A stretch of 64,000 nt of DNA, taken from positions 124,001 to 188,000 of the forward strand of contig VEFU01000001.1 of assembly GCA_007679095.1 (NCBI GenBank), read 5' to 3'. This DNA comes from Paenibacillus bovis. GTDB taxonomy: Bacteria > Bacillota > Bacilli > Bacillales > Bacillaceae_C. The notes under the pieces were generated by a model. It worked only from the letters and a program-made list of their open reading frames with translations, was not told where the DNA came from and ran no database searches. Positions 1 to 64,000 of this stretch are shown here, in pieces (the stretch's first letter is position 1; every line of letters begins with the position of its first letter). A program made the position numbers and the translations under genes.

Positions 1-1412
1 GATAGTTCTTGTAATGTCATTTGGAAGCCACCATCACCAGTAACAGCAACTACTGTTTGATCTGGATGAGCCAATTGAGCTCCGATAGCTGATGGGAAAC
101 CAAAGCCCATTGTTCCTAATCCTCCAGAAGTAACCCAATTATTTGGTCCATTAAATCCGTAATACTGTGCAGCCCACATTTGATGCTGACCAACATCAGT
201 AGTTACAATCGCATCGCCACCTGTTAAATCATGAATCATTTTAATTACATGTGGTGAAGAAAGTGAATTTTCTGGCGATGAAGGCTGTTTATATGGATAT
301 TTTTCCTTATTCTCCTGCAATTGCTTACTCCAAGTAGAGATATCAGGAATTTCAAGTTCTAGTTTTAATAGTTCTTCCAATACTACCTTCGCGTCTCCAA
401 CAATTGGAATAGCAGTTGGAACATTCTTGCCTATCTCCGCTGGATCGATATCAATATGAGCAACTGTTGCATTTGGCGCAAAGTATTTCAAATTACCAGT
501 TAATCGATCATCAAATCGTGCACCAATATTGATTAACAAATCACACTCAGTTATAGCCATATTCGACGTATATGTTCCGTGCATGCCAGCCATCCCTAGG
601 AATTGTGGATGGTCACCTGGAATTGTTCCGAGACCTAGTAACGTATTCGTAATAGGATAGCCTGTTTTTTCTACAAATTGTTTTAAATAATCTGACCCTT
701 TGGCAAATAGTACTCCAGCACCAGCTAGAATCAATGGTTTCTTCGCACTTTCCATTGCCTTTACTAGTTTCTGTATTTGCAAATAATTTGGTTGTGTTGT
801 TGGTTGATATCCTGGTAAATTGACAGTTGCTTCTGGTAAAACTTTTGATACCTCTTGTGAAGCAACATCTTTTGGAATATCGATTAAAACCGGTCCGGGT
901 CTTCCAGTTGTAGCAATATAGAATGCTTCTTTAATGATACGCCCTAAATCTTCAATTCTTTTTACTTGGTAATTATGTTTTGTGATTGGCATCGTAATAC
1001 CAACAATATCCGATTCTTGAAACGCGTCTGTTCCAAGCGCCGAGCTTGCGACCTGACCTGTGAAGACTACAAGTGGTAGTGAGTCCATCATGGCATCTGC
1101 AATACCAGTTACTAGGTTCGTTGCTCCTGGTCCAGAAGTTGCAAGTACAACACCTGGCTTTCCAGTAACTCTAGCATAACCTTCAGCAGCATGAATGGCA
1201 CCTTGTTCATGTCTTGTTAAAATATGCTTGATCGGATTTTTGTGCAATGCATCATAGATAGGCAGTGCAGCTCCTCCTGGATAGCCAAACATAACTTCAA
1301 CATTTTCTTTTTGTAGTGCCTCAATAAATAGGTCAGCTCCAGTTTTCACTCGTTCCTTAATGGCCGTGTCAGACTTATGGTTGTTTGCTCCTAGTGGGAA
1401 TCCCATACTCAC
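1..1412 (-). CDS. ilvB: acetolactate synthase large subunit, C-terminal part off the window
   Basis: Condenses two pyruvates (or pyruvate and 2-oxobutyrate) in the first common step of valine, leucine and isoleucine synthesis; cytoplasmic, thiamine-diphosphate and FAD dependent. About 470 residues are visible. Near the N-terminus is the ThDP-binding glutamate in the segment [15 protein letters not shown], and further on are TSGPGATN and the start of the ThDP/Mg motif (VTGDGGFQM) just before the window edge. Two in-frame starts are possible: GTG at 1412, which has AGGTAGG about 8 nt upstream, and ATG at 1406. I prefer GTG. The gene lies directly behind a T-box leader, so it should be switched on by uncharged tRNA. 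The small subunit gene is expected further left but cannot be seen. Confidence 0.95.
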
Positions 1413-1539
1413 CGCAAGCGCCTACCTTTCCTTTTTTTCATTATTTTATAAATATCGTATTTATACGATTTTATCCATTAATTTTTGGTAAATTATTAAT
1501 AATCCAAAGGCTATTGTCTACTTAATTGCTTTCGCTTTT

Positions 1540-1831
1540 AAAATAAAAAAGTTTTTCCAGCCCACACAAAAGGAGAACCTTTTATGCAGGGATGAAAAAA
1601 CTTTCATGGTACCACCCTACTTCACAGTAATTAATTACTGCCTCATGAGCTGATGCTCACTGATAACGGGGACTTTGAACCCCCGTGAACCCATAATTGC
1701 TTTCGCGTTCCTGGTCCATGCTCCAAGGCGATGTCGTAGATGGCTGCATTGCCGGTTTCCAGCAGTTCCGGCTCTCTGGTAATACAGATCTCCATTTACT
1801 TTTTCCTCTTCATAGCTTTCGGAATATTTAT
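1540..1831 (-). promoter_or_regulatory. T-box leader of ilvB, probable isoleucine specifier
   Basis: Read on the minus strand, the leader has a Stem I region, the T-box core GGTGGTACCATG (1604-1615) and a GC-containing terminator hairpin (1551-1601) followed by a U-rich run (1540-1550). In the Stem I specifier region the sequence reads TACGACATCGCCTTGGAGC. Aligned to the usual layout (GAA, specifier, purine, CC, TTGGAG), the specifier is ATC at 1730-1732, an isoleucine codon. T-box RNAs bind uncharged tRNA and then form an antiterminator in place of the terminator. The placement before ilvB fits. Specifier assignment is by eye; GAC (Asp) one codon earlier is the less likely alternative. Confidence 0.9.
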
Positions 1832-3492
1832 ATTTTCATTATACCACCAGTGCTGGCAGATGTGACAAGTTTTGAATATCTTGCTAAATAACCTGTTTTA
1901 ATTTTTGGTTCAAATGGTTTCAGTTGCTTTTGTCGCTCTTCTAAAACATCATCCGATACATTTAATTCGATGGTACGATTAATGAGATCGATATTGATTT
2001 CATCCCCATCCTCTACTAAAGCAATCGGTCCTCCGTCTGCAGCTTCTGGAGAAATATGACCTATGGAGATACCTCTTGATGCACCTGAGAAACGTCCGTC
2101 AGTTATTAGCGCAACTTTTGTTCCTAGGCCTCTTCCTGCAATTGCTGCTGTTGGAGCAAGCATCTCTGGCATTCCTGGACCACCTTTTGGCCCTTCATAA
2201 CGAATAACAACAACATGACCTTCTTTTACTGTTCCATTATTAATACCTTCTTGTGCATCTTCCTGAGAATCAAACACAATTGCTGTACCGCGGAAAGTTT
2301 TAATAGATGGGTCAACTGCACCTACTTTGATAACTCCACCTTCTGGAGCGATGTTTCCATATAATATAGAAAGACCACCAACAGGGCTATACGGATTATC
2401 ATTCGGCCTAATCACATTTGGATTCTTAATTTCTGCATCTTTTACATTCTCGTATACAGTTTTACCAGTGACTGTCATTCTATCCTTTTCAATAGCTCCA
2501 ATTTCACAAAGCTCACGGATAATTGCACTTATACCACCAGCATTATGGATATCTTGCATTGTATAGTCTGATGCAGGTGCGATTTTTGCTAAATAAGGTA
2601 CTCGCTCTGCTACTTTATTAATACGTGATAAGTCATAATCTAGTCCTGCTTCATTCGCAATTGCTAAAGTATGAAGAACTGTGTTTGTCGACCCGCCCAT
2701 TGCCATGTCTAATGCAAAAGCGTCATCGATAGTTCTCTCTGTTACTAAATCACGTGGTTTGACATCTTCTTTTACCATACGGACTAAATGTTTTGCAGCT
2801 TCTTTGATTAATTGATGGCGTTCATCAGATGTTGCAACAATTGTTGCGTTTCCTGGTAGTGTTAATCCTAACATTTCCATTAAAGAGTTCATGGAATTCG
2901 CCGTAAACATACCAGAACATGATCCACATGTAGGACATGCGTTTTGCTCAATATCAAGAAGTTTCTCCGCAGACATTTTTCCTGCGTGAAATGCACCAAC
3001 ACCTTCAAAAACAGATGTCAAAGTTAAAGGTTCACCTTCAGAAGAGACTCCCCCTTCCATTGGACCTCCTGTAACGAAGATAGATGGGACATTTGTTCTA
3101 AATGCTGCCATTAACATTCCTGGTGTGATTTTGTCACAGTTCGGAATGTAGAATACTCCATCAAACCAATGCGCATTAATAACTGTTTCTGCTGAGTCAG
3201 CAATTAGCTCCCGACTTGGCAAGGAATATCGCATACCGACATGCCCCATTGCAATCCCATCATCAACCCCAATTGTGTTGAATTCGAATGGGACTCCACC
3301 AGCTTCCCAAATTGCTTCTTTTACAACTTCTGCAAAAACATTTAAATGCTTATGTCCTGGAATTATATCAATATATGAATTACAAACCCCAATAAATGGT
3401 TTCTCTAAATCTTTCGTTTTAATCCCTGTCGCATATAAAAGACTGCGATGTGGAGCACGATCGATTCCTTTTTTTATCATGTCACTTCTCAT
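1828..3492 (-). CDS. ilvD: dihydroxy-acid dehydratase
   Basis: Dehydrates 2,3-dihydroxy-isovalerate and 2,3-dihydroxy-3-methylvalerate to the 2-keto acids, the third common step of branched-chain amino acid synthesis. The 554 residues match the family's usual length. Fe-S ligand cysteines are visible in NCDKITPGM (about residue 119) and [10 protein letters not shown] (about 190), and the Asp/Lys metal region and C-terminal GRFSGASRG motif are intact. It follows ilvE by about 50 bp in the same direction, so ilvE-ilvD is probably one transcript. The 3' end contains the promoter of ilvB. Confidence 0.96.
1838..1868 (-). promoter_or_regulatory. ilvB promoter inside the 3' end of ilvD
   Basis: A perfect TATAAT lies at 1838-1843 on the minus strand with TTGTCA at 1863-1868, spacing 19 bp, somewhat long. 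Both boxes lie within the last codons of ilvD. A transcript from here would begin at about 1831, exactly where the T-box leader begins, so ilvB can be expressed separately from ilvE-ilvD. Confidence 0.6.
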
Positions 3493-3544
3493 TTTATTAC
3501 AACTCCTGGTTCGATTTTCCCGGGTCTACTGAACATTTTCTATT

Positions 3545-4444
3545 TCAGCTAACGTGTAAAGTTTGATCGAATACTTTCACTCCATCAGTTACAGTTAGTT
3601 CTCTGAAATCTACTAACAGTTCTTTCGTAATTGGTCCTGTTTTACCATCACCAATTACCCGTCCATCCACCTTACTTACTGCAATTACCTCTGCAGCTGT
3701 TCCGGTTAAGAATACTTCATCTGCTGTGTACACATCATGTCGAGTAAATACTGATTCCGACACTTCATAACCTTTAGCTCTAGCAAGGTCGATAATAGCA
3801 TTTCTCGTAATCCCTACTAGTGCCCCAACATGGCCTGGAGGTGTGTATAACTTGTTATCTTTTACAATAAATATATTATCTGCAGAACCTTCTGCAACAT
3901 AGCCTTGGTCATTCAACATTAATGCTTCTGGTGCTCCTGCAAGATTCGCTTCAATTTTCACTAAAATATTATTTAAATAGTTAAGCGATTTGACCATCGG
4001 ACTAAGAACATCAGAACGATTTCTTCTTGTCGCCACGGTCACGATTTCGAGCCCAGTTTCATAAAGTTCTTTAGGATAGATACTGAGTGGTTCAGCAATA
4101 ACTACTACAGATGCTTTAGCACAGTTACGAGGATCTAATCCTAAATTACCTGCTCCCCGTGAAACGACGAGGCGAATATAGCCATCTCGCAAATCGTTCT
4201 GGCGGAGTGTTTCAACAACAATGTTAGTCATCTCCTCTTTCGTGTATGGAATGGTTAACATGATGGACTTCGCCGAATCATATAGGCGTGATAAATGTTC
4301 GTCTAAACGAAAAACATTTCCGCTGTATGACCTAATTCCTTCGAAGACTCCATCTCCGTAGAGGAACCCATGATCATACACTGAAATAACGGCATCTTCT
4401 TTTTTGACAAATCGACCGTCAAGGAAGATTAATTGTTCACTCAT
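3545..4444 (-). CDS. ilvE: branched-chain amino acid aminotransferase
   Basis: PLP-dependent class IV aminotransferase that makes valine, leucine and isoleucine from their keto acids in the last step of the pathway. It is 299 residues long. The substrate loop YGDGVFEGIR is near residue 30, the PLP lysine is in KSLNYLNNI (about 155), and the cofactor-phosphate binding segment EGSADNIF is near 190. The ATG has AAAGGGG 9 nt upstream. It is first of the ilvE-ilvD pair and preceded by its own promoter. D-amino acid or aminodeoxychorismate-lyase relatives share this fold, but the ilvD neighbour and the EGIR loop favour IlvE. Confidence 0.93.
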   Translation of the reverse strand: MSEQLIFLDGRFVKKEDAVISVYDHGFLYGDGVFEGIRSYSGNVFRLDEHLSRLYDSAKSIMLTIPYTKEEMTNIVVETLRQNDLRDGYIRLVVSRGAGNLGLDPRNCAKASVVVIAEPLSIYPKELYETGLEIVTVATRRNRSDVLSPMVKSLNYLNNILVKIEANLAGAPEALMLNDQGYVAEGSADNIFIVKDNKLYTPPGHVGALVGITRNAIIDLARAKGYEVSESVFTRHDVYTADEVFLTGTAAEVIAVSKVDGRVIGDGKTGPITKELLVDFRELTVTDGVKVFDQTLHVS

Positions 4445-4508
4445 TACTATTCGCCCCTTTCGTTAAGTATTTATTATTCTGGTAGTTTTGATTTATTAAA
4501 TTGTTTCA

Positions 4509-4537
4509 ATGTTACCGCGGTATTGGGAAAACGTCAA
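4509..4537 (-). promoter_or_regulatory. sigma-A promoter of ilvE-ilvD
   Basis: On the minus strand TTGACG (4532-4537) and TAACAT (4509-4514) are separated by exactly 17 bp, about 65 bp upstream of the ilvE start. No T-box or other leader structure is seen here, in contrast to ilvB. Confidence 0.55.
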
Positions 4538-4661
4538 GTGATTTTCAGAATGTTTTATCAGTTAAAAATAATGAATATTACTGTATCCGTTTTCATTTCT
4601 TTTAAATCAAGCTTTCAAAATTTATGAATTTTTTACAAACTTTTTTTACCAATTAATTGCG

Positions 4662-4715
4662 AAAAGCCACCTAACTATTTCCTTCCTTATATAGGAAGAA
4701 AATTAGGTGACTTTT
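4662..4715 (-). terminator. terminator after potD
   Basis: Inverted repeat with arms AAAAGTCACCTAA and TTAGGTGGCTTTT around a second small palindrome (TTCCTATATAAGGAA). It sits just downstream of the potD stop. The U-rich 3' arm suits termination of the pot operon, and the structure could work in both directions. Confidence 0.75.
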
Positions 4716-4720
4716 CTTTG

Positions 4721-5794
4721 TTATTTTCGGTGCATTTTAAATTCCAAAAATAATTCATTATAGTATGCAAGCATTCTTTTTCCTAAGTTATCGTACACTT
4801 CCAGTCTTTCTGTAAGCTCTTCATCTGGATAAAAGCGTTCATCCTCTGTTATCTCTGCAGGTAAATACTCTAGAGCACTTTTATTAGGCGTTGAATATCC
4901 TACATATTCTGCGTTTTGAGCTGCATTCTCTGGATCCAACATAAAATTAATAAATTGGTGTGCACCATCTACATTCTTTGCAGATGACGGGATTACCATA
5001 TTATCGAACCATAAATTAGATCCTTCTTCCGGTACAACATAGTCAAGATCCTCATTTTCCCACATAATATCTGCAGCCTCACCTGACCAAACAACACCAA
5101 TTGCAGCTTCTTCATTTGCAATAAGTAATTTAATTTCATCACCAATGATTGCCTTAATATTAGGAGTTAGTTTATCTAGTTTTGCTTTTGCCTCTTGTAA
5201 ATGTTCCTTATTTGTATCATTTAAAGAGTAATGCAGACTATTTAATCCCATCCCAATAACCTCTCGAGCCCCATCAACTAGTAAAATTTGATTTTTTAAT
5301 TCAGGGTCCCAAAGATCATTCCAACTTGTAAATTCTCTCCCATCAAGCATTTTTGGGTTATAAACAATACCAACAGTACCCCAAAAATATGGAACGGAAT
5401 ACTTATTATCAGGATCGAAAGATAAATCCATGAAATTCTCATTTATATGCTTTAAATTTGGTAACTTCTCATGATCAAGTGGAATTAATAATCCTTCTTC
5501 ATTCATTTTACTTATCGTATATTCGGAAGGTACAGCAATATCATACGCAGTACCACCTTGTGAAACTTTCATCATCATTGCTTCGTTTGAATCAAACGTT
5601 TCATATATCACTTTTATTCCTGTTTCCTGCTCAAACTTATCAATTAAATCTGGATCAATATATTCTCCCCAGTTGTACACATTCAGTGTGTTTCCACTTG
5701 TATATCCTTGTGAACTATTCATACTGTTAACGAGATAGATTAGAGCAAAGGAAACAATGAATAATAAAACAAATACACGGACTAGTTTACTCAT
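4721..5794 (-). CDS. potD: spermidine/putrescine-binding protein of ABC transporter
   Basis: Extracellular solute-binding protein that delivers polyamines to PotBC. Residues 4-24 form one hydrophobic N-terminal segment. The mature domain starts with the family signature NVYNWGEYIDPDLIDKFEQE and includes the GVVWSGEA and YVVPEEGS segments typical of PotD. There is no lipobox cysteine, so the protein is probably held by its uncleaved N-terminal helix rather than by a lipid. It is the last gene of potABCD and overlaps potC by 4 bp. 357 residues is normal for the family. Confidence 0.9.
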   Translation of the reverse strand: MSKLVRVFVLLFIVSFALIYLVNSMNSSQGYTSGNTLNVYNWGEYIDPDLIDKFEQETGIKVIYETFDSNEAMMMKVSQGGTAYDIAVPSEYTISKMNEEGLLIPLDHEKLPNLKHINENFMDLSFDPDNKYSVPYFWGTVGIVYNPKMLDGREFTSWNDLWDPELKNQILLVDGAREVIGMGLNSLHYSLNDTNKEHLQEAKAKLDKLTPNIKAIIGDEIKLLIANEEAAIGVVWSGEAADIMWENEDLDYVVPEEGSNLWFDNMVIPSSAKNVDGAHQFINFMLDPENAAQNAEYVGYSTPNKSALEYLPAEITEDERFYPDEELTERLEVYDNLGKRMLAYYNELFLEFKMHRK

Positions 5795-6594
5795 GATTTC
5801 CTCACTCCTGCTGCAATAGATTTTCCTTGACGCTGATTAATCATATAGTAGCCAATGACAAGTGCTAACGTTACTAGGAAAATAAGCGTTGATAATGCAT
5901 TAATTTCCAATGAAATCCCTTGTCGAGCACGAGAATAAATTTCTACAGATAAAGTAGAGAAACCATTACCTGTTACAAAAAATGTAACAGCAAAATCATC
6001 AAGTGAATATGTTAACGCCATGAAAAAGCCAGCAAAAATACCTGGTGTAATATATGGTAAGATTACCTTTGATAACACGTCCCAGTTCGAAGCTCCTAAA
6101 TCACGGGCTGCGTAAATCAGAGAGGAACTCATCTCTTGAAGTTTTGGTAATACCATAATTACAACTATTGGTACACTAAACGCAATATGGGATAGTAAGA
6201 CAGAGGTAAAACCAAGCTTAATACCGATAATCGTGAATAGAATTAAGAAAGACGCGCCGATAATTACATCTGGACTAACAATTAATACGTTATTAAGTGT
6301 TTCTAATGTATTCCGTGCTTGCCTTCTTTTCACATAAGAAATTGCAAGTGCCCCAAATACTCCTAGGATCGTCGATATAGTAGCAGATAAGAGCGCAATT
6401 ATTAACGTATTCAATGCGATAATAATTAACCTTGTATCCTGAAATACTTCTTTATACCAATCTAACGTAAATCCTTCGAAGCCTCTCATAGATTCTCCGC
6501 TATTAAATGAATAAAACATTAAATAAAATATTGGTGCATATAGAACAACAAAAACGAGTATTAAATATACTTTCCCTAATTTATTTCCTCTCAT
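5791..6594 (-). CDS. potC: polyamine ABC transporter permease PotC
   Basis: Inner-membrane permease, 267 residues, with about six hydrophobic segments. The cytoplasmic EAA loop (AARDLGASNWDVLSKVILPYITPG, split in the text near residue 180) docks on the ATPase PotA. The segment GESMRGFEGFTLDWY after the first helix is characteristic of PotC. The gene overlaps both neighbours by 4 bp, implying translational coupling in potABCD. Confidence 0.92.
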   Translation of the reverse strand: MRGNKLGKVYLILVFVVLYAPIFYLMFYSFNSGESMRGFEGFTLDWYKEVFQDTRLIIIALNTLIIALLSATISTILGVFGALAISYVKRRQARNTLETLNNVLIVSPDVIIGASFLILFTIIGIKLGFTSVLLSHIAFSVPIVVIMVLPKLQEMSSSLIYAARDLGASNWDVLSKVILPYITPGIFAGFFMALTYSLDDFAVTFFVTGNGFSTLSVEIYSRARQGISLEINALSTLIFLVTLALVIGYYMINQRQGKSIAAGVRKS

Positions 6595-7394
6595 CTTGCC
6601 AAATCACCTCGTTTTCGTTTACCTGTAACAATCATGATGACAGCCATGATAATAATCAAGAATACAGCAATTGTTGACCCCATTCCCCAATCCTGTGTTA
6701 CTAAGAAATGTTGCTCAATTGCAGTACCAAGAGTAATCACTCGGTTTCCGGAAATGAGTCGTGTAATCATAAACAAGGATAATGCCGGAATAAATACAGC
6801 CTGACACCCAGACTTGACTCCATCCAATGTTAATGGAAAAATAACACGTCTAAAGGTAGTCCATTGTGATGCTCCTAAATCATTAGCCGCATCAATTAGT
6901 GATGTATTCATTTTTTCTAATGAATTGTAAATTGGTAAAATCATAAATGGAATAAAGATATATACTGCTACAAAAATAAAGCTAAAATCAGTAAATAAGA
7001 TTTGTCTTGATCCAATACCAATAAAGTCTAAAAATTGGTTCGCTGGACCATATGCTCCAAATATGCCTAAGAACGCATAAGCCTTTAGAAGCAAATTAAT
7101 CCAAGATGGCAAAATAATAAGTAAAAGCCATAGTTGTCGATGCTTTGCTTTCGTTAGGAAATACGCGGTTGGATATGCAATTAACAAAGTAAAAATTGTA
7201 ATAAGCAATGCATACCAAAAAGAGCTCAGTGTCATTTTTAAATAAATTGGTGTGAAGAATTTTTGATAATTAGTTAAAGTAAAATTACCTTCGATATCAA
7301 AGAATGAATAATAGCCCACAAGAATGATTGGTGTAACAACAAATAGTGCTATCCAAAGCACATACGGAATTAGGTAGAAATTACGTGTTTTCAT
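6591..7394 (-). CDS. potB: polyamine ABC transporter permease PotB
   Basis: Second membrane subunit of the spermidine/putrescine importer, 267 residues. Its EAA loop reads [20 protein letters not shown] near residue 175. An early helix is followed by [10 protein letters not shown], the usual PotB region, and there are about six transmembrane segments. It overlaps potA and potC by 4 bp each. Confidence 0.92.
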
Positions 7395-8488
7395 TGACTT
7401 ACCTCATCGTATGATTCCAATCGTTTATCAAATTCTTCTTCTGTTTCACCAAATCTCATGACATGTATCGCTTCCTTATCAAAGCGCAAACCGATTTCCT
7501 GACCTATTTCTGCTTTTCTCGTAGAATGGACAAGCCATTCATTTCCTAACTCATCATAACAACATATTTCATAGTGAACTCCTCTAAAAAGCTGACTATC
7601 TACACGCACATGCAAATTTGCTTGATCCTTAGGTGAGATTTCTAAATCCTCAGGTCTTATCACTATTTCCACTGCTTCATTTTCATTTAACCCTTGGTCA
7701 ACACATTCGAACTGTTTACCAGCGAATTCTACTAAGAAATCCTTAATCATTTTACCTTTAATAATATTAGACTCTCCGATAAAGTCTGCAACAAAGCGGT
7801 TAATAGGTTCATCATATATATCAGTAGGCGTCCCACTTTGTTGAATTTTACCTTTATTAATGACGAAGATCTCATCTGACATTGCCAATGCTTCCTCTTG
7901 ATCATGAGTAACAAAGATAAAGGTAATACCTAGTCGACGTTGTAATTCGCGAAGTTCATACTGCATTTCTGTTCGTAATTTCAAGTCTAGTGCTGATAGT
8001 GGTTCGTCCAGTAGAATTACCTCTGGTTCGTTTACAATTGCACGCGCAATCGCTACACGTTGGCGCTGACCACCAGACATCTCCGTAATTTCACGATTCT
8101 CATATCCTTCTAAATTTACAAACTTTAATGCTTCTTTTACCTTTTCATCAATAACATTCTTTTTCATCTTTTTGATGCGCAGTCCAAATGCTACATTTTC
8201 ATATACATTTAAATGTGGGAATAGTGCATAGTCTTGGAAGACGGTATTAACTTGTCGCTCATTTGCAGGAACTTTATTAACCTTCTTGTCATTTATGTAA
8301 ATCGTACCTTTTGTCGGTTCAATAAAGCCTGCAATTAATCTTAATATCGTTGTTTTCCCACACCCAGATGGCCCAAGTAGTGTGTAAAACTTACCGCGTT
8401 CAATTTCAAAACTGACATTATCTAAAATAGTTGTATCATCAAATTGCTTTGACACATTTTCAAAGCGAATGATTGTTGTTTCTGTCAT
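7391..8488 (-). CDS. potA: polyamine ABC transporter ATP-binding protein
   Basis: Cytoplasmic ATPase that powers polyamine import. The 365 residues include Walker A GPSGCGKT (39-46), signature [14 protein letters not shown] (137-150), Walker B VILLDEP (157-163) and a switch histidine in [13 protein letters not shown]. The C-terminal TOBE-type domain (about 240-350) is typical of PotA/MalK-like ATPases. It lies 18 bp downstream of the XRE-cupin regulator and overlaps potB by 4 bp, so the five genes probably form one transcript. Confidence 0.93.
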
Positions 8489-8506
8489 CTTTCATCCTCC
8501 AAACTG

Positions 8507-9049
8507 CTATAAATAGGAATCTGTAGCGATTAATATAAGCTCTGTTCGACCATTATGAACATTACTAATCTGATGTTGTTCAGAAGCCTGAAAATAAATA
8601 GATTCACCACTTACGGCATAATAAGTTTGTTTTCCTAACGTAATCATAATTTTCCCTTTTAAAACATAAGCAAAGGTCTCAGATAAGGATGGTTCAAACT
8701 GCTTAAATTCACCTTTTTCTTCGAGTGTTAAATAGATAGGCTCCATTTCCATTTCATTTGATTCAGGAACGAGCCATTTTATTTCATAACCCTTCTCTTC
8801 ATCTATGTATTCTGTCTGATCTTCTTCTCTATATACTACCTTTTGCTCTCTTTCTTCCTCATCGAAAAATTGCTTCGGTGTGCAACCTAGTACCTCTAGA
8901 ATAGAGAAAAACGTTTCAATCGAAGGTGAACTTAAATCTCTTTCAAGCTGTGAAATATACCCCTTGCTCAAGTCCGTCCTCTCACCCAACTCTTCTTGTG
9001 TTAATCCTTTTTTTAATCTTAAGTTCTTTATTTTCTTACCTATTCGCAT
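8507..9049 (-). CDS. XRE-cupin transcriptional regulator of the pot operon
   Basis: A 180-residue regulator with an N-terminal XRE helix-turn-helix (about 7-60; LTQEELGERTDLSKGYISQLER) and a C-terminal cupin (about 110-178). This architecture belongs to the PuuR-like family, which often controls polyamine or amino-acid uptake. It is the first gene of the pot operon, so it is likely to be autoregulated and to sense a polyamine; the ligand is inference. Two palindromic candidate operators sit just upstream. Confidence 0.85.
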   Translation of the reverse strand: MRIGKKIKNLRLKKGLTQEELGERTDLSKGYISQLERDLSSPSIETFFSILEVLGCTPKQFFDEEEREQKVVYREEDQTEYIDEEKGYEIKWLVPESNEMEMEPIYLTLEEKGEFKQFEPSLSETFAYVLKGKIMITLGKQTYYAVSGESIYFQASEQHQISNVHNGRTELILIATDSYL

Positions 9050-9069
9050 ACTTCACACCTTCCGTTAAT

Positions 9070-9117
9070 GTTTAGTATATGTAAACCATAAGTCAATGTA
9101 GTATACAAATACTAAAC
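9070..9117 (-). promoter_or_regulatory. candidate operator of the pot regulator
   Basis: Two palindromes: GTTTAgtatatgTAAAC (9070-9086) and AGTATacaaATACT (9100-9113). In addition GTTTAGTAT at 9070-9078 recurs inverted as ATACTAAAC at 9109-9117. A TTGACT hexamer (9091-9096, minus strand) between them could be the -35 box; no good -10 stands out. Position and symmetry suggest autoregulation by the XRE-cupin protein. Confidence 0.4.
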
Positions 9118-9267
9118 TTATTGTTTACTTTTAACTCTAGAATATTATACATATTTATGCGGATTGTGCAAGATTAATATTTTATAAAATCGCTGCTATT
9201 TAATAGTTTGAATTTTCTACCCACCATGTTATCCTAGATACGATTATTAATAGAAAGGAAAATGCCC

Positions 9268-10185
9268 ATGCAATCAATTAATCACTCCCCACCGTACGAA
9301 TTAGAATTATTAACGTATTTGCAGCACCGGACCAATCTCTCATCTACTCAAAAAACACAACTTTACAATCTCCAGAAAGGATATGAAGGTGAATTAAGAA
9401 TGTTTGAAGTACTGAAAAAGCAATTATCCCCAAATTATCTACTCCTCAACAACCTACTTTTAAGTGCAAACAACAATGAATTCCAAATTGACTTTCTACT
9501 AATAGGAAAAGATACAATCTATCCGCTCGAAGTAAAAAATAATAATGATGACTTTCATATTCAAAATGACAGCTGGTATGTACTTTCATCTGGGAAAGAA
9601 ATACGAAATCCACTCCATCAGTTAAAGAGAAGTGAAATATTACTCGGAAACTTTTTACAACACTCTAATTTCCACTTTTCCATCGAACCTTATGTTATCT
9701 TCAATAACCCCGAATTCCACCTATATAATGCCCCTTTAGATGCTCCCATTATTTTTCCAACACAAGTTAACCGTTTTATCGATAAGTTAAATGCAGTGAC
9801 CTTTAACTTAGGACAACATCATAGTGATTTAGCAAACCATCTTATTAGCAATAAACTCAATCGATCATCCAATGAAAAATTGCCTGAATACGAATATGAA
9901 GAATTAAGGAAAGGAATAATTTGCACGAACTGTTCCAGTATCTTCAGCCCTATCCCATATCGAAAGCTTATTTGTAAAACCTGTGGTGCAATCGAAGACG
10001 TAGATTTAGCACTAAAGCGGAGTATTATTGAATTCGTGAAATTGTTTCCTGATAAGAAGATAACAACTTCTCACATTCAACATTGGTGTGGCGATATCAT
10101 TTCCAAGAAAACGATTCGAAGAATATTAGCGAGAAATATGAGAATGATTAAGAAAGGTAGACATACTTATTACGAATTTAAATAA
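9268..10185 (+). CDS. NERD-domain protein with zinc ribbon
   Basis: Cytoplasmic protein of about 305 residues. The first half resembles the nuclease-related domain (NERD): a GELRMFEVL segment, then NEFQIDFLLIG and the ExK-type IYPLEVKNNN. Such a D...ExK pattern is shared with restriction-like nucleases, though NERD activity is poorly known. A zinc ribbon follows (CTNC and CKTC, about 220-240) and the C-terminal ~50 residues look like a winged-helix (KTIRRILARNM). I chose the ATG at 9268 because AGAAAGG lies about 9 nt upstream; an ATG at 9262 is too close to it. It stands alone, followed by the 52-bp repeat array. Confidence 0.7.
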   Translation: MQSINHSPPYELELLTYLQHRTNLSSTQKTQLYNLQKGYEGELRMFEVLKKQLSPNYLLLNNLLLSANNNEFQIDFLLIGKDTIYPLEVKNNNDDFHIQNDSWYVLSSGKEIRNPLHQLKRSEILLGNFLQHSNFHFSIEPYVIFNNPEFHLYNAPLDAPIIFPTQVNRFIDKLNAVTFNLGQHHSDLANHLISNKLNRSSNEKLPEYEYEELRKGIICTNCSSIFSPIPYRKLICKTCGAIEDVDLALKRSIIEFVKLFPDKKITTSHIQHWCGDIISKKTIRRILARNMRMIKKGRHTYYEFK

Positions 10186-10204
10186 ATTGGTACTTTTCTC
10201 TTAG

Positions 10205-10800
10205 GGGAGGGAACGTGAGAGCTCTTGCATGACTCTTTGTCGCTTTTTTTGGCATAGGGCATGGAAGAAGCTCTTGCGTTACCTCCTCACTTCTTTTTTC
10301 ATGGAACCGGGCACGTTGAACTCTCCAACGTGACCGCATCAGGCTTTTTCCTCCGGAGACGGGCACGTTGAACTCTCCTGCGTGACCGCATCGGGCTTTT
10401 TCCTCCGGAGACGGGCACGTTGAACACCCCAACATGACCACCTCGCCAATTTTCTCCCGGAGCCGGGCACGTTGAACTCTCCTGCGTGACCGCATCGGAC
10501 TTTTTCTTCCGGAGACGGGCACGTTGAACTCTCCTGCGTGACCGCATCGGGCTTTTTCCTCCGGAGACGGGCACGTTGAAAGCTCCTGCGTGACCGCATC
10601 GGACTTTTTCTTCCGGAGGCGGGCACGTTGAACACCCCAACGTGACCGCATCAGGCTTTTTCTTCCGGAGACGGGCACGTTGAACTCTCCAACGTGACCG
10701 CCTGCACCTTTCCCATCCGGAGACGGGCACGATGAACACCCCAACGTGACCACCTCGCCAATTTTCACCAGAAGCCGGGCACGATGAACTCGCCATCATG
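10205..10800. repeat. tandem array of 52-bp GC-rich repeats
   Basis: The motif GGGCACGTTGAAC recurs at 10309, 10361, 10413, 10465, 10517, 10569, 10621, 10673, 10725 and 10777, exactly 52 bp apart each time, with two more decayed units at about 10257 and 10209. Each unit contains CACG-N-CGTG arms that can form a hairpin, then a pyrimidine stretch and CCGGAG. Much more GC-rich than its surroundings. Because 52 is not a multiple of three, the minus strand is open in all three frames over long stretches; I regard those open frames as by-products and not as genes. No origin or gene was recognised here. Confidence 0.95.
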
Positions 10801-10864
10801 CCCCCATCAAGCCCCTTTCACCTCTTTTCCCCCATAGACTGAACAAAACCCAAACCATTAAATC

Positions 10865-10889
10865 AAACGTTTGTTTTAAACAAGCGTTT
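10865..10889. promoter_or_regulatory. 25-bp palindrome resembling a TetR-type operator
   Basis: AAACGTTTGTTT and AAACAAGCGTTT face each other around a single T, with one mismatch. The same half-site CGTTTGTTT is also directly repeated. It lies between the repeat array and the bmrD terminator, with no promoter or TetR gene seen next to it, so its role is unknown. Confidence 0.35.
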
Positions 10890-10896
10890 GTTTAAC

Positions 10897-10929
10897 TAAA
10901 AAGGGTTCAGTCATAAATGACTGAACCCT
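10897..10929 (-). terminator. terminator of bmrCD
   Basis: Perfect 12-bp hairpin AGGGTTCAGTCA / TGACTGAACCCT (10902-10929) followed on the minus strand by TTTTTAG. It starts 8 bp after the bmrD stop. Confidence 0.88.
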
Positions 10930-10937
10930 CCTAACGC

Positions 10938-12956
10938 TTAAGCACCTATTTGTGGAGTGCCTTGTTGAAGCTGATACATTTGATAGTACTTGCCTCTTTT
11001 CTCCATTAATTCATCATGGTTGCCGCGTTCTACAATAGTACCGCGATCCAATACTAAAATTTGGTCGGCATTCTTAATTGTAGACAGACGGTGGGCAATG
11101 ATAAACGTTGTTCTTCCCTTTTTCAGGACGTCCATCGCTTCTTGAATAATTGCTTCTGTTTCCGTATCAATGCTTGATGTTGCCTCGTCAAGTATTAAAA
11201 TTGCAGGGTCAAAAGCAAGTGCACGCGCGAAGGATATAAGCTGGCGTTGTCCTGAAGATAAGGTGCTTCCCTTTTCCACAACCGGTTCGTCATAACCTTT
11301 TTCTAGATTTTTTAACACTCGGTCTGCTCCAACAGCTTTCAGTGCTGCTTCAGCTTTTTCACGAGATATACGCGGGTCATTTAAGCTAACATTCGATAAG
11401 ATTGTTCCAGTGAATAGATATGGATCCTGGAGTACAATTCCCATGTGATCTCGTAGAGTTTGTTTCGGGATCTCTTGAATATTTTTACCGTCAATCAGGA
11501 TTTCTCCTTTATTGCAATCATAAAAGCGGAATAATATATTCATGATCGAGCTCTTACCTGAACCTGTATGACCAACGAGTGCAATTGTTTCTCCTTGCTT
11601 CGCCTCAAAATGGATATCCTTTAAGACATATTCATTTTCTTTATAGCCAAAGTATACATGGTTAAAATTCACGTTACCTTTATATCTAGGTATTCTTTCG
11701 GCACTAACTTCTTCGCCTTTTTCATCGAGAAGGCGAAATACACGCTCTCCAGCAATTAAAGCTGATTCTAAGTTAGAGAATTGCGTCACAATATTTGTAA
11801 CAGGATTAAATAGACGGTTAATATAATCTACATATGCATAGAGAACACCCATTGTAATAACAGAGTGTGCTCCTAATGCGTCACTTCCGAAGTACCAAAT
11901 AAAGCCGACAAATACGAAATTCCTGAGAACACCTACAACGTTATGAGAGGATAATGCATCTAATGTTAGCAACTTTTTCTCATAACGGAAGTGAGTTTCA
12001 TTTAAATCTTCAAATTCCTTACTCATTTGCTTCTCTCGGCGAAATGCTTGAATAATCGTCATCCCTTGAATGGATTCGTTTATCATTCCATTTAATTCAC
12101 TTACTTTAGAACGAATGACACGGTTGTACTTGGATGCAAATTTACGATATACAATCATCCAAATAAACATAATCGGTAATAGTAGCATGCAGAATAGGGC
12201 AAGCTTTACATCTAATACAAACATCGCTACATAAATACCAATTATATAAATGAAACCTGTAAAGAAGTTTGCTAATACAGCGACATACAACTCTCGGATA
12301 GCTTCGGTATCGTTAGTAATTCGAGCCACAACTTTCCCTGCTGGTAAATCATCAAAATAACGAATAGGCAAAGTCTGAATATGTGAAAAAATATCTGTGC
12401 GCATTTTTTGAATAATACGGTTTGCGGCTTTTTGTAAATAGAAATATTGCCCATAACCAAATATTGCTGAAATAACAAATAACGAAAAATAGTAGATTAA
12501 TAGCGTTATAATTGTTGGAACTTCCGGCTTATAAAAGGATAGTGTTTCAGAAATAGAGAGTTTTGTAGCATTATAACTAACCTTCTCCCCGTTACTTGTA
12601 ATTGTAATTTGATTACCTGATACAGAACGTTCTCCATTTAAAGGAACTTCCCCTTCAATAAAATAAAAGCCTTTATTCACTTGCAAAATCGTAGCAGCAC
12701 TACCATTTACTACTAGCTTATCTTGCTCCGCATAACGTTCTCTTACATACGATTTACCTTCGTATAAAACAGCAGATTCTTCTTGACTCGTTTGCAACCA
12801 ATGGTCCTCTATCCCCAATATATGTTCATCAATTAACTTTTTTGCGATGAATGGACTCAAAACCTCAGTCGCAACCGACAGTGTCAACATAATTAGTGCG
12901 GCAATAATCGTACCTTTAAAAAATAATGCATATTTAAATAATCTCTTTCCAGTCAT
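10938..12956 (-). CDS. bmrD: multidrug ABC exporter subunit, BmrD-like
   Basis: Membrane-ATPase half of a heterodimeric exporter like B. subtilis BmrCD (YheIH). It has 672 residues, longer than a usual half-transporter because about 100 residues are inserted outside the cell between the first two helices (roughly 45-145). The ATPase domain has GHTGSGKSS, LSSGQRQLISFARA and ILILDEATSSID with the catalytic glutamate intact. It overlaps the bmrC stop by one base. Together with the Asp-substituted site of BmrC, this gives one active and one degenerate ATP site, as known for this family. Confidence 0.9.
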   Translation of the reverse strand: MTGKRLFKYALFFKGTIIAALIMLTLSVATEVLSPFIAKKLIDEHILGIEDHWLQTSQEESAVLYEGKSYVRERYAEQDKLVVNGSAATILQVNKGFYFIEGEVPLNGERSVSGNQITITSNGEKVSYNATKLSISETLSFYKPEVPTIITLLIYYFSLFVISAIFGYGQYFYLQKAANRIIQKMRTDIFSHIQTLPIRYFDDLPAGKVVARITNDTEAIRELYVAVLANFFTGFIYIIGIYVAMFVLDVKLALFCMLLLPIMFIWMIVYRKFASKYNRVIRSKVSELNGMINESIQGMTIIQAFRREKQMSKEFEDLNETHFRYEKKLLTLDALSSHNVVGVLRNFVFVGFIWYFGSDALGAHSVITMGVLYAYVDYINRLFNPVTNIVTQFSNLESALIAGERVFRLLDEKGEEVSAERIPRYKGNVNFNHVYFGYKENEYVLKDIHFEAKQGETIALVGHTGSGKSSIMNILFRFYDCNKGEILIDGKNIQEIPKQTLRDHMGIVLQDPYLFTGTILSNVSLNDPRISREKAEAALKAVGADRVLKNLEKGYDEPVVEKGSTLSSGQRQLISFARALAFDPAILILDEATSSIDTETEAIIQEAMDVLKKGRTTFIIAHRLSTIKNADQILVLDRGTIVERGNHDELMEKRGKYYQMYQLQQGTPQIGA

Positions 12957-14713
12957 TATGAATGCACCTCCTCTATGAGTGAATCCTCAATTTGCTGACG
13001 ATTATATTGTTCTTTGTACCAGCCATTATTACTTATTAGGTCAGCATGCGTTCCTTCCTCTACGACTTTTCCGTCATCTAAAACTAAAATCCAATTAGCA
13101 TGTTCGACGGCTGATAATCGATGGGTAGTAATAAGGGTGGTTTTTCCTTCTCTTTCACTTCTGATATTTTGGATGATTTTTGCCTCTGTCTTCGCATCTA
13201 CTGCAGATAGTGAATCATCCAATATTAGAATTTCGGGATTTTTAATTAAAGCTCGAGCAATAGAAATTCTTTGTTTTTGACCACCAGATAAAGCTACTCC
13301 TTTTTCACCAACTAGTGTTTCTAAACCCTGTGGAAGCATTTCTAAATCTTTTTCAAAATAGGCTAAACGAATCGCCTCTTTCAGGTCCTCTTCCGTAGCA
13401 TGTTCGTCTCCAAATAAAATATTTTCACGAACACTTCTTGAAAAGAGCACATGATCTTGTGGAACATAGCCAATCCAGGAGCGAACTTGATCCTTCTTCT
13501 GCTCTTCAATACCTACTTGAGATATCGACAACGCACCTTCTCCTAGTGGATATTCTCGTAAAAGTTGCTTGATAAAAGTCGTTTTACCACTACCAGTTTT
13601 ACCTACAATTCCAATCGTATCTCCACGATTGATTACAACATCAATCTTCGCCAGGTTATCTGTTTTGGAAGATGGATAACGGAAAGTAACATCCTTAAAG
13701 CTAATACTTTCAGGCTTTTCAATTGCTGTAGGTGAATCTGGATCTTTTACATCTTCTTCATAATTCAATGTTTCTTGAACGCGGTCTAGTGATGCATTTC
13801 CACGTTGCATGACATTAATCAATTCACCAATTGCAAACATTGGCCAAATAAGCATCCCTAAGTAAACATTAAAGGAAACAAGTTGGCCTAGTGTGATTTG
13901 TTGATGAAAAACAAGATACGTCCCATAGGATAAACCAATGACATAACTAATACCTGTAATAATTTTCGTAGCCGGACCAAATAATGCATCAATCCGTGCT
14001 ACATTAATATTCTTCTCATAAACATCCTCTGTCATATGTTGAAAATCTGCTTCACTAGCTTTCTCTTGTACATATGCACGAGTTACGCGCACTCCAGCAA
14101 CAGATTCTAAAACATGATCATTCATATCCCCAAATGCTTTTTGTGCGGACATAAATTTTGCATGAATCTTATTTCCAAGTACTGTAATTATCCATGCAAG
14201 AATAGGTAACGGTAGAACTGCGGCCAATGTTAATTTCCAAGATACAAGGAATCCCATGGAGATCAGTATTGTTAACATGTATAAAGAAGAATCAAATAAT
14301 GTTAAAATACCAAATCCCGCTGTTGTGGAGATCGCCTTTAAATCATTTGTTCCTCTTGCCATTAAATCCCCTGTACGATTTTTCTCAAAAAATGTTGGTG
14401 TCATTTTTAACAAATGATTCATAAAGCGTGACCGCAGCATTTTCTCCACGACAATCGCTCCACCAAATAACAGATACTGCCAAACATAGGTGATTCCGTA
14501 ATTTAATATTGTACCTCCAGCTAAGATACCTAAAAATAAGAACAATGTGGATGCTGTCAATGTTCCTAAAAACATGTGATCGATAGCTGAACCAATAATA
14601 AAAGGTGGAATTATTTCGAATAGATTAGCAAAAGCTAACAATACGAGTGCAACAGTATAACGTTTCCAATGCTGTCTAAAGAACCAACCTAATTTTGTTA
14701 ATACACTAAACAT
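12956..14713 (-). CDS. bmrC: multidrug ABC exporter subunit, BmrC-like
   Basis: Partner half-transporter, 585 residues from the ATG at 14713 (GGAGG 7 nt upstream); a longer open frame to 14752 runs into the upstream terminator and is not used. It has six transmembrane helices, Walker A GKTGSGKTT, signature LSGGQKQRISIARA and Walker B ILILDDSLSAVD, in which aspartate replaces the catalytic glutamate, as expected for the degenerate subunit. A leader peptide and an intrinsic terminator precede it, so expression is likely induced by ribosome-targeting antibiotics through attenuation (inference from B. subtilis bmrB). Confidence 0.92.
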   Translation of the reverse strand: MFSVLTKLGWFFRQHWKRYTVALVLLAFANLFEIIPPFIIGSAIDHMFLGTLTASTLFLFLGILAGGTILNYGITYVWQYLLFGGAIVVEKMLRSRFMNHLLKMTPTFFEKNRTGDLMARGTNDLKAISTTAGFGILTLFDSSLYMLTILISMGFLVSWKLTLAAVLPLPILAWIITVLGNKIHAKFMSAQKAFGDMNDHVLESVAGVRVTRAYVQEKASEADFQHMTEDVYEKNINVARIDALFGPATKIITGISYVIGLSYGTYLVFHQQITLGQLVSFNVYLGMLIWPMFAIGELINVMQRGNASLDRVQETLNYEEDVKDPDSPTAIEKPESISFKDVTFRYPSSKTDNLAKIDVVINRGDTIGIVGKTGSGKTTFIKQLLREYPLGEGALSISQVGIEEQKKDQVRSWIGYVPQDHVLFSRSVRENILFGDEHATEEDLKEAIRLAYFEKDLEMLPQGLETLVGEKGVALSGGQKQRISIARALIKNPEILILDDSLSAVDAKTEAKIIQNIRSEREGKTTLITTHRLSAVEHANWILVLDDGKVVEEGTHADLISNNGWYKEQYNRQQIEDSLIEEVHS

Positions 14714-14735
14714 ACAAAAACCTCCAATCAAAAAA

Positions 14736-14786
14736 AACATAAAAAAAAGCATAACTGCGCCATTAAAAATGTGCGCAATTATGCTT
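14736..14786 (-). terminator. attenuator terminator before bmrC
   Basis: The 14-bp stem AAGCATAATTGCGC / GCGCAGTTATGCTT (one U-G pair) occupies 14747-14786 and is followed on the minus strand by eight Ts, ATG and eight more Ts. It ends just upstream of the bmrC ribosome binding site and downstream of the leader peptide. A weaker hairpin with GGGT/ACCC pairing (about 14795-14822) lies between leader and terminator. Confidence 0.85.
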
Positions 14787-14843
14787 CACATAAAAATAGA
14801 CACGGGTAGTGTACAACCCACGTCACTTTTTCTTATGTAACAT

Positions 14844-14906
14844 TTATGCGTGACAGTAGGCTGACAATCTATTTAGTTGCGGATTATTTACAATTAACTT
14901 TTTCAC
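14844..14906 (-). CDS. 20-residue leader peptide of bmrCD (BmrB-like)
   Basis: A short frame reads MKKLIVNNPQLNRLSAYCHA. Its GTG start at 14906 has AGGAGG 9 nt upstream; an ATG at 14912 is too close to that site. The stop is about 60 bp before the attenuator stem. The codons TGT CAC near the end of the peptide can pair with GTGACG at about 14820-14825, so ribosome position could change the downstream RNA fold. B. subtilis bmrB, a longer leader peptide, works this way. Not similar enough in sequence for me to claim homology. Confidence 0.75.
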   Translation of the reverse strand: MKKLIVNNPQLNRLSAYCHA

Positions 14907-14945
14907 GATCATCAGCCTCCTTTTTCCGAATTTATTAGTGTTCAT

Positions 14946-14975
14946 ATGTTAGCATGGAAAAATTAATACTGTCAA
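14946..14975 (-). promoter_or_regulatory. promoter of the bmr leader
   Basis: Consensus TTGACA (14970-14975) and TAACAT (14946-14951) on the minus strand, 18 bp apart, about 40 bp upstream of the leader peptide start. Confidence 0.7.
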
Positions 14976-15051
14976 TGCTAAAAATAAAATACTCTGTAAA
15001 TTAATTGTTTTAACAATAGCATTCTTGTTGCAAATGCTAACTTTCGAACAA

Positions 15052-15080
15052 TTTACAGTTTTTTTATTAAGTGATATTAT
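15052..15080 (+). promoter_or_regulatory. promoter of the POT transporter gene
   Basis: TTTACA (15052-15057) and TATTAT (15075-15080) are 17 bp apart, 33 bp before the start codon. An inverted motif around AGCATT/AATGCT upstream (15018-15039) was noted but has no known match. Confidence 0.55.
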
Positions 15081-15112
15081 TTTTTTTATTCTACGCAAAA
15101 GGGGACTAAGAA

Positions 15113-16606
15113 ATGACAATTAAGAATGAACAACAAATAGTCGCAAGTGTCCCACAAACAGGATTTTTTGGGCACCCAAAAGGATTATTCACATTGTTTT
15201 TCACAGAGTTTTGGGAACGTTTTTCCTACTATGGCATGAGAGCCATCCTTATATACTACATGTACTATACCGTTAAAGAAGGCGGTCTAGGGATGGATAA
15301 AGCAACCGCCGGATCGATTATGGCGATATATGGTTCACTCGTCTACATGTCGGGGATTATCGGTGGCTGGATTGCAGACCGTATTTTCGGTACAAGAAAA
15401 ACTGTTTTTTACGGCGGAATATTAATCATGATTGGTCATATTACACTGGCCTTTCCTGGAGGAGTTACTGCTCTCTTCATTTCGATGGGATTCATCATTA
15501 TCGGGACAGGACTTTTAAAACCAAATGTATCCAGTGTCGTCGGTGATATTTATAGTAGAGATGATGAGCGTCGTGATGCAGGATTTAGTATTTTCTACAT
15601 GGGCATTAACTTAGGTGCATTACTTGCTCCATTTATTGTCGGAACAGTCGGTCAAGAATATAGCTTCCACTTAGGCTTCGGAATTGCTGCTGTCGGAATG
15701 TTATTAGGGTTAATTATTTTCTTATTAACTAGAAAGAAAAATCTTGGATTGGCCGGATCATATGTACCGAATCCACTTTCAAAAGAAGAACGTAAATCTT
15801 TATTCACAAAATTCGCAATTATCACGATTATAATTGTTGTTTTAGGAATCATTACTACTAAGACTGGTTTATTAACGATTGACCGCTTTACAATGCTTGT
15901 AAGTATCCTTGGTATCGTTATTCCTACAGCTTACTTTATTGTTATGTATCGCAGTAAAAAAACAACTGATGATGAGCGCTCGAATTTAATTGCATATATA
16001 CCGTTATTCCTTGCCGCTACAATCTTTTGGGCAATTCAAGAACAAGGCGCCATCATTTTAGCACTATATGCAGATGAACGAACACAATTAAGCTTCTTTG
16101 GTTGGGAACTGCAATCATCTTGGTTCCAATCACTCAATCCTATTTTTATCGTTCTACTTGCGCCAGTATTTGCCTGGATGTGGATTAGACTTGGGAAACG
16201 CCAGCCATCCACACCTAAGAAATTCTCATTCGGGTTAATATTTGCAGGACTTTCTTTTGTAATTATGATAATCCCTGCATATTTGAATGGCACAACAACG
16301 CTCGTAAGTCCTATATGGCTTGCACTTAGCTTTTTAATCGTTGTACTTGGAGAGTTATGCCTATCACCTGTTGGTTTATCTACAACTACAAAGTTAGCAC
16401 CTGCAGCCTTTTCCGCACAAACGATGAGTCTTTGGTTCTTATCTAGTGCATCCGCGCAGGCAATTAATGCGCAAATTGTAAAATTGTACAAGCCGGAAAC
16501 GGAAATAATATATTTTGGTATCATCGGCGCAATTGCCATCTTACTTGGGGTATTACTATTTGTCATATCACCTCGAATTCAAAAATTCATGAAAGGTGCA
16601 AAATAA
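15113..16606 (+). CDS. dtpT: proton-dependent oligopeptide transporter (POT family)
   Basis: Membrane symporter importing di- and tripeptides with protons. 497 residues, about 14 hydrophobic helices. The family motif ExxERFSYYGMRAIL is near residue 30 (FTEFWERFSYYGMR), and the second motif GGWIADRIFGTRKTVFYGG is near 85. FYMGINLGA and the late helix with LGELCLSPVGLS are also typical. The start has AAGGGGAC 7 nt upstream. It stands alone with its own promoter and terminator. Closest in character to lactococcal DtpT and B. subtilis YclF; the symbol is by family. Confidence 0.9.
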   Translation: MTIKNEQQIVASVPQTGFFGHPKGLFTLFFTEFWERFSYYGMRAILIYYMYYTVKEGGLGMDKATAGSIMAIYGSLVYMSGIIGGWIADRIFGTRKTVFYGGILIMIGHITLAFPGGVTALFISMGFIIIGTGLLKPNVSSVVGDIYSRDDERRDAGFSIFYMGINLGALLAPFIVGTVGQEYSFHLGFGIAAVGMLLGLIIFLLTRKKNLGLAGSYVPNPLSKEERKSLFTKFAIITIIIVVLGIITTKTGLLTIDRFTMLVSILGIVIPTAYFIVMYRSKKTTDDERSNLIAYIPLFLAATIFWAIQEQGAIILALYADERTQLSFFGWELQSSWFQSLNPIFIVLLAPVFAWMWIRLGKRQPSTPKKFSFGLIFAGLSFVIMIIPAYLNGTTTLVSPIWLALSFLIVVLGELCLSPVGLSTTTKLAPAAFSAQTMSLWFLSSASAQAINAQIVKLYKPETEIIYFGIIGAIAILLGVLLFVISPRIQKFMKGAK

Positions 16607-16610
16607 ATTA

Positions 16611-16650
16611 AAAATCGGGTTGTCTTCCAAAAGGAGATAACCCGATTTTT
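16611..16650 (+). terminator. terminator between dtpT and natB, both directions
   Basis: AAAATCGGGTT and AACCCGATTTTT face each other with a small loop. Its A- and T-rich flanks allow it to serve both converging genes. Confidence 0.85.
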
Positions 16651-16652
16651 CT

Positions 16653-17816
16653 TTATTTACCTAACATAAGTCGGTGATTCTTAAATAGCTTATTCGCAAT
16701 TGGGAATAAAACTAGGATAATGACAATATAACTTACTGCTGCCAATCCAAAGGCTCCAGCTGTTAATTGACCACTAAAGGCATCACGGACAAATAAAAAT
16801 AAATTCATCACAGGTAACGCGTATAACGGAAGACTTAATGCTTCTCCTGAGAAAAACATGAATAGCATTGGAAGTGTAAGAATTCCCATTACAGGAGTTA
16901 TATAGTAGCCTGCTTCTTTTACAGAGTTAGCCATCATACTTAATATCATTTCTAAAGCGGAGATAAAGATTGCAAATAATATAATGAGTACAATGCTCAT
17001 TAATGTAAAGGATATTGGGTCTGCAATCGTTGTTAATCCTTTTTTCAGCTCCGTTGTAAAATTCATTAATACACTGAGTACAGCAATACAAAGTAACCCT
17101 GTAAATATACCTAATGACGAAAGTGTTAGCCATTTAGCTAATAATATTTGAATTGGTTTTACTGGTGTAATAAATAATGCTTCAATCGTCTTCTTTTCTT
17201 TCTCACCAGCAAATAGTTCCGTTGCTGATGGATAAGCGCCATTCGCAATTGCAATTGGAATAAGTAAAGGAATTAATATGGATAACATATAAGAAGCAAT
17301 TGCATTATCTTCTTCTTTTGTTGTTTTTGTTTCAATTGTAAAAACTTCTATCAAACTATAATCGATATTTTCTCCAGCTAATCGTTGTTTCACCGTTTGT
17401 TCTTGCCATTTAGTTAAAGCGGACATCACAACACCTGAAGCTCCAGATCCTTCTTGACTACCAGGATCAAAAATAACATTTACCGGAATAGACTCCTGAG
17501 AGCTCATCAGTTCTTTCCAACCTTCTGCAAACTCAATCCCTACTTGAGCTTCCTTCTCTTTCACTGCTTCGTCGACATCAGCGAATCTTTCAATTGTTAA
17601 CGTAGGCATATAAATTGCAAGTTGTTCAAGAAGTTCCGAATCTACTGTATCCTCCACCGCTAAAATAAATTCATCCTCATCATTAGAAGTGATTATTTTA
17701 TCGTAAAATAAAGTAAGTGCAGCCATCATTATAATAGGAAATAGGACAAGTAATGTAATAGATCTTTTATCTCTTAATACGTCCTTCATCTCTTTCATAA
17801 ATATCGTCTTAAACAT
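16653..17816 (-). CDS. natB: ABC-2 type permease, NatB-like
   Basis: Membrane subunit of a NatAB-type exporter, which in B. subtilis exports sodium. About 387 residues. One helix near the N-terminus (LLVLFPIIMMAALTLF) is followed by a large outside domain (about 45-190) and then five or six C-terminal helices with GEKEKKTIEALFITPVKPIQIL before the second. The ATG at 17816 has AGAGGTG 6 nt upstream, inside the end of natA. Its own frame is intact even though natA is frameshifted. Confidence 0.85.
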   Translation of the reverse strand: MFKTIFMKEMKDVLRDKRSITLLVLFPIIMMAALTLFYDKIITSNDEDEFILAVEDTVDSELLEQLAIYMPTLTIERFADVDEAVKEKEAQVGIEFAEGWKELMSSQESIPVNVIFDPGSQEGSGASGVVMSALTKWQEQTVKQRLAGENIDYSLIEVFTIETKTTKEEDNAIASYMLSILIPLLIPIAIANGAYPSATELFAGEKEKKTIEALFITPVKPIQILLAKWLTLSSLGIFTGLLCIAVLSVLMNFTTELKKGLTTIADPISFTLMSIVLIILFAIFISALEMILSMMANSVKEAGYYITPVMGILTLPMLFMFFSGEALSLPLYALPVMNLFLFVRDAFSGQLTAGAFGLAAVSYIVIILVLFPIANKLFKNHRLMLGK

Positions 17817-18559
17817 ATAAATCACCTCTTACAATTTTAGAAGTAAATAAATAATTTAGATCTCGACTATTCTCTTGTTCATATAACTCTTCTAATCCAC
17901 CCTCATATACCATTTGCCCCTTATGCATCATAATGACATCATCACAAAGCTGGGCAATTTCATCCATAATATGAGTGGAGAATATAATTGTTTTTCCTTC
18001 TTTTTTAAATTGAAGAATAAACTCTCTAAAAATATTTGATGAAGTAATATCAAGTCCAGTAGTAGGCTCATCAAATAAAACAATATCTGGATTATGGATA
18101 AGCGTTCTCGCTATCGCAACTTTTTGCATCATCCCTTTTAGAAAAACCTTCTACTTTTCGATCCAAATATTTACGCATGCCAAATCGTTTCGCAAGCATC
18201 TCAATTTGATTTTTAATTTCATGACTTGTCATACCATATAAACTTCCAAAGTACTCTAAGTTTTCTCTAGCAGTTAAGCGGCTATAAAGCCCTGTTTCCG
18301 AACCAAATAATACTCCCATTCGCTTTCTTACTTGCTCTTTATGGGTATAAATATCATTGCCATCTAGTGTGATTTTCCCCTCGTCAGGAGCAATCAACGT
18401 ACATAACATCCGTAATAGAGTAGTTTTTCCCGCTCCATTTTCACCTATTAACCCGACAACATGGCCTTCAGGAATCGTTAATGATAAATAGTCAACTGCT
18501 TTTACTATTTGCTTTTTATCTTTAAATTGTTTCGATACTTTATCTACAACAAGCATCAT
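17809..18559 (-). pseudogene. natA: ABC transporter ATPase NatA, frameshifted
   Basis: Two overlapping frames together encode a complete NatA-like ATPase of about 250 residues. The first has Walker A GENGAGKTT and the Q-loop region and runs to EGFSK; the second resumes at GMMQKVAIARTL and has Walker B IVLFDEPTTGLD and the switch histidine. The break lies inside the ABC signature motif at an AAAAGGG run (about 18137-18143), where one extra A shifts the frame. Without this base the protein reads FSKGMMQKVA. Options are true loss, sequence error, or a +1 slip at AAA AGG. natB follows and overlaps the stop. Start taken at 18559 (AAGGAG 6 nt upstream). Confidence 0.85.
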
Positions 18560-18623
18560 CCACATCTCCTTCTCGATTTCGTTAATTGTATTGTATCGAT
18601 TATTGAAAAAACTTTCTGCGATT

Positions 18624-18654
18624 ATGTCGTGAAGGGGGAGTTATATGTCGTGAA
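18624..18654. promoter_or_regulatory. direct repeat, candidate LytTR regulator site
   Basis: ATGTCGTGAA occurs at 18624-18633 and again at 18645-18654, start to start 21 bp. LytTR-type regulators bind pairs of ~9-bp direct repeats with about this spacing. The pair lies between natA and natR. It sits upstream of TACAAT (18590-18595, minus strand), a possible natA -10 box without a good -35, and of TATAAT (18680-18685, plus strand), a possible natR -10 box, also with a weak -35. Confidence 0.55.
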
Positions 18655-18716
18655 AGGTTCTTTTATCATAAAAATCTATTATAATGATACGTAGCATTAC
18701 TAAAGGGGTTTTGGAG

Positions 18717-19415
18717 ATGAAAGTGGGAATTGTCGATGACCGCATGATTGATCTCGATAAAGTTAAATTTATACTGGAGTCGGAAGAGGATGTTGAAATT
18801 ATTTTTGCAACGACAGATCCAGAAGAGGCTTACCAACAAATAAAAGAAAACAAGATTGATTTATTAATAGCTGATATCGAAATGCCAGGAATCTCTGGTT
18901 ATGAGCTTGCAGATTTAATACATACTCATGGATTGCTGATCACTGTAATTTTCGTGACTGCAAACAGTGGTTACGCAGTACATGCCTTCGAATTAAATGT
19001 TCATGATTATATTTTAAAACCTTTTAAGAAGGAAAGATTACTACAAGCATTAGCAAAATATCGAGAGAAGCAACGCGGAGGAAATCTAACTGGTAGATTA
19101 ATATTGAAGCAGAAAGGTCATATTGTAATGATCCCGAAGCAGGATATTATTTTTGCAGAACGCACTGGTAGATTAACTACGATTTATACGATTAATGAAG
19201 AATACGAGACGTATTTAACAATGAACGAACTAGAAGGTAACTTGCGAGAAAATAACTTTATCCGCTCCCATCGCTCTTTCATTATCAATCTTCATTATGT
19301 AAAAAGCTTTTCCATATATACAAAGAAGTCGTACAGTGTAACATTTGAAGGTACGAAAAAAATAGCAATGCTTACAAAAGATAAGATGGATTATTTACAG
19401 AAGTATTATTTTTGA
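18717..19415 (+). CDS. natR: LytTR family response regulator, NatR-like
   Basis: Two-component regulator, about 232 residues. The receiver domain (1-120) has the acidic pair VDDR near the start, phospho-acceptor Asp in LLIADIEMPG and the conserved Lys in DYILKPFKK. A C-terminal LytTR DNA-binding domain (about 130-230; IPKQDIIFAERTGRLTTIY, FIRSHRSFIINL) follows. Divergent from natAB and directly followed by a kinase gene, the same arrangement of partners as natK/natR in B. subtilis, though order differs. Start at 18717 has AAAGGGG 8 nt upstream; the longer frame from 18684 overlaps the promoter. Confidence 0.85.
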   Translation: MKVGIVDDRMIDLDKVKFILESEEDVEIIFATTDPEEAYQQIKENKIDLLIADIEMPGISGYELADLIHTHGLLITVIFVTANSGYAVHAFELNVHDYILKPFKKERLLQALAKYREKQRGGNLTGRLILKQKGHIVMIPKQDIIFAERTGRLTTIYTINEEYETYLTMNELEGNLRENNFIRSHRSFIINLHYVKSFSIYTKKSYSVTFEGTKKIAMLTKDKMDYLQKYYF

Positions 19416-19424
19416 GGTGAAAAA

Positions 19425-20337
19425 ATGCAAGTTATTATGCTCATACCCTGGATAGTGGCAATCACTTCAATGGTCTGGACTCATCATTATATCATTTCGG
19501 TTCTTCTCCTTGTCTGTGCCATATCTCATTTTTATACATATTTACAAGGTTACTACCCACCTTCTTGGGGAAAAGTATTAGCAGTACTGCAAATATGCTG
19601 GTTAGCTGCTTCTTATTTTACAAATGAAGCCTTACTTACATTAGGAATGATTTTTCCTGTCGTCGCCTTCTTGTACATTGGTAAAAACCAAAGAAAGCAA
19701 CAAGAACAAAATGAAGCAATTATACGCAATCATGAACAGCAACTTGCTTTAATGGACGAGCTGCGGAAACAACGGCATGATTTTAAAGCACATGCAACTG
19801 CTCTTTTGTATGAGAATGGCCATGATGATTATAAAACAGAACTACAAAAACATTTTGCGGACGTAGGTAGATCAATTTCTTAAAAACGAATCTAATATCA
19901 TCGCTGGTACTCTGTACTCTTATCATAAAAAAGCAGAACAACAAGAAATTAAACTCGATTACAATATTCAACACGCCATTTCAGGTATGCCACTTTCGGA
20001 ATATGAGCTAGTCTCACTAATTGGAAATATATTAGATAATGCAATGGATGCAGCTTGCGAATATAAGGATAGTGGCAAACAAGGAAATATCTTCTTCAGT
20101 TGCCGAAAACAAAGTGGAATTTGGATTTTAGTATGTCAAAATAGTACTGTTCCACTCCAGAATGAAACGATTGAACGAATATTTACTAAACGATCTCAAT
20201 CTACTAAAGGTGGAAACCATGAAGGAATCGGTACACAACAAATTATGTATATTGTGAAAAAGCATGATGGGACGCTTGACTTCACTGCCATTGATGAAAC
20301 GTTTACTTTAAAAATCAAAATACCAGATGTAAAGTAA
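19425..20337 (+). pseudogene. natK: sensor histidine kinase NatK-like, frameshifted
   Basis: The first frame (19425-19883) encodes about four membrane helices, then a coiled segment and the phospho-acceptor region KQRHDFKAHATALLYEN. It stops at a TAA in TTTCTTAAAAACG (about 19876-19888). The +1 frame continues from there as LKNESNIIAGTLYSYHKKAE and then the ATPase domain with NILDNAMDAA (N-box) and a GIGTQQ segment. A single missing base, probably one T, would restore one protein of about 303 residues. It is 9 bp after natR and belongs to the same signalling system as natR. Loss or sequence error cannot be told apart here. Confidence 0.85.
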
Positions 20338-20473
20338 AAATGCAGTTGGATAGTTCAATCTGTTAAACATGTTCGACTTCATCGAACCCATATGTATTAG
20401 ATACGCTTTTAGCACATCCAAGTATAGTTATAGAAAAATGATTACGATGCTTTTACGGAACAAAGGTGAAAAT

Positions 20474-21226
20474 ATGAAACAAAATGAAAAATTAATAGTT
20501 ATTGATGCTTGTCTATTAGCTGGGAAAATAATGATGCAGAGTGGTGCAGAAACATATCGTGCAGAGGATACGATGATCCGAATGGCTGCTGCATGTGGCT
20601 TTCCAAATAGTCAAAGCTATGTTACACATACAGGAATCATCTTCTCTTTGGAGAACCTAGATCCAACTCAAGTTGTTAGAATAAATGAACGGGGAACAAA
20701 CTTGGAAAAAATTGCGCTGGTGAATGACATCTCAAGAAAGATAACTGCAGGCGTGATCGATGCCGAGACTGGTTATGCGGAACTGAAGAAACTATCAAAG
20801 GAAAACCTTGCCTCCCCCATTTGGCTTCAAATCATCGCAGCTTCTATTGCTAGTGGCTGTTTTTTAATTATGTTTAGAGGTATTTGGGCAGACTTTTTAC
20901 CAGCGATGTTGATAAGTGGAGTTGGTTTTTCTGCCTTTCTACTTCTCCACCACCATACGAAGGTAAAATTTTTTGCTGAGTCAACCGCATCTTTTGTGAT
21001 TGGCTTATTAGCTCTTTTATTAGTGAAAAATGGCTTGGGGCACCAACTGGATATTATCGTAATTGCCTCCGTTATGCCACTTGTTCCTGGGCTCTTAATT
21101 ACGAATGCAATTCGCGACCTAATGGCTGGCCATTTCTTATCAGGTCTTTCAAAAGGCGCAGAGGCATTTTTCACTGCACTAGCCATCGGAACTGGAGTTG
21201 CGGTAGTGTATTCATTGTTTATATAG
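20474..21226 (+). CDS. threonine/serine exporter family protein, large subunit
   Basis: Membrane protein of about 250 residues, similar to the N-terminal part of ThrE (YjjP-like). The cytoplasmic front (1-115) has the family segment MQSGAETYRAEDTM and is followed by five helices. ASVMPLVPGLLITNAIRDL is a hallmark. The ATG at 20474 has AAAGGTG 6 nt upstream; a longer frame to 20369 lacks one. It pairs with the next gene, which supplies the second half of the exporter. The substrate in this organism is unproven. Confidence 0.85.
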   Translation: MKQNEKLIVIDACLLAGKIMMQSGAETYRAEDTMIRMAAACGFPNSQSYVTHTGIIFSLENLDPTQVVRINERGTNLEKIALVNDISRKITAGVIDAETGYAELKKLSKENLASPIWLQIIAASIASGCFLIMFRGIWADFLPAMLISGVGFSAFLLLHHHTKVKFFAESTASFVIGLLALLLVKNGLGHQLDIIVIASVMPLVPGLLITNAIRDLMAGHFLSGLSKGAEAFFTALAIGTGVAVVYSLFI

Positions 21227-21241
21227 GAAGTAGGAGAAATT

Positions 21242-21691
21242 ATGGTATTTTATATAACTCATCTTGTATTAAGCTTTATAGCAGCTGTTGGCTTCGGAAT
21301 TATTTTCAATGCTCCCCGCAAAGCACTTATCCAATGTGGAATTGTTGGAATGCTCGGATGGATTGTATACATCGTAATGGAGGACAATGGGTTTGATGTC
21401 GTTCAAGCTTCTTTTTCAGGTGCATTTATCGTCGCCATTATTGGTCATATGATGGCAAGAAAATATAAAACACCGATTATTGTTTTCATCGTTGCAGGCA
21501 TCATCCCCCTCGTTCCAGGCGGAACCTCCTATGATGCAATGCGCCACGTCGCCAGCAATGATTACGCAAACGCCATCCCACTTGCCATGAAAGCCTTCAT
21601 CATCGCAAGCGCGATCGCCATGGGACTTGTATTCGCAGAGGTAATTATGCAGTTTGTATTGAAGCTGTTTAAGAAGAAGCGAGTAGTTTAA
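21242..21691 (+). CDS. threonine/serine exporter family protein, small subunit
   Basis: 149 residues with four or five membrane helices, similar to the C-terminal part of ThrE (YjjB-like, formerly DUF3815). The segment FIVAGIIPLVPGGTSYDAM mirrors the PLVPG motif of its partner. It begins 15 bp after the partner gene, has GGAG upstream, and ends at an intrinsic terminator, so the two form an operon. Confidence 0.85.
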   Translation: MVFYITHLVLSFIAAVGFGIIFNAPRKALIQCGIVGMLGWIVYIVMEDNGFDVVQASFSGAFIVAIIGHMMARKYKTPIIVFIVAGIIPLVPGGTSYDAMRHVASNDYANAIPLAMKAFIIASAIAMGLVFAEVIMQFVLKLFKKKRVV

Positions 21692-21728
21692 AAAACCTGA
21701 GCTCCAGTAAGTGGAGATCAGGTTTTTG
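21691..21728 (+). terminator. terminator of the ThrE-type operon, both directions
   Basis: AAAAACCTGAGCTCC and GGAGATCAGGTTTTT form a stem around AGTAAGT. It lies between converging genes. Confidence 0.85.
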
Positions 21729-21729
21729 T

Positions 21730-23310
21730 TTAGTTATTAGATTCTTTGATTGGAACTGTGAATGATTGATCTATTTGGGCACTGTATAAAAGGCGTTCGA
21801 TGGTGATAGTGACTTCTTTAGATTTTTCTATAAACTTTCTATCTAAAAACATGCTGTATTTTTCTCCTGGACCGCTTCCAATTTGACCATAATCTCCAGG
21901 TTCCCCAGGTTCTCCGGATTCGTTCTCTGCAGTTACGAAAATCCGTAAATGACTATAATCATCATAGCCAAAACTAGGGTTAAGTGGTACGTCAGGTATT
22001 AACCGTAATGGTTGTTTTCGCTTTTTTGCTTTATACAGAATATCAAAATTAATCCCAAGGTCATCATAATATAATCGCTCCAAATAAACTTTCGTGTCCT
22101 TTATCTCAGTTATTTTTTCGTTTACTTTTTTCTCATAACTCTCCGCATTCGCTAATCTTTGCTCATAATCAGATACATCCATCGTAAACTCAAATGAATC
22201 TTTCCCAAACAAATGAACATTATCAATTTCAAAGGTTACTTCGTCCGGCAATTCATTAAATGCAGGGATTTGAAAGATAAAAGAATCTGGGTCACCTTCT
22301 ACATCTTCATAACCAACAATTGTATCTATCACCCTACCATTTAAGACTAGACTTGCATTGATTTCACTAAATTGCTGCCCTTCAGGTAATTCATATTTAC
22401 CATATAACAAATTTTTTTCTGGTCGAATTTCCAACTTTTCAAAAGTTAAACGGGCATACTGACTTTCAATTGTCTCATTGATTGTCTTTGTAATGATTGG
22501 CTCGCTAGTAAAATCAAAATGAACAGGCAGTTCGACATCATTAATTATTATTACTTCACCCAATAAATTAACAGTAATATCACTGGTCAACTTGGTATTT
22601 AGATTTTGGACGTATTCAACATCCCCTTCCCAACTATCAGAATTGCTTCTTATATTTTCAATTACTGCACGTTGGTAAAGTCGGTTTTCATAAATAACAC
22701 CTTCGTATGATGGGTGTATAGATTTTAAATATGGACCTCCTCCCGTAGCTACTACTTTCGGTTCTTCTTCAAATTCCCCATTTTCATCCTCATGTATGGT
22801 TATATATTGAATAAATGTTGATAAATCATGTGGATCATTTGGATTTGATAACTTTTTCTTCAAATCAGGCATTTCAATATAATAAAAAACAAGCGTATTC
22901 TCGGCATTATACCAAATTTTCTCAATATGAAGGTCTGCATCCTCTGTTATCGGAAAGGTTTTGTTCACTTCTGTCACAAGTCCTAATCCTTCTGCTCTTT
23001 TTAAACCTGGTGTTTTCGTGTAGTAATAAAGGTCAACATCTGCTAACGATTTCGCCATCACACGTCCTTGTGTATTACTATATTTTGATACATCACTTGA
23101 TATAAAAAAAGGTAGATTTCCATTCCATGCCTGAATACCTCCAAATATAATAAAAAAGAGGACAGCGACTGTTAATATTTTTGGAACAACGTATTTGCGT
23201 TTTGGCTTTTTATTTTGCACACTAGCGAAAAACTTCCTTTTATCGTCTTCCGTGTAATAAGAATCTTGGCCTAGAAAATCATCGAAATCTTGCTTAGATA
23301 ATTTACTCAT
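21730..23310 (-). CDS. membrane anti-sigma factor with DUF4179-like domain
   Basis: 526 residues: a cytoplasmic N-terminus (1-41) rich in charged residues, one transmembrane helix (about 42-62), and a large exported domain made mostly of beta-type sequence. The layout (sigma gene just upstream, overlap of 8 bp, single helix, N-terminal FLGQDSYYTEDDKRKFFASV) fits the DUF4179-containing anti-sigma family. It should hold the ECF sigma factor inactive at the membrane until a surface signal arrives; what the signal is cannot be told. Confidence 0.75.
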   Translation of the reverse strand: MSKLSKQDFDDFLGQDSYYTEDDKRKFFASVQNKKPKRKYVVPKILTVAVLFFIIFGGIQAWNGNLPFFISSDVSKYSNTQGRVMAKSLADVDLYYYTKTPGLKRAEGLGLVTEVNKTFPITEDADLHIEKIWYNAENTLVFYYIEMPDLKKKLSNPNDPHDLSTFIQYITIHEDENGEFEEEPKVVATGGGPYLKSIHPSYEGVIYENRLYQRAVIENIRSNSDSWEGDVEYVQNLNTKLTSDITVNLLGEVIIINDVELPVHFDFTSEPIITKTINETIESQYARLTFEKLEIRPEKNLLYGKYELPEGQQFSEINASLVLNGRVIDTIVGYEDVEGDPDSFIFQIPAFNELPDEVTFEIDNVHLFGKDSFEFTMDVSDYEQRLANAESYEKKVNEKITEIKDTKVYLERLYYDDLGINFDILYKAKKRKQPLRLIPDVPLNPSFGYDDYSHLRIFVTAENESGEPGEPGDYGQIGSGPGEKYSMFLDRKFIEKSKEVTITIERLLYSAQIDQSFTVPIKESNN

Positions 23311-23848
23311 TAAGATAATCCTCCTTTAGCTTCACTTTCAGTTTTTCCTTCGCTCGCATAATGCGCGTACGAATGGTAGAAGGATTTACATCTAATAGCT
23401 TACTAATTTCTTCTATACTAAACTCCTGATAATATTGTAAAATGAGGACTTCCCGATATTTTATCGGCAAGTTCATGATGGCTTTAATCACTTCTCTTTT
23501 CTGTTCATCCTCCAATACAAAGTGCTCAGGAGTTTGTGTTGTCTTTTCAAAAATCTCATCCTTCCAAATAAATAAACGGTGCAAAGGCGACCGCAAATAA
23601 TCTTTGCATTTATTTGCTGTAATACTGTATAACCAATTCTTCAAACTTGATGAATCACGGATTGTATCTATTTTTTGATAAACAGTAAGCATCACATCTT
23701 GAAAAACATCATCCATTTGCGCTCTATTTTTTACATAAGTAAAAATAAAACGCTTTAAGCTCTCACCATGATGATCCATTACCCATTCTATTGCTGCTTC
23801 CTTACTAAACTCAGTAGCAGAAATAGACAATGGTGTATTTTCCCCCAA
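23303..23848 (-). CDS. ECF-type RNA polymerase sigma factor
   Basis: 181 residues with sigma-70 region 2 (about 30-95; FTYVKNRAQMDDVFQDVMLTVYQK) and region 4 (about 125-175; LPIKYREVLILQYYQEFSIE), separated by a linker. The start is TTG at 23848, with AGGTG 6 nt upstream. It overlaps the anti-sigma gene by 8 bp. Upstream is a promoter of the ECF type, so the pair probably controls itself. Function in the cell, likely an envelope stress, is inference. Confidence 0.88.
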   Translation of the reverse strand: MGENTPLSISATEFSKEAAIEWVMDHHGESLKRFIFTYVKNRAQMDDVFQDVMLTVYQKIDTIRDSSSLKNWLYSITANKCKDYLRSPLHRLFIWKDEIFEKTTQTPEHFVLEDEQKREVIKAIMNLPIKYREVLILQYYQEFSIEEISKLLDVNPSTIRTRIMRAKEKLKVKLKEDYLNE

Positions 23849-23892
23849 TCAACTCACCTCTTTTACTCTCTAATGGAGCTTCTATATGTTAA

Positions 23893-23917
23893 GACGATCC
23901 ATAACAGGAAAAGTCCC
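23893..23917 (-). promoter_or_regulatory. ECF-type autoregulatory promoter
   Basis: On the minus strand GGGAC (23913-23917, followed by TTTT) and CGTC (23893-23896, followed by TTAA) are 16 bp apart. This matches the -35 (nGAAC-like) and -10 (CGTC/CGTA) pattern of ECF sigma promoters. It lies about 45 bp before the sigma gene. Confidence 0.6.
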
Positions 23918-23945
23918 ATCATTTTATTAAAAAGTTTTTATATTT

Positions 23946-24132
23946 GGTTCTGTTAAAGTTCATTGTTGTTAACAACTTAGTTGATTGAGCGGATGTACAC
24001 GAGACTCCTGCGGGAACAGCACGAGCCGAAGATCCACTTGGCAAAGCGGTTTTCTTTGCCAAGTTAGCTGAGGCCGTGCCCGCGGAAAGCGAGTGCACAG
24101 GAGCGCAAATCAACAACAGAGTTTAACAGAGC
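23946..24132. mobile_element. MITE-like palindromic element, copy A
   Basis: 187-bp element with ends GGTTCTGTTAAAG and its complement-like TTTAACAGAGC, flanked by a perfect 9-bp direct repeat TTTATATTT (23937-23945 and 24133-24141). Inside is GACTCCTGCGGGA, a hairpin CTTGGCAAAG / CTTTGCCAAG, and CCCGCGGAAAGCGAG. It has no coding capacity of its own. Copies B and C are nearly identical inside. The 24142-24270 stretch beyond it holds nothing I recognise. Confidence 0.92.
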
Positions 24133-24274
24133 TTTATATTTAAATAATACAGGAAATGGTTGCTTATTTAGAGGAAAATTAATAGTGCAAGTAATGAGTA
24201 GCCAGAATCCGCTGTTATTACGTGACCGATCTTAACTATTTCTCCATTCACTGGGCACGCTTGTCCTAATTAAC

Positions 24275-24306
24275 AAAAACCTCGCCTATTTTTAAGACGA
24301 GGTTTC
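24275..24306 (-). terminator. terminator of the CPBP protease gene
   Basis: ACCTCGTC and the nearly complementary GGCGAGGT, with loop TTAAAAATA, followed on the minus strand by TTTTTG. It lies a few bases after the gene's stop. Confidence 0.75.
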
Positions 24307-24310
24307 TTAT

Positions 24311-25123
24311 TTATGTATTTACTTTCATTCTCCATTTTCTATATACAACTATCAGAAGACAAGCTAATAATCCGTACCCTACAAATAACGTTGGAAAGTC
24401 CGGATAAATTATTGAGGTATAGGTTAGAGCGTTTTGGTAAAAGTGGGCAAGCATGCTGATCCAAGCAGTTCTGAAATAGATGATGCTATAAATAAACGGT
24501 ATATGAATAAACATTCTTGAGATAGCCGATTCCCAGCCCCATGCAGATACATGAAGAAAGCCAAAAAAACAAGCTGCTAATAATACTGCCAGTAAAGACC
24601 AGCCCAGTTTCATACGCACACATATTAATCTAGCAATGGCTATTACTATAAGTACATTTAAGGACTCTTCTTCAAAAACCAACAAAGGTAAAGTTAGCAG
24701 ATTAGTAATATATTCACCAGTTGTCATCGAAATTTGCTCAATATTCTGCGGGTCACTTGATGTCCACCCAAGAATTTGCGGTATTGCCAAAAAAATAACG
24801 CTAATTAAGAGCAAGCTAAATGGATATATCCATAATACGTTCGAAATGGAATAAGGAGCACCAACTCTTTTAAAAGGATTATAAAAAAATGTCTTAATTA
24901 ATCCTTTATTTTTCCAGATGATGAGTATAGTAATAAATAAAAATAAAACCTCTGTTACAACGGTTCTTCTGTTAAGTAATTCATTATAAGCATAAGTTCC
25001 AAACATAACCCAAATAATCGCTACTAACAACCAGATGACTCTAACATTACTATTTCGTATGCTATTTTCTAATTCCCTTTCATGATCAAAAATCCTTGAA
25101 AATATTTTCCTCACCGTTTTCAA
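24311..25123 (-). CDS. CPBP family intramembrane metalloprotease-like protein
   Basis: 270 residues, about seven or eight helices. The three CPBP (CAAX protease and bacteriocin-processing) motifs are visible: EEESLN near residue 150 in place of EExxxR, FGFLH near 187, and HFYQN near 225. The glutamates and histidines that bind zinc are kept, but the motif-1 arginine is an asparagine. Usual roles in this family are membrane-protein or prenyl-protein processing and bacteriocin immunity; none can be assigned. It stands alone. Confidence 0.7.
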   Translation of the reverse strand: MKTVRKIFSRIFDHERELENSIRNSNVRVIWLLVAIIWVMFGTYAYNELLNRRTVVTEVLFLFITILIIWKNKGLIKTFFYNPFKRVGAPYSISNVLWIYPFSLLLISVIFLAIPQILGWTSSDPQNIEQISMTTGEYITNLLTLPLLVFEEESLNVLIVIAIARLICVRMKLGWSLLAVLLAACFFGFLHVSAWGWESAISRMFIHIPFIYSIIYFRTAWISMLAHFYQNALTYTSIIYPDFPTLFVGYGLLACLLIVVYRKWRMKVNT

Positions 25124-25188
25124 CTACAATCAAATTCCTTTCTAATATTTCTCACTTTTATATAAGAATGCTGAAAATATGTATGCAA

Positions 25189-25229
25189 AAGGCCTCATCC
25201 ACTGTTTGATTTTTAATGGACGAGGCCCT
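25189..25229 (-). terminator. terminator of the small membrane protein gene
   Basis: GGGCCTCGTCC and GGATGAGGCCTTTT form a strong stem with a mostly A-rich loop, just after the stop of the 63-residue gene. Confidence 0.85.
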
Positions 25230-25232
25230 AAA

Positions 25233-25424
25233 TTATTGTTTATTTTTTTGCTCCAGTCTATCTTTCAAGTTAATACGGTAATTAAAGTAATTAATTACTA
25301 GACCTGCAACTAAACCTACTGCAATCACAATATAACCAGTGTTAGTACGTTCTCTTAATCCGTACCAAAGAACAGCGATGTATAATAAAACCACTAGAAT
25401 CCGAATGATAAAATACTTTTTCAA
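25233..25424 (-). CDS. small two-helix membrane protein, unknown
   Basis: 63 residues: helix at about 5-21 (FIIRILVVLLYIAVLWYG), helix at about 29-45, then a charged tail. AGGAAG precedes the ATG and a strong terminator follows, which supports a real gene. I recognise no family. Confidence 0.6.
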   Translation of the reverse strand: MKKYFIIRILVVLLYIAVLWYGLRERTNTGYIVIAVGLVAGLVINYFNYRINLKDRLEQKNKQ

Positions 25425-25611
25425 AATGATCTTCCTTCCTCATATAAAACATACTAGTTCTACTATAAAGGATTGTGAATAAAAAAACACTATTTCCAAA
25501 TGTATCTTTAACAAATGCCTCTTTCAAAAGTATTTAAAACACAGCAAAAATGCTTCTTAGATTAATTCTTAAGAACCGACCCCACCAAATTCAATTCGCA
25601 AACAATAAATA

Positions 25612-25642
25612 GGCACCGAAACATTTTAGTTGTTCCAGTGCC
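25612..25642 (-). terminator. terminator of the FrnE-like gene
   Basis: GGCACTGGAAC and GTTTCGGTGCC pair around AACTAAAAT, then TATTTATTG on the minus strand. Confidence 0.75.
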
Positions 25643-25653
25643 ATGTGAATGAT

Positions 25654-26310
25654 TTATTGTTGATTTTCTTCTTCCCACACTTTTTCAAGTGCACTAGTGA
25701 ATGTTTCTAATGGCTGTGCACCAGAGATGGCATATTTTTGATTAATAACAAAGAATGGTACTCCACGTACACCAATTTCTTGAGCGGTGCGAATATCATA
25801 GCGAACATCATCCGCATAAGCATTTTCATCACGTAATACAGCTAATGCCTCTTCGCGATCCAATCCTGATTGTTCGGCAATAGTAGCCAATGTATCAAAA
25901 TCGCTCAACCGTTTGTTTTCTGTAAAATAACTATAAAGAAGTTTTTCTGTTAGTTCATTATCTTTCCCCATCGTTTTCGCGAAGTGAGTGAGACGGTGAG
26001 CATCAAACGTATTTGTTGGGACCATGTTGTCAAAGTTATACGTTAAACCAACTGTAGCTGCTTGTTGACCCATTCCTTCATTCATTTTTTTCGCTTCCTC
26101 CACACTCATCCCATATTTGGAAGCAAGCATTTCATGAACGGATTGGGTGCTATCTTTCGGAGTAGTTGGATCTAATTCAAAGCTTTTATATTCAATCTGA
26201 ACGTTATCTTTATGAGCAAAGTTTTCCACTGCTTGTTCGAGACGACGTTTTCCAATGTAACAAAACGGGCAGACAAAATCTGACCATACTTCAATTTTCA
26301 ATGCGTTCAC
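25654..26310 (-). CDS. DsbA-family oxidoreductase, FrnE-like
   Basis: 218-residue cytoplasmic thioredoxin-fold protein. The active site CPFC lies near residue 14 (VWSDFVCPFCYIGK), and the inserted helical domain and cis-proline segment GVRGVPFFVINQKYAISGAQ near 180 match the FrnE/2-hydroxychromene-2-carboxylate isomerase branch. It probably acts on disulfides, as for FrnE of Deinococcus, but substrates are unknown. It is followed, going leftward, by its own terminator and preceded by pheA in the same direction. Confidence 0.85.
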   Translation of the reverse strand: MNALKIEVWSDFVCPFCYIGKRRLEQAVENFAHKDNVQIEYKSFELDPTTPKDSTQSVHEMLASKYGMSVEEAKKMNEGMGQQAATVGLTYNFDNMVPTNTFDAHRLTHFAKTMGKDNELTEKLLYSYFTENKRLSDFDTLATIAEQSGLDREEALAVLRDENAYADDVRYDIRTAQEIGVRGVPFFVINQKYAISGAQPLETFTSALEKVWEEENQQ

Positions 26311-26334
26311 CTCATTGTTTTGACTTGAACCCCA

Positions 26335-27159
26335 TTATAGCTTTTTCGTGTTATAACTTCCAAGAACACGCACATGATAACCGTACGTTTCTAATATAGC
26401 AATTGCCTTTTGTAAATTAGTTTCTTGAATTCCCATTGCTGCTTCAATAAAGAAACGATATGTACCAAGCTTTTTCTTCGTAGGACGCGATTCAATCCAT
26501 GTTAAGTTGACACCTAGTGAAGAAAATACATTTAGAATAATTGCTAGCAAACCTGGACGATCTTCTGTTGGTGTAATCAAAAGCATCGACTTCGCTGCTG
26601 TTTGTACATCTGCTATTTGTTTTTTAGTTAATACTAAGAATCTCGTAGAATTACAATTATTATCATGAATATCTCTTGCTAAAACATCCAAACCGAATGT
26701 TTTAGCCGCCCATTCGGATGCAACTGCACCAACATCAAGGCGACCTTCATCACGAAGGGTCTCAGCTGCTCCAGCAGTACTACTATAGTGTTTAGTTTCA
26801 ACTTGTAACTCCCGTGTAAAATTACGACATTGCGCTAATGCAGGTGGGATAGACCATACTTCCTTCACATTCTCGAGCAACGCACCTTTTACTCCCAATA
26901 ATTGCAGTTTTACAGGAAGTACTGCCTCACCTTCCACCCACACATCATTGTTTACTAGGCCATCCGTTGTCATCGTAATTGTACCCTCAATAGCATTTTC
27001 TATCGGCACAATCCCTTTATCCACTTGTTCTTCACTTACAGCTTCCAATACATCTAATATATCTTTATACATAATTGGCTCAATACTAGCATCTGAATAA
27101 TAACGAATTGCAGCTTCTTCTGAAAAAGTCCCCTTAGGACCTAAGTATGCAACTTTCAA
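26335..27159 (-). CDS. pheA: prephenate dehydratase
   Basis: Converts prephenate to phenylpyruvate, the committed step of phenylalanine synthesis. 274 residues from a TTG at 27159 (GAGGGG 9 nt upstream); an ATG at 27177 lacks a binding site. The catalytic domain starts KVAYLGPKGTFSE and has NSTRFLVL near 180 (the TRF motif). A C-terminal ACT domain (about 195-274; ITPTEDRPGLLAIILNVFSS and ESRPTKK) makes it feedback-inhibitable by phenylalanine. A monofunctional enzyme, as in B. subtilis. Confidence 0.93.
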   Translation of the reverse strand: MKVAYLGPKGTFSEEAAIRYYSDASIEPIMYKDILDVLEAVSEEQVDKGIVPIENAIEGTITMTTDGLVNNDVWVEGEAVLPVKLQLLGVKGALLENVKEVWSIPPALAQCRNFTRELQVETKHYSSTAGAAETLRDEGRLDVGAVASEWAAKTFGLDVLARDIHDNNCNSTRFLVLTKKQIADVQTAAKSMLLITPTEDRPGLLAIILNVFSSLGVNLTWIESRPTKKKLGTYRFFIEAAMGIQETNLQKAIAILETYGYHVRVLGSYNTKKL

Positions 27160-27251
27160 ATTTAACAAACCCCTCATCTAGTTTCTATGTAAAACTGAAT
27201 TCTCAAAATTATAATGCAGTTTCGGAATTATAACAATAGATTAGCATTTTT

Positions 27252-27398
27252 TCACCTAGAAATGACATATATAAGGAGAACAATAAGGACGATGATTGTA
27301 ATTGGAATACAGCCGATTTTCCCAATCGAACTCAAATCTCCAAATGATGCTTTATTTATTGCATCTGAAAGAGTTTCGGTTGGTTTCTCATTTTTCAT
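27252..27398 (-). CDS. 48-residue membrane protein, DUF6366-like
   Basis: Begins at ATG 27398 with AAGGAG 10 nt upstream and reads MKNEKPTETLSDAINKASFG, then GDLSSIGKIGCIPITIIVLI and a short hydrophobic tail ending VISR. The pattern of a charged N-terminus, a D-x-I/F-N-x-A-x-x-G-D-L segment and one C-terminal helix resembles the DUF6366 family of small Bacillaceae proteins. That comparison is from memory. No function is known to me. It lies in the gap between pheA and ppaC on the pheA strand. Confidence 0.6.
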   Translation of the reverse strand: MKNEKPTETLSDAINKASFGDLSSIGKIGCIPITIIVLIVLLIYVISR

Positions 27399-27521
27399 CA
27401 ATACTCAACTCCTTATGACTCTTATGATAAATAGTTTTTCGAACTGCTCCCCTTCAATCTTATTATCTTCAATGGTAAAATAGAAAAAGATTTAAATACA
27501 TATTAGTAAGGAGAATTTATC

Positions 27522-28451
27522 ATGGCAAAAACTCTTATCTTTGGTCACAAAAATCCTGATACAGATACAATTACTTCAGCGATTGTCTATGCCGATATTA
27601 AGACTAAACTTGGTGCAGATGTGGAAGCTGTTCGCCTCGGTGAAGTAAATGGTGAAACACAATTTGCATTAGACACATTTGGAGTAGAAGCACCACGTCT
27701 TGTTACAACAGTTGCCAATGAGACAGATCAAGTTATTTTAGTCGACCATAACGAACGTCAACAAAGTGTAGACGATATTGAGCAAGTACGTGTTGTGGAA
27801 GTAATTGATCACCATCGTATCGCCAACTTTGAAACAAGTGATCCTGTTTATTTCCGTGCCGAACCTGTTGGTTGCACAGCTACAATTTTGAAGAAAATTT
27901 ATAAAGAAAACAACTTAGAAATTGATAAAAAGATGGCGGGCTTAATGTTATCTGCAATCATTTCTGACTCACTTTTATTTAAATCTCCAACATGCACGGA
28001 AGAAGATGTAGCAGCTGCCCGTGAACTTGCTGAAATTGCAGGTGTAGATGCTGACAGCTATGGTTTAGATATGTTAAAGGCTGGCGCTGATGTTAGTGGA
28101 AAAACAGTAGAACAATTACTTTCCCTTGATGCGAAAGAATTCTCTATGGGATCTGCTAAAGTAGAAATTGCGCAAGTAAATGCAGTCGGCGTGGAAGATG
28201 TTCTTGCTAGAAAAGTGGAAATCGAAGCAGCATTACAAAATGTTGTCGCTGAGAAAAATCTCGACTTATTCTTATTTGTAGTAACAGACATTCTAACAAA
28301 TGATTCGACTGCCCTAGCGATTGGACAAGCTGCGAGCGCAGTTGAGGAAGCATTTCATGTTAAACTTGATAATAATGAAGCCGTATTAAAAGGTGTAGTA
28401 TCCCGTAAAAAACAAATCGTACCACCATTAACAGATGCATTAAGTAAATAA
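27522..28451 (+). CDS. ppaC: manganese-dependent inorganic pyrophosphatase
   Basis: Family II pyrophosphatase that hydrolyses PPi in the cytoplasm and so drives biosynthetic reactions. 309 residues as usual. The metal motifs of the DHH superfamily are present: GHKNPDTDT near residue 8, VDHNE near 75 and IDHHR near 97, plus the C-terminal DHHA2-type domain with SRKKQIVPP. Has AAGGAG 9 nt upstream of the ATG and its own terminator. Confidence 0.96.
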
Positions 28452-28461
28452 TTTATATTAG

Positions 28462-28498
28462 AGCATGTAATTTCATTTTAGAAATTACATGCTTTTTC
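28462..28498 (+). terminator. terminator of ppaC
   Basis: 13-bp perfect stem AGCATGTAATTTC / GAAATTACATGCT with loop ATTTTA, then TTTTCTTG. Confidence 0.92.
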
Positions 28499-28568
28499 TT
28501 GTATTAGAAACTTTCTTGAGTAGTTTTCGTCTTATATAAAAAGGGATATTTTTAAGGGGTTGTTAAGC

Positions 28569-29087
28569 ATGAAAAGAATATATACACAGATAATCCTTTT
28601 CTTTGTAGCAATTATTTTAGCTGCATGTGGTCAAGCAAATGCAGATGGAAATACAGATGAAAAAGGAAAGCCCGATATTATTGGCTATGTTATGGATCAA
28701 AATGAGTCTAGAATTTTAGTTGTAAGCGTGGAAGCGCAAGATTTTAGCGCCAACGGTGGATTAAGTGAATACTATGATGCCATTTCATTATCCAATGTCC
28801 CAGACAATGTAAATGTAGGGCAAATGGTAAAGGTATGGATTGATGGTCCTGTAGCAGATTCGTATCCAATGCAAGGGAAAATCAGCAAGCTCGAAGTAGT
28901 CGAATCTTCCAAGCCTGACGGAGCCAAAATGACTGAGGAACAGGCACTTCGAAAGATTATTAAAGCCCAACCAACAAAACAAATGGCTGTAAGAAGTATT
29001 AAGTTTAATAATGATTCTAATATTTGGATGGTTGAATTCAAGGAAGTACCTGATGGCGATGTGATTACGATCGAGATAAAGGATTAA
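28569..29087 (+). CDS. lipoprotein with DUF3221-like domain
   Basis: 172 residues. Signal peptide with lipobox LAAC at about 19-22. The mature part (DIIGYVMDQNESRILVVS..., then VNVGQMVKVWIDGPVADSYP) resembles DUF3221, a small OB-like exported domain found in bacilli. The C-terminal third (MTEEQALRKIIKAQP) is a separate small domain. AAGGGG lies 9 nt upstream of the ATG at 28569. No function known; free-standing gene. Confidence 0.7.
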   Translation: MKRIYTQIILFFVAIILAACGQANADGNTDEKGKPDIIGYVMDQNESRILVVSVEAQDFSANGGLSEYYDAISLSNVPDNVNVGQMVKVWIDGPVADSYPMQGKISKLEVVESSKPDGAKMTEEQALRKIIKAQPTKQMAVRSIKFNNDSNIWMVEFKEVPDGDVITIEIKD

Positions 29088-29090
29088 TTA

Positions 29091-29124
29091 GAAGCGCTCG
29101 CTCCTTCAAAGAGCAAGCGCTTCT
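29091..29124 (+). terminator. bidirectional terminator
   Basis: GAAGCGCTCGCTC and GAGCAAGCGCTTC form a stem; the structure lies between the lipoprotein gene and the converging small membrane gene, whose stop it touches. Confidence 0.82.
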
Positions 29125-29368
29125 ATGATTTCTTCTGTACAAATCCTACTCCAATTAATAAAAGGCCAAGTACAAAAAACATATAGACAAACAAATTATC
29201 AAAAAAACCTGGATAATCAACTGTTCCGAAAGTACCGCCCCCATGAATGGCACTGCCACCATCCGCTAACCCACCAGCCAAAATTGCCGCAACTCTTTCT
29301 GCAGTATAAAAAGTTCCACTGACTATTATCAAAATTGCCCCTAAAAAAATGAATGTTCTTTTCTCCAT
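29123..29368 (-). CDS. small membrane protein, unknown
   Basis: 81 residues with helices at about 5-22 and 55-75 and a glycine-rich outside loop (LAGGLADGGSAIHGGG). ATG at 29368 with GGAGGAG about 4 nt upstream. I recognise no family. The stop overlaps the bidirectional terminator. Confidence 0.55.
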   Translation of the reverse strand: MEKRTFIFLGAILIIVSGTFYTAERVAAILAGGLADGGSAIHGGGTFGTVDYPGFFDNLFVYMFFVLGLLLIGVGFVQKKS

Positions 29369-29514
29369 GTTCTCCTCCAGCAATTTTTAATACCATACTG
29401 TACACACCAATCATACTGATATAAATCCATTTCATAAGAATATTATTCGATTTACTAATTCAATAATCCTGCACAATGCTAAAGTAGGACTTTTATATAG
29501 ACTTCTCTCTGATA

Positions 29515-30159
29515 TTATAAAGGTTTCTTAGCGTCTACAATCAAAGAAACAAAACCTAATTCCCCCTCTTTATTTCTATGATCAAAGCGTTTAGAGCAAT
29601 AGATGAATCCTTTCTTTTCATCCCAATCATTGTAATGGAAATCGCCCTTTTCATCACAATATTCTAGTAAACTCACTTCATATCCCGCATCTTCGAACAT
29701 CGAAGTAATAGATTGATAATTATGTACAATTTTATGACTTGCTGCAGGATGATCTTTCGGAACAGGTCCACCTATTTGAACACCACGTTGGTACTCTTCA
29801 TTTGGAAAAAAACCATCTGGCACAGCACAGCGGATATACCCACCTGGTTTTAGAAATTCATAACAAATGCAGGCTGCTTCTTTTCCCTCATCATAATCTA
29901 TATGCTCCCACACATGTTCAGCTAAAATGGCATCAACTGTGTTGGGATTAAATCGTTTTGCCCAATTATCCCGCTTTAACAAATTCAATTCTGATTCCTG
30001 CGTCAACAGCCATCCCGGATTGTTATTATACTCCCCAGCACCGATAACGATTTTCAAGTTATTCAAATCGATCCCATCCCCCTTCCCGTTATAAACAAAA
30101 TACCATTTTAACGACGCAATGTGTACACAACATCTGTTCTCAATTATCAAAATTCGCAT
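29515..30159 (-). CDS. predicted SAM-dependent methyltransferase
   Basis: 214 residues of the class I methyltransferase fold, truncated at the front compared with typical members. The acidic segment VDAILAEHVWEHI near 78-90 (post-motif II region) and LKPGGYIRCAVPDG near 105-118 are typical of a COG4627-like group. The glycine motif near the N-terminus (VIGAGE) is weak but present. Substrate unknown. Divergent from pbpC across about 58 bp. Confidence 0.65.
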   Translation of the reverse strand: MRILIIENRCCVHIASLKWYFVYNGKGDGIDLNNLKIVIGAGEYNNNPGWLLTQESELNLLKRDNWAKRFNPNTVDAILAEHVWEHIDYDEGKEAACICYEFLKPGGYIRCAVPDGFFPNEEYQRGVQIGGPVPKDHPAASHKIVHNYQSITSMFEDAGYEVSLLEYCDEKGDFHYNDWDEKKGFIYCSKRFDHRNKEGELGFVSLIVDAKKPL

Positions 30160-30217
30160 CGATTCCTACTTTTCTATATAATCAAAACTGGTACAATGGA
30201 GTTAAGGAGGTATACAA

Positions 30218-32242
30218 ATGAAAAAGTATCTATTACTTACATTTTGCATTATTTTTACCTTAGTTTTGGTTGGTTGTAGTGACAAAGACGAAAAGAAAGA
30301 AGTGAAGAAACCACAACCTGATGACCGCTTTTCACAGTATGTCGAGTTATGGAAAGAGCAAAAATTTGCAGAGATGTATGAGTACCTATCCACAGATGTG
30401 AAAGCAGGTATTTCAAAAGAAGATTTTACAAATCGCTATACGAAAATCTACGAAGATTTAGAAATAGAAAATGTACATATTACGTTTACAAAGCAGGACG
30501 AAACCGGTGAGGATGAAGAAATAAAGCAAGTAGAAATTCCATATACGGTATCGATGGACAGCATTGCTGGAGAAATTACGTTCGACCATCAGGCTGGAAT
30601 TATCAAGGAAAACTTGGATGAAGAAAAGTATGACTGGTTTATTCAATGGGATACAACATATATTTTCCCACAATTACAAGCTGGGGATACTATTTCCGTA
30701 TCTACTACAAATCCAAAGCGTGGAGCCATCCTAGATCGCAATGGGAATGCACTTGCGGAGAATGGAACAGCTATTGAAATTGGGCTAGTTCCTGCTGCTA
30801 TGGAAGGCAATGAAGCCGAAGTGATGGAGCAAGTTGCAGAGATACTCGGTATCGATGTTGTACAGATAGAAAAAGCTTTAGGTGCTTCATGGGTTCAACC
30901 TGATCACTTTGTTCCAATTAAGAAAGTAGCGGCAGATGATGTTGAAACTTTAAATGAACTTAGCACTATCCCCGCTGCTAGAAACAGAGAAGTACCTGCA
31001 CGTGTTTATCCATTAGGTGAGGCTGCTGCTCATTTAACAGGTAATATTGCACCAGTTACAGCAGAAGACTTAGAAAAGAATAAAGGCAAAGGCTATTCAA
31101 GTAACGATTTAATTGGTAGAAGAGGACTAGAATTAGTACTCGAAGATCGCTTAAGAGGCGAACGTGGTGCCAAGATCGTTATTAATAAAACAGATGACAC
31201 CCAAGTGGTACTTGCTGAAAAAGTCGCTCAAGATGGAGAAGATGTGAAGTTAACTATTGATGGTTCGTTACAAACATTAGTTTACAACGAATTAAATGGA
31301 GAGCCTGGAACAGCAACTGCACTTGATCCAAATACAGGAGAAACATTAGCACTTGTAAGCAGTCCTAGTTATGACCCAAATATTCTAACACTTGGCCCTT
31401 CAAATGACCAATGGGCTGAAATTGAAGACAATCCATACAACCCAATGTTAAATCGATTTAATTCTACATTTGCTCCTGGTTCCGTTTTAAAACCAATAAC
31501 AGCAGCAATTGGTTTAGAAGCAGGTACAACAGATTGGACTACTACACTTGAAATTAATGGATTAACTTGGGGGAAAGACGCCTCATGGGGGAACTACAAG
31601 GTAAAAAGGGTTAGTGACTATGGTGTACCAATTGATTTAGAAAAAGCATTAATATACTCTGATAATATTTATTTTGCCCAAACTACATTAGAGCTTGGAA
31701 AAGATAAATTTATTGATGGGTTAAAGAAATTTGGTTTTGAAGAAGAAATGGATTATCTCTTCCCAATGTACCCATCTACTATTGGGGACATTGATTCTGA
31801 CATAGCTTTAGCTGATTCAAGTTATGGTCAAGGCCAAGTAGAAATGAATGTTGTCCATTTAGCAAGCACATACACAGCTATTATTCATAACGGAAAAATG
31901 ATAAAACCCGTTTTAGAATTGAATGCTGAAAAAGGGCAAACTTGGAAGGAAAATCTAATAAGTGCAGAGAATGCTGAAAAAATGAAAACAGCACTACGTA
32001 AAGTAGTGGAGGATTCAAAAGGAACTGCACGTGGCGGCAAAATTGATGGTTATCCTATTGCTGGAAAGACAGGAACGGCCGAATATGCAAAAGCTGCACA
32101 AGGTGAAAAAGGGAAAGAAAATGGCTGGTTCGTAGCCTATAACGTGGAAAATCCAAAAATGGTTGTAGCGTTAATGCTAGAAGATGGAAGCTCCAGTGCA
32201 ACAGTTACGAAAGTATCGAATATCTTTAAAAAGACGAAATAA
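30218..32242 (+). CDS. pbpC: penicillin-binding protein, PbpC/PBP3-like lipoprotein
   Basis: Class B transpeptidase that crosslinks peptidoglycan outside the membrane. 674 residues: lipobox LVGC (about 17-20), a MecA_N/NTF2-like domain (about 35-145), a PBP dimer domain (about 155-320) and the transpeptidase domain. Active-site motifs are SVLK with the nucleophile Ser at about 422, SDN at about 481 and KTG at about 617. The MecA_N domain groups it with B. subtilis PbpC and staphylococcal PBP2a, the low-affinity type. AAGGAGG precedes the ATG. Confidence 0.93.
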   Translation: MKKYLLLTFCIIFTLVLVGCSDKDEKKEVKKPQPDDRFSQYVELWKEQKFAEMYEYLSTDVKAGISKEDFTNRYTKIYEDLEIENVHITFTKQDETGEDEEIKQVEIPYTVSMDSIAGEITFDHQAGIIKENLDEEKYDWFIQWDTTYIFPQLQAGDTISVSTTNPKRGAILDRNGNALAENGTAIEIGLVPAAMEGNEAEVMEQVAEILGIDVVQIEKALGASWVQPDHFVPIKKVAADDVETLNELSTIPAARNREVPARVYPLGEAAAHLTGNIAPVTAEDLEKNKGKGYSSNDLIGRRGLELVLEDRLRGERGAKIVINKTDDTQVVLAEKVAQDGEDVKLTIDGSLQTLVYNELNGEPGTATALDPNTGETLALVSSPSYDPNILTLGPSNDQWAEIEDNPYNPMLNRFNSTFAPGSVLKPITAAIGLEAGTTDWTTTLEINGLTWGKDASWGNYKVKRVSDYGVPIDLEKALIYSDNIYFAQTTLELGKDKFIDGLKKFGFEEEMDYLFPMYPSTIGDIDSDIALADSSYGQGQVEMNVVHLASTYTAIIHNGKMIKPVLELNAEKGQTWKENLISAENAEKMKTALRKVVEDSKGTARGGKIDGYPIAGKTGTAEYAKAAQGEKGKENGWFVAYNVENPKMVVALMLEDGSSSATVTKVSNIFKKTK

Positions 32243-32538
32243 AAAGAGGCTGGGACAGAGGAATATCGATGCAAATAAAAACCGAACTATAACTTGATTT
32301 TAAAACAAGATAGTTCGGTCACCTTTTCCATTACAAAAATCTTATGGTTACCAGCGGAGGAAATACACGAAGACTCCTGCGGGAATAAAGGCCTCGATGA
32401 GACCCCGCAGGCGTTTAGCGCCGAGGAGGCTCATTAGCCGCCCGCGGAAAGCGAAGTGTATTTCCGAAGCGTTATAGCTACACTTACAATGTTCGGATTT
32501 ACATTCAAGTCAAATGGTTATGTCCCAACCTCTTTTTT
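32241..32538. repeat. 298-bp imperfect palindromic element
   Basis: The ends AAAAAGAGGCTGGGACA (32241-32257) and TGTCCCAACCTCTTTTTT (32521-32538) pair with each other. Inside lie the hairpin ACCGAACTAT...ATAGTTCGGT (32281-32319), then CGGAGGAAATACAC paired with GTGTATTTCCG around the GACTCCTGCGGG...CCCGCGGAAAGCG core. It begins on the pbpC stop codon, so its 3' arm with the T run could end the pbpC transcript. A relative is at 62873. Confidence 0.85.
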
Positions 32539-32550
32539 TCATTATATAAG

Positions 32551-32650
32551 CACTATGAAGACAGTTTTGCACTTTTTCTCTTTCTTTTGTCCTCATACGA
32601 CAACTATGAATACTGTTTTTCGTAATCTATTATACTTCTGTCCTCTTAAA
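32551..32650. repeat. two decayed tandem copies of about 51 bp
   Basis: ACTATGAAGACAGTTTT (from about 32551) and ACTATGAATACTGTTTTT (from about 32602) begin two similar stretches that end in TTTTGTCCTC and TTCTGTCCTC. The rest of the gap up to nadA shows nothing else. Confidence 0.55.
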
Positions 32651-32675
32651 TAGCTGGGAAACCTAACTTGTATTC

Positions 32676-33776
32676 CTATGCCAATTCCAACATACGATCC
32701 AATGCTAATTTAGCAAAAGTTGCTGTTTTTTCATCCACTTTAATGATATTATGTTCTTCCCCTTGCTCAATTCTCTCCAGGCTCCACGTAAGGTGTGGTA
32801 AGTCAATTCGATTCATCGTTAAGCATGGACACATATGTGGATTTAAAGAGATAATATGTTTATCTGGATGCTGCTGAATAATCCGATTTACTAGATTCAT
32901 TTCCGTACCAATCGCCCAAGAAGATCCTGCTTCTGCTTGTTCAATTGCATTTATTATATAACTCGTTGAGCCAGCCATATCAGATACCGCCACTACTTCT
33001 CTACTACACTCCGGATGCACAATAACTGTCATATCTGGATAGTCACGGCGAACTGCTTCCACATTTGCTACAGTAAAGTTTTCATGTACAGAGCAATGCC
33101 CTTTCCAAAGGATCACTTTAATATTCTCAACTGGTCCTTCGTATTCTAGCTCATCTTTTATTGGATTCCACACTGCCATTTCATCTAAGCCTACTCCCAG
33201 ATTATAGGCGGTGTTTCTTCCTAAATGCTGGTCAGGTAAAAAGAGTAGTCTTTCTTTTTGCCCAAATGCCCATTGCACCATATTTTCTGCGTTTGACGAT
33301 GTTACTGTCGCTCCACCATGTTGACCGACAAAAGACTTTATTGCTGCTGTTGAATTCACATATGTTAATGGAATAATTGTTTCTCCGAAAATTTCTACAA
33401 GCTTACTCCAAGCCCGCTCTGTTTGATAAATATCTGCCATGTCAGCCATTGAACAACCAGCACGCATATCTGGTAAAAATACTTTTTGATTTTCTGTCGT
33501 TAAAATGTCCGCTGTCTCCGCCATAAAATGAACACCACAAAAAACAATATATTCAGCATCTCGGTTTTCTTGAGATAACTGTGCTAGTTTCAATGAATCC
33601 CCTGTTGCATCTGCAAACTGAATAACTTCATCTTTTTGATAATGATGGCCTGGTATAAACAATTTCTTTCCTAGTTTTTCTTTAATTTCTCTTACTCTAG
33701 CTTCCATTTCCTCAACAGACATTTCCCGATACTTATCGGGGATTGCATTCTTCTGCAACATTTCTAAAAGACTCAT
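32676..33776 (-). CDS. nadA: quinolinate synthase
   Basis: Condenses iminoaspartate with dihydroxyacetone phosphate to quinolinate, using a 4Fe-4S cluster; cytoplasmic. 366 residues, the long Bacillus-type. Cysteines at conserved positions are in [15 protein letters not shown] and [18 protein letters not shown] near 42-51 is typical. The gene overlaps nadC by 4 bp; nadB-nadC-nadA form one operon, divergent from the cysteine desulfurase nadS that likely supplies its cluster. Confidence 0.95.
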
Positions 33777-34621
33777 TTCGCTTCCCCCTCATTAACAGTC
33801 ACTTTTGCGCTTATATCTAATGAAGATACTGAGTGTGTTAAAAATCCTAATGATACATAGTCCACACCACTATCACCATAACCTGCGAGATTTTCTAACG
33901 TAATACCACCAGAAGCTTCAGTAATAATACTTCGTGGGACTAATTCGATCCACTCTTTAATTTCTTCTGGTTTGCGATTATCAAACATGATGACATCTGC
34001 ACCTGAAGTTACAGCTTCTAACACTTGCTCTTTTGTCTCTGTCTCCACTTCGATTTTTACCATATGACCAACATTAGAACGTACAGCTTCCACTGCTTTT
34101 GAAATCGAACCAGCAAAGGAAATATGGTTATCTTTAATCATTGCAGCATCATATAATCCATAGCGATGATTGACACCACCACCACAGCGCACTGCATACT
34201 TTTCTAACATTCGTAAACCTGGTGTTGTTTTTCGTGTATCACAAATTTTAGTATGTGTACTATTTAACAAGTTAACGGCTTCTTTCGTTTTAGTAGCAAT
34301 CCCACTCATTCTTTGTATTAGATTTAAAATTACCCGCTCTCCTTGTAATAAAATAGCAACCTTCCCACTCACAGTTGCAATAATGTCTCCAACACGGACA
34401 TCATCACCATCATGCTTATGAATCACCATTTCCACTCTTGAATCTAACAGCGAAAATCCAGCTCTAATTACTTCTTCCCCACAGAATACACCAGCTGCTT
34501 TTGCGATAAAATCGATCTTTCCAATCTGCTCATCACCAAAGATACAGCTCGTAATGTCACGATCTCCGATATCTTCTATAAAAAATTGTTCAAGTAGCTG
34601 CTTTAATTTCAATCTGTTCAA
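33773..34621 (-). CDS. nadC: nicotinate-nucleotide pyrophosphorylase (carboxylating)
   Basis: Converts quinolinate and PRPP to nicotinate mononucleotide. 282 residues from a TTG at 34621, which gives [14 protein letters not shown] with AAGGGTG about 6 nt upstream; a GTG at 34630 would be the alternative. Motifs [10 protein letters not shown] (about 130), [16 protein letters not shown] and the C-terminal SGGITLEN and [11 protein letters not shown] are typical. It overlaps both nadB (by 32 bp) and nadA (by 4 bp). Confidence 0.94.
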
Positions 34622-36161
34622 GCTGATCACCCTTTATATTTCGTTTATGAATTATTTGTTTTCTTAACCAGGACGCATCATTTTCGTGAGGGTAGTCTTG
34701 ACGATAGTGACCGCCTCTACTTTCCGTTCGTTGTATTGCGGATTCGGTAATTAATGATGCAGTAATGAGCATAAATATCTTTGTTAATTCATCGGTTGTA
34801 TAGTCTTCTAAATTTGCATCGAGCAATTCTGTGATATGGAAGTTATCCAACCACTGCTTTTGTTTTAATAGCCCTACTTTTGTTCGAATAATACCAACGT
34901 TATCCATCATCGAATCTTTTATTTCGTGCAGTTTCGGTAATGCGACTTCTCCTGCTTCTTTGTAAAAATTAAAATCTAGATTTATATTTTCCTTTACATG
35001 ATTAGTATTCAACCAGTTTGCTAATCTTTTACCAACAAACAAGCCTTCCAATAGAGAATTACTAGCGAGGCGATTTGCACCATGAACACCAGTACAAGCT
35101 ACCTCTCCAATAGCATATAAACCTTGTAAACTACTACTACCTATAAGGTCTGTTTTAATACCACCCATTGAAAAGTGACTGCCTGGTGCCACTGGTATTA
35201 ATTTTTCTTGTATGTCCACACCATGTTTTTGGCATAGCGCAGTAATGGTTGGGAAACGAGAAGAGAAATTTTCAACATCAGAGATGTCTAGAAACACTTC
35301 TTCCCCATTCCGTAAATATTCATAAATGGTTTGCGACACTATATGCCTTGGAGCTAAATCTCCTAATGGATGAACACCTTCCATGATGAACTTCCCATAT
35401 TTGGTAATTAACCTTGCTCCTTCTCCACGCACTGCTTCAGAAATAAGTCCTCGAGTTTTTCCATTTGTGTACAACAATGTTGGATGAAATTGAATAAATT
35501 CCATATCTGCTATCTCAGCACCTGCACGGTAAGCAAGCGCTATTCCATCACCCGTCACCGTTTCGGCATTTGACGTATAGCGATACAGTTGACCACATCC
35601 CCCTGTAGCAATAACAATATGGTTTGCGTAAAAAGTTTCTACTTTATGATTTGCATACTTACCTTTAACTCCGTAACATCTTCCTTTTGAAGTTAATAGT
35701 TCGAATACGAAGATATTTTCAATAATATTTATATTTGGTTTTGTTTGAGAGGCTAGAAAATCCATTACTGTTTTTCCTGTTGCATCTCCTCCACCATGAA
35801 CAATCCGTTTTTCACTATGTGCTCCTTCCATACCAAGCAGCAATTCCCCATCATTATTTTGATCAAATTTACATCCTTCCTGGTGCAGATGATAAATAAG
35901 CGACGGTGCTGCCTTTGTTAGAGCTTGAACTGCATCAAGATCATTATGAAATCTACCAGCTTCCAGTGTATCTATAACATGTTTATGGGGACTGTCACTT
36001 TTGCTTATTGCAGCTGCAATTCCTCCTTGAGCTAAATAGGAGTTACCATTCTCTAGCTTTGACTTTGTGAGGATAATCACATTCAAATCATGACGAAGCT
36101 CTTTTGCAAGTTGCAAAGCAGCAATCCCGCTTCCAATAATAATTACATCTGCTTGCTTCAT
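34590..36161 (-). CDS. nadB: L-aspartate oxidase
   Basis: FAD enzyme that oxidises aspartate to iminoaspartate, first step of de novo NAD synthesis. 523 residues from the ATG at 36161 (GGGAGG 6 nt upstream); the longer frame to 36269 reads into the promoter region. The N-terminal FAD motif is VIIIGSGIAALQLA, followed by LAQGGIAAA (about 40), the active-site area MEGAHSEKRIVHGGGDATGK and GHS-type segment SHFSMGGI. First gene of nadBCA. Confidence 0.94.
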   Translation of the reverse strand: MKQADVIIIGSGIAALQLAKELRHDLNVIILTKSKLENGNSYLAQGGIAAAISKSDSPHKHVIDTLEAGRFHNDLDAVQALTKAAPSLIYHLHQEGCKFDQNNDGELLLGMEGAHSEKRIVHGGGDATGKTVMDFLASQTKPNINIIENIFVFELLTSKGRCYGVKGKYANHKVETFYANHIVIATGGCGQLYRYTSNAETVTGDGIALAYRAGAEIADMEFIQFHPTLLYTNGKTRGLISEAVRGEGARLITKYGKFIMEGVHPLGDLAPRHIVSQTIYEYLRNGEEVFLDISDVENFSSRFPTITALCQKHGVDIQEKLIPVAPGSHFSMGGIKTDLIGSSSLQGLYAIGEVACTGVHGANRLASNSLLEGLFVGKRLANWLNTNHVKENINLDFNFYKEAGEVALPKLHEIKDSMMDNVGIIRTKVGLLKQKQWLDNFHITELLDANLEDYTTDELTKIFMLITASLITESAIQRTESRGGHYRQDYPHENDASWLRKQIIHKRNIKGDQLEQIEIKAAT

Positions 36162-36182
36162 TTCAGCCTCCCTATATTTACA

Positions 36183-36225
36183 CATGTCTTGACACTTATA
36201 TTTACATAGATTTAAAATTATGACA
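36183..36225. promoter_or_regulatory. nadB/nadS divergent promoter with candidate NiaR site
   Basis: ATGTCTTGACACT (36184-36196) resembles the NiaR (YrxA) box of nicotinate-repressed NAD genes in bacilli. Its TTGACA is also a possible -35 box for nadS on the plus strand. On the minus strand TTGTCA (36221-36226) and TAAATA lie 16 bp apart and could serve nadB. One repressor site would therefore cover both operons. The niaR gene is not in view. Confidence 0.5.
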
Positions 36226-36267
36226 AGAGTTTTTTGCGAAAAATAAAACGGAGGAGCTGTAAAAAGC

Positions 36268-37389
36268 ATGAAATACTTTGACTACGCAGCATCTTGCCCA
36301 CTTGATAAAGAAGCTGCACAAGTATATGTGCAAGCTGCAACAGACTATTATGGAAACTCCAGTAGTCTTCATGATATTGGAAGCCAAGCACTCGATTTAT
36401 TAGAAAATAGCCGCTATGAGATTGCTAATTTATTAGGAGTGGATAAGGCTGGTATTTATTTTACAAGTGGTGGATCTGAAGGAAACTTCCTTGGAATTCA
36501 TGCATTACTTTCCTCCATTAAAAATAAGGGAAAGCATATTGTTACTGGAATGGCCGAGCATTCATCCATTCATAGCACATTAGAAAAATTGCGCCAAGAA
36601 GATTATGAAGTCACACCACTTCCATTTGATGCAAGTGGCCATATTAGTATAAATCAGCTTATAGGAGCTATTCGTGAAGATACGGTATTAATTACTTTAC
36701 AGCATGGAAACTCGGAGATTGGCACAATCCAACCTCTTGAGGAAGTAAGTGCCATTTGTAAAGAAAAAGGTATTTTACTTCATAGCGATTGTGTACAAAC
36801 GTTTGGCAAGACAGATTTAAAGCAAATTGCTCGTATAGTAGATAGCTTAACGATTTCTGCGCATAAATTTTATGGCCCAAAAGGAATTGGAGCAGTATAT
36901 ATACAGCCTCATTTACAATGGATGCAATATCATCCTAGTGCAACACATGAAAAGGGGTTTAGACCCGGTACTGTTAATGTTCCAGCAATTGTGGCGATGA
37001 CGATTGCTGCGAAAAAAGCATACGAAAACTTAGATAATTATCATAAGCACTATGAAATACTACGTAACGCTTTTATAAATACACTAGAACCACACCTATT
37101 AAATTTTGTAATGTATCATTCAGACATTCCCTCTATAATTGGTATGAGAATAAAAGGCGTTGAAGGTCAAATGGTGATGCTTGAATGCAATCGCTTCGGA
37201 TTTGCGATTTCAACAGGTAGTGCATGCCAAGTAGGACAACAAACTCCGTCCAAAACGATGCTTGCGCTTGGGGTGGAAGATAAGTCCGCCAAAGAATTTA
37301 TTCGAATATCATTTGGACGCGAGACAAATGTGGAGGATGTAAGAGAATTAGCATTAACTATTGGACGAATAATCCAAGAACAAACATAA
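36268..37389 (+). CDS. nadS: cysteine desulfurase for NadA cluster assembly
   Basis: PLP enzyme of the NifS/IscS class, 373 residues. It takes sulfur from cysteine for Fe-S clusters. PLP-lysine segment SAHKFYGPKGIG is near residue 200 and the catalytic cysteine is in STGSACQVGQ near 312. Placed back to back with nadBCA, as B. subtilis nifS is, so its main client is likely NadA. GGAGGAG lies upstream of the ATG (7-8 nt). Confidence 0.92.
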   Translation: MKYFDYAASCPLDKEAAQVYVQAATDYYGNSSSLHDIGSQALDLLENSRYEIANLLGVDKAGIYFTSGGSEGNFLGIHALLSSIKNKGKHIVTGMAEHSSIHSTLEKLRQEDYEVTPLPFDASGHISINQLIGAIREDTVLITLQHGNSEIGTIQPLEEVSAICKEKGILLHSDCVQTFGKTDLKQIARIVDSLTISAHKFYGPKGIGAVYIQPHLQWMQYHPSATHEKGFRPGTVNVPAIVAMTIAAKKAYENLDNYHKHYEILRNAFINTLEPHLLNFVMYHSDIPSIIGMRIKGVEGQMVMLECNRFGFAISTGSACQVGQQTPSKTMLALGVEDKSAKEFIRISFGRETNVEDVRELALTIGRIIQEQT

Positions 37390-37443
37390 AAGAATTAGGA
37401 AGTCATTGGAGCATGATTCCTATTGAGATGTTATTTTGCTTAA

Positions 37444-37474
37444 ATGGGAATCAGGTTGACCTTCTGATTCCCAT
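37444..37474. terminator. perfect hairpin after nadS
   Basis: ATGGGAATCAG and CTGATTCCCAT with a 9-nt loop (GTTGACCTT), about 55 bp after the nadS stop. There is no T run after it on the plus strand, so termination is uncertain. Confidence 0.45.
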
Positions 37475-37539
37475 CCTCTCCATAGGAAAGCAATTATTCA
37501 CAGATGGTAGTCAAGATAAAGCTGCTGTCGCAAAAAACA

Positions 37540-37968
37540 TCAATGGTGGTGATCATGCCCTAGTAGCTTCTCTTCTTCATCTCGGCTATGGATTTCATTT
37601 ACAATAAGCATGCCTGTAAAACACTCTAATACTTCTTTTGTTACACCTTCCGATTTTAAGATTCCTCTGATTCTCTTTGCTAGTATCCGTAGTAAATCGT
37701 GGTCTCTTGTTAACTTAGCAATCGTTTCACTCATATCTGGGTCTTTTTCCACTACTTCTTTGTAAAATCCATCTTCCTCAGAGTCGGCATGGGTAATAAC
37801 CCGTAATTCCCAGTGTTCTACTAGTCCATCTGCTACTTCTGCACTTTCTTTTTCCTTTTTTTCATCCACTAACTTATACAATAAATCTGTTAGATGCTTA
37901 GCTTCTCGAAAGGAACCTTCGTGAATGGCTCGATGTGCATCTAACTTTCTTAATGATGGTCCTGACAT
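37540..37968 (-). CDS. hemerythrin-like (HHE domain) protein
   Basis: 142 residues, helical, with histidines spaced as in HHE/hemerythrin domains: DAHRAIHEGSF near 10-20, EHWELRVITHADSEEDGFY near 60-80, RDHDLL near 95, and NEIHSRDEEEKLL near 125, plus a short His tail. Such proteins bind a di-iron centre and are linked to oxygen or nitric-oxide chemistry. It follows the nar operon, beyond a hairpin, which suggests a role in nitrate respiration or nitrosative stress (inference). ATG at 37968 has GGGAGAG 7 nt upstream. Confidence 0.7.
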   Translation of the reverse strand: MSGPSLRKLDAHRAIHEGSFREAKHLTDLLYKLVDEKKEKESAEVADGLVEHWELRVITHADSEEDGFYKEVVEKDPDMSETIAKLTRDHDLLRILAKRIRGILKSEGVTKEVLECFTGMLIVNEIHSRDEEEKLLGHDHHH

Positions 37969-37994
37969 AATTTTCCTCTCTCCCTTATAATAAA

Positions 37995-38031
37995 AGATGT
38001 CTACAAGAGGCAATTGCCCCCTAAGACATCT
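37995..38031 (-). terminator. terminator between narI and the hemerythrin-like gene
   Basis: Outer stem AGATGTCT/AGACATCT encloses an inner GAGGCAATTGCCCC palindrome; TTTTATTATAA follows on the minus strand. Only about 25 bp separate it from the next start codon, so it may act as an attenuator as well as a terminator. Confidence 0.7.
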
Positions 38032-38064
38032 ACTATTTTTTATCTAGTATAGACAGAACTACCA

Positions 38065-38772
38065 TTATTTAACTCGTCTTGCTATTTGTTGGGCATTCAT
38101 TTTACGGAAAATAATGTAATTTCGGGTTAAGTACTCCAATGGTAGGCTCCAAACATGGACAAGCCTTGTAAATGGCCATACAGCAAACAGTGCAAAAGCA
38201 AGAATCACGTGAAGCTGAAAACCAAATGGAGCTCCCACCATTAATTCAGGCTGTGGGTTAAAAAGCAACAATCCGCGAAACCATGGACTAATCGTAGTTC
38301 GATAATCAAAGTCACCACCAGATGCCGCATAGCCCACCGTTGCTGTAAAACCAACTAGGACAACCGCTCCTAATAAAACTAATGTAAACATTGCATTGAA
38401 GCTACTGTTATTTCGGATTCTCCTATGTCCACTTCTACGTAAAAATAGCAAGAAACCTCCTATAACAGTGGCAACACCTGCTGCTCCACCTAACCAAAGT
38501 GCTCCCATATGATATAAATGATCCGAAACACCAACCGTATCATAGATGATTTTCGGTATCATAATACCAGCAACATGACCAAAGAACACAAAGACAATTC
38601 CCCAATGAAACAGAAGGCTTCCCCATTTCAATTGCCTTTTTTCCAAAAACTCACTTGATTGTGCTGACCAACCAAATTGATCCACATTATAACGAATAAT
38701 ATGACCAATGATAAAAATCGTGGATGTAAGATACGGAAAGACAGCCCATAGGAAAGTATCAATAAAACTCAT
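38065..38772 (-). CDS. narI: respiratory nitrate reductase gamma subunit (cytochrome b)
   Basis: Membrane subunit that oxidises menaquinol and passes electrons to NarH. 235 residues, five helices. Haem-ligand histidines lie in helices 2 and 5 (LLFHWGIVFVFFGHVAG near 55-70, and LHVILAFALFAVWPFTRLVHVW near 190-210). It is last of narGHJI and 21 bp after narJ. Confidence 0.93.
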   Translation of the reverse strand: MSFIDTFLWAVFPYLTSTIFIIGHIIRYNVDQFGWSAQSSEFLEKRQLKWGSLLFHWGIVFVFFGHVAGIMIPKIIYDTVGVSDHLYHMGALWLGGAAGVATVIGGFLLFLRRSGHRRIRNNSSFNAMFTLVLLGAVVLVGFTATVGYAASGGDFDYRTTISPWFRGLLLFNPQPELMVGAPFGFQLHVILAFALFAVWPFTRLVHVWSLPLEYLTRNYIIFRKMNAQQIARRVK

Positions 38773-38793
38773 ATATGACTCCTTTCTGTTTCA

Positions 38794-39324
38794 TCATGAA
38801 ACTTTCTCATTTTCTATGTCTTTTTCAATGCAATTTATACATGCTTCTAGCAAAAGCCGATATGGACTATCAATCCCTTGCAGTTCTAGATACAAATTCC
38901 TTATCGACCTTAAATGTAATCGAAGGAGCTTATCCGCATCTTGATCCGAAATAATAGAAGCGCATTCTAGTACAAGCGGCAAATAATCTGGCAGTTCCTC
39001 TGATGTAAACTCCATACCAAACTCATACATTTGATTCCTAAGTTCTACTAGCACCGGGCCACGATCACGGTTATCTTTAAATACCGAATAAGTTAAATAC
39101 AACGTTGTTTTATCATAAAAATCAAATGTATAAACATAGTTCTCACATAACTCATCATAAGAAGTATTCGTTACATATCGAATAAATTGTTGGAGTGGAA
39201 ATCGAATCTCGTCATCAGGAAACTCCTCGTGCATATTTAAATCCTGCACGAGGGGAATCCATTCCTGTTCGGGATATTGCAGTAAGGTGGATATTAGACT
39301 ATAGGCCTTCTGCTTTTGATTCAT
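38794..39324 (-). CDS. narJ: nitrate reductase assembly chaperone
   Basis: Cytoplasmic chaperone that helps insert the molybdenum cofactor into NarG and hold NarGH before membrane docking. 176 residues, all-helical, with YPEQEWIPL and YVYTFDFYDKTTLYLTYSVFKDNRDRG near 60-90 typical of the NarJ/TorD group. It overlaps narH by 26 bp. Confidence 0.9.
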   Translation of the reverse strand: MNQKQKAYSLISTLLQYPEQEWIPLVQDLNMHEEFPDDEIRFPLQQFIRYVTNTSYDELCENYVYTFDFYDKTTLYLTYSVFKDNRDRGPVLVELRNQMYEFGMEFTSEELPDYLPLVLECASIISDQDADKLLRLHLRSIRNLYLELQGIDSPYRLLLEACINCIEKDIENEKVS

Positions 39325-40867
39325 CTAATTCCCTCCAATACTTTTCACCATAGTACTCCAAAGGTGATTCTGGTGGATGAGAACCAACTGCACATGTTTC
39401 ACAGCTTCCACCACCACTACTATTTCCGAATTCCTCAAATCCAGCCATTCCTCTTTCCGTAAACATATCTCCAGACAACTCTTTATGAGAAGGTGGGATT
39501 ACATATCGATCAGAATACTTTGCTATTGCGTTCAATCGATACATTTCCTGTACAAGATCCTCCGTTAACCCCGATGCCTCTAATATGCTAGGGTCTGTCG
39601 GTTTATCCAAATTGAGTTGGCGCATATAACTTCTCATCGCAACTAACTTACGAAGGACATTTTTTATCACTTCCGTATCACCTGCAGAAAATAGATTCGC
39701 TAAATACTCAATTGGTATTCTCATTTGCTCAATGGTTGGGAAAACAACACGAGGGTCAATCGCGTCCCCACTACCACCAAATGCGTTCATAAATGGACTC
39801 AGTGGTGGCACATACCATACCATTGGTAACGTACGATATTCTGGATGAAGTGGTAGGGCAATTTTTTGTTCTACAGCTAGCTTATATACTGGTGAATCTT
39901 GTGCAGCTGTAATCCAGTCATCCGCAATCCCTTGTTTTCTTGCTTCAGCTATTACTTCCGGGTCATGTGGATCAAGGAAAATATCTAACTGTGCCTCATA
40001 TGCATCCTTGTCATCTTGAACAGATGCAGCAGCTTCCACTTTATCTGCATCATACAAAACTAACCCAATATAGCGTAACCGTCCTACACATGTTTCGGAG
40101 CATATTGTTGGTTGTCCTGTTTCAATTCTCGGAAAACAGAAAGTACATTTTTCTGCCTTGTTCGTTTTCCAGTTGAAATACACCTTTTTATATGGACATC
40201 CCGACATACAAAAACGCCAGCTTCGACAAGCATCCTGGTCTACGAGAACGATCCCATCTTCATCACGTTTATATATCGCCCCTGATGGACAAGACGCTAG
40301 ACAAGATGGATTGATGCAATGCTCACAAATTCTTGGCAAGTACATCATAAACGTTTCTTCAAACTCAAATTTCACTTGTTCTTCAAGGCCCTTCATGTTC
40401 GGATCATCTTTACCAGTCTTATAAACACCGGCAAGATCATCCTCCCAGTTTGGTCCCCAAACGATTTCCATATATTCTCCAGTTAATTGAGATTTCGGGC
40501 GGGCCACTGGCTGATAATCACCAGCAGGACTATTAATTAGGTTCTCATATTCATAATCCCAAGGTTCATAGTAATCATCGATTGGTGCAAGATCTGGGTT
40601 ATAAAAAATATTCAATAATTTGCTCGCACGGCCACCTGCTTTTAGCTCTAGTTTGCCGTTTCGCATTTCCCAGCCGCCTTTTCTTGTATCTTGGTCTTCC
40701 CAGCGTTTCGGGTACCCAACTCCCGGTTTCGTCTCCACATTATTCCAATACATGTACTCTGCACCGGGTCTGTTAGTCCATGTCGTTTTACATGTCACAC
40801 TACATGTATGGCAGCCAATACATTTATCGAGGTTCATTACCATGCCGTATTGTGCTTTAATTCTCAA
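39299..40867 (-). CDS. narH: respiratory nitrate reductase beta subunit (Fe-S)
   Basis: Electron-transfer subunit, 522 residues, with four cysteine groups: CIGCHTCSVTC near 16, CEHCINPSCLASCP near 183, CRSWRFCMSGCP near 215 and CTFC...CSETC near 240-260. The tryptophan in CRSWRFC replaces a cysteine, giving a 3Fe-4S cluster as known for NarH. Overlaps narG by 11 bp and narJ by 26 bp. Confidence 0.95.
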   Translation of the reverse strand: MRIKAQYGMVMNLDKCIGCHTCSVTCKTTWTNRPGAEYMYWNNVETKPGVGYPKRWEDQDTRKGGWEMRNGKLELKAGGRASKLLNIFYNPDLAPIDDYYEPWDYEYENLINSPAGDYQPVARPKSQLTGEYMEIVWGPNWEDDLAGVYKTGKDDPNMKGLEEQVKFEFEETFMMYLPRICEHCINPSCLASCPSGAIYKRDEDGIVLVDQDACRSWRFCMSGCPYKKVYFNWKTNKAEKCTFCFPRIETGQPTICSETCVGRLRYIGLVLYDADKVEAAASVQDDKDAYEAQLDIFLDPHDPEVIAEARKQGIADDWITAAQDSPVYKLAVEQKIALPLHPEYRTLPMVWYVPPLSPFMNAFGGSGDAIDPRVVFPTIEQMRIPIEYLANLFSAGDTEVIKNVLRKLVAMRSYMRQLNLDKPTDPSILEASGLTEDLVQEMYRLNAIAKYSDRYVIPPSHKELSGDMFTERGMAGFEEFGNSSGGGSCETCAVGSHPPESPLEYYGEKYWRELDESKAEGL

Positions 40868-43800
40868 GCCACTTCACCTCATCCCTATCCATTTTTCGAA
40901 TTACAACTTGTTCATCACGCTGATTTCCTGTTGGTCCATAATAGTTAAATCCATAGCTAAGCTGCGCATAACCGCCGATCATTTGAGTCGGCTTCATATG
41001 AATTCTAGTCGGGCTGTTAAATGTACCACCACGTTGCTTCGTAATAGGTGAGCCAGGTACGTTAATATAACGTTCTTGTACATGGTACATAAAAGCTACT
41101 CCCCTCGGCATTCTGTGACTAACAACTGTCCTAGCAACTACCACACCATTGCGGTTATACATTTCAATCCAATCATTATCGTCTAGCCCTACGGATGCTG
41201 CATCTTCATTATTAATCCACACGTGTGGTCCACCTCTAAATAATGTCAACATCGGTAATGTATCACCATACGTACTGTGATAAGACCATTTAAAGTGAGG
41301 TGTTAAATACTTCAATGTTATTTCCTGACCACCCATAACTGGACGATTATCCTTATCGTAAAAGGTCATCTTTTTCAATGGAGCTTTGAATGTAGGCAAT
41401 TCTTCCCCAAACTCCGTCATTAAATCATGGTCAATATAAAAATGCTGTCTTCCTGTTAATGTTCTAAAAGGAATGAGTCTTTCAATATTTTGAGTGAATG
41501 GCGAATAGCGCCTATGCCCTTTCTGAATTCCTGTAAAAATAGGTGTCGTTATAACCTTCTTCGGCTGAGTTGTAATATCATGGAATGTAATATGCTCTCC
41601 AGCTCGATCACTGGATAAGTCTTTTAACTCCTGACCAGTTTGTTTTTCAACAACATCCCAAGCTTTCATAGCAAGACTGCCATTTGTTGCACTAGATAAA
41701 GTTAACATGGCCTCGGCAACATTTTTGTCTGAATATATATCAGGACAATCTTGGTATATCTCTGAATGATTAGATGGACCGAGCATTTCTAATAACTTTT
41801 TGTATTCATCCTCTGAATTAAAACTGATCCCATGTGCCCCAACCTGTTTACCTGCATTAGGTCCAAGTGAGATAAACTTGTCATAGATTTTCGTATAATC
41901 ACGTTCAACTATATTCAAATTAGGTAAATTTCTTCCAGGAACAGGCTCTTCTTTCCCATTCTTCCAGTCAGGGACACGTCCATATGCTTGGGCGAGTTCA
42001 CCTGGGGAATCATGACCAAGCGGAGTCGAAACTACATCCTGAACTGGTTCAGGTAAATAATGTTTCGCCATTAATGAAAAGCGTTTCGCCAAATTCCTAA
42101 ATGTTTCCCAGTCTGATTTTGCTTCCCATGGTGGTGCAATTGCAGGGTTAAACGGATGAATGAACGGGTGCATATCCGTACTCGAAATATCGGACTTTTC
42201 ATACCAAGTTGCTGCCGGCAAAATAATATCGGAATATAAACCGGTACTACACATTCTAAAATCCATACTTACTAGTAAATCTAATTTCCCTTCTGGAATA
42301 TCTTCTACCCAATTAATTTCTTCTGTTGCATCTTGGTCATTTTCTTCACTAAGGTTACCGTGGTGTGTCCCAAGTAAATGCTTTAAGAAATACTCATGTC
42401 CTTTTGCCGAACTACCAATTAAATTCGCTCTCCATACAAAGAGGACTTTAGGGAAATTGCTTTTATTTTCAGGGTTTTCGACTGCAAATTTAAGATCACC
42501 ATTCTTCAGCTGCTGTACGACATTTTCCTTTAATTTCTCTATGGAACCACCAGCTTCTTTTGCAAGTTCAATACTGTTTTTATTGAATTGGGGATAACTT
42601 GGTAACCACCCTAATCGAGCTGCTAAAATATTGTAATCACCAGGATGGTTGTACAAGCTCTTATCCACAAGTGGTGACTTTAAATTTTCAATACGTTGAT
42701 CTTCATAACGCCATTGTTCCGTTGCAAAGTAGAAAAAGCTTGTTCCATTCATTAGTCGTGGCGGTCCACCCCAGTCTTTCGCCATCGCAATCGTACCCCA
42801 GCCTTCAAGTGGACGTACCTTTTCCTGACCAACATAGTGAGCCCAACCGCCCCCATTTTTCCCTTCACAGCCTGTTAGCATAACAAGGTTTAAAATGGCA
42901 CGATAAATATTGTCAGCATGATACCACTGATTAATTCCTGATCCCATAATAATCATCGATCTACCTTTGGAATCTATCGCATTTTGTGCAAATTCCCTTG
43001 CAATTTGAGCCACTTTATCTTTTTCCACACCTGTATGTTTTTGTTGCCATGCTGGTGTATATGGGATGTCATCTTCATAACTTTGTGGATAATCCCCAGG
43101 AAGTCCACGATTCACAGCACAATTCGCCATCATTAAATCGAAGACGGTTGTGATATAAGTAGTTACGCCATTAATGGAGATTTCCTTCACAGGTAACCCT
43201 CTTTTTAAAACACCTTCTTGTTCTTCACCAAAGTATGGGAATAGCCCCATAACAACCTTATCTTCTTCCCCTAATAGTGATAGTTGAGGATCAATATCTC
43301 CCAATCCGTTGTCACGGTCTTCTAGCTTTAAGTTCCAATTAGCTCCTTCTTCCCAGCGATGACCTATCGTTCCATTTGGTACTGCAAACTGTTTCGTATT
43401 TTTATCAAATAAGACTGGTTTCCATTCTGCATTGTTCACTTCCATACCTAAATCACTTGCACGCAGAAATTTATCACCAACATATTGGCCATCCTTTTCT
43501 TTCAACGTAATAAAGAACGGCATATCTGTATATGTCTTTATATAATCATTAAAGAAATCAACCTGTTGATCGACATAAAATTCTTTCAAAATAACATGTG
43601 TCATCGCCATAGCAAGGGCTGCATCCATTCCAACCTTCACAGGTAACCAATTGTCAGCAAACTTCACATACTCCGCATAGTCTGGTGCAACAGCTACGAC
43701 CTTTGTTCCTCTATATCTAGATTCCACATAAAAATGCGAATCTGGTGTTCGAGTTTGCGGTATATTCGAACCCCAAGCAATAATGTAACTAGAGTTATAC

Positions 43801-44537
43801 CAATCAGAGCTCTCTGGAACATCTGTCTGATCACCCCAAATTTGAGGGGAAGCATTTGGTAAATCCGCATACCAATCATAAAAGCTTAACAAGGAGCCTC
43901 CTAATAAACTTAAAAATCTCCCTCCTCCAGCGTAACTCACCATCGACATGGCCGGTATTGGAGAAAAACCAAATACACGGTCAGGTCCATATTCCTGAAT
44001 AGTATGAATGAGCGACGCACAAATGAGGGTGTACATTTCATCCCAATTGGCACGGACAAAACCACCCTTTCCACGTGATGCTTTAAATTCTTTTGCCTTC
44101 GCCTCATCCTCTGCGATACTTTTCCAAGCTAATACAGGATCCTTTGTTGCCTCTAAAGCTTCTCTCCACAATTTAAGTAGTGAACCACGTACATAAGGGT
44201 ATCTAATTCTTAGAGGACTATATGTATACCAAGAAAATGTTGCACCCCGCTGACATCCACGTGGTTCATATTCAGGCATATCAGGTCCTGTTGAAGGGTA
44301 GTCTGTTTGTTGTGTCTCCCATGTAATAATTCCGTCCTTTACATGTACCTTCCAACTACATGAACCTGTGCAATTAACTCCATGAGTTGTTCGCACTACC
44401 TTATCATGTTGCCACCGACGACGGTAAATTTTTTCTGATTCACGGCTACGTGGCTGAGTTTCGATATGATTATTATCCTTCACTGTTTGACCAAAAAACT
44501 TCAATTTACTCCAAAATGGAGAAGAGTTATTTGCCAT
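40857..44537 (-). CDS. narG: respiratory nitrate reductase alpha subunit (Mo)
   Basis: Catalytic subunit reducing nitrate to nitrite with a bis-MGD molybdenum cofactor; membrane-bound on the cytoplasmic side. 1226 residues from the ATG at 44537 (AAAGGGAG 7 nt upstream). The FS0 Fe-S ligands are seen in HGVNCTGSCSW and a later GCQRGATFSWY. YNSSYIIAWGSN near 260 is the usual Asp/Asn cofactor region, and the C-terminus carries the Mo-binding beta-barrel. No TAT signal. Lies 66 bp after narK in the same direction. Confidence 0.96.
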   Translation of the reverse strand: MANNSSPFWSKLKFFGQTVKDNNHIETQPRSRESEKIYRRRWQHDKVVRTTHGVNCTGSCSWKVHVKDGIITWETQQTDYPSTGPDMPEYEPRGCQRGATFSWYTYSPLRIRYPYVRGSLLKLWREALEATKDPVLAWKSIAEDEAKAKEFKASRGKGGFVRANWDEMYTLICASLIHTIQEYGPDRVFGFSPIPAMSMVSYAGGGRFLSLLGGSLLSFYDWYADLPNASPQIWGDQTDVPESSDWYNSSYIIAWGSNIPQTRTPDSHFYVESRYRGTKVVAVAPDYAEYVKFADNWLPVKVGMDAALAMAMTHVILKEFYVDQQVDFFNDYIKTYTDMPFFITLKEKDGQYVGDKFLRASDLGMEVNNAEWKPVLFDKNTKQFAVPNGTIGHRWEEGANWNLKLEDRDNGLGDIDPQLSLLGEEDKVVMGLFPYFGEEQEGVLKRGLPVKEISINGVTTYITTVFDLMMANCAVNRGLPGDYPQSYEDDIPYTPAWQQKHTGVEKDKVAQIAREFAQNAIDSKGRSMIIMGSGINQWYHADNIYRAILNLVMLTGCEGKNGGGWAHYVGQEKVRPLEGWGTIAMAKDWGGPPRLMNGTSFFYFATEQWRYEDQRIENLKSPLVDKSLYNHPGDYNILAARLGWLPSYPQFNKNSIELAKEAGGSIEKLKENVVQQLKNGDLKFAVENPENKSNFPKVLFVWRANLIGSSAKGHEYFLKHLLGTHHGNLSEENDQDATEEINWVEDIPEGKLDLLVSMDFRMCSTGLYSDIILPAATWYEKSDISSTDMHPFIHPFNPAIAPPWEAKSDWETFRNLAKRFSLMAKHYLPEPVQDVVSTPLGHDSPGELAQAYGRVPDWKNGKEEPVPGRNLPNLNIVERDYTKIYDKFISLGPNAGKQVGAHGISFNSEDEYKKLLEMLGPSNHSEIYQDCPDIYSDKNVAEAMLTLSSATNGSLAMKAWDVVEKQTGQELKDLSSDRAGEHITFHDITTQPKKVITTPIFTGIQKGHRRYSPFTQNIERLIPFRTLTGRQHFYIDHDLMTEFGEELPTFKAPLKKMTFYDKDNRPVMGGQEITLKYLTPHFKWSYHSTYGDTLPMLTLFRGGPHVWINNEDAASVGLDDNDWIEMYNRNGVVVARTVVSHRMPRGVAFMYHVQERYINVPGSPITKQRGGTFNSPTRIHMKPTQMIGGYAQLSYGFNYYGPTGNQRDEQVVIRKMDRDEVKWLEN

Positions 44538-44603
44538 GATAAACTCCCTTTCTGTTACATATTTATTAGTTCCCACTACATATTTCACGGGTATGAATAC
44601 AGC

Positions 44604-46103
44604 CTAATCATTCTCATTCGGCAATACGGTAAATAAACCAGCATAGTACTGAGTATCACCGACTTCATTTTTTACGGGACTTATTGTTAACCATTGATGA
44701 TAAATTTCCCCGTTCTTACGCTTATTCCATACTTCACCTTTCCAAAAGCCCTTATCTTTAATACTTGCAAACATTTTTTCGTAAAAGTCCTTACCATGTT
44801 TACCTGATTGTAATTTTTTCGGTGTCTCTCCTATTACCTCATCAGGGGTGTACCCTGTGACATTGGTAAACGCCTTATTAACCCGAACTATTACACCATC
44901 TATATTTGTCAACATTACTCCTGTTTCTGTATGTTCAATAACGTTATCAGCAACGAAGAGTTTATCTTGGTGATACATCCAGAAAACTAATATTAAACTA
45001 GCGAGTGAAAACTGGGACAATGCCATAAAACCGATGGCGTAGTGACCAGTAAAATTGAATAACGTTGTTAAAATAAGTGGTGGGAAAAATCCGCCAAGCC
45101 CACCCATCATCGCAACAATCCCATTCACAATCCCTGCTTGATTGGAGAAATACATTGGAACTAACTTGAATATCGTTCCATTTCCAATACCAGAACAAAC
45201 TGCAACAGATAGACAACCTACTGTGTAAATTACTAGTGATGGAGTAAAGGAAAGTAAAATTCCAGAGACTGTTAAACCAGCAAAAACGAGTACCAAAATT
45301 TTATAGGGATTAAATTTATCTCCTAGCCAACCACCAACTGGGCGCAAAATGGTTGCAAGCACAATAAAACCTGCCGTTCGCATACCAGCATCCACTGCCT
45401 CTAACCCAAAATGATTAACGAGGAAATTTGGAAGATATACGGTGAAAGCTACAAATGAACCAAAGCAAATAAAATAAAATAGACTTAAAAACCACAATTT
45501 TTGGCTTTTATATACACTTTTAATTTGCTTGAAGAATGGTTTCTTTACTTTCGGTTCATTACGATCACCAAAAATAAAATTTAATAATGCAAATAACGCT
45601 AGTAAAATAATGTAGAGCAGGATGGTTGTTCTCCATCCAAACTTTTCTGCCAATACTGGAGCAGCAAAGCTGGTTAAGGCTGTACCTAAATTACCCGCAC
45701 CATAAATTCCGTTCACAAAACCATGCTTTTCCTTTGGGTAATATTTAGGTAAGGAGGTAACTCCAATGGAAAATACGGCACCACCAATACCTAAAAGCAA
45801 TCCACCAAGAATTAACCCCATCATGGAATCGGCAATACTGATAAAATAAACAGGGAGCAATAAGATAAGAAAGCTAATAAAAAACAAATATCTAGCCCCT
45901 AAGGAATTTGTCCAGAAACCAATCGGAACTCGAAGAATAGAACCGAGAATAACTGGAACAGCAGTTACCCAGGATATTTGACTAGCTGTTAGAGGAATGT
46001 CTTTAGATATAAATGGCATTAATGAGGATAGAATTACCCACACCATGAAGCCAATCACTAAACTACTAGTTTGTAGTGTTAATTGCACACCACCTCGATT
46101 CAT
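44604..46103 (-). CDS. narK: NarK-type nitrate/nitrite transporter fused to a PAS domain
   Basis: 499 residues. Residues 1-380 form a twelve-helix MFS transporter with NarK features (MVWVILSSLMPF near 20 and GIGGAVFSIGVTSLPKYYP near 120). Residues about 385-499 are a PAS domain (EHTETGVMLTNIDGVIVRVN, then GYTPDEVIGETPKKL and the GEVWNKRKNG segment). The ordinary NarK of B. subtilis is about 395 residues, without this part. The PAS may sense redox, oxygen or nitrate and gate transport, or signal; unknown. ATG at 46103 has AAGGAGG 9 nt upstream; the longer frame lies in the upstream gap. No FNR box was seen upstream. Confidence 0.85.
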   Translation of the reverse strand: MNRGGVQLTLQTSSLVIGFMVWVILSSLMPFISKDIPLTASQISWVTAVPVILGSILRVPIGFWTNSLGARYLFFISFLILLLPVYFISIADSMMGLILGGLLLGIGGAVFSIGVTSLPKYYPKEKHGFVNGIYGAGNLGTALTSFAAPVLAEKFGWRTTILLYIILLALFALLNFIFGDRNEPKVKKPFFKQIKSVYKSQKLWFLSLFYFICFGSFVAFTVYLPNFLVNHFGLEAVDAGMRTAGFIVLATILRPVGGWLGDKFNPYKILVLVFAGLTVSGILLSFTPSLVIYTVGCLSVAVCSGIGNGTIFKLVPMYFSNQAGIVNGIVAMMGGLGGFFPPLILTTLFNFTGHYAIGFMALSQFSLASLILVFWMYHQDKLFVADNVIEHTETGVMLTNIDGVIVRVNKAFTNVTGYTPDEVIGETPKKLQSGKHGKDFYEKMFASIKDKGFWKGEVWNKRKNGEIYHQWLTISPVKNEVGDTQYYAGLFTVLPNEND

Positions 46104-46173
46104 GCACGTACTCCTCCTTTTTTTTCCTATTTCCTTACCATTCCACTTTTTCTTTAAATCATTCCAAAACAAA

Positions 46174-46209
46174 AAAATAACTCGAGGGAATTTTCCCTCG
46201 AGTTATTTA
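46174..46209 (-). terminator. terminator of the siderophore uptake operon
   Basis: Perfect palindrome AATAACTCGAGGGAA / TTCCCTCGAGTTATT that overlaps the stop codon of the ATPase gene, with TTTTTTTGTTTT on the minus strand afterwards. It also insulates narK. Confidence 0.92.
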
Positions 46210-46968
46210 TGAGTTAAAGTAGACACAAATTCTACAGTTATTCATTTGTTGTATTGGTATATCCATATCATAAATCTCTTTCAGTGAATCAGACTGAATG
46301 ATTTCTTCTGTAGGCCCATCTTTTACAACTTTCCCGTCTTTCAGTGCAACAATACGATCAGAATATACGGAAGCAAAGTTGATATCATGTAAAACAATGA
46401 TTACCGTCTTCCCTAATTCATTCACAAGTCTGCGTAATATTTTCATTATCTGTACAGAATGTTTCATATCTAGGTTATTTAATGGCTCGTCGAGTAAAAT
46501 ATACTCCGTATCTTGAGCAATAACCATCGCGATAAAGGCACGCTGCCTTTGACCACCTGATAGCTCTTCAATATACGAATCTTGTATATCTCCTAATGCC
46601 ATGTATTCAATCGCTTCATCGACTTTTTCTTCATCTTCTGGTGTTAGGCGTCCTCTTGAATATGGAAATCTACCGAATGAAACAAGTTCCCGAATCGTCA
46701 GTCGAACATTCATATAGTTTGATTGCTTCAATATTGAAACTCTTTTCGAGAAATCATTTGACTTCATCTTTTTCACATTATTATTATCAACTAACACCTC
46801 TCCCGTATCAGCATCGAGGAGACGACTTACCATCGATAATAACGTCGATTTCCCAGCACCGTTTGGCCCAATAAAAGAAGTAATTTGTCCACGCTTTATA
46901 TCAACTGTTACATTTTCAACTACAGGCTTTTTCCCATAAAACTTCGATAAGCCGCGCACTTGTATCAC
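46207..46968 (-). CDS. siderophore ABC transporter ATP-binding protein, YclP-like
   Basis: 253 residues: Walker A GPNGAGKST near 34, signature LSGGQRQRAFIA near 136 and Walker B YILLDEPLNNLD near 155. Its closest likeness from memory is B. subtilis YclP (petrobactin uptake). The gene overlaps the permease by 4 bp. A terminator follows immediately, so no binding-protein gene follows, unlike yclNOPQ. Confidence 0.85.
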   Translation of the reverse strand: MIQVRGLSKFYGKKPVVENVTVDIKRGQITSFIGPNGAGKSTLLSMVSRLLDADTGEVLVDNNNVKKMKSNDFSKRVSILKQSNYMNVRLTIRELVSFGRFPYSRGRLTPEDEEKVDEAIEYMALGDIQDSYIEELSGGQRQRAFIAMVIAQDTEYILLDEPLNNLDMKHSVQIMKILRRLVNELGKTVIIVLHDINFASVYSDRIVALKDGKVVKDGPTEEIIQSDSLKEIYDMDIPIQQMNNCRICVYFNS

Positions 46969-47915
46969 GTAGATCGACTCTCCTTTAATAATAAATAAAT
47001 GAAATAAACACCACCAACAAAGTTAACAATGACACTTAATGTTGTAGAAAAGCTAAAGACCCGTTCTACTACCCATTGCCCGCCAACTAGAGCAATTGCA
47101 CTCATTGCAACGGCACCGCTAATCAATATACTGTGTTTATATGTTTTAAAGAATTGGTAGGATAAGTTGGCAACAATTAAGCCAAAAAATGTGATTGGCC
47201 CAACTAGAGCAGTAGAAACAGCAATTAAGACAGAGGAAATGATTAACATCTGCTTTACTAGCTTGTCATATGCTACTCCAAGATTAATTGCTGTATCACG
47301 ACCTAACGATAATACATCTAAGTGAGGTAGTGTCCTCCAACCGATAAGAATCACAATCCCGATTATGAATAAAGCGATCCAAACAAGATCAGAACTTATA
47401 TTATTAAAACTTGCAAACATTCTATCTTGTACAATTGAAAATTCATTTGGATCAATTAGCACTTGAAGGAAGGTTGTAACACTTCCGAAAAATGTTCCGA
47501 CAATAATACCTACTAATAGTAAGAAGTAGATTGGTCGTTGACCCTTTTTAAATAAAAATTGATAAAGTAGTAAAGCAAAAATAATCATCGCTACTACTGA
47601 CAAAATGAAATTGACTTGTCTGTTTACAATCGTAATATGGTCAGATCCTAAAAAGAAAATAGCTAATGTTTGTATTAACAAATATAAGGAGTCCAACCCC
47701 ATAATACTTGGTGTTAATATACGATTATGGGTAATTGTTTGAAAGACAACAGTTGCATAAGCTATTGCTACTCCCGTTATTACCATCGCTAATACTTTCA
47801 TTGTCCTTCTCGGGAGAGCATAGTCAAAGCTGCCATTTAAGTCATGAAATAAGTATATTCCACAAAAGCCTAGAGCAATTACAGTTAAAATTATTAGTTT
47901 AGTAGAATTACGCAT
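46965..47915 (-). CDS. siderophore ABC transporter permease, YclO-like
   Basis: FecCD-type permease, about 316 residues, with eight to ten helices. ITPSIMGLDSLYLLIQT near 70 and the cytoplasmic LGRDTAINLGVAYDKL near 220 fit the family. ATG at 47915 has GGAGG 8 nt upstream and overlaps the first permease gene by 8 bp. Confidence 0.85.
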   Translation of the reverse strand: MRNSTKLIILTVIALGFCGIYLFHDLNGSFDYALPRRTMKVLAMVITGVAIAYATVVFQTITHNRILTPSIMGLDSLYLLIQTLAIFFLGSDHITIVNRQVNFILSVVAMIIFALLLYQFLFKKGQRPIYFLLLVGIIVGTFFGSVTTFLQVLIDPNEFSIVQDRMFASFNNISSDLVWIALFIIGIVILIGWRTLPHLDVLSLGRDTAINLGVAYDKLVKQMLIISSVLIAVSTALVGPITFFGLIVANLSYQFFKTYKHSILISGAVAMSAIALVGGQWVVERVFSFSTTLSVIVNFVGGVYFIYLLLKESRST

Positions 47916-48858
47916 ATGCTTTCCTCCGGAACAGTAGGTAAAGGAAAATACCACTTCCAATGACTCCTACCATTAAACTAATAGAAATTTCATAAGGATA
48001 TATTAGGACTCTGCCTAAAATATCGCATATTAGAAGGAAAGTAGCTCCTAATAGGGCCGTTTGTGGTAACGTTTTTTGCAAATGATCCCCTTTGATAATC
48101 GATATAATATTAGGGATGATAAGTCCTAAGAACGGAATCATTCCTACAGTTAGTACAACTGTTGCAGTTATTAATGCAACAAGAATTAATCCGATATTAA
48201 CTATTCTTTTATAATGCAGGCCGAGATTTTTGGCAAAGTCCTCTCCCATACCAGCAACGGTAAAACGATTTGCAAATAAATATGCAATAACGATGATTGG
48301 AATACTTATATATAATAATTCATAGCGCCCTTTCATAATCATTGAAAAGTCACCTTGTAACCATGCAGACATGTTTTGAATAACATCAGCTCTATACGCA
48401 AAAAACGTTGTTAAGGAAGATAAGATATTCCCGAACATGAGCCCTACAAGTGGAATGAAGATGGCATCCTTAAACTTTATGCGATTGAGAATTTGCATAA
48501 ATAACAGGGTTCCACCTAATGCAAAAGCAAACGCTACTAGCATTTTCGTAAACATTGTTGCATTTGCGAATAAGAGCATCGACACTAAAATACCAAGTCT
48601 CGTAGCATCTAGTGTTCCTGCTGTTGTAGGAGATACAAATTTATTTCGACTAAGCTGTTGCATTATTAGTCCAGCAATACTCATTCCCGCTCCAGCTAGT
48701 AATATAGCAAAAAGTCTAGGGAGTCTGCTAATGAGAAATATTTCAGTCTCCTCAGATGTAAAATCTAGCAAATCTAGAGGAGTTATATTACTGACACCAA
48801 TGAATAGTGACAGTATGGAGGCAACAATTAGCCCGATAAGTAAATACCATGTTTTCAT
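47908..48858 (-). CDS. siderophore ABC transporter permease, YclN-like
   Basis: First gene of the operon, about 316 residues, FecCD type: LPRLFAILLAGAGMSIAGLIMQ near 45 and GEDFAKNLGLHYKRI near 205. ATG at 48858 with GAGGG about 5 nt upstream. The promoter is flanked by two Fur boxes, so uptake is induced by iron lack. Substrate likely a catecholate or petrobactin-type siderophore (inference). Confidence 0.87.
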   Translation of the reverse strand: MKTWYLLIGLIVASILSLFIGVSNITPLDLLDFTSEETEIFLISRLPRLFAILLAGAGMSIAGLIMQQLSRNKFVSPTTAGTLDATRLGILVSMLLFANATMFTKMLVAFAFALGGTLLFMQILNRIKFKDAIFIPLVGLMFGNILSSLTTFFAYRADVIQNMSAWLQGDFSMIMKGRYELLYISIPIIVIAYLFANRFTVAGMGEDFAKNLGLHYKRIVNIGLILVALITATVVLTVGMIPFLGLIIPNIISIIKGDHLQKTLPQTALLGATFLLICDILGRVLIYPYEISISLMVGVIGSGIFLYLLFRRKAYA

Positions 48859-48897
48859 AGAAACCCTCAGCACCTGTTTGATTTTTCTGTCTTTAAT

Positions 48898-48971
48898 TGA
48901 AAATCATTATCAATTCAATTATATCATGGACAACACCCAAGTCAATCAATAATTGATAATGATTATCAATT
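48898..48971 (-). promoter_or_regulatory. promoter with two Fur boxes
   Basis: TTGACT (48940-48945) and TATAAT (48918-48923) are 16 bp apart on the minus strand. The near-perfect Fur box ATTGATAATGATTATCAAT (48952-48970) lies just upstream, and TTGATAATGATTTTCAA (about 48898-48914) lies just downstream. Both fit the GATAATGATTATCATTATC consensus. Confidence 0.92.
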
Positions 48972-49091
48972 GTGTATAAACTGTGACGACGGCTAATTTC
49001 TATCTTCAAATACCACTTCAATACCCAGATTTTGATAATTTGCAATTTTGTTTATTTGGATATATATTCATTTAAAAAAGGTTGTTATGGA

Positions 49092-49352
49092 ATGCTTGAA
49101 TACATACTTCTAACAAAAGATGTTATTGGGGATACATATGCCTTGGGAAAAGATAAGCTTGGGGGTAAACTAAGTGCTTACGCAATCCTAAATGAGGATG
49201 GATCCTATAAAGCGTATTCGAAATATTTTCGAAGTGAATATGACGATGTCGTTGGCTATGCGGAGAGTAGTATATTGGAACATGCTCTTGCACTAGCTAT
49301 TATCGATTTAGGAATGGAATGGCTAAAATTCAAGGAAGAAGGAATTATTTAA
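49092..49352 (+). CDS. hypothetical protein, 86 residues
   Basis: Reads MLEYILLTKDVIGDTYALGK and onward; no membrane helix and no signal peptide, mixed charge. AAAAGG lies about 10 nt upstream of the ATG. I recognise no family. It is isolated, with the Fur promoter on one side (divergent) and a repeat region on the other, so gene status is plausible but not certain. Confidence 0.5.
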   Translation: MLEYILLTKDVIGDTYALGKDKLGGKLSAYAILNEDGSYKAYSKYFRSEYDDVVGYAESSILEHALALAIIDLGMEWLKFKEEGII

Positions 49353-49440
49353 AACCTTTGAAACATCTATGACAATCTGGAGAGTATATTTTCAGTTTCC
49401 GCTGCCGATGTTGACTTATCGTAAGAATAGGAATGTCTCG

Positions 49441-49800
49441 CTCGCTAGCCGCTAGGAGCCTAAGCTAAACAGGTGCGACTAGAGCACCGACGAGGCTTCT
49501 CCGAACCTTGTCTAGCGAACAGCGCTATCGGCTCGAGGTCAAACAACCTGAGACAAGAAAGGAAAAGAACTGCTTCCTTCGTCTCAGGTTATTTGCTTGT
49601 CGCGGGCACGCAATGAAGTACGGATATACTAGTGCAGGCGAAGCGACAGGAATTCGTTGTTTGATCCTGCCAACAGGATGTTGTGCTTTTAGCCTGCATT
49701 CTTCATTTATGACCTTCCCCTTTTCTATGCTCCTGCAAAGCGTAGTGTATTTCCGTAGCGGTAAAGTTAGCATCTGTTCGGGTTTATTACTAAAATGATT
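49441..49800. repeat. degenerate mosaic of palindromic repeats
   Basis: Contains CTCGCTAGCCGCTAGGAGCC and CTATCGGCTCGAGG, which read like the two sides of one GC-rich element, then a strong hairpin CCTGAGAC...GTCTCAGG (49549-49588, with AGAAAGG/CCTTC inside), then a CAGGAT/ATCCTG region and a fragment GTAGTGTATTTCCG (49742-49755) that matches the 32241 element. No gene is supported here. Its open frames are by-products of the repeats. Confidence 0.65.
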
Positions 49801-49821
49801 GCTCCATCTTTCTTTATTTAA

Positions 49822-50009
49822 GTCTCTGTTAAAGTTCATTGTTGTTAACAACTTAGTTGATTGTAGCGGATGTACACGAGACTCCTGCGGGAACAGCACG
49901 AGCCGAAGATCCACTTGGCAAAGCGGTTTTCTTTGCCAAGTTAGCTGAGGCCGTGCCCGCGGAAAGCGAGTGTACAGGAGCGAAAATCAACAACAGAGAT
50001 TAACAGAGC
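49822..50009. mobile_element. MITE-like palindromic element, copy B
   Basis: 188 bp, same family as copy A, flanked by the perfect 9-bp repeat TTTATTTAA (49813-49821 and 50010-50018). The right-hand copy of that repeat contains the glpK stop codon (50011-50013), so the insertion happened exactly at the end of glpK and preserved it. The end of the element now forms the region after glpK. Confidence 0.93.
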
Positions 50010-50010
50010 T

Positions 50011-51504
<1,494 letters not shown>

Positions 51505-51518
51505 TTACACTACCTCCA

Positions 51519-53153
51519 TCATTTGAAAGTTGTTGCCCTAGCTATTTCCTCATTTAGATCCTCCACATAATGTGACTTTTCCTCGTCTGTCCAATTAAAA
51601 ATCATTGCCATTTCTTCGATTATTTTATGCTTCCACTTATCTACTTTTTGCATATCAAATAATAAGTAACCCGTTCTTCTTAGGAAAAAATCTGTCGGTT
51701 TCACAACCATTTCATGATGAATACTATAAAGTAATTGTGCGTGTAAACTAGGTGGCAGATTAGATCCCTCATTATTCGTAAGGTAAGACAACACTTTATC
51801 TACATTCGTACCATATAACTTCGCTAATTTATAGCTATCCTCCTTCGTTAAACCAAAACTTTCTGCTTCCTGGGCTTTCTCCTCTAAAAAAGAATCGAGT
51901 TGCGCAGATCCCCCAACATCTCCACCAGAAATGCGAAGCTTTTTTGTTATACAAGGGCTAGTTGCCTTCCCAAGTTGATGTACAATTAGGTTAACTACCT
52001 TTTCAGCCATTTTACGGTAGCCAGTTAATTTACCACCAGCAATAGTAATTAATCCTGTGTCAGATTCCCATATTTCATCTTTTCTCGATACTTCCGAAGG
52101 ACCCTTTCCCTCTTCATGAATTAATGGCCTTACACCTGCCCAACTTGACTCTATGTCTGAATCGGTAAGCTTAATATCAGGAAACATATAATGTATAGCG
52201 TTAAGTATATACGTACAATCCTCACGTGTAACATGTAATTCACCCGGATCTCCATCATAAAAGGTATCTGTCGTCCCTACATATGTTTTTCCTTCGCGTG
52301 GAATGGCAAACACCATACGACCATCAGGTGTATCAAAGTAAACGGATTGTGAAAGCGGAAAGGTCGTTTGATCAAACACAAGATGGACACCTTTCGATAG
52401 TTTTAAGTGTTTCTCTTCAATTGTTCCTTCCTTTTTCCGAACCTCATCCACCCAAGGCCCTGCTGCATTGACCACTTTGCGAGCACGAATTACATGATGA
52501 GAATTGGATATCAGATCAACTATATTAACGCCAACAATGATACCTTGATCATAAATAAAGCTATCTGCTTTAACGTAATTCATAATATGTGCTCCTCTTT
52601 CATGAGCAGCTTTCATCACTTCAATTGTTAATCGTGCATCGTCTGTACGATATTCCACATAGAATCCACTACCTAATAATCCATCTTCCTTTATATATGG
52701 AACTTTTTCTAATGTTTCTTCCCTTGTTAACATCGTTTTGCGTTCTGTTTTTTTCACTCCTGCAAGGTAATCATAAATGGTAAGTCCGATAGCTGTCGTA
52801 AACTTGCCAAATGTGCCTCCTTTATGAAAAGGGAGAATCATCCATTCTGGCGTAGTTACATGAGGACCATTTTCATAAACAATTGCCCGTTCTTTACCTA
52901 AATCTGCTACTTCCTTGATTTCAAATTGCTTTAAGTACCTTAATCCTCCATGTATTAGTTTCGTAGAGCGACTAGATGTTCCAGCTGCAAAGTCTTGCAT
53001 TTCAACTAATGCTACCTTTAAACCACGTGAAACTGCGTCGAGAGCAATTCCAGCACCCGTTATTCCGCCACCAATAACTAGTAAATCATATTCTGTATTA
53101 CACATAACTTGTATTAGCTGATTTCTGCTAAATGCGGAAAAATCACCCATCAT
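51519..53153 (-). CDS. glpD: aerobic glycerol-3-phosphate dehydrogenase
   Basis: Membrane-associated FAD enzyme that oxidises glycerol-3-phosphate to dihydroxyacetone phosphate and feeds the quinone pool. 544 residues: FAD motif LLVIGGGITGAGIALDAVSR near 25, GTSSRSTKLIHGGLRYL near 60, and HLVFDQTTFPLS near 255. ATG at 53153 with AAGGAGAG upstream. Its leader has a terminator hairpin and thus likely antitermination by GlpP. Confidence 0.94.
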   Translation of the reverse strand: MMGDFSAFSRNQLIQVMCNTEYDLLVIGGGITGAGIALDAVSRGLKVALVEMQDFAAGTSSRSTKLIHGGLRYLKQFEIKEVADLGKERAIVYENGPHVTTPEWMILPFHKGGTFGKFTTAIGLTIYDYLAGVKKTERKTMLTREETLEKVPYIKEDGLLGSGFYVEYRTDDARLTIEVMKAAHERGAHIMNYVKADSFIYDQGIIVGVNIVDLISNSHHVIRARKVVNAAGPWVDEVRKKEGTIEEKHLKLSKGVHLVFDQTTFPLSQSVYFDTPDGRMVFAIPREGKTYVGTTDTFYDGDPGELHVTREDCTYILNAIHYMFPDIKLTDSDIESSWAGVRPLIHEEGKGPSEVSRKDEIWESDTGLITIAGGKLTGYRKMAEKVVNLIVHQLGKATSPCITKKLRISGGDVGGSAQLDSFLEEKAQEAESFGLTKEDSYKLAKLYGTNVDKVLSYLTNNEGSNLPPSLHAQLLYSIHHEMVVKPTDFFLRRTGYLLFDMQKVDKWKHKIIEEMAMIFNWTDEEKSHYVEDLNEEIARATTFK

Positions 53154-53215
53154 GGCTCTCTCCTTCGTAACTCAGCATTCTTCTTAATTTGCTATAAATT
53201 GTTACGTGTTATACT

Positions 53216-53272
53216 AACAAAAACAGACTAGCCCGAACACTATTGCAACTATGCCTTAATGTCGTCTAGTCT
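53216..53272 (-). terminator. glpD leader terminator, likely GlpP-controlled
   Basis: On the minus strand AGACTAG (53266-53272) and CTAGTCT (53225-53231) enclose a 34-nt loop with further pairing possible, followed by GTTTTTGTT. It lies between promoter and glpD start, as in B. subtilis, where GlpP with glycerol-3-phosphate allows read-through. glpP is not in view. Confidence 0.7.
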
Positions 53273-53284
53273 TACATTTCTATT

Positions 53285-53314
53285 ATTATATGATGCTCGT
53301 TAGTTTATTATCAA
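53285..53314 (-). promoter_or_regulatory. promoter of glpD-glpK
   Basis: TTGATA (53309-53314) and perfect TATAAT (53285-53290) 18 bp apart on the minus strand, about 15 bp upstream of the leader hairpin. Confidence 0.7.
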
Positions 53315-53326
53315 TCACATTAAGAC

Positions 53327-54817
53327 TTATAAACTCTTATTTACATCATATATTTCCCCAAAAGTATCCTTTAAAACAGAATATATTTTTTGAAAAACAG
53401 GGAACATTTTGGCGTATACTTCCCCATTCGATACATTTGGTTCAAATACTTGTTCATTTTCGTTCATGTTAGTACAGGCTTCTTCTAATGAATGATAAGC
53501 ACCAGTTCCGACTGCAGCTAATATTGCAGCGCCAACAGCGGGACCACCTGAGTTAGAAGAAGTTACTACTTTTGTTTGCAATAGATCCGCAAATATTTGC
53601 ATCCATAAAGAACTCTTCGTACCTCCTCCAATGATACTTACTTCATCAAAGGTAAGGTCAAGATCCCTAGATATTGCAAATGAGTCATTAAGTGCAAATG
53701 CAACACCTTCTAATACAGCTCTCGTCATATCTCCTCTAGTATGAGTTGGGCTCAAGCCTATAAATGTCCCTCTTGCAAACGGATCATTATGAGGTGTTCT
53801 TTCCCCACTTAAATAAGGTAGGAAATACAGTCCATTACTGCCTGCTGGTGAAGCTTCTGCCTCCTGTAATAACTGATCATAATCACCATCATGTATGTCT
53901 TCTATCCACCATTTTAATGAGGCTGCAGCAGACAGCATTACTCCCATAACATGCCATTTTCCGGTAGCATCACAGAAGGAGTGCAAACGATTATTTTCAT
54001 CAACGGAATAGGATTTCTGAGGAGAAAAAACAACGCCCGAAGTACCTAAAGAAATTAATGCTGTACCTTCTTGAATAATACCGCTTCCGACTGCACCAGC
54101 AGCATTATCACCACCACCAGCAACAACTTTAACACCTACTGGAAGTCCTGTTTCGTTAGATGTGTTCTCATTAATTTCTGCAGCTACCTCGTAAGATTCA
54201 TACACTTTTGGTAACATATCTTCATTAATTCCGATAATATCTAATACTTCCTGTGACCAAGTACGTTTTTCAACATTGAAATACAGTGTACCAGAGGCAT
54301 CCGAAACATCTGTAAACATCTCGCCTGTTAATTTATATCCAATGAAATCCTTCGGTAACATAAAATAACGGACTTGATTAAAGATTTCAGGCTCATTCTT
54401 TTTCAACCAAAGAATTTTTGGTGCCGTAAAGCCTGTAATCGCCATATTTCCAGTATGTTTCGTTAGAAATTCTCTTCCAACTTCATTATTTAAGTAAAGA
54501 CATTCTTCATGAGTACGTTGATCATTCCATAAAATGGCCGGTGTTAACACTTCACCATTTTTATCTAATGCTACCATTCCATGCATCTGACCACTTAAAC
54601 CAATACCTGCTATATTACTAGCTTGTACTTCTTTTAAAATCTCTTGAATGCCTGCGACAGTTGCATCCCACCAATCCATCGGATGTTGTTCGGACCATCC
54701 AGGGTGGGGGTGATATATCGGATATTCCTTTGTAACTTGTTTTTCAATATGACCTGGTTTCACCATATAAACGATCTTTACACCGGATGTACCTAGGTCA
54801 ATTCCAAGATACCCCAT
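53327..54817 (-). CDS. xylB: xylulokinase
   Basis: Phosphorylates D-xylulose to xylulose-5-phosphate for the pentose phosphate pathway. 496 residues, FGGY family: YLGIDLGTSGVKIVY at the start, GLSGQMHGMVALD near 78, and GAVLEGVAF-type segment RAVLEGVAFALND near 375. ATG at 54817 with GAAGGTGA 4 nt upstream. Third gene of xylA-xylR-xylB, 13 bp after xylR. Confidence 0.94.
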   Translation of the reverse strand: MGYLGIDLGTSGVKIVYMVKPGHIEKQVTKEYPIYHPHPGWSEQHPMDWWDATVAGIQEILKEVQASNIAGIGLSGQMHGMVALDKNGEVLTPAILWNDQRTHEECLYLNNEVGREFLTKHTGNMAITGFTAPKILWLKKNEPEIFNQVRYFMLPKDFIGYKLTGEMFTDVSDASGTLYFNVEKRTWSQEVLDIIGINEDMLPKVYESYEVAAEINENTSNETGLPVGVKVVAGGGDNAAGAVGSGIIQEGTALISLGTSGVVFSPQKSYSVDENNRLHSFCDATGKWHVMGVMLSAAASLKWWIEDIHDGDYDQLLQEAEASPAGSNGLYFLPYLSGERTPHNDPFARGTFIGLSPTHTRGDMTRAVLEGVAFALNDSFAISRDLDLTFDEVSIIGGGTKSSLWMQIFADLLQTKVVTSSNSGGPAVGAAILAAVGTGAYHSLEEACTNMNENEQVFEPNVSNGEVYAKMFPVFQKIYSVLKDTFGEIYDVNKSL

Positions 54818-54830
54818 AACTTCACCTTCT

Positions 54831-55997
54831 TTACTCTTCATCTGTTAAAAATAGTTGTTTATAAGGCGTAATTGCAGCACCTAATATGGATGAATCTGTA
54901 TATAGCGTAGAAAAATTAATTTCTACATCTTGTTCATTGTGAAAAACAGCTTGGGAAAAAACAAAATTTCGTAACTCTGTTATTAAATGTTCACTATACT
55001 TTGCAAGCTCGCCACCAATAATAATTTGTTTTGGATCAATTGCTAATAAGATGTTTTGTATACCTAGTGAAATATTGTACAAATATTTTTTCACTACAAA
55101 TTGCGCATCTTCATCACTCGCAATATACCTCTCCATTATGTCAACAAGGTTTGGTTGTACTATTTCTGTTTGTTCCTTATACATAGTAAGCAATGCTGTT
55201 TCTGAACTAAACAGTTCCCAACAGCCTGTTCTTCCACAACTACAAATTCTGTCCGAATTTCCGATATGCATATGTCCAAACTCACCAGCACGTTCCTTAT
55301 TCCCTTTATAGAAGCCATCCTTAGACATAATCGATGTACCAATTCCTTCTGTAATTGATACATAAACTGTATGATCATCAGAGGCTTGCTTGTTAAGCAC
55401 TAGTTCACCTAATGCACCTGCATTTGCCTCATTTTCAATATAGAGAGGAAATGCAAACATATCCTTAAGAAATTGTAGTGAAAATTGTTTTACTCCAAGA
55501 TTAGGTGCTAATTCTAATACAAATTGATCCCTGTTAACTGTTCCTGGAACAGAAATACCAATCCCCATAATGCATTCACTTGGGATTTGTAATTCTTTAA
55601 TTATTTCTTGTATTACTTCAGCCATTTTAACCATGGCTTGACGGAAACCAGAAGTTGTCTTGAGTTCAACTAAGGAAAATTCTTTCCTTAGTTGAATCTC
55701 ACAAAATAGATTAATTAACACCAATTTTACTTTTGATGGCGTTATTTCCACACCAATTGAATATCGCGAATTAGGAAGAAGGCGGACTATTTTTGGTTTA
55801 CGTCCGCCTGTAGAATTAGCAACTCCAGCTTCATCTACTAGCCCATCTTCCATTAAACTAGTAATATTAGAAGTTACTGTTGGTATACTTAAATTTGTAA
55901 TTCGTGAAATTTCTAATTTTGTTAATTGGCGATGCTCAAAAAGTGTTGCTAAAACTTTATCTCTGTTCATCATTTTCTCATGCTGCTGAAAATACAT
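54831..55997 (-). CDS. xylR: xylose repressor, ROK family
   Basis: 388 residues: N-terminal winged helix-turn-helix (about 15-70; LTKLEISRITNLSIPTVTSNI) and a ROK domain with the zinc motif CSCGRTGCWE near 250 and an ATP/sugar segment VSITEGIGTSIM near 205. Represses the xyl genes without xylose. Here it lies inside the operon and in the same direction as xylA and xylB, unlike the divergent xylR of B. subtilis. Confidence 0.9.
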   Translation of the reverse strand: MYFQQHEKMMNRDKVLATLFEHRQLTKLEISRITNLSIPTVTSNITSLMEDGLVDEAGVANSTGGRKPKIVRLLPNSRYSIGVEITPSKVKLVLINLFCEIQLRKEFSLVELKTTSGFRQAMVKMAEVIQEIIKELQIPSECIMGIGISVPGTVNRDQFVLELAPNLGVKQFSLQFLKDMFAFPLYIENEANAGALGELVLNKQASDDHTVYVSITEGIGTSIMSKDGFYKGNKERAGEFGHMHIGNSDRICSCGRTGCWELFSSETALLTMYKEQTEIVQPNLVDIMERYIASDEDAQFVVKKYLYNISLGIQNILLAIDPKQIIIGGELAKYSEHLITELRNFVFSQAVFHNEQDVEINFSTLYTDSSILGAAITPYKQLFLTDEE

Positions 55998-56015
55998 TTA
56001 CATCACCAATTCATA

Positions 56016-57344
56016 TTATTTTGTTTCATAAATATAATTGTTCACAATCGCTTCTAACATTTCCTGTCTGCCTGAACTTAGTTTGATATCGTTATTCCTT
56101 ATTGCGTATTCATATAGGTCATTTAAACCTACTTGCTCATTTACAATCTCTTTTCCAATCCCATTATCATAGGTTTCATAACGTTTAGCAATATTATCCT
56201 CAAGAACACCATCTTCTAGCAGTTTATGAGCGACTTTTAACCCCTTTGCAAAAGTATCCATTCCGGCAATATACGCGTGGAATAAATCCTCTGCTTCAAA
56301 TGAAGCTCTTCTAACTTTTGCATCAAAGTTTAGTCCACCTGGTGCAAGTCCACCCTGCTTCAATACTTCATACATTGCTAATGTTGCATCATACACATTT
56401 GTTGGAAATTGATCTGTATCCCACCCAAGTAATGTATCCCCTTGGTTTGCGTCAATACTTCCTAATGCACCATTGATTCTTGCCATATTTAACTCATGTT
56501 GGAATGTATGTCCTGCAAGAGTTGCGTGGTTCGCTTCGATATTTAATTTATAATCATTCTCTAAACCATATTTTCTTAAGAATCCTAATACAGTTGCTGT
56601 ATCAAAGTCATATTGATGTTTTGTAGGCTCTTTCGGCTTTGGTTCAATTAATAATTGACCAGTAAAGCCTATTTCCTTTTTATATGCCGCAACCATTTTT
56701 AATAAGCGAGCAAGGTTGTCTAATTCAAGTTCTGTGTTAGTATTTAAAAGTGTTTCATAACCTTCTCTACCGCCCCAAAGTACGTAGTTTTCACCACCAA
56801 GACGTTTCGTAATATCCATTGCAATCTTAATTTGCGCAGCAGTTCTCGCAAACACATCTGCATTAGATGAAGTGGCAGCACCGTGCATAAATACTCGATT
56901 ACTAAAAGCATTCGTTGTTCCCCACAACAGCTTAATTCCTGTTTCCTCCATCTTTTCTTCAATTAAGTCTACAATTTCAAATAAATTACGTTCGCTTTCA
57001 GCTAGTGTCTTTCCTTCAGGAGCAACATCTACATCATGGAAGCAGAAATATTCAATCCCTAGCTTTTCCATGAATTCAAAAGCCGCAACTACTCTTCTTT
57101 TCGCAAGTTCCATCGGATTCTCAATCGAATCCCATTCTCTCTCCATAGTAGGTAATCCAAATGGATCAGTACCACCAAACGTAAAAGTATGCCAGTAACT
57201 CATAGCAAACCTAAGGTGATCTTTCATCGGCTTATCCCCGACAATTTCATCTGCATTATAATGTTTAAATGCAAAAGGATTAGTTGAACTAGAACCCTCA
57301 TATTTAATTACCGGAATATCCTTGAATACTGCTTCTTTCAACAT
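56016..57344 (-). CDS. xylA: xylose isomerase
   Basis: Converts D-xylose to D-xylulose, using Mg, Mn or Co. About 442 residues. Catalytic histidine in [13 protein letters not shown] near 100 and metal-site residues in [17 protein letters not shown] near 230 and [13 protein letters not shown] near 270. The second ATG (57344) has AGAGGGG 7 nt upstream and is preferred to that at 57350. First gene of the operon, behind an operator and cre site. Confidence 0.94.
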
Positions 57345-57370
57345 CGACATACCCCTCTCAAAATTATTCC

Positions 57371-57454
57371 TGTAAGCATTTACTTAACTTCTAAATCCAA
57401 TATACATGTTTTTGAAACCACTTTCAATTACTTTTTAAATAAATTTTAAAAAGT
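57371..57454 (-). promoter_or_regulatory. xylA promoter with cre and candidate XylR operator
   Basis: TTGAAA (57422-57427) and TATATT (57399-57404) are 17 bp apart on the minus strand. Between -10 and start codon, TGTAAGCATTTACT (57371-57384) matches the cre consensus at 12 of 14 positions, suiting CcpA roadblock. Directly upstream of the -35 box is a 25-bp perfect palindrome, ACTTTTTAAA-taaat-TTTAAAAAGT (57430-57454), a candidate XylR operator. Confidence 0.65.
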
Positions 57455-57530
57455 TATTTAAAAACTATAACTACACAGGCTTTTCTTTGGGACTTACACA
57501 AAACAAATGTACCTTTCCACTTTTTTATTA

Positions 57531-57715
57531 GGCTCTGATAAAGTTCATTGGTGTTAACAACTTAGTTGATTGTAGCGGATGTACACGGACCTGCGGGAAC
57601 AGCACGAGCCGAAGATCCACTTAGCAAAGCGGTTTTCTTTGCAAAGTTAGCTGAGGCAGTGCCCGCGGAAAGCGAGTGTACTGGAGCGAAAATCAACAAC
57701 AGAGTTTAACAGAGC
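57531..57715. mobile_element. MITE-like palindromic element, copy C
   Basis: 185 bp of the same family, ends GGCTCTGATAAAG and TTTAACAGAGC, flanked by the perfect 9-bp repeat TTTTTATTA (57522-57530 and 57716-57724). It lies between the xylA promoter and the betaine transporter promoter. Slightly more diverged (a deletion near GTACACGGACC and a few substitutions). Confidence 0.92.
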
Positions 57716-57735
57716 TTTTTATTAAAAATAATCGA

Positions 57736-57781
57736 GTTTCAGTTAAATAAGAATTGGGAATGAAGCAATACTAAGTATATA
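57736..57781 (+). promoter_or_regulatory. overlapping sigma-B-like and sigma-A-like promoters
   Basis: GTTTCA (57736-57741) and GGGAAT (57756-57761), 14 bp apart, match the sigma-B pattern GTTTAA-N12-15-GGGTAT. TTGGGA (57754-57759) and TATATA (57776-57781), 16 bp apart, could be a sigma-A promoter. Dual control fits an osmoprotectant importer. Confidence 0.5.
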
Positions 57782-57811
57782 AATTCGATAATCCTCTTAA
57801 AGGAGTATGAT

Positions 57812-59332
57812 ATGAGAAAAGTTTCAAACGTTTTTTGGATATCAGCAGCTATTTTATTAGTAGCAGTTATTCTTGGTGTAGCGACACCAAGTAACTTTGA
57901 AGCAGCTACTGCAAATATTCAATCATTTATAACTTCTAGTTTTGGTTGGTATTATTTAATTTTAGTTACGGTAATCGTCATCTTTTGCTTGTTACTGATC
58001 TTTAGTCCAATAGGTGCTATTAGATTAGGGAAACCTGGTGAAAAACCGGAATACACCAAAACCACTTGGTTTGCTATGTTATTTAGCGCAGGTATGGGAA
58101 TCGGACTCGTGTTCTGGGGGGCAGCAGAGCCACTTTCACATTTTGCCAGTAACCCTCCGCTTGCAGAGCCAGGTTCAGATGATGCCATAAAAGAATCAAT
58201 GAGGTACACTTTTTTTCACTGGGGGATACATGCATGGGCAATCTATGGGGTAGTTGCGTTAAGCCTAGCCTACTTTAACTATAGAAAAGATAAGCCAGGA
58301 TTAATAAGTGCAACTCTAGGCCCTTTATTAGGTAAATATTCAGAAGGAAAAGTAGCAACTATAATCGATATTGTTGCTGTAACTGCTACAGTTATCGGGG
58401 TAGCTACGACTTTAGGTTTTGGTGCAGCGCAAATTAATGGTGGACTTTCCTTCTTATTCAACATACCTAACAACTTTACAGTACAATTAATTATCATAGT
58501 AATTGTAACGATATTGTTCATCATGTCAGCTTGGTCTGGATTAAGTAAAGGAATTAAATATTTAAGTAATACGAATTTAATTCTTGCTGTAATACTCTTA
58601 GTGCTTATCTTTATCGTCGGCCCTGGGTTATTTATTTTAAATCTTTTTACTGATACATTAGGTAAGTACGTCCAAAACATTATTCAAATGAGCTTCCGAA
58701 TTGCTCCACTTAACACGGATCATCGAGAATGGATAAATAACTGGACTATCTTTTATTGGGCTTGGTGGATTTCATGGTCACCATTTGTCGGTATTTTCAT
58801 CGCACGGGTATCAAGGGGTAGAACAATTCGTGAATTCCTGATTGGTGTTATACTCTTACCTACTTTTGTTAGCTTTCTTTGGTTTGCAGTATTTGGAACG
58901 ACAGCAATAGATGTGCAACAGGCAGGAAATGTCGATTTAACACAGTTTGTAACAGAAGAAGTATTGTTCGCTATATTTAACCAGCTCCCAATATCAAGTA
59001 TATTATCTTTTATTGCAGTTTTACTTGTAGTGATATTTTTTATCACTTCAGCGGATTCAGCTACATTTGTTTTAGGAATGCAAACAACAAATGGTTCGCT
59101 TACCCCACCAAACAGAGTAAAGCTCACATGGGGAGTAATGCTTGCAGCAATGGCGGCTATTTTATTATATAGTGGCGGATTACAAGCATTACAAAATGCA
59201 TTAATAATAGCCGCTTTCCCTTTTTCATTTATCATGATTTTGATGATGATTTCCCTGTACAAAGCTCTAATAAAAGAAAAAAAAGAATTAGGACTCGGAC
59301 CTCGCCTGAAAACAAAAAAAGGGAATAAATAA
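57812..59332 (+). CDS. glycine betaine transporter, BCCT family
   Basis: Sodium-coupled symporter for osmoprotectants, about 506 residues and twelve helices. The BCCT motif [17 protein letters not shown] near 95-111 and the tryptophan-rich signature [23 protein letters not shown] near 310-333 are present. Like OpuD of B. subtilis and BetL of Listeria. AAAGGAG precedes the ATG. Its C-terminal tail is short and charged. Confidence 0.92.
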
Positions 59333-59371
59333 ATATTGATATTGAGACAAAATAGTGTAGATGGATTACAG

Positions 59372-59415
59372 CCAAACTATTGCTTGAATAACATTCAAGA
59401 TAGTTTGGTTTTTTC
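59372..59415 (+). terminator. terminator after the BCCT gene
   Basis: CCAAACTATtgCTTGAA and TTCAAGaTAGTTTGG form the stem, followed by TTTTTTC. The stem closely resembles the hairpin in the elements at 32281 and 62873. Confidence 0.88.
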
Positions 59416-59639
59416 TTGTTACCTTTTAACAAAAATTGCTGAGTATTATTGAGGTTGATTGCTAGTATTCAGATCATAACAGGAATTACCATACTAGGAC
59501 GCGAGTTCAAGCAAGCTTTCTAAAACTTTTACCACATTTCGCGAAATTATTTTTCGGAAGTTATATCTTGTAAGAATATAATTTCTCCATTTTCTTTTTT
59601 CGACATTTTACTAATAATTCTATTCTTATTTCTTTTCTG

Positions 59640-59668
59640 TTAATTTTACTTAAAATTTCTGTTACAAT
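59640..59668 (+). promoter_or_regulatory. weak promoter of the histidine kinase
   Basis: TTAATT (59640-59645) and TACAAT (59663-59668), 17 bp apart, about 33 bp before the start. The stretch from 59416 to here shows no gene and no other structure. Confidence 0.4.
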
Positions 59669-59701
59669 TAAAACATCATAGTCTAAAAAGGGGAGTCTTC
59701 G

Positions 59702-61534
59702 GTGGGGCAAATAAATGTAGAAAATCCCTTCATATTCGAAGCATTACAATGGTTTTCTAAAAAAACAAAAGATATCTTTTTACTTTTAGATAAAAAAGGG
59801 ATAATAAAATACGCAAATTCAGCTTTTGAAACATGTATTCAAATACCTAATTCGGTTATAGAAAATTCACTTCTATTCGATTTTATTCATCCTGATGATG
59901 TAAAAAACACTGTCGAAAAACTATTGTTTTTGTATCCAAATCAACAATTCATCCCCTTCACAAGTCGATTAAAACAAAAAAACGGGACATATAGTTCAGT
60001 ACTTTGGACTACTTGTGAGTATACAGAAGAAGGTTCAATTAAGCTTATTTGTCAACCTTTAAAAGATATAATAGATAGTAGAGATAGCATATCGATAGGA
60101 TGGCGAAGCACGTTTTTTGACTTAACAGATACGGCGGCTGATATTGTCGATGTGGATGGAAAAGTAATCTTAGTTAATCGAGCATTTGAAGAGTTATATG
60201 GATGGACACAAGATGAATTAACCGGTAAAAGGCTACCAATTATCCCACAACATTTAGAATTTGAATTTCAAAATGTCATGCAGCGATTACTACAAGGCGA
60301 AAAAATAATTAAGCAACAGACTGTGAGACAAAGAAGAGATGGTACCCTAATTCCCATAAATTTAATGATTACTCCTGTTTATAATGAAAACTGTGAAATA
60401 TCCGCTTTATTAGGAGTGACAGAAAATATATCTGAACTTATGGAATATAAAATGCTTGTAAAACTGCAAAACGAAACTTTAGAAGCGGAAGAGAGATTAC
60501 TCCTTGATATAACCAAAAATATTTCTGAAGTCATCTGTTTGTTTGACATAAAAAAAGATAAGTTCCTATATGTAAGTCCTTCTATAGAAAAATCTTGGGG
60601 GATTAAGCTTGAAGATATTTATGAAAATCCTCTATGTTTTGAAGATAAATTTGATACAGATGCCAGCAATAATTTGATTGAAATTTTTAGATCCACAAGC
60701 GGGATATCACAAGCACTTGAATTTAACTTAACAGATAAAGACAGTGGGCAAACTCGCTGGATAAGAGCAGAAATAACTCCGATTACAGATAAAGATGGCA
60801 CTGTAACGAGACATATAAGTATCTTTAAGGATGTTACAGAATTAAAGGAAAAAACAAATCAAATTAAACAGCTCGACCAATTAGGTGTAATCGGCCAACT
60901 AGCAGCAGGAATTGCACATGAAATAAGAAACCCTTTAACAAGTATTAAAGGGTTTGTCCAATTACTAGCCGAGGAAACGAATCATCAATTTGGTGAAATT
61001 ATTACTTCAGAAATTGAAAGAATCGAATTTATTATGAATGAATTTTTAATACTCGCCAAACCACAGAGGGAAATTGTTTTCAAAAAAGAAAATGTGAATA
61101 CGGTCGTACAAGAGGTTATTTCTTTTATGCGCCCAGAGGCGGTATTAAATAATGTGGAATTCGTCACAAAATTCAATTCGTTCCCATATGTGAATTGTGA
61201 AGCAAAGCAAATTAAACAAGTAATTATTAACTTAATAAAGAATGCGATTGAGGCAATGCCACGAGGTGGAAAACTACATATACATACTCTCTCAACTGAA
61301 GAAGGATTTGTCATGATAAAAGTACGTGATGAAGGAATTGGCATTTCCAAGGAACATCTGCAGCGACTTAGTGAACCCTTCTTTACGAATAAGGAAAAAG
61401 GTACAGGCCTTGGTTTAATGATTAGTAATAAAATTATTGAAGATCATAAAGGGTCAATTGAATTTTTTAGTGAACTAGGTAAAGGAACCACTGTTGAGAT
61501 CCGTCTTCCATTAGCTACGGATATTGGTAAATAA
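59702..61534 (+). CDS. orphan sensor histidine kinase with three PAS domains
   Basis: 610 residues, no membrane helix. PAS-like domains at about 15-115, 135-240 and 265-380, then the dimerisation/phospho-acceptor segment AAGIAHEIRNPLTSIKGFVQ with His near 405 and an ATPase domain (NLIKNAIEAMPRGG, DEGIGIS, GTGLGL). No response regulator is adjacent. This architecture is shared with KinA/KinE-type sporulation kinases, so entry to the phosphorelay is a possibility. GTG start with GGGGAG 7 nt upstream. Confidence 0.85.
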   Translation: MGQINVENPFIFEALQWFSKKTKDIFLLLDKKGIIKYANSAFETCIQIPNSVIENSLLFDFIHPDDVKNTVEKLLFLYPNQQFIPFTSRLKQKNGTYSSVLWTTCEYTEEGSIKLICQPLKDIIDSRDSISIGWRSTFFDLTDTAADIVDVDGKVILVNRAFEELYGWTQDELTGKRLPIIPQHLEFEFQNVMQRLLQGEKIIKQQTVRQRRDGTLIPINLMITPVYNENCEISALLGVTENISELMEYKMLVKLQNETLEAEERLLLDITKNISEVICLFDIKKDKFLYVSPSIEKSWGIKLEDIYENPLCFEDKFDTDASNNLIEIFRSTSGISQALEFNLTDKDSGQTRWIRAEITPITDKDGTVTRHISIFKDVTELKEKTNQIKQLDQLGVIGQLAAGIAHEIRNPLTSIKGFVQLLAEETNHQFGEIITSEIERIEFIMNEFLILAKPQREIVFKKENVNTVVQEVISFMRPEAVLNNVEFVTKFNSFPYVNCEAKQIKQVIINLIKNAIEAMPRGGKLHIHTLSTEEGFVMIKVRDEGIGISKEHLQRLSEPFFTNKEKGTGLGLMISNKIIEDHKGSIEFFSELGKGTTVEIRLPLATDIGK

Positions 61535-61614
61535 ATTCTGTGATAGTTTAACGTTAAATGACAAAAGCTATAAATGCTCAAAAGAGCAATTAATACAAAT
61601 TAGGAGCTGAAATC

Positions 61615-61752
61615 ATGAAACGAAATGTCTTACCGATAATTGCATCCATTGGAATTGGTGCAGCTGCGTACAGTTTAATGACTGGTCGAGGTGGGCAACT
61701 TGCAAATGTGATTCCTCAGCTTTCTGGTCTAAACAACATGACCAAAAAATAA
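61615..61752 (+). CDS. 45-residue protein, DUF3918-like
   Basis: Reads MKRNVLPIIASIGIGAAAYS then LMTGRGGQLANVIPQLSG and a short lysine tail. Resembles the DUF3918 (YrzQ-like) small proteins of bacilli with a single glycine/alanine-rich helix. TAGGAG lies 8 nt upstream and a terminator follows. Family call from memory. Confidence 0.65.
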   Translation: MKRNVLPIIASIGIGAAAYSLMTGRGGQLANVIPQLSGLNNMTKK

Positions 61753-61767
61753 GATATGCGAACAAAT

Positions 61768-61820
61768 AGGACTGTCCATTAAGTCATCATACATGACTTG
61801 TGAGCAGTCCTTTTCTTTTT
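61768..61820 (+). terminator. terminator of the DUF3918-like gene
   Basis: AGGACTG and CAGTCCT close an outer stem with inner AAGTCAT/ATGACTT, followed by TTTTCTTTTT. Confidence 0.85.
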
Positions 61821-61996
61821 ATCACTTTTTTCAGACATTTAATTCCGATGGCATTGTCCCCCTCCCCTATGGGTAACACACTTATGCTTTACCACATATT
61901 CCAATATCCCTTTATATTTTTTTAGTTTGTCCATCCGCATATCCCCATACCCCCCTTGTACTACTTGCATATTGTACGTAGTAAGGAGGGGAGTAT

Positions 61997-62815
61997 ATGA
62001 CAGAACGACCATTACTATGGGTGATATTAGCCTCTATCTTATTGGCACTTCCATTATTGTTCTTTGCTTTTGGAAATAATAATTCCGATACGCCAGGAGA
62101 TAATGGAAACGACAATAACAACGGTGAAGAACAAAATGATTCAGAAAATAATAATGACATTGATCCAGATAAAGCATTCTGGGGAGTAGACTCAGCAAGT
62201 CTAACGACTGAAGAATTATATGCTTGTGTTGTAGATAACTTTGGTACTCCAAAAGTGTGGGGTAGATATTTAGGGGATAAAGAAAATGTATCCTTTGGCT
62301 TAACAAGTGATGAGGCAGATTATCTCCATTCCAATGACGTAAAGATTTTACTAATATACAACCATTTCTCAGATGCTACAGGTTATGAAAATGGCATGGA
62401 ACAGGCAAGAAACGCGATTGAATTAGCCGAAGAACTAGAAGTCCCAGATGGAAAGGCTATATTTGCTGATATTGAGCCTGACTATCCAGTAGACAAAGAG
62501 TTTATTAAAGGCTGGTTTGATGGCATGAAAGATTCTGCTTATAAACCAGGTATTTATGGAGTATTTGCTGAAGAACAAGAGCTTTATCCTATCTATAGTG
62601 AAGCAGCAGAGGAAAATGAAGAGCTTAAGAACGAAACAATCATTTGGACAGCTTACCCACAAGAAGGTATCACAACAGAGGAAAATGCACCTGAATATAA
62701 CCCAGGAGCACCTGAAGGATCCTATTTACTTGGATGGCAATACGGAATAGATGCGGAAGCATGTAACATAGACACCAACCTATTCAAAGGCGAACTATTT
62801 GAGTATCTATGGTAA
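61997..62815 (+). CDS. exported DUF1906 (glycoside-hydrolase-like) protein
   Basis: 272 residues: an N-terminal membrane anchor (about 5-24), a low-complexity Asn/Asp/Glu linker (about 28-55) and a domain from FWGVDSASL onward that resembles the Rv2525c-like, glycoside-hydrolase-like DUF1906 fold, with IFADIEPDYP near 155 carrying the expected acidic residues and a final GWQYGIDA. Substrate probably a cell-wall or extracellular glycan, unknown. GGAGGGG precedes the ATG. Confidence 0.75.
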   Translation: MTERPLLWVILASILLALPLLFFAFGNNNSDTPGDNGNDNNNGEEQNDSENNNDIDPDKAFWGVDSASLTTEELYACVVDNFGTPKVWGRYLGDKENVSFGLTSDEADYLHSNDVKILLIYNHFSDATGYENGMEQARNAIELAEELEVPDGKAIFADIEPDYPVDKEFIKGWFDGMKDSAYKPGIYGVFAEEQELYPIYSEAAEENEELKNETIIWTAYPQEGITTEENAPEYNPGAPEGSYLLGWQYGIDAEACNIDTNLFKGELFEYLW

Positions 62816-62872
62816 AACTGATGGAGTTTATCTGAAACTCAAGAGATTGGTAAATGTAAATTAAAAAATATA

Positions 62873-63545
62873 AAAAGTCGAACTATTTCTTGAATTATTA
62901 TCAAGTTAGTTCGACTTTTGTTATTTAAATATATTGTGATTTTCCCGTCCAACAATAATCAATATCAAAGCGGGAACTAATGGTGTACCATGGATGCAAT
63001 CCCCCGAGCGGAGGAAATACACGTAGACTCCTACCATGAAAAAAACCTCTAATTATGGAAAAGACAACAATAAATAAAAACCTTCTAATTCGTAAAAAAA
63101 GAGCTATACATACCATGTGGCAAGGATAGTTTCAGTATAGACTGCTTAATCCATTTTCACCCTCTGTGGTGTATAGCTAGTTTTGTGATACATGGTTGAC
63201 TGCGGGAGCAAAGGCCTCATATATAACATTATTAGTAGCAGATACTGTTGATTGGAGCGGCGGGCGGCGACTCCTGCGGGACTAGCGTGCAGGTGAGACC
63301 CTGCAAGGAGCGGAGCGACTGAAGCGGCTCATCGCTCGCCCCGCGGAAAGCGTCCGCCTAGAGCGGAAATCAACTATTAAAAATTTAACACAACACCCTT
63401 TTCTTCCGTCATTCCCTAATAGCATATCTTTTCCCGATCCATTACCAAGCGCCTTTCACTTTTCTAAGCCCGCGGAAAGCGAAGTGTATTTCCGAAGCGG
63501 GATATCTACACTTACATTGTTCGGATTTACCTCCAGGGCAAATAG
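62873..63545. repeat. interrupted relative of the 32241 palindromic element
   Basis: Left part: hairpin GTCGAACTA...TAGTTCGAC (62873-62919) and CGGAGGAAATACACGTAGACTCCT (63009-63033, split in two here). Right part: CCCGCGGAAAGCGAAGTGTA (from 63469) through to CTACACTTACATTGTTCGGA and TGTCTCAGCCACTTTT, which align with the right half of the 32241 element. Between them are an insertion of about 170 bp (63034-63200) ending CCATG/CATGG with an inner pair AGCTATAC/GTATAGCT, a short original piece GCGGGAGCAAAGGCCTCAT (63202-63220), and a second element at 63247. Confidence 0.75.
63247..63374. repeat. 128-bp palindromic element nested in the previous one
   Basis: GTTGATTGGAGCGG and CCGCCTAGAGCGGAAATCAAC mark ends that pair with each other. 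The core has GACTCCTGCGGGAC and CCCGCGGAAAGCG, the motif shared by all palindromic elements in the window. Confidence 0.8.
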
Positions 63546-63562
63546 CTCTGTCTCAGCCACTT

Positions 63563-64000
63563 TTAAATTTGTAATGTCGGTTTATTATCCAGCCATTCAT
63601 TTAATGAAACAACTGTCATTTCTTTTGTACCAAGTGACTGTAAATACGCTTTGAAGGTTTCTTCCTCCGAAAAAGCGTGCAGTCTGTATTTTGCTGCCAT
63701 TAAACGAAGCTTTTTATCTTCATCACTATTACCATATGCAAGCACAGCTACCCCACTATGTTCGCTTATCCATGTATCGAAGCTATCTCCAGTTAACAAT
63801 AATCCTTTTTCTGTCATTTCTGATATCAATTTCTCGTCAACCGTAACAGAGCTTGCTTTATAAATACTATTACCTTTTTTAGACTTCTGACCATGAAATG
63901 CCTTTGAAAGAGCGTCGGTAATATTTTCTCCAATCGCAATCCCTTCACCTGTAGATTTCATTTCTGGTCCAACTTTTGAATCTAAACCACTGAGTGCAAA
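63563..64000 (-). CDS. carB: carbamoyl-phosphate synthase large subunit, C-terminal end
   Basis: The last 145 residues of a protein that begins outside the window. SKVGPEMKSTGEG at the visible start is the family motif ahead of the C-terminal MGS-like allosteric domain, which follows (about 40-145; GLLLTGDSFDTWISEHSGV, TVVSLNEWLDN). It makes carbamoyl phosphate for arginine or pyrimidine synthesis. The short, diverged last domain suggests the arginine-specific paralogue, but this is uncertain. Confidence 0.8.
   Translation of the reverse strand, partial: FALSGLDSKVGPEMKSTGEGIAIGENITDALSKAFHGQKSKKGNSIYKASSVTVDEKLISEMTEKGLLLTGDSFDTWISEHSGVAVLAYGNSDEDKKLRLMAAKYRLHAFSEEETFKAYLQSLGTKEMTVVSLNEWLDNKPTLQI

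Follow-up and report, generated by a model that had tools for sequence, protein, structure and literature searches.

The closest described relatives of the transporter studied here are NarK and NarU of Escherichia coli, members of the NNP family of the MFS that have the same fold and the same nitrate-site residues. To our knowledge, the solved chains of these two proteins (466-475 residues) contain no PAS domain, unlike the protein described below. Oxygen inhibition of nitrate uptake has been reported for NarK2 of Mycobacterium tuberculosis and for E. coli; inactivation of respiratory nitrate transporters by oxygen is described there as a general feature that works via the redox state and not through O2 itself, and the mechanism by which oxygen inactivates NarK2 is stated to be unknown (PMC3445494).

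The solved PAS domains most closely related in sequence to the one described here belong to two FAD redox sensors. PAS1 of NifL from Azotobacter vinelandii (2GJ3) is related to it in sequence as well as in fold and shares the pocket Trp and Asn with the NarK-PAS family, and PAS-A of MmoS (3EWK) is related in sequence and shares the pocket Trp, Asn and His. The FAD redox PAS domains of NifL and MmoS steer signalling proteins, whereas the output of NarK-PAS would be a transporter. Fusions of the same general class, MFS transporters with a C-terminal PAS domain, are mentioned in a 2023 review that cites two 2019 papers, including Willson et al. 2019, and the word NarK is absent from the review's text (PMC10710835). 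NreABC, a system for sensing O2 and nitrate, ties nitrate respiration to O2 as the NarK-PAS hypothesis would, but it is a two-component control with a GAF protein, and the nar cluster studied here has no ORFs for such a system.

Our literature search for NarK-PAS and other transporter-PAS fusions, judged by titles and the beginnings of abstracts, found no paper on NarK-PAS. A 2012 paper on two Bacillus denitrifiers gives narK genes of 1500 and 1503 bp, lengths that fit the fused gene, and the accessible portion of that paper does not mention a PAS domain (PMC3475470). We found a fused NarK (L111) in bataviensis, a species of that paper.

The narK-PAS gene and its nar locus

We analyzed a stretch of 64,000 nucleotides from Paenibacillus bovis (contig VEFU01000001.1, positions 124,001 to 188,000), which we call the window. 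We observed the following features in its nar locus:

46175-46208, minus strand: strong terminator-like hairpin, 3' of the upstream ABC-transporter gene, leaving ~70 nt before narK
44604-46103, minus strand: narK-PAS gene, 499 aa (ORF and Pfam domains; ATG at 46103 with GGAGGAG upstream)
40857-44537, minus strand: narG (TIGR01580, 1868 bits against a cut-off of 1084)
39299-40867, minus strand: narH (TIGR01660, above cut-off)
38794-39324, minus strand: narJ (TIGR00684, above cut-off)
38065-38772, minus strand: narI (TIGR00351, above cut-off)
37540-38013, minus strand: hemerythrin-like (HHE) ORF after narI (Pfam Hemerythrin, E 1.4e-05, 26.0 bits against a cut-off of 25.3)

The original prediction described a NarK-type transporter with a C-terminal PAS domain at the head of a nar cluster, and we confirmed this description. 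The ORF is in frame and has Pfam matches to MFS_1 (residues 15-340, E 1.4e-44) and, in the tail, to PAS_9 (residues 394-490, E 2.3e-16) and PAS (residues 387-487, E 6.4e-10), and narG, narH, narJ and narI follow downstream on the same strand. We took the ATG at 46103, which has GGAGGAG just 5' of it, as the start codon, while the mechanical ORF extends beyond it to a TTG at 46172. The gap from narK to narG is 66 nt. A promoter scan of the ~70 nt between the hairpin and narK recognized no sigma-70-like site.

Our searches yielded 104 fused rows, which include 4 duplicates and represent 100 distinct fused proteins. In 37 of the 104 rows there is a narG within 7 kb of the fused narK, and in the other 67 none was found in flanks of limited length. 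At several loci, the fused narK adjoins a different NarG-like enzyme of ~725 residues. A hemerythrin-like (HHE) gene is located near the fused narK in 24 of the 37 rows with narG within 7 kb (including L060, L062, L064 and L068). In the Neobacillus-type loci L086, L098, L109 and L113, the fused narK is followed by a distant second NarK-like MFS gene and a PAS protein encoded on the opposite strand; the one such protein that we scanned (L098) combines MHYT and histidine-kinase domains with two PAS domains.

The transporter part

Within the narK-PAS gene, the parts of the protein and the site discussed below are placed as follows:

44976-46103, minus strand: MFS (NarK/NNP) part, approximately residues 1-376 (Pfam, model, nitrate-site alignment)
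44931-45041, minus strand: unbroken predicted helix, residues 355-391, from TM12 to the PAS N-cap (AlphaFold2 model)
44631-44945, minus strand: PAS domain, by kinship of the NifL/MmoS FAD type, residues 387-491 (Pfam, sequence search; fold search with the L045 orthologue)
44769-44771, minus strand: codon TTT for Phe445, where the family has the FAD-determinant Trp (alignment of 100 fused proteins)

The NCBIfam NarK model TIGR00886 matches the window protein with 219.2 bits (E 8.4e-65), which misses its cut-off of 311.7 bits. At E <= 0.001, the only sequence relatives of the transporter with solved structures are nitrite extrusion proteins 1 and 2 / NarK. In a fold search with the window protein, ranks 1-9 are all NarK chains or 4iu8 (nitrite extrusion protein 2), and the fold alignments with the E. 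coli NarK / NarU chains have 20-22% identity. The nitrate-binding residues of E. coli NarK are known from the literature (PMC4432589). Residues R58, F111, N138, Y210, F214 and R254 of the window protein correspond to R89, F147, N175, Y263, F267 and R305 of E. coli NarK, and all six are invariant in the fused proteins that we aligned (64/64). By sequence and fold, the MFS part looks like a competent NarK that would transport nitrate or nitrite.

A PAS domain related to FAD redox sensors

By sequence, the nearest solved relatives of the window PAS are MmoS 3EWK and NifL 2GJ3. When a profile of 36 PAS domains was compared with solved structures, MmoS scored 4.6e-36, NifL 2.3e-27 and the best LOV domain 1.3e-19. 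With a model of the PAS domain of the Trp-bearing L045 orthologue from Lederbergia panacisoli (pLDDT 89), the first fold by E-value is the FAD PAS of NifL (TM-score 0.89-0.90, 33% identity), while the Colwellia PAS 3LYX is level with it at a TM-score of 0.90, and MmoS is absent from the best 50 rows of this search. NCBIfam matched the PAS region best to the phosphodiesterase DibA (4e-39), followed by NifL (2e-19) and a LOV family (1e-15). By kinship, the PAS domain of the window family is of the FAD redox type.

Residues 379-499 of the window protein include no cysteine, which rules out a LOV adduct in its PAS domain and also an NreB-like Fe-S cluster, since the Fe-S PAS of the NreB type requires cluster-binding cysteines. 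Single cysteines turn up at seven positions in the 104 fused rows, the commonest being 397 (8 rows).

Xing et al. 2023 name the Falpha Trp as the primary determinant of FAD and give His and Asn a secondary part; in their data, Trp is present in only 53% of the cluster for which NifL or MmoS is listed first (PMC10468136). In Aer, the Falpha Trp stacks on the adenine of FAD (PMC9668731). We looked at these sites in the 100 distinct fused proteins, most of which come from matches ranked by their likeness to the window protein, so that counts over them describe the near family. The FAD-site Trp is present in 99 of them, and the sole exception is the window protein, which has Phe445 at this place, encoded by TTT, two bases away from TGG. 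At the FAD-site Asn, all 99 proteins with a letter there have N (N460 in the window), and at the place of the His, 67 have H, including the window protein (H436), and 31 have Q. Because the adenine-stacking Trp is a Phe in the window copy, FAD binding by the window protein is less certain than for its relatives. Phe445 is in effect a natural test of the FAD cofactor site. General decay of the window PAS is not supported, as it departs from the family at 2 of 28 near-invariant PAS positions, where the family range is 0-3.

The junction between transporter and PAS

The AlphaFold2 model of the whole window protein, made as a monomer with no ligand, has a mean pLDDT of 87. We read twelve membrane helices in the transporter of this model, the last of which continues as the unbroken helix into the PAS N-cap. 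With twelve helices and the usual MFS topology, the PAS domain is presumably cytoplasmic. The linker (residues 366-399) has no gap in any of the distinct fused proteins (100/100). In the model, the transporter and the PAS domain look mechanically joined.

Distribution and conservation of the fusion

We took the breadth of the fusion from genome surveys and not from the 100 proteins. A NarK-like sequence was matched at E <= 1e-60 in 123 of 397 genomes sampled evenly across the order. The fused copy is present in 66 of the 397 (80 rows) and intact in 65 (79 rows), where the matches extend to E ~1e-62, below which no fused row is expected; a copy with an in-frame stop (G221) was counted as not intact and one broken into two frames (G388) was left out. 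In a sample of the class (398 genomes), we found the fusion in 61 genomes outside the order (62 rows), and it is full-length in 59 of them (60 rows), with G491 and G603, which are without the N-terminal part, counted as not full length. Among the 16 genomes of the genus, NarK was matched in 9, each of which has a fused copy.

In a scan of named genomes, the best 80 of 540 loci are all full-length matches and 78 of them have an uninterrupted fused ORF (the exceptions are L055 and L074); these best 80 have no bearing on the frequency of unfused forms. They include Lederbergia, Mesobacillus, Neobacillus, Virgibacillus, Paenibacillus, Cohnella and Brevibacillus, as well as Bacillus haynesii and Bacillus paralicheniformis, which we take to be members of the B. 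licheniformis group. A plasmid search at E <= 1e-60 returned one record (Niallia taxi), in which nothing is annotated where the match lies. The original prediction had allowed that the fusion might be an isolated assembly artefact, and we reject this given the intact fusion in 65/397 order genomes and 78/80 named-genome loci and its spread across the order and the class.

Interrupted copies were also observed. In Virgibacillus subterraneus (L055, 6983-8506), the PAS of the interrupted narK is in a separate ORF, the copy at G388:C6:270849-272310 is interrupted by stops and a frame change, and L180 (the same as L074), which counts among the 100 distinct proteins, is interrupted by a stop within its PAS domain. 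L074 is filed as Chryseobacterium sp. ISL-80, an organism name that looks wrong, as its contig is equal in length to G221:C31 from a genome of the order studied here.

For 15 close pairs, chosen by similarity with dS > 0.05 and not saturated, dN/dS was 0.03-0.19 in the PAS domain and 0.02-0.12 in the MFS part. By these ratios, the PAS domain is under purifying selection.

Probable loss of the PAS domain and a second nar cluster

We built a tree of the MFS parts from 99 of 133 rows, dropping 34 near-copies and giving no state to L055, whose PAS is in a separate frame. The fused and unfused states need 7 changes on this tree, of which well-supported branches force at least 6. Small unfused groups nest inside a mostly fused clade. 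The tree comes with a warning of long branches, and we read gain versus loss from the nesting, which the tree alone does not give. This pattern suggests one early gain followed by repeated loss of the PAS domain, including from the second NarK of this genome.

That second NarK is encoded in another nar cluster of the same genome (L131, G000:C376:23000-38906), with an unfused narK and narG-, narH- and narI-like ORFs. This cluster also has NreA-, NreB- and NreC-like genes, the first of which scored 133.9 bits with the NreA model and missed the cut-off of 175, and a 175-aa hemerythrin-like gene. The ORFs after the unfused narK resemble moeA and moaA. In three other genomes of the genus (G009, G012 and G001), a fused narK is found in a neighborhood that matches L131.

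Outside NarK, the most similar PAS domains that we saw in the genus are 44-47% identical to the NarK PAS (L137 6086-7813, L138 4543-6267, L140 4050-5762 and L141 4323-6407). By Pfam, L137 and L141 are PAS-GGDEF-EAL proteins, and L138 matches DibA. The PAS-GGDEF-EAL proteins may be kin of the source of the NarK PAS. All four PAS proteins are encoded in a similar gene neighborhood.

How the PAS domain may act

According to the original prediction, the PAS domain could let redox, oxygen or nitrate state gate nitrate uptake. We consider redox or oxygen gating a reasonable hypothesis because the conserved PAS is of the FAD redox type, while nothing that we saw points to nitrate as the signal. The reading that we prefer, to which we give an even chance of being right, is that NarK-PAS is a respiratory nitrate/nitrite transporter set by a cytoplasmic redox PAS of the NifL/MmoS type with an FAD cofactor. 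During aerobic respiration, the flavin would be oxidized and the PAS, acting on the C-terminal helix bundle through the unbroken TM12-PAS helix, would hold the transporter closed; when electrons accumulate, the flavin would become reduced and the transporter would admit nitrate. A flavin switch of this kind would be faster than any transcriptional response. What we observed is the anatomy; that the domain binds FAD, responds to redox state, closes the transporter when oxidized and is coupled to it mechanically is our inference.

Several results count against a flavin gate. The window protein, alone among the 100, has Phe at the FAD-determinant Trp, the PAS domain has probably been lost repeatedly, including from the second NarK of this genome, DibA outscores NifL in NCBIfam, and 3LYX equals NifL by TM-score in the fold search. 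We know of no PAS domain in M. tuberculosis NarK2 or in the E. coli NarKs, and if NarK2 indeed lacks one, then a PAS domain is neither required for oxygen inhibition of nitrate uptake nor its general cause.

PAS domains commonly dimerize and can be mere dimerization modules. The domain in NarK-PAS may be a module for dimerization or docking, through which NarK assembles or is held to a partner such as a reductase or another transporter, and its flavin site would then be structural or vestigial. The window protein fits this explanation in that it keeps the fold-bearing residues (with the 2/28 departures given above) and not the Trp, but across the family few positions are as conserved as the FAD-pocket residues. 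It is also unlikely that NarGHI is a fixed partner, given that narG was found within 7 kb in 37/104 rows and that several loci have the ~725-residue NarG-like enzyme beside the fused narK. We regard this explanation as unlikely, though deserving of serious consideration.

The unfused NarKs nested inside the fused clade, with the 7 changes that they require, and the paralogue without PAS in the same genome would both be expected if the PAS domain were a tail that mattered little for transport and could be dispensed with. The purifying selection on the PAS domain, the class-wide spread of the fusion and the indel-free linker speak against such a tail, and we consider it improbable. That the PAS senses some other signal than flavin redox (nitrate, nitrite, NO, heme-bound O2 or a metabolite) is improbable: Gln at the His place in 31/100 and Phe445 in the window suggest that ligand preference may vary, and the DibA-type match would allow another cofactor, but the closest solved relatives are FAD PAS domains and, without a cysteine, the window PAS can form neither a LOV adduct nor an NreB-like Fe-S cluster.

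In its widest form, the preferred reading of an FAD-dependent redox gate describes a class-wide family of respiratory nitrate transporters, each with its own flavin redox switch, in which redox state would gate nitrate entry directly on the transporter. The window species, with Phe in place of Trp, would then be a natural variant whose cofactor affinity or set point is altered. We hold this form tentatively, at somewhat less than an even chance. If it is true, it would explain at the molecular level, at least for Bacilli, why nitrate uptake stops in the presence of oxygen, as was observed decades ago. It would also provide an example of a redox PAS that gates a secondary transporter, which would be useful for engineering. 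The fused NarKs and their natural relatives without PAS, one of them in the same genome, offer a clean comparison for the role of the PAS domain.

FNR boxes upstream of narK

The original prediction noted no canonical FNR box upstream of narK or narG and proposed that sensing by the protein might partly replace transcriptional control. The first part is borne out, as our scan for TGTGA-N6-TCACA with at most 2 mismatches found no box upstream of the window narK or narG. The proposal itself did not hold up. FNR boxes with at least 9/10 matches are present in the ~300 nt upstream of 39/98 fused and 13/29 unfused narK genes (Fisher p 0.67), where the 300 nt are counted from the alignment start and not from annotated start codons, and the 29 unfused genes include L055 and NarKs down to 33% identity. 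In mononucleotide shuffles of the upstream regions, ~1% would be expected to have such a box. Given that the boxes are similarly frequent before fused and unfused narK, the PAS domain is no substitute for FNR, and we reject this role as a general rule. In the Lederbergia galactosidilytica orthologue (L046), a perfect FNR box and the PAS domain occur together.

The genome also encodes a Crp/Fnr-type protein (L127) that ends in CENCPIEIC, a C-terminal cysteine cluster that we take to resemble that of Bacillus Fnr; in NCBIfam, it reached no family model at cut-off. The only exact TGTGA-N6-TCACA palindrome in the window is at 36066-36081, inside nadB, and is probably there by chance.
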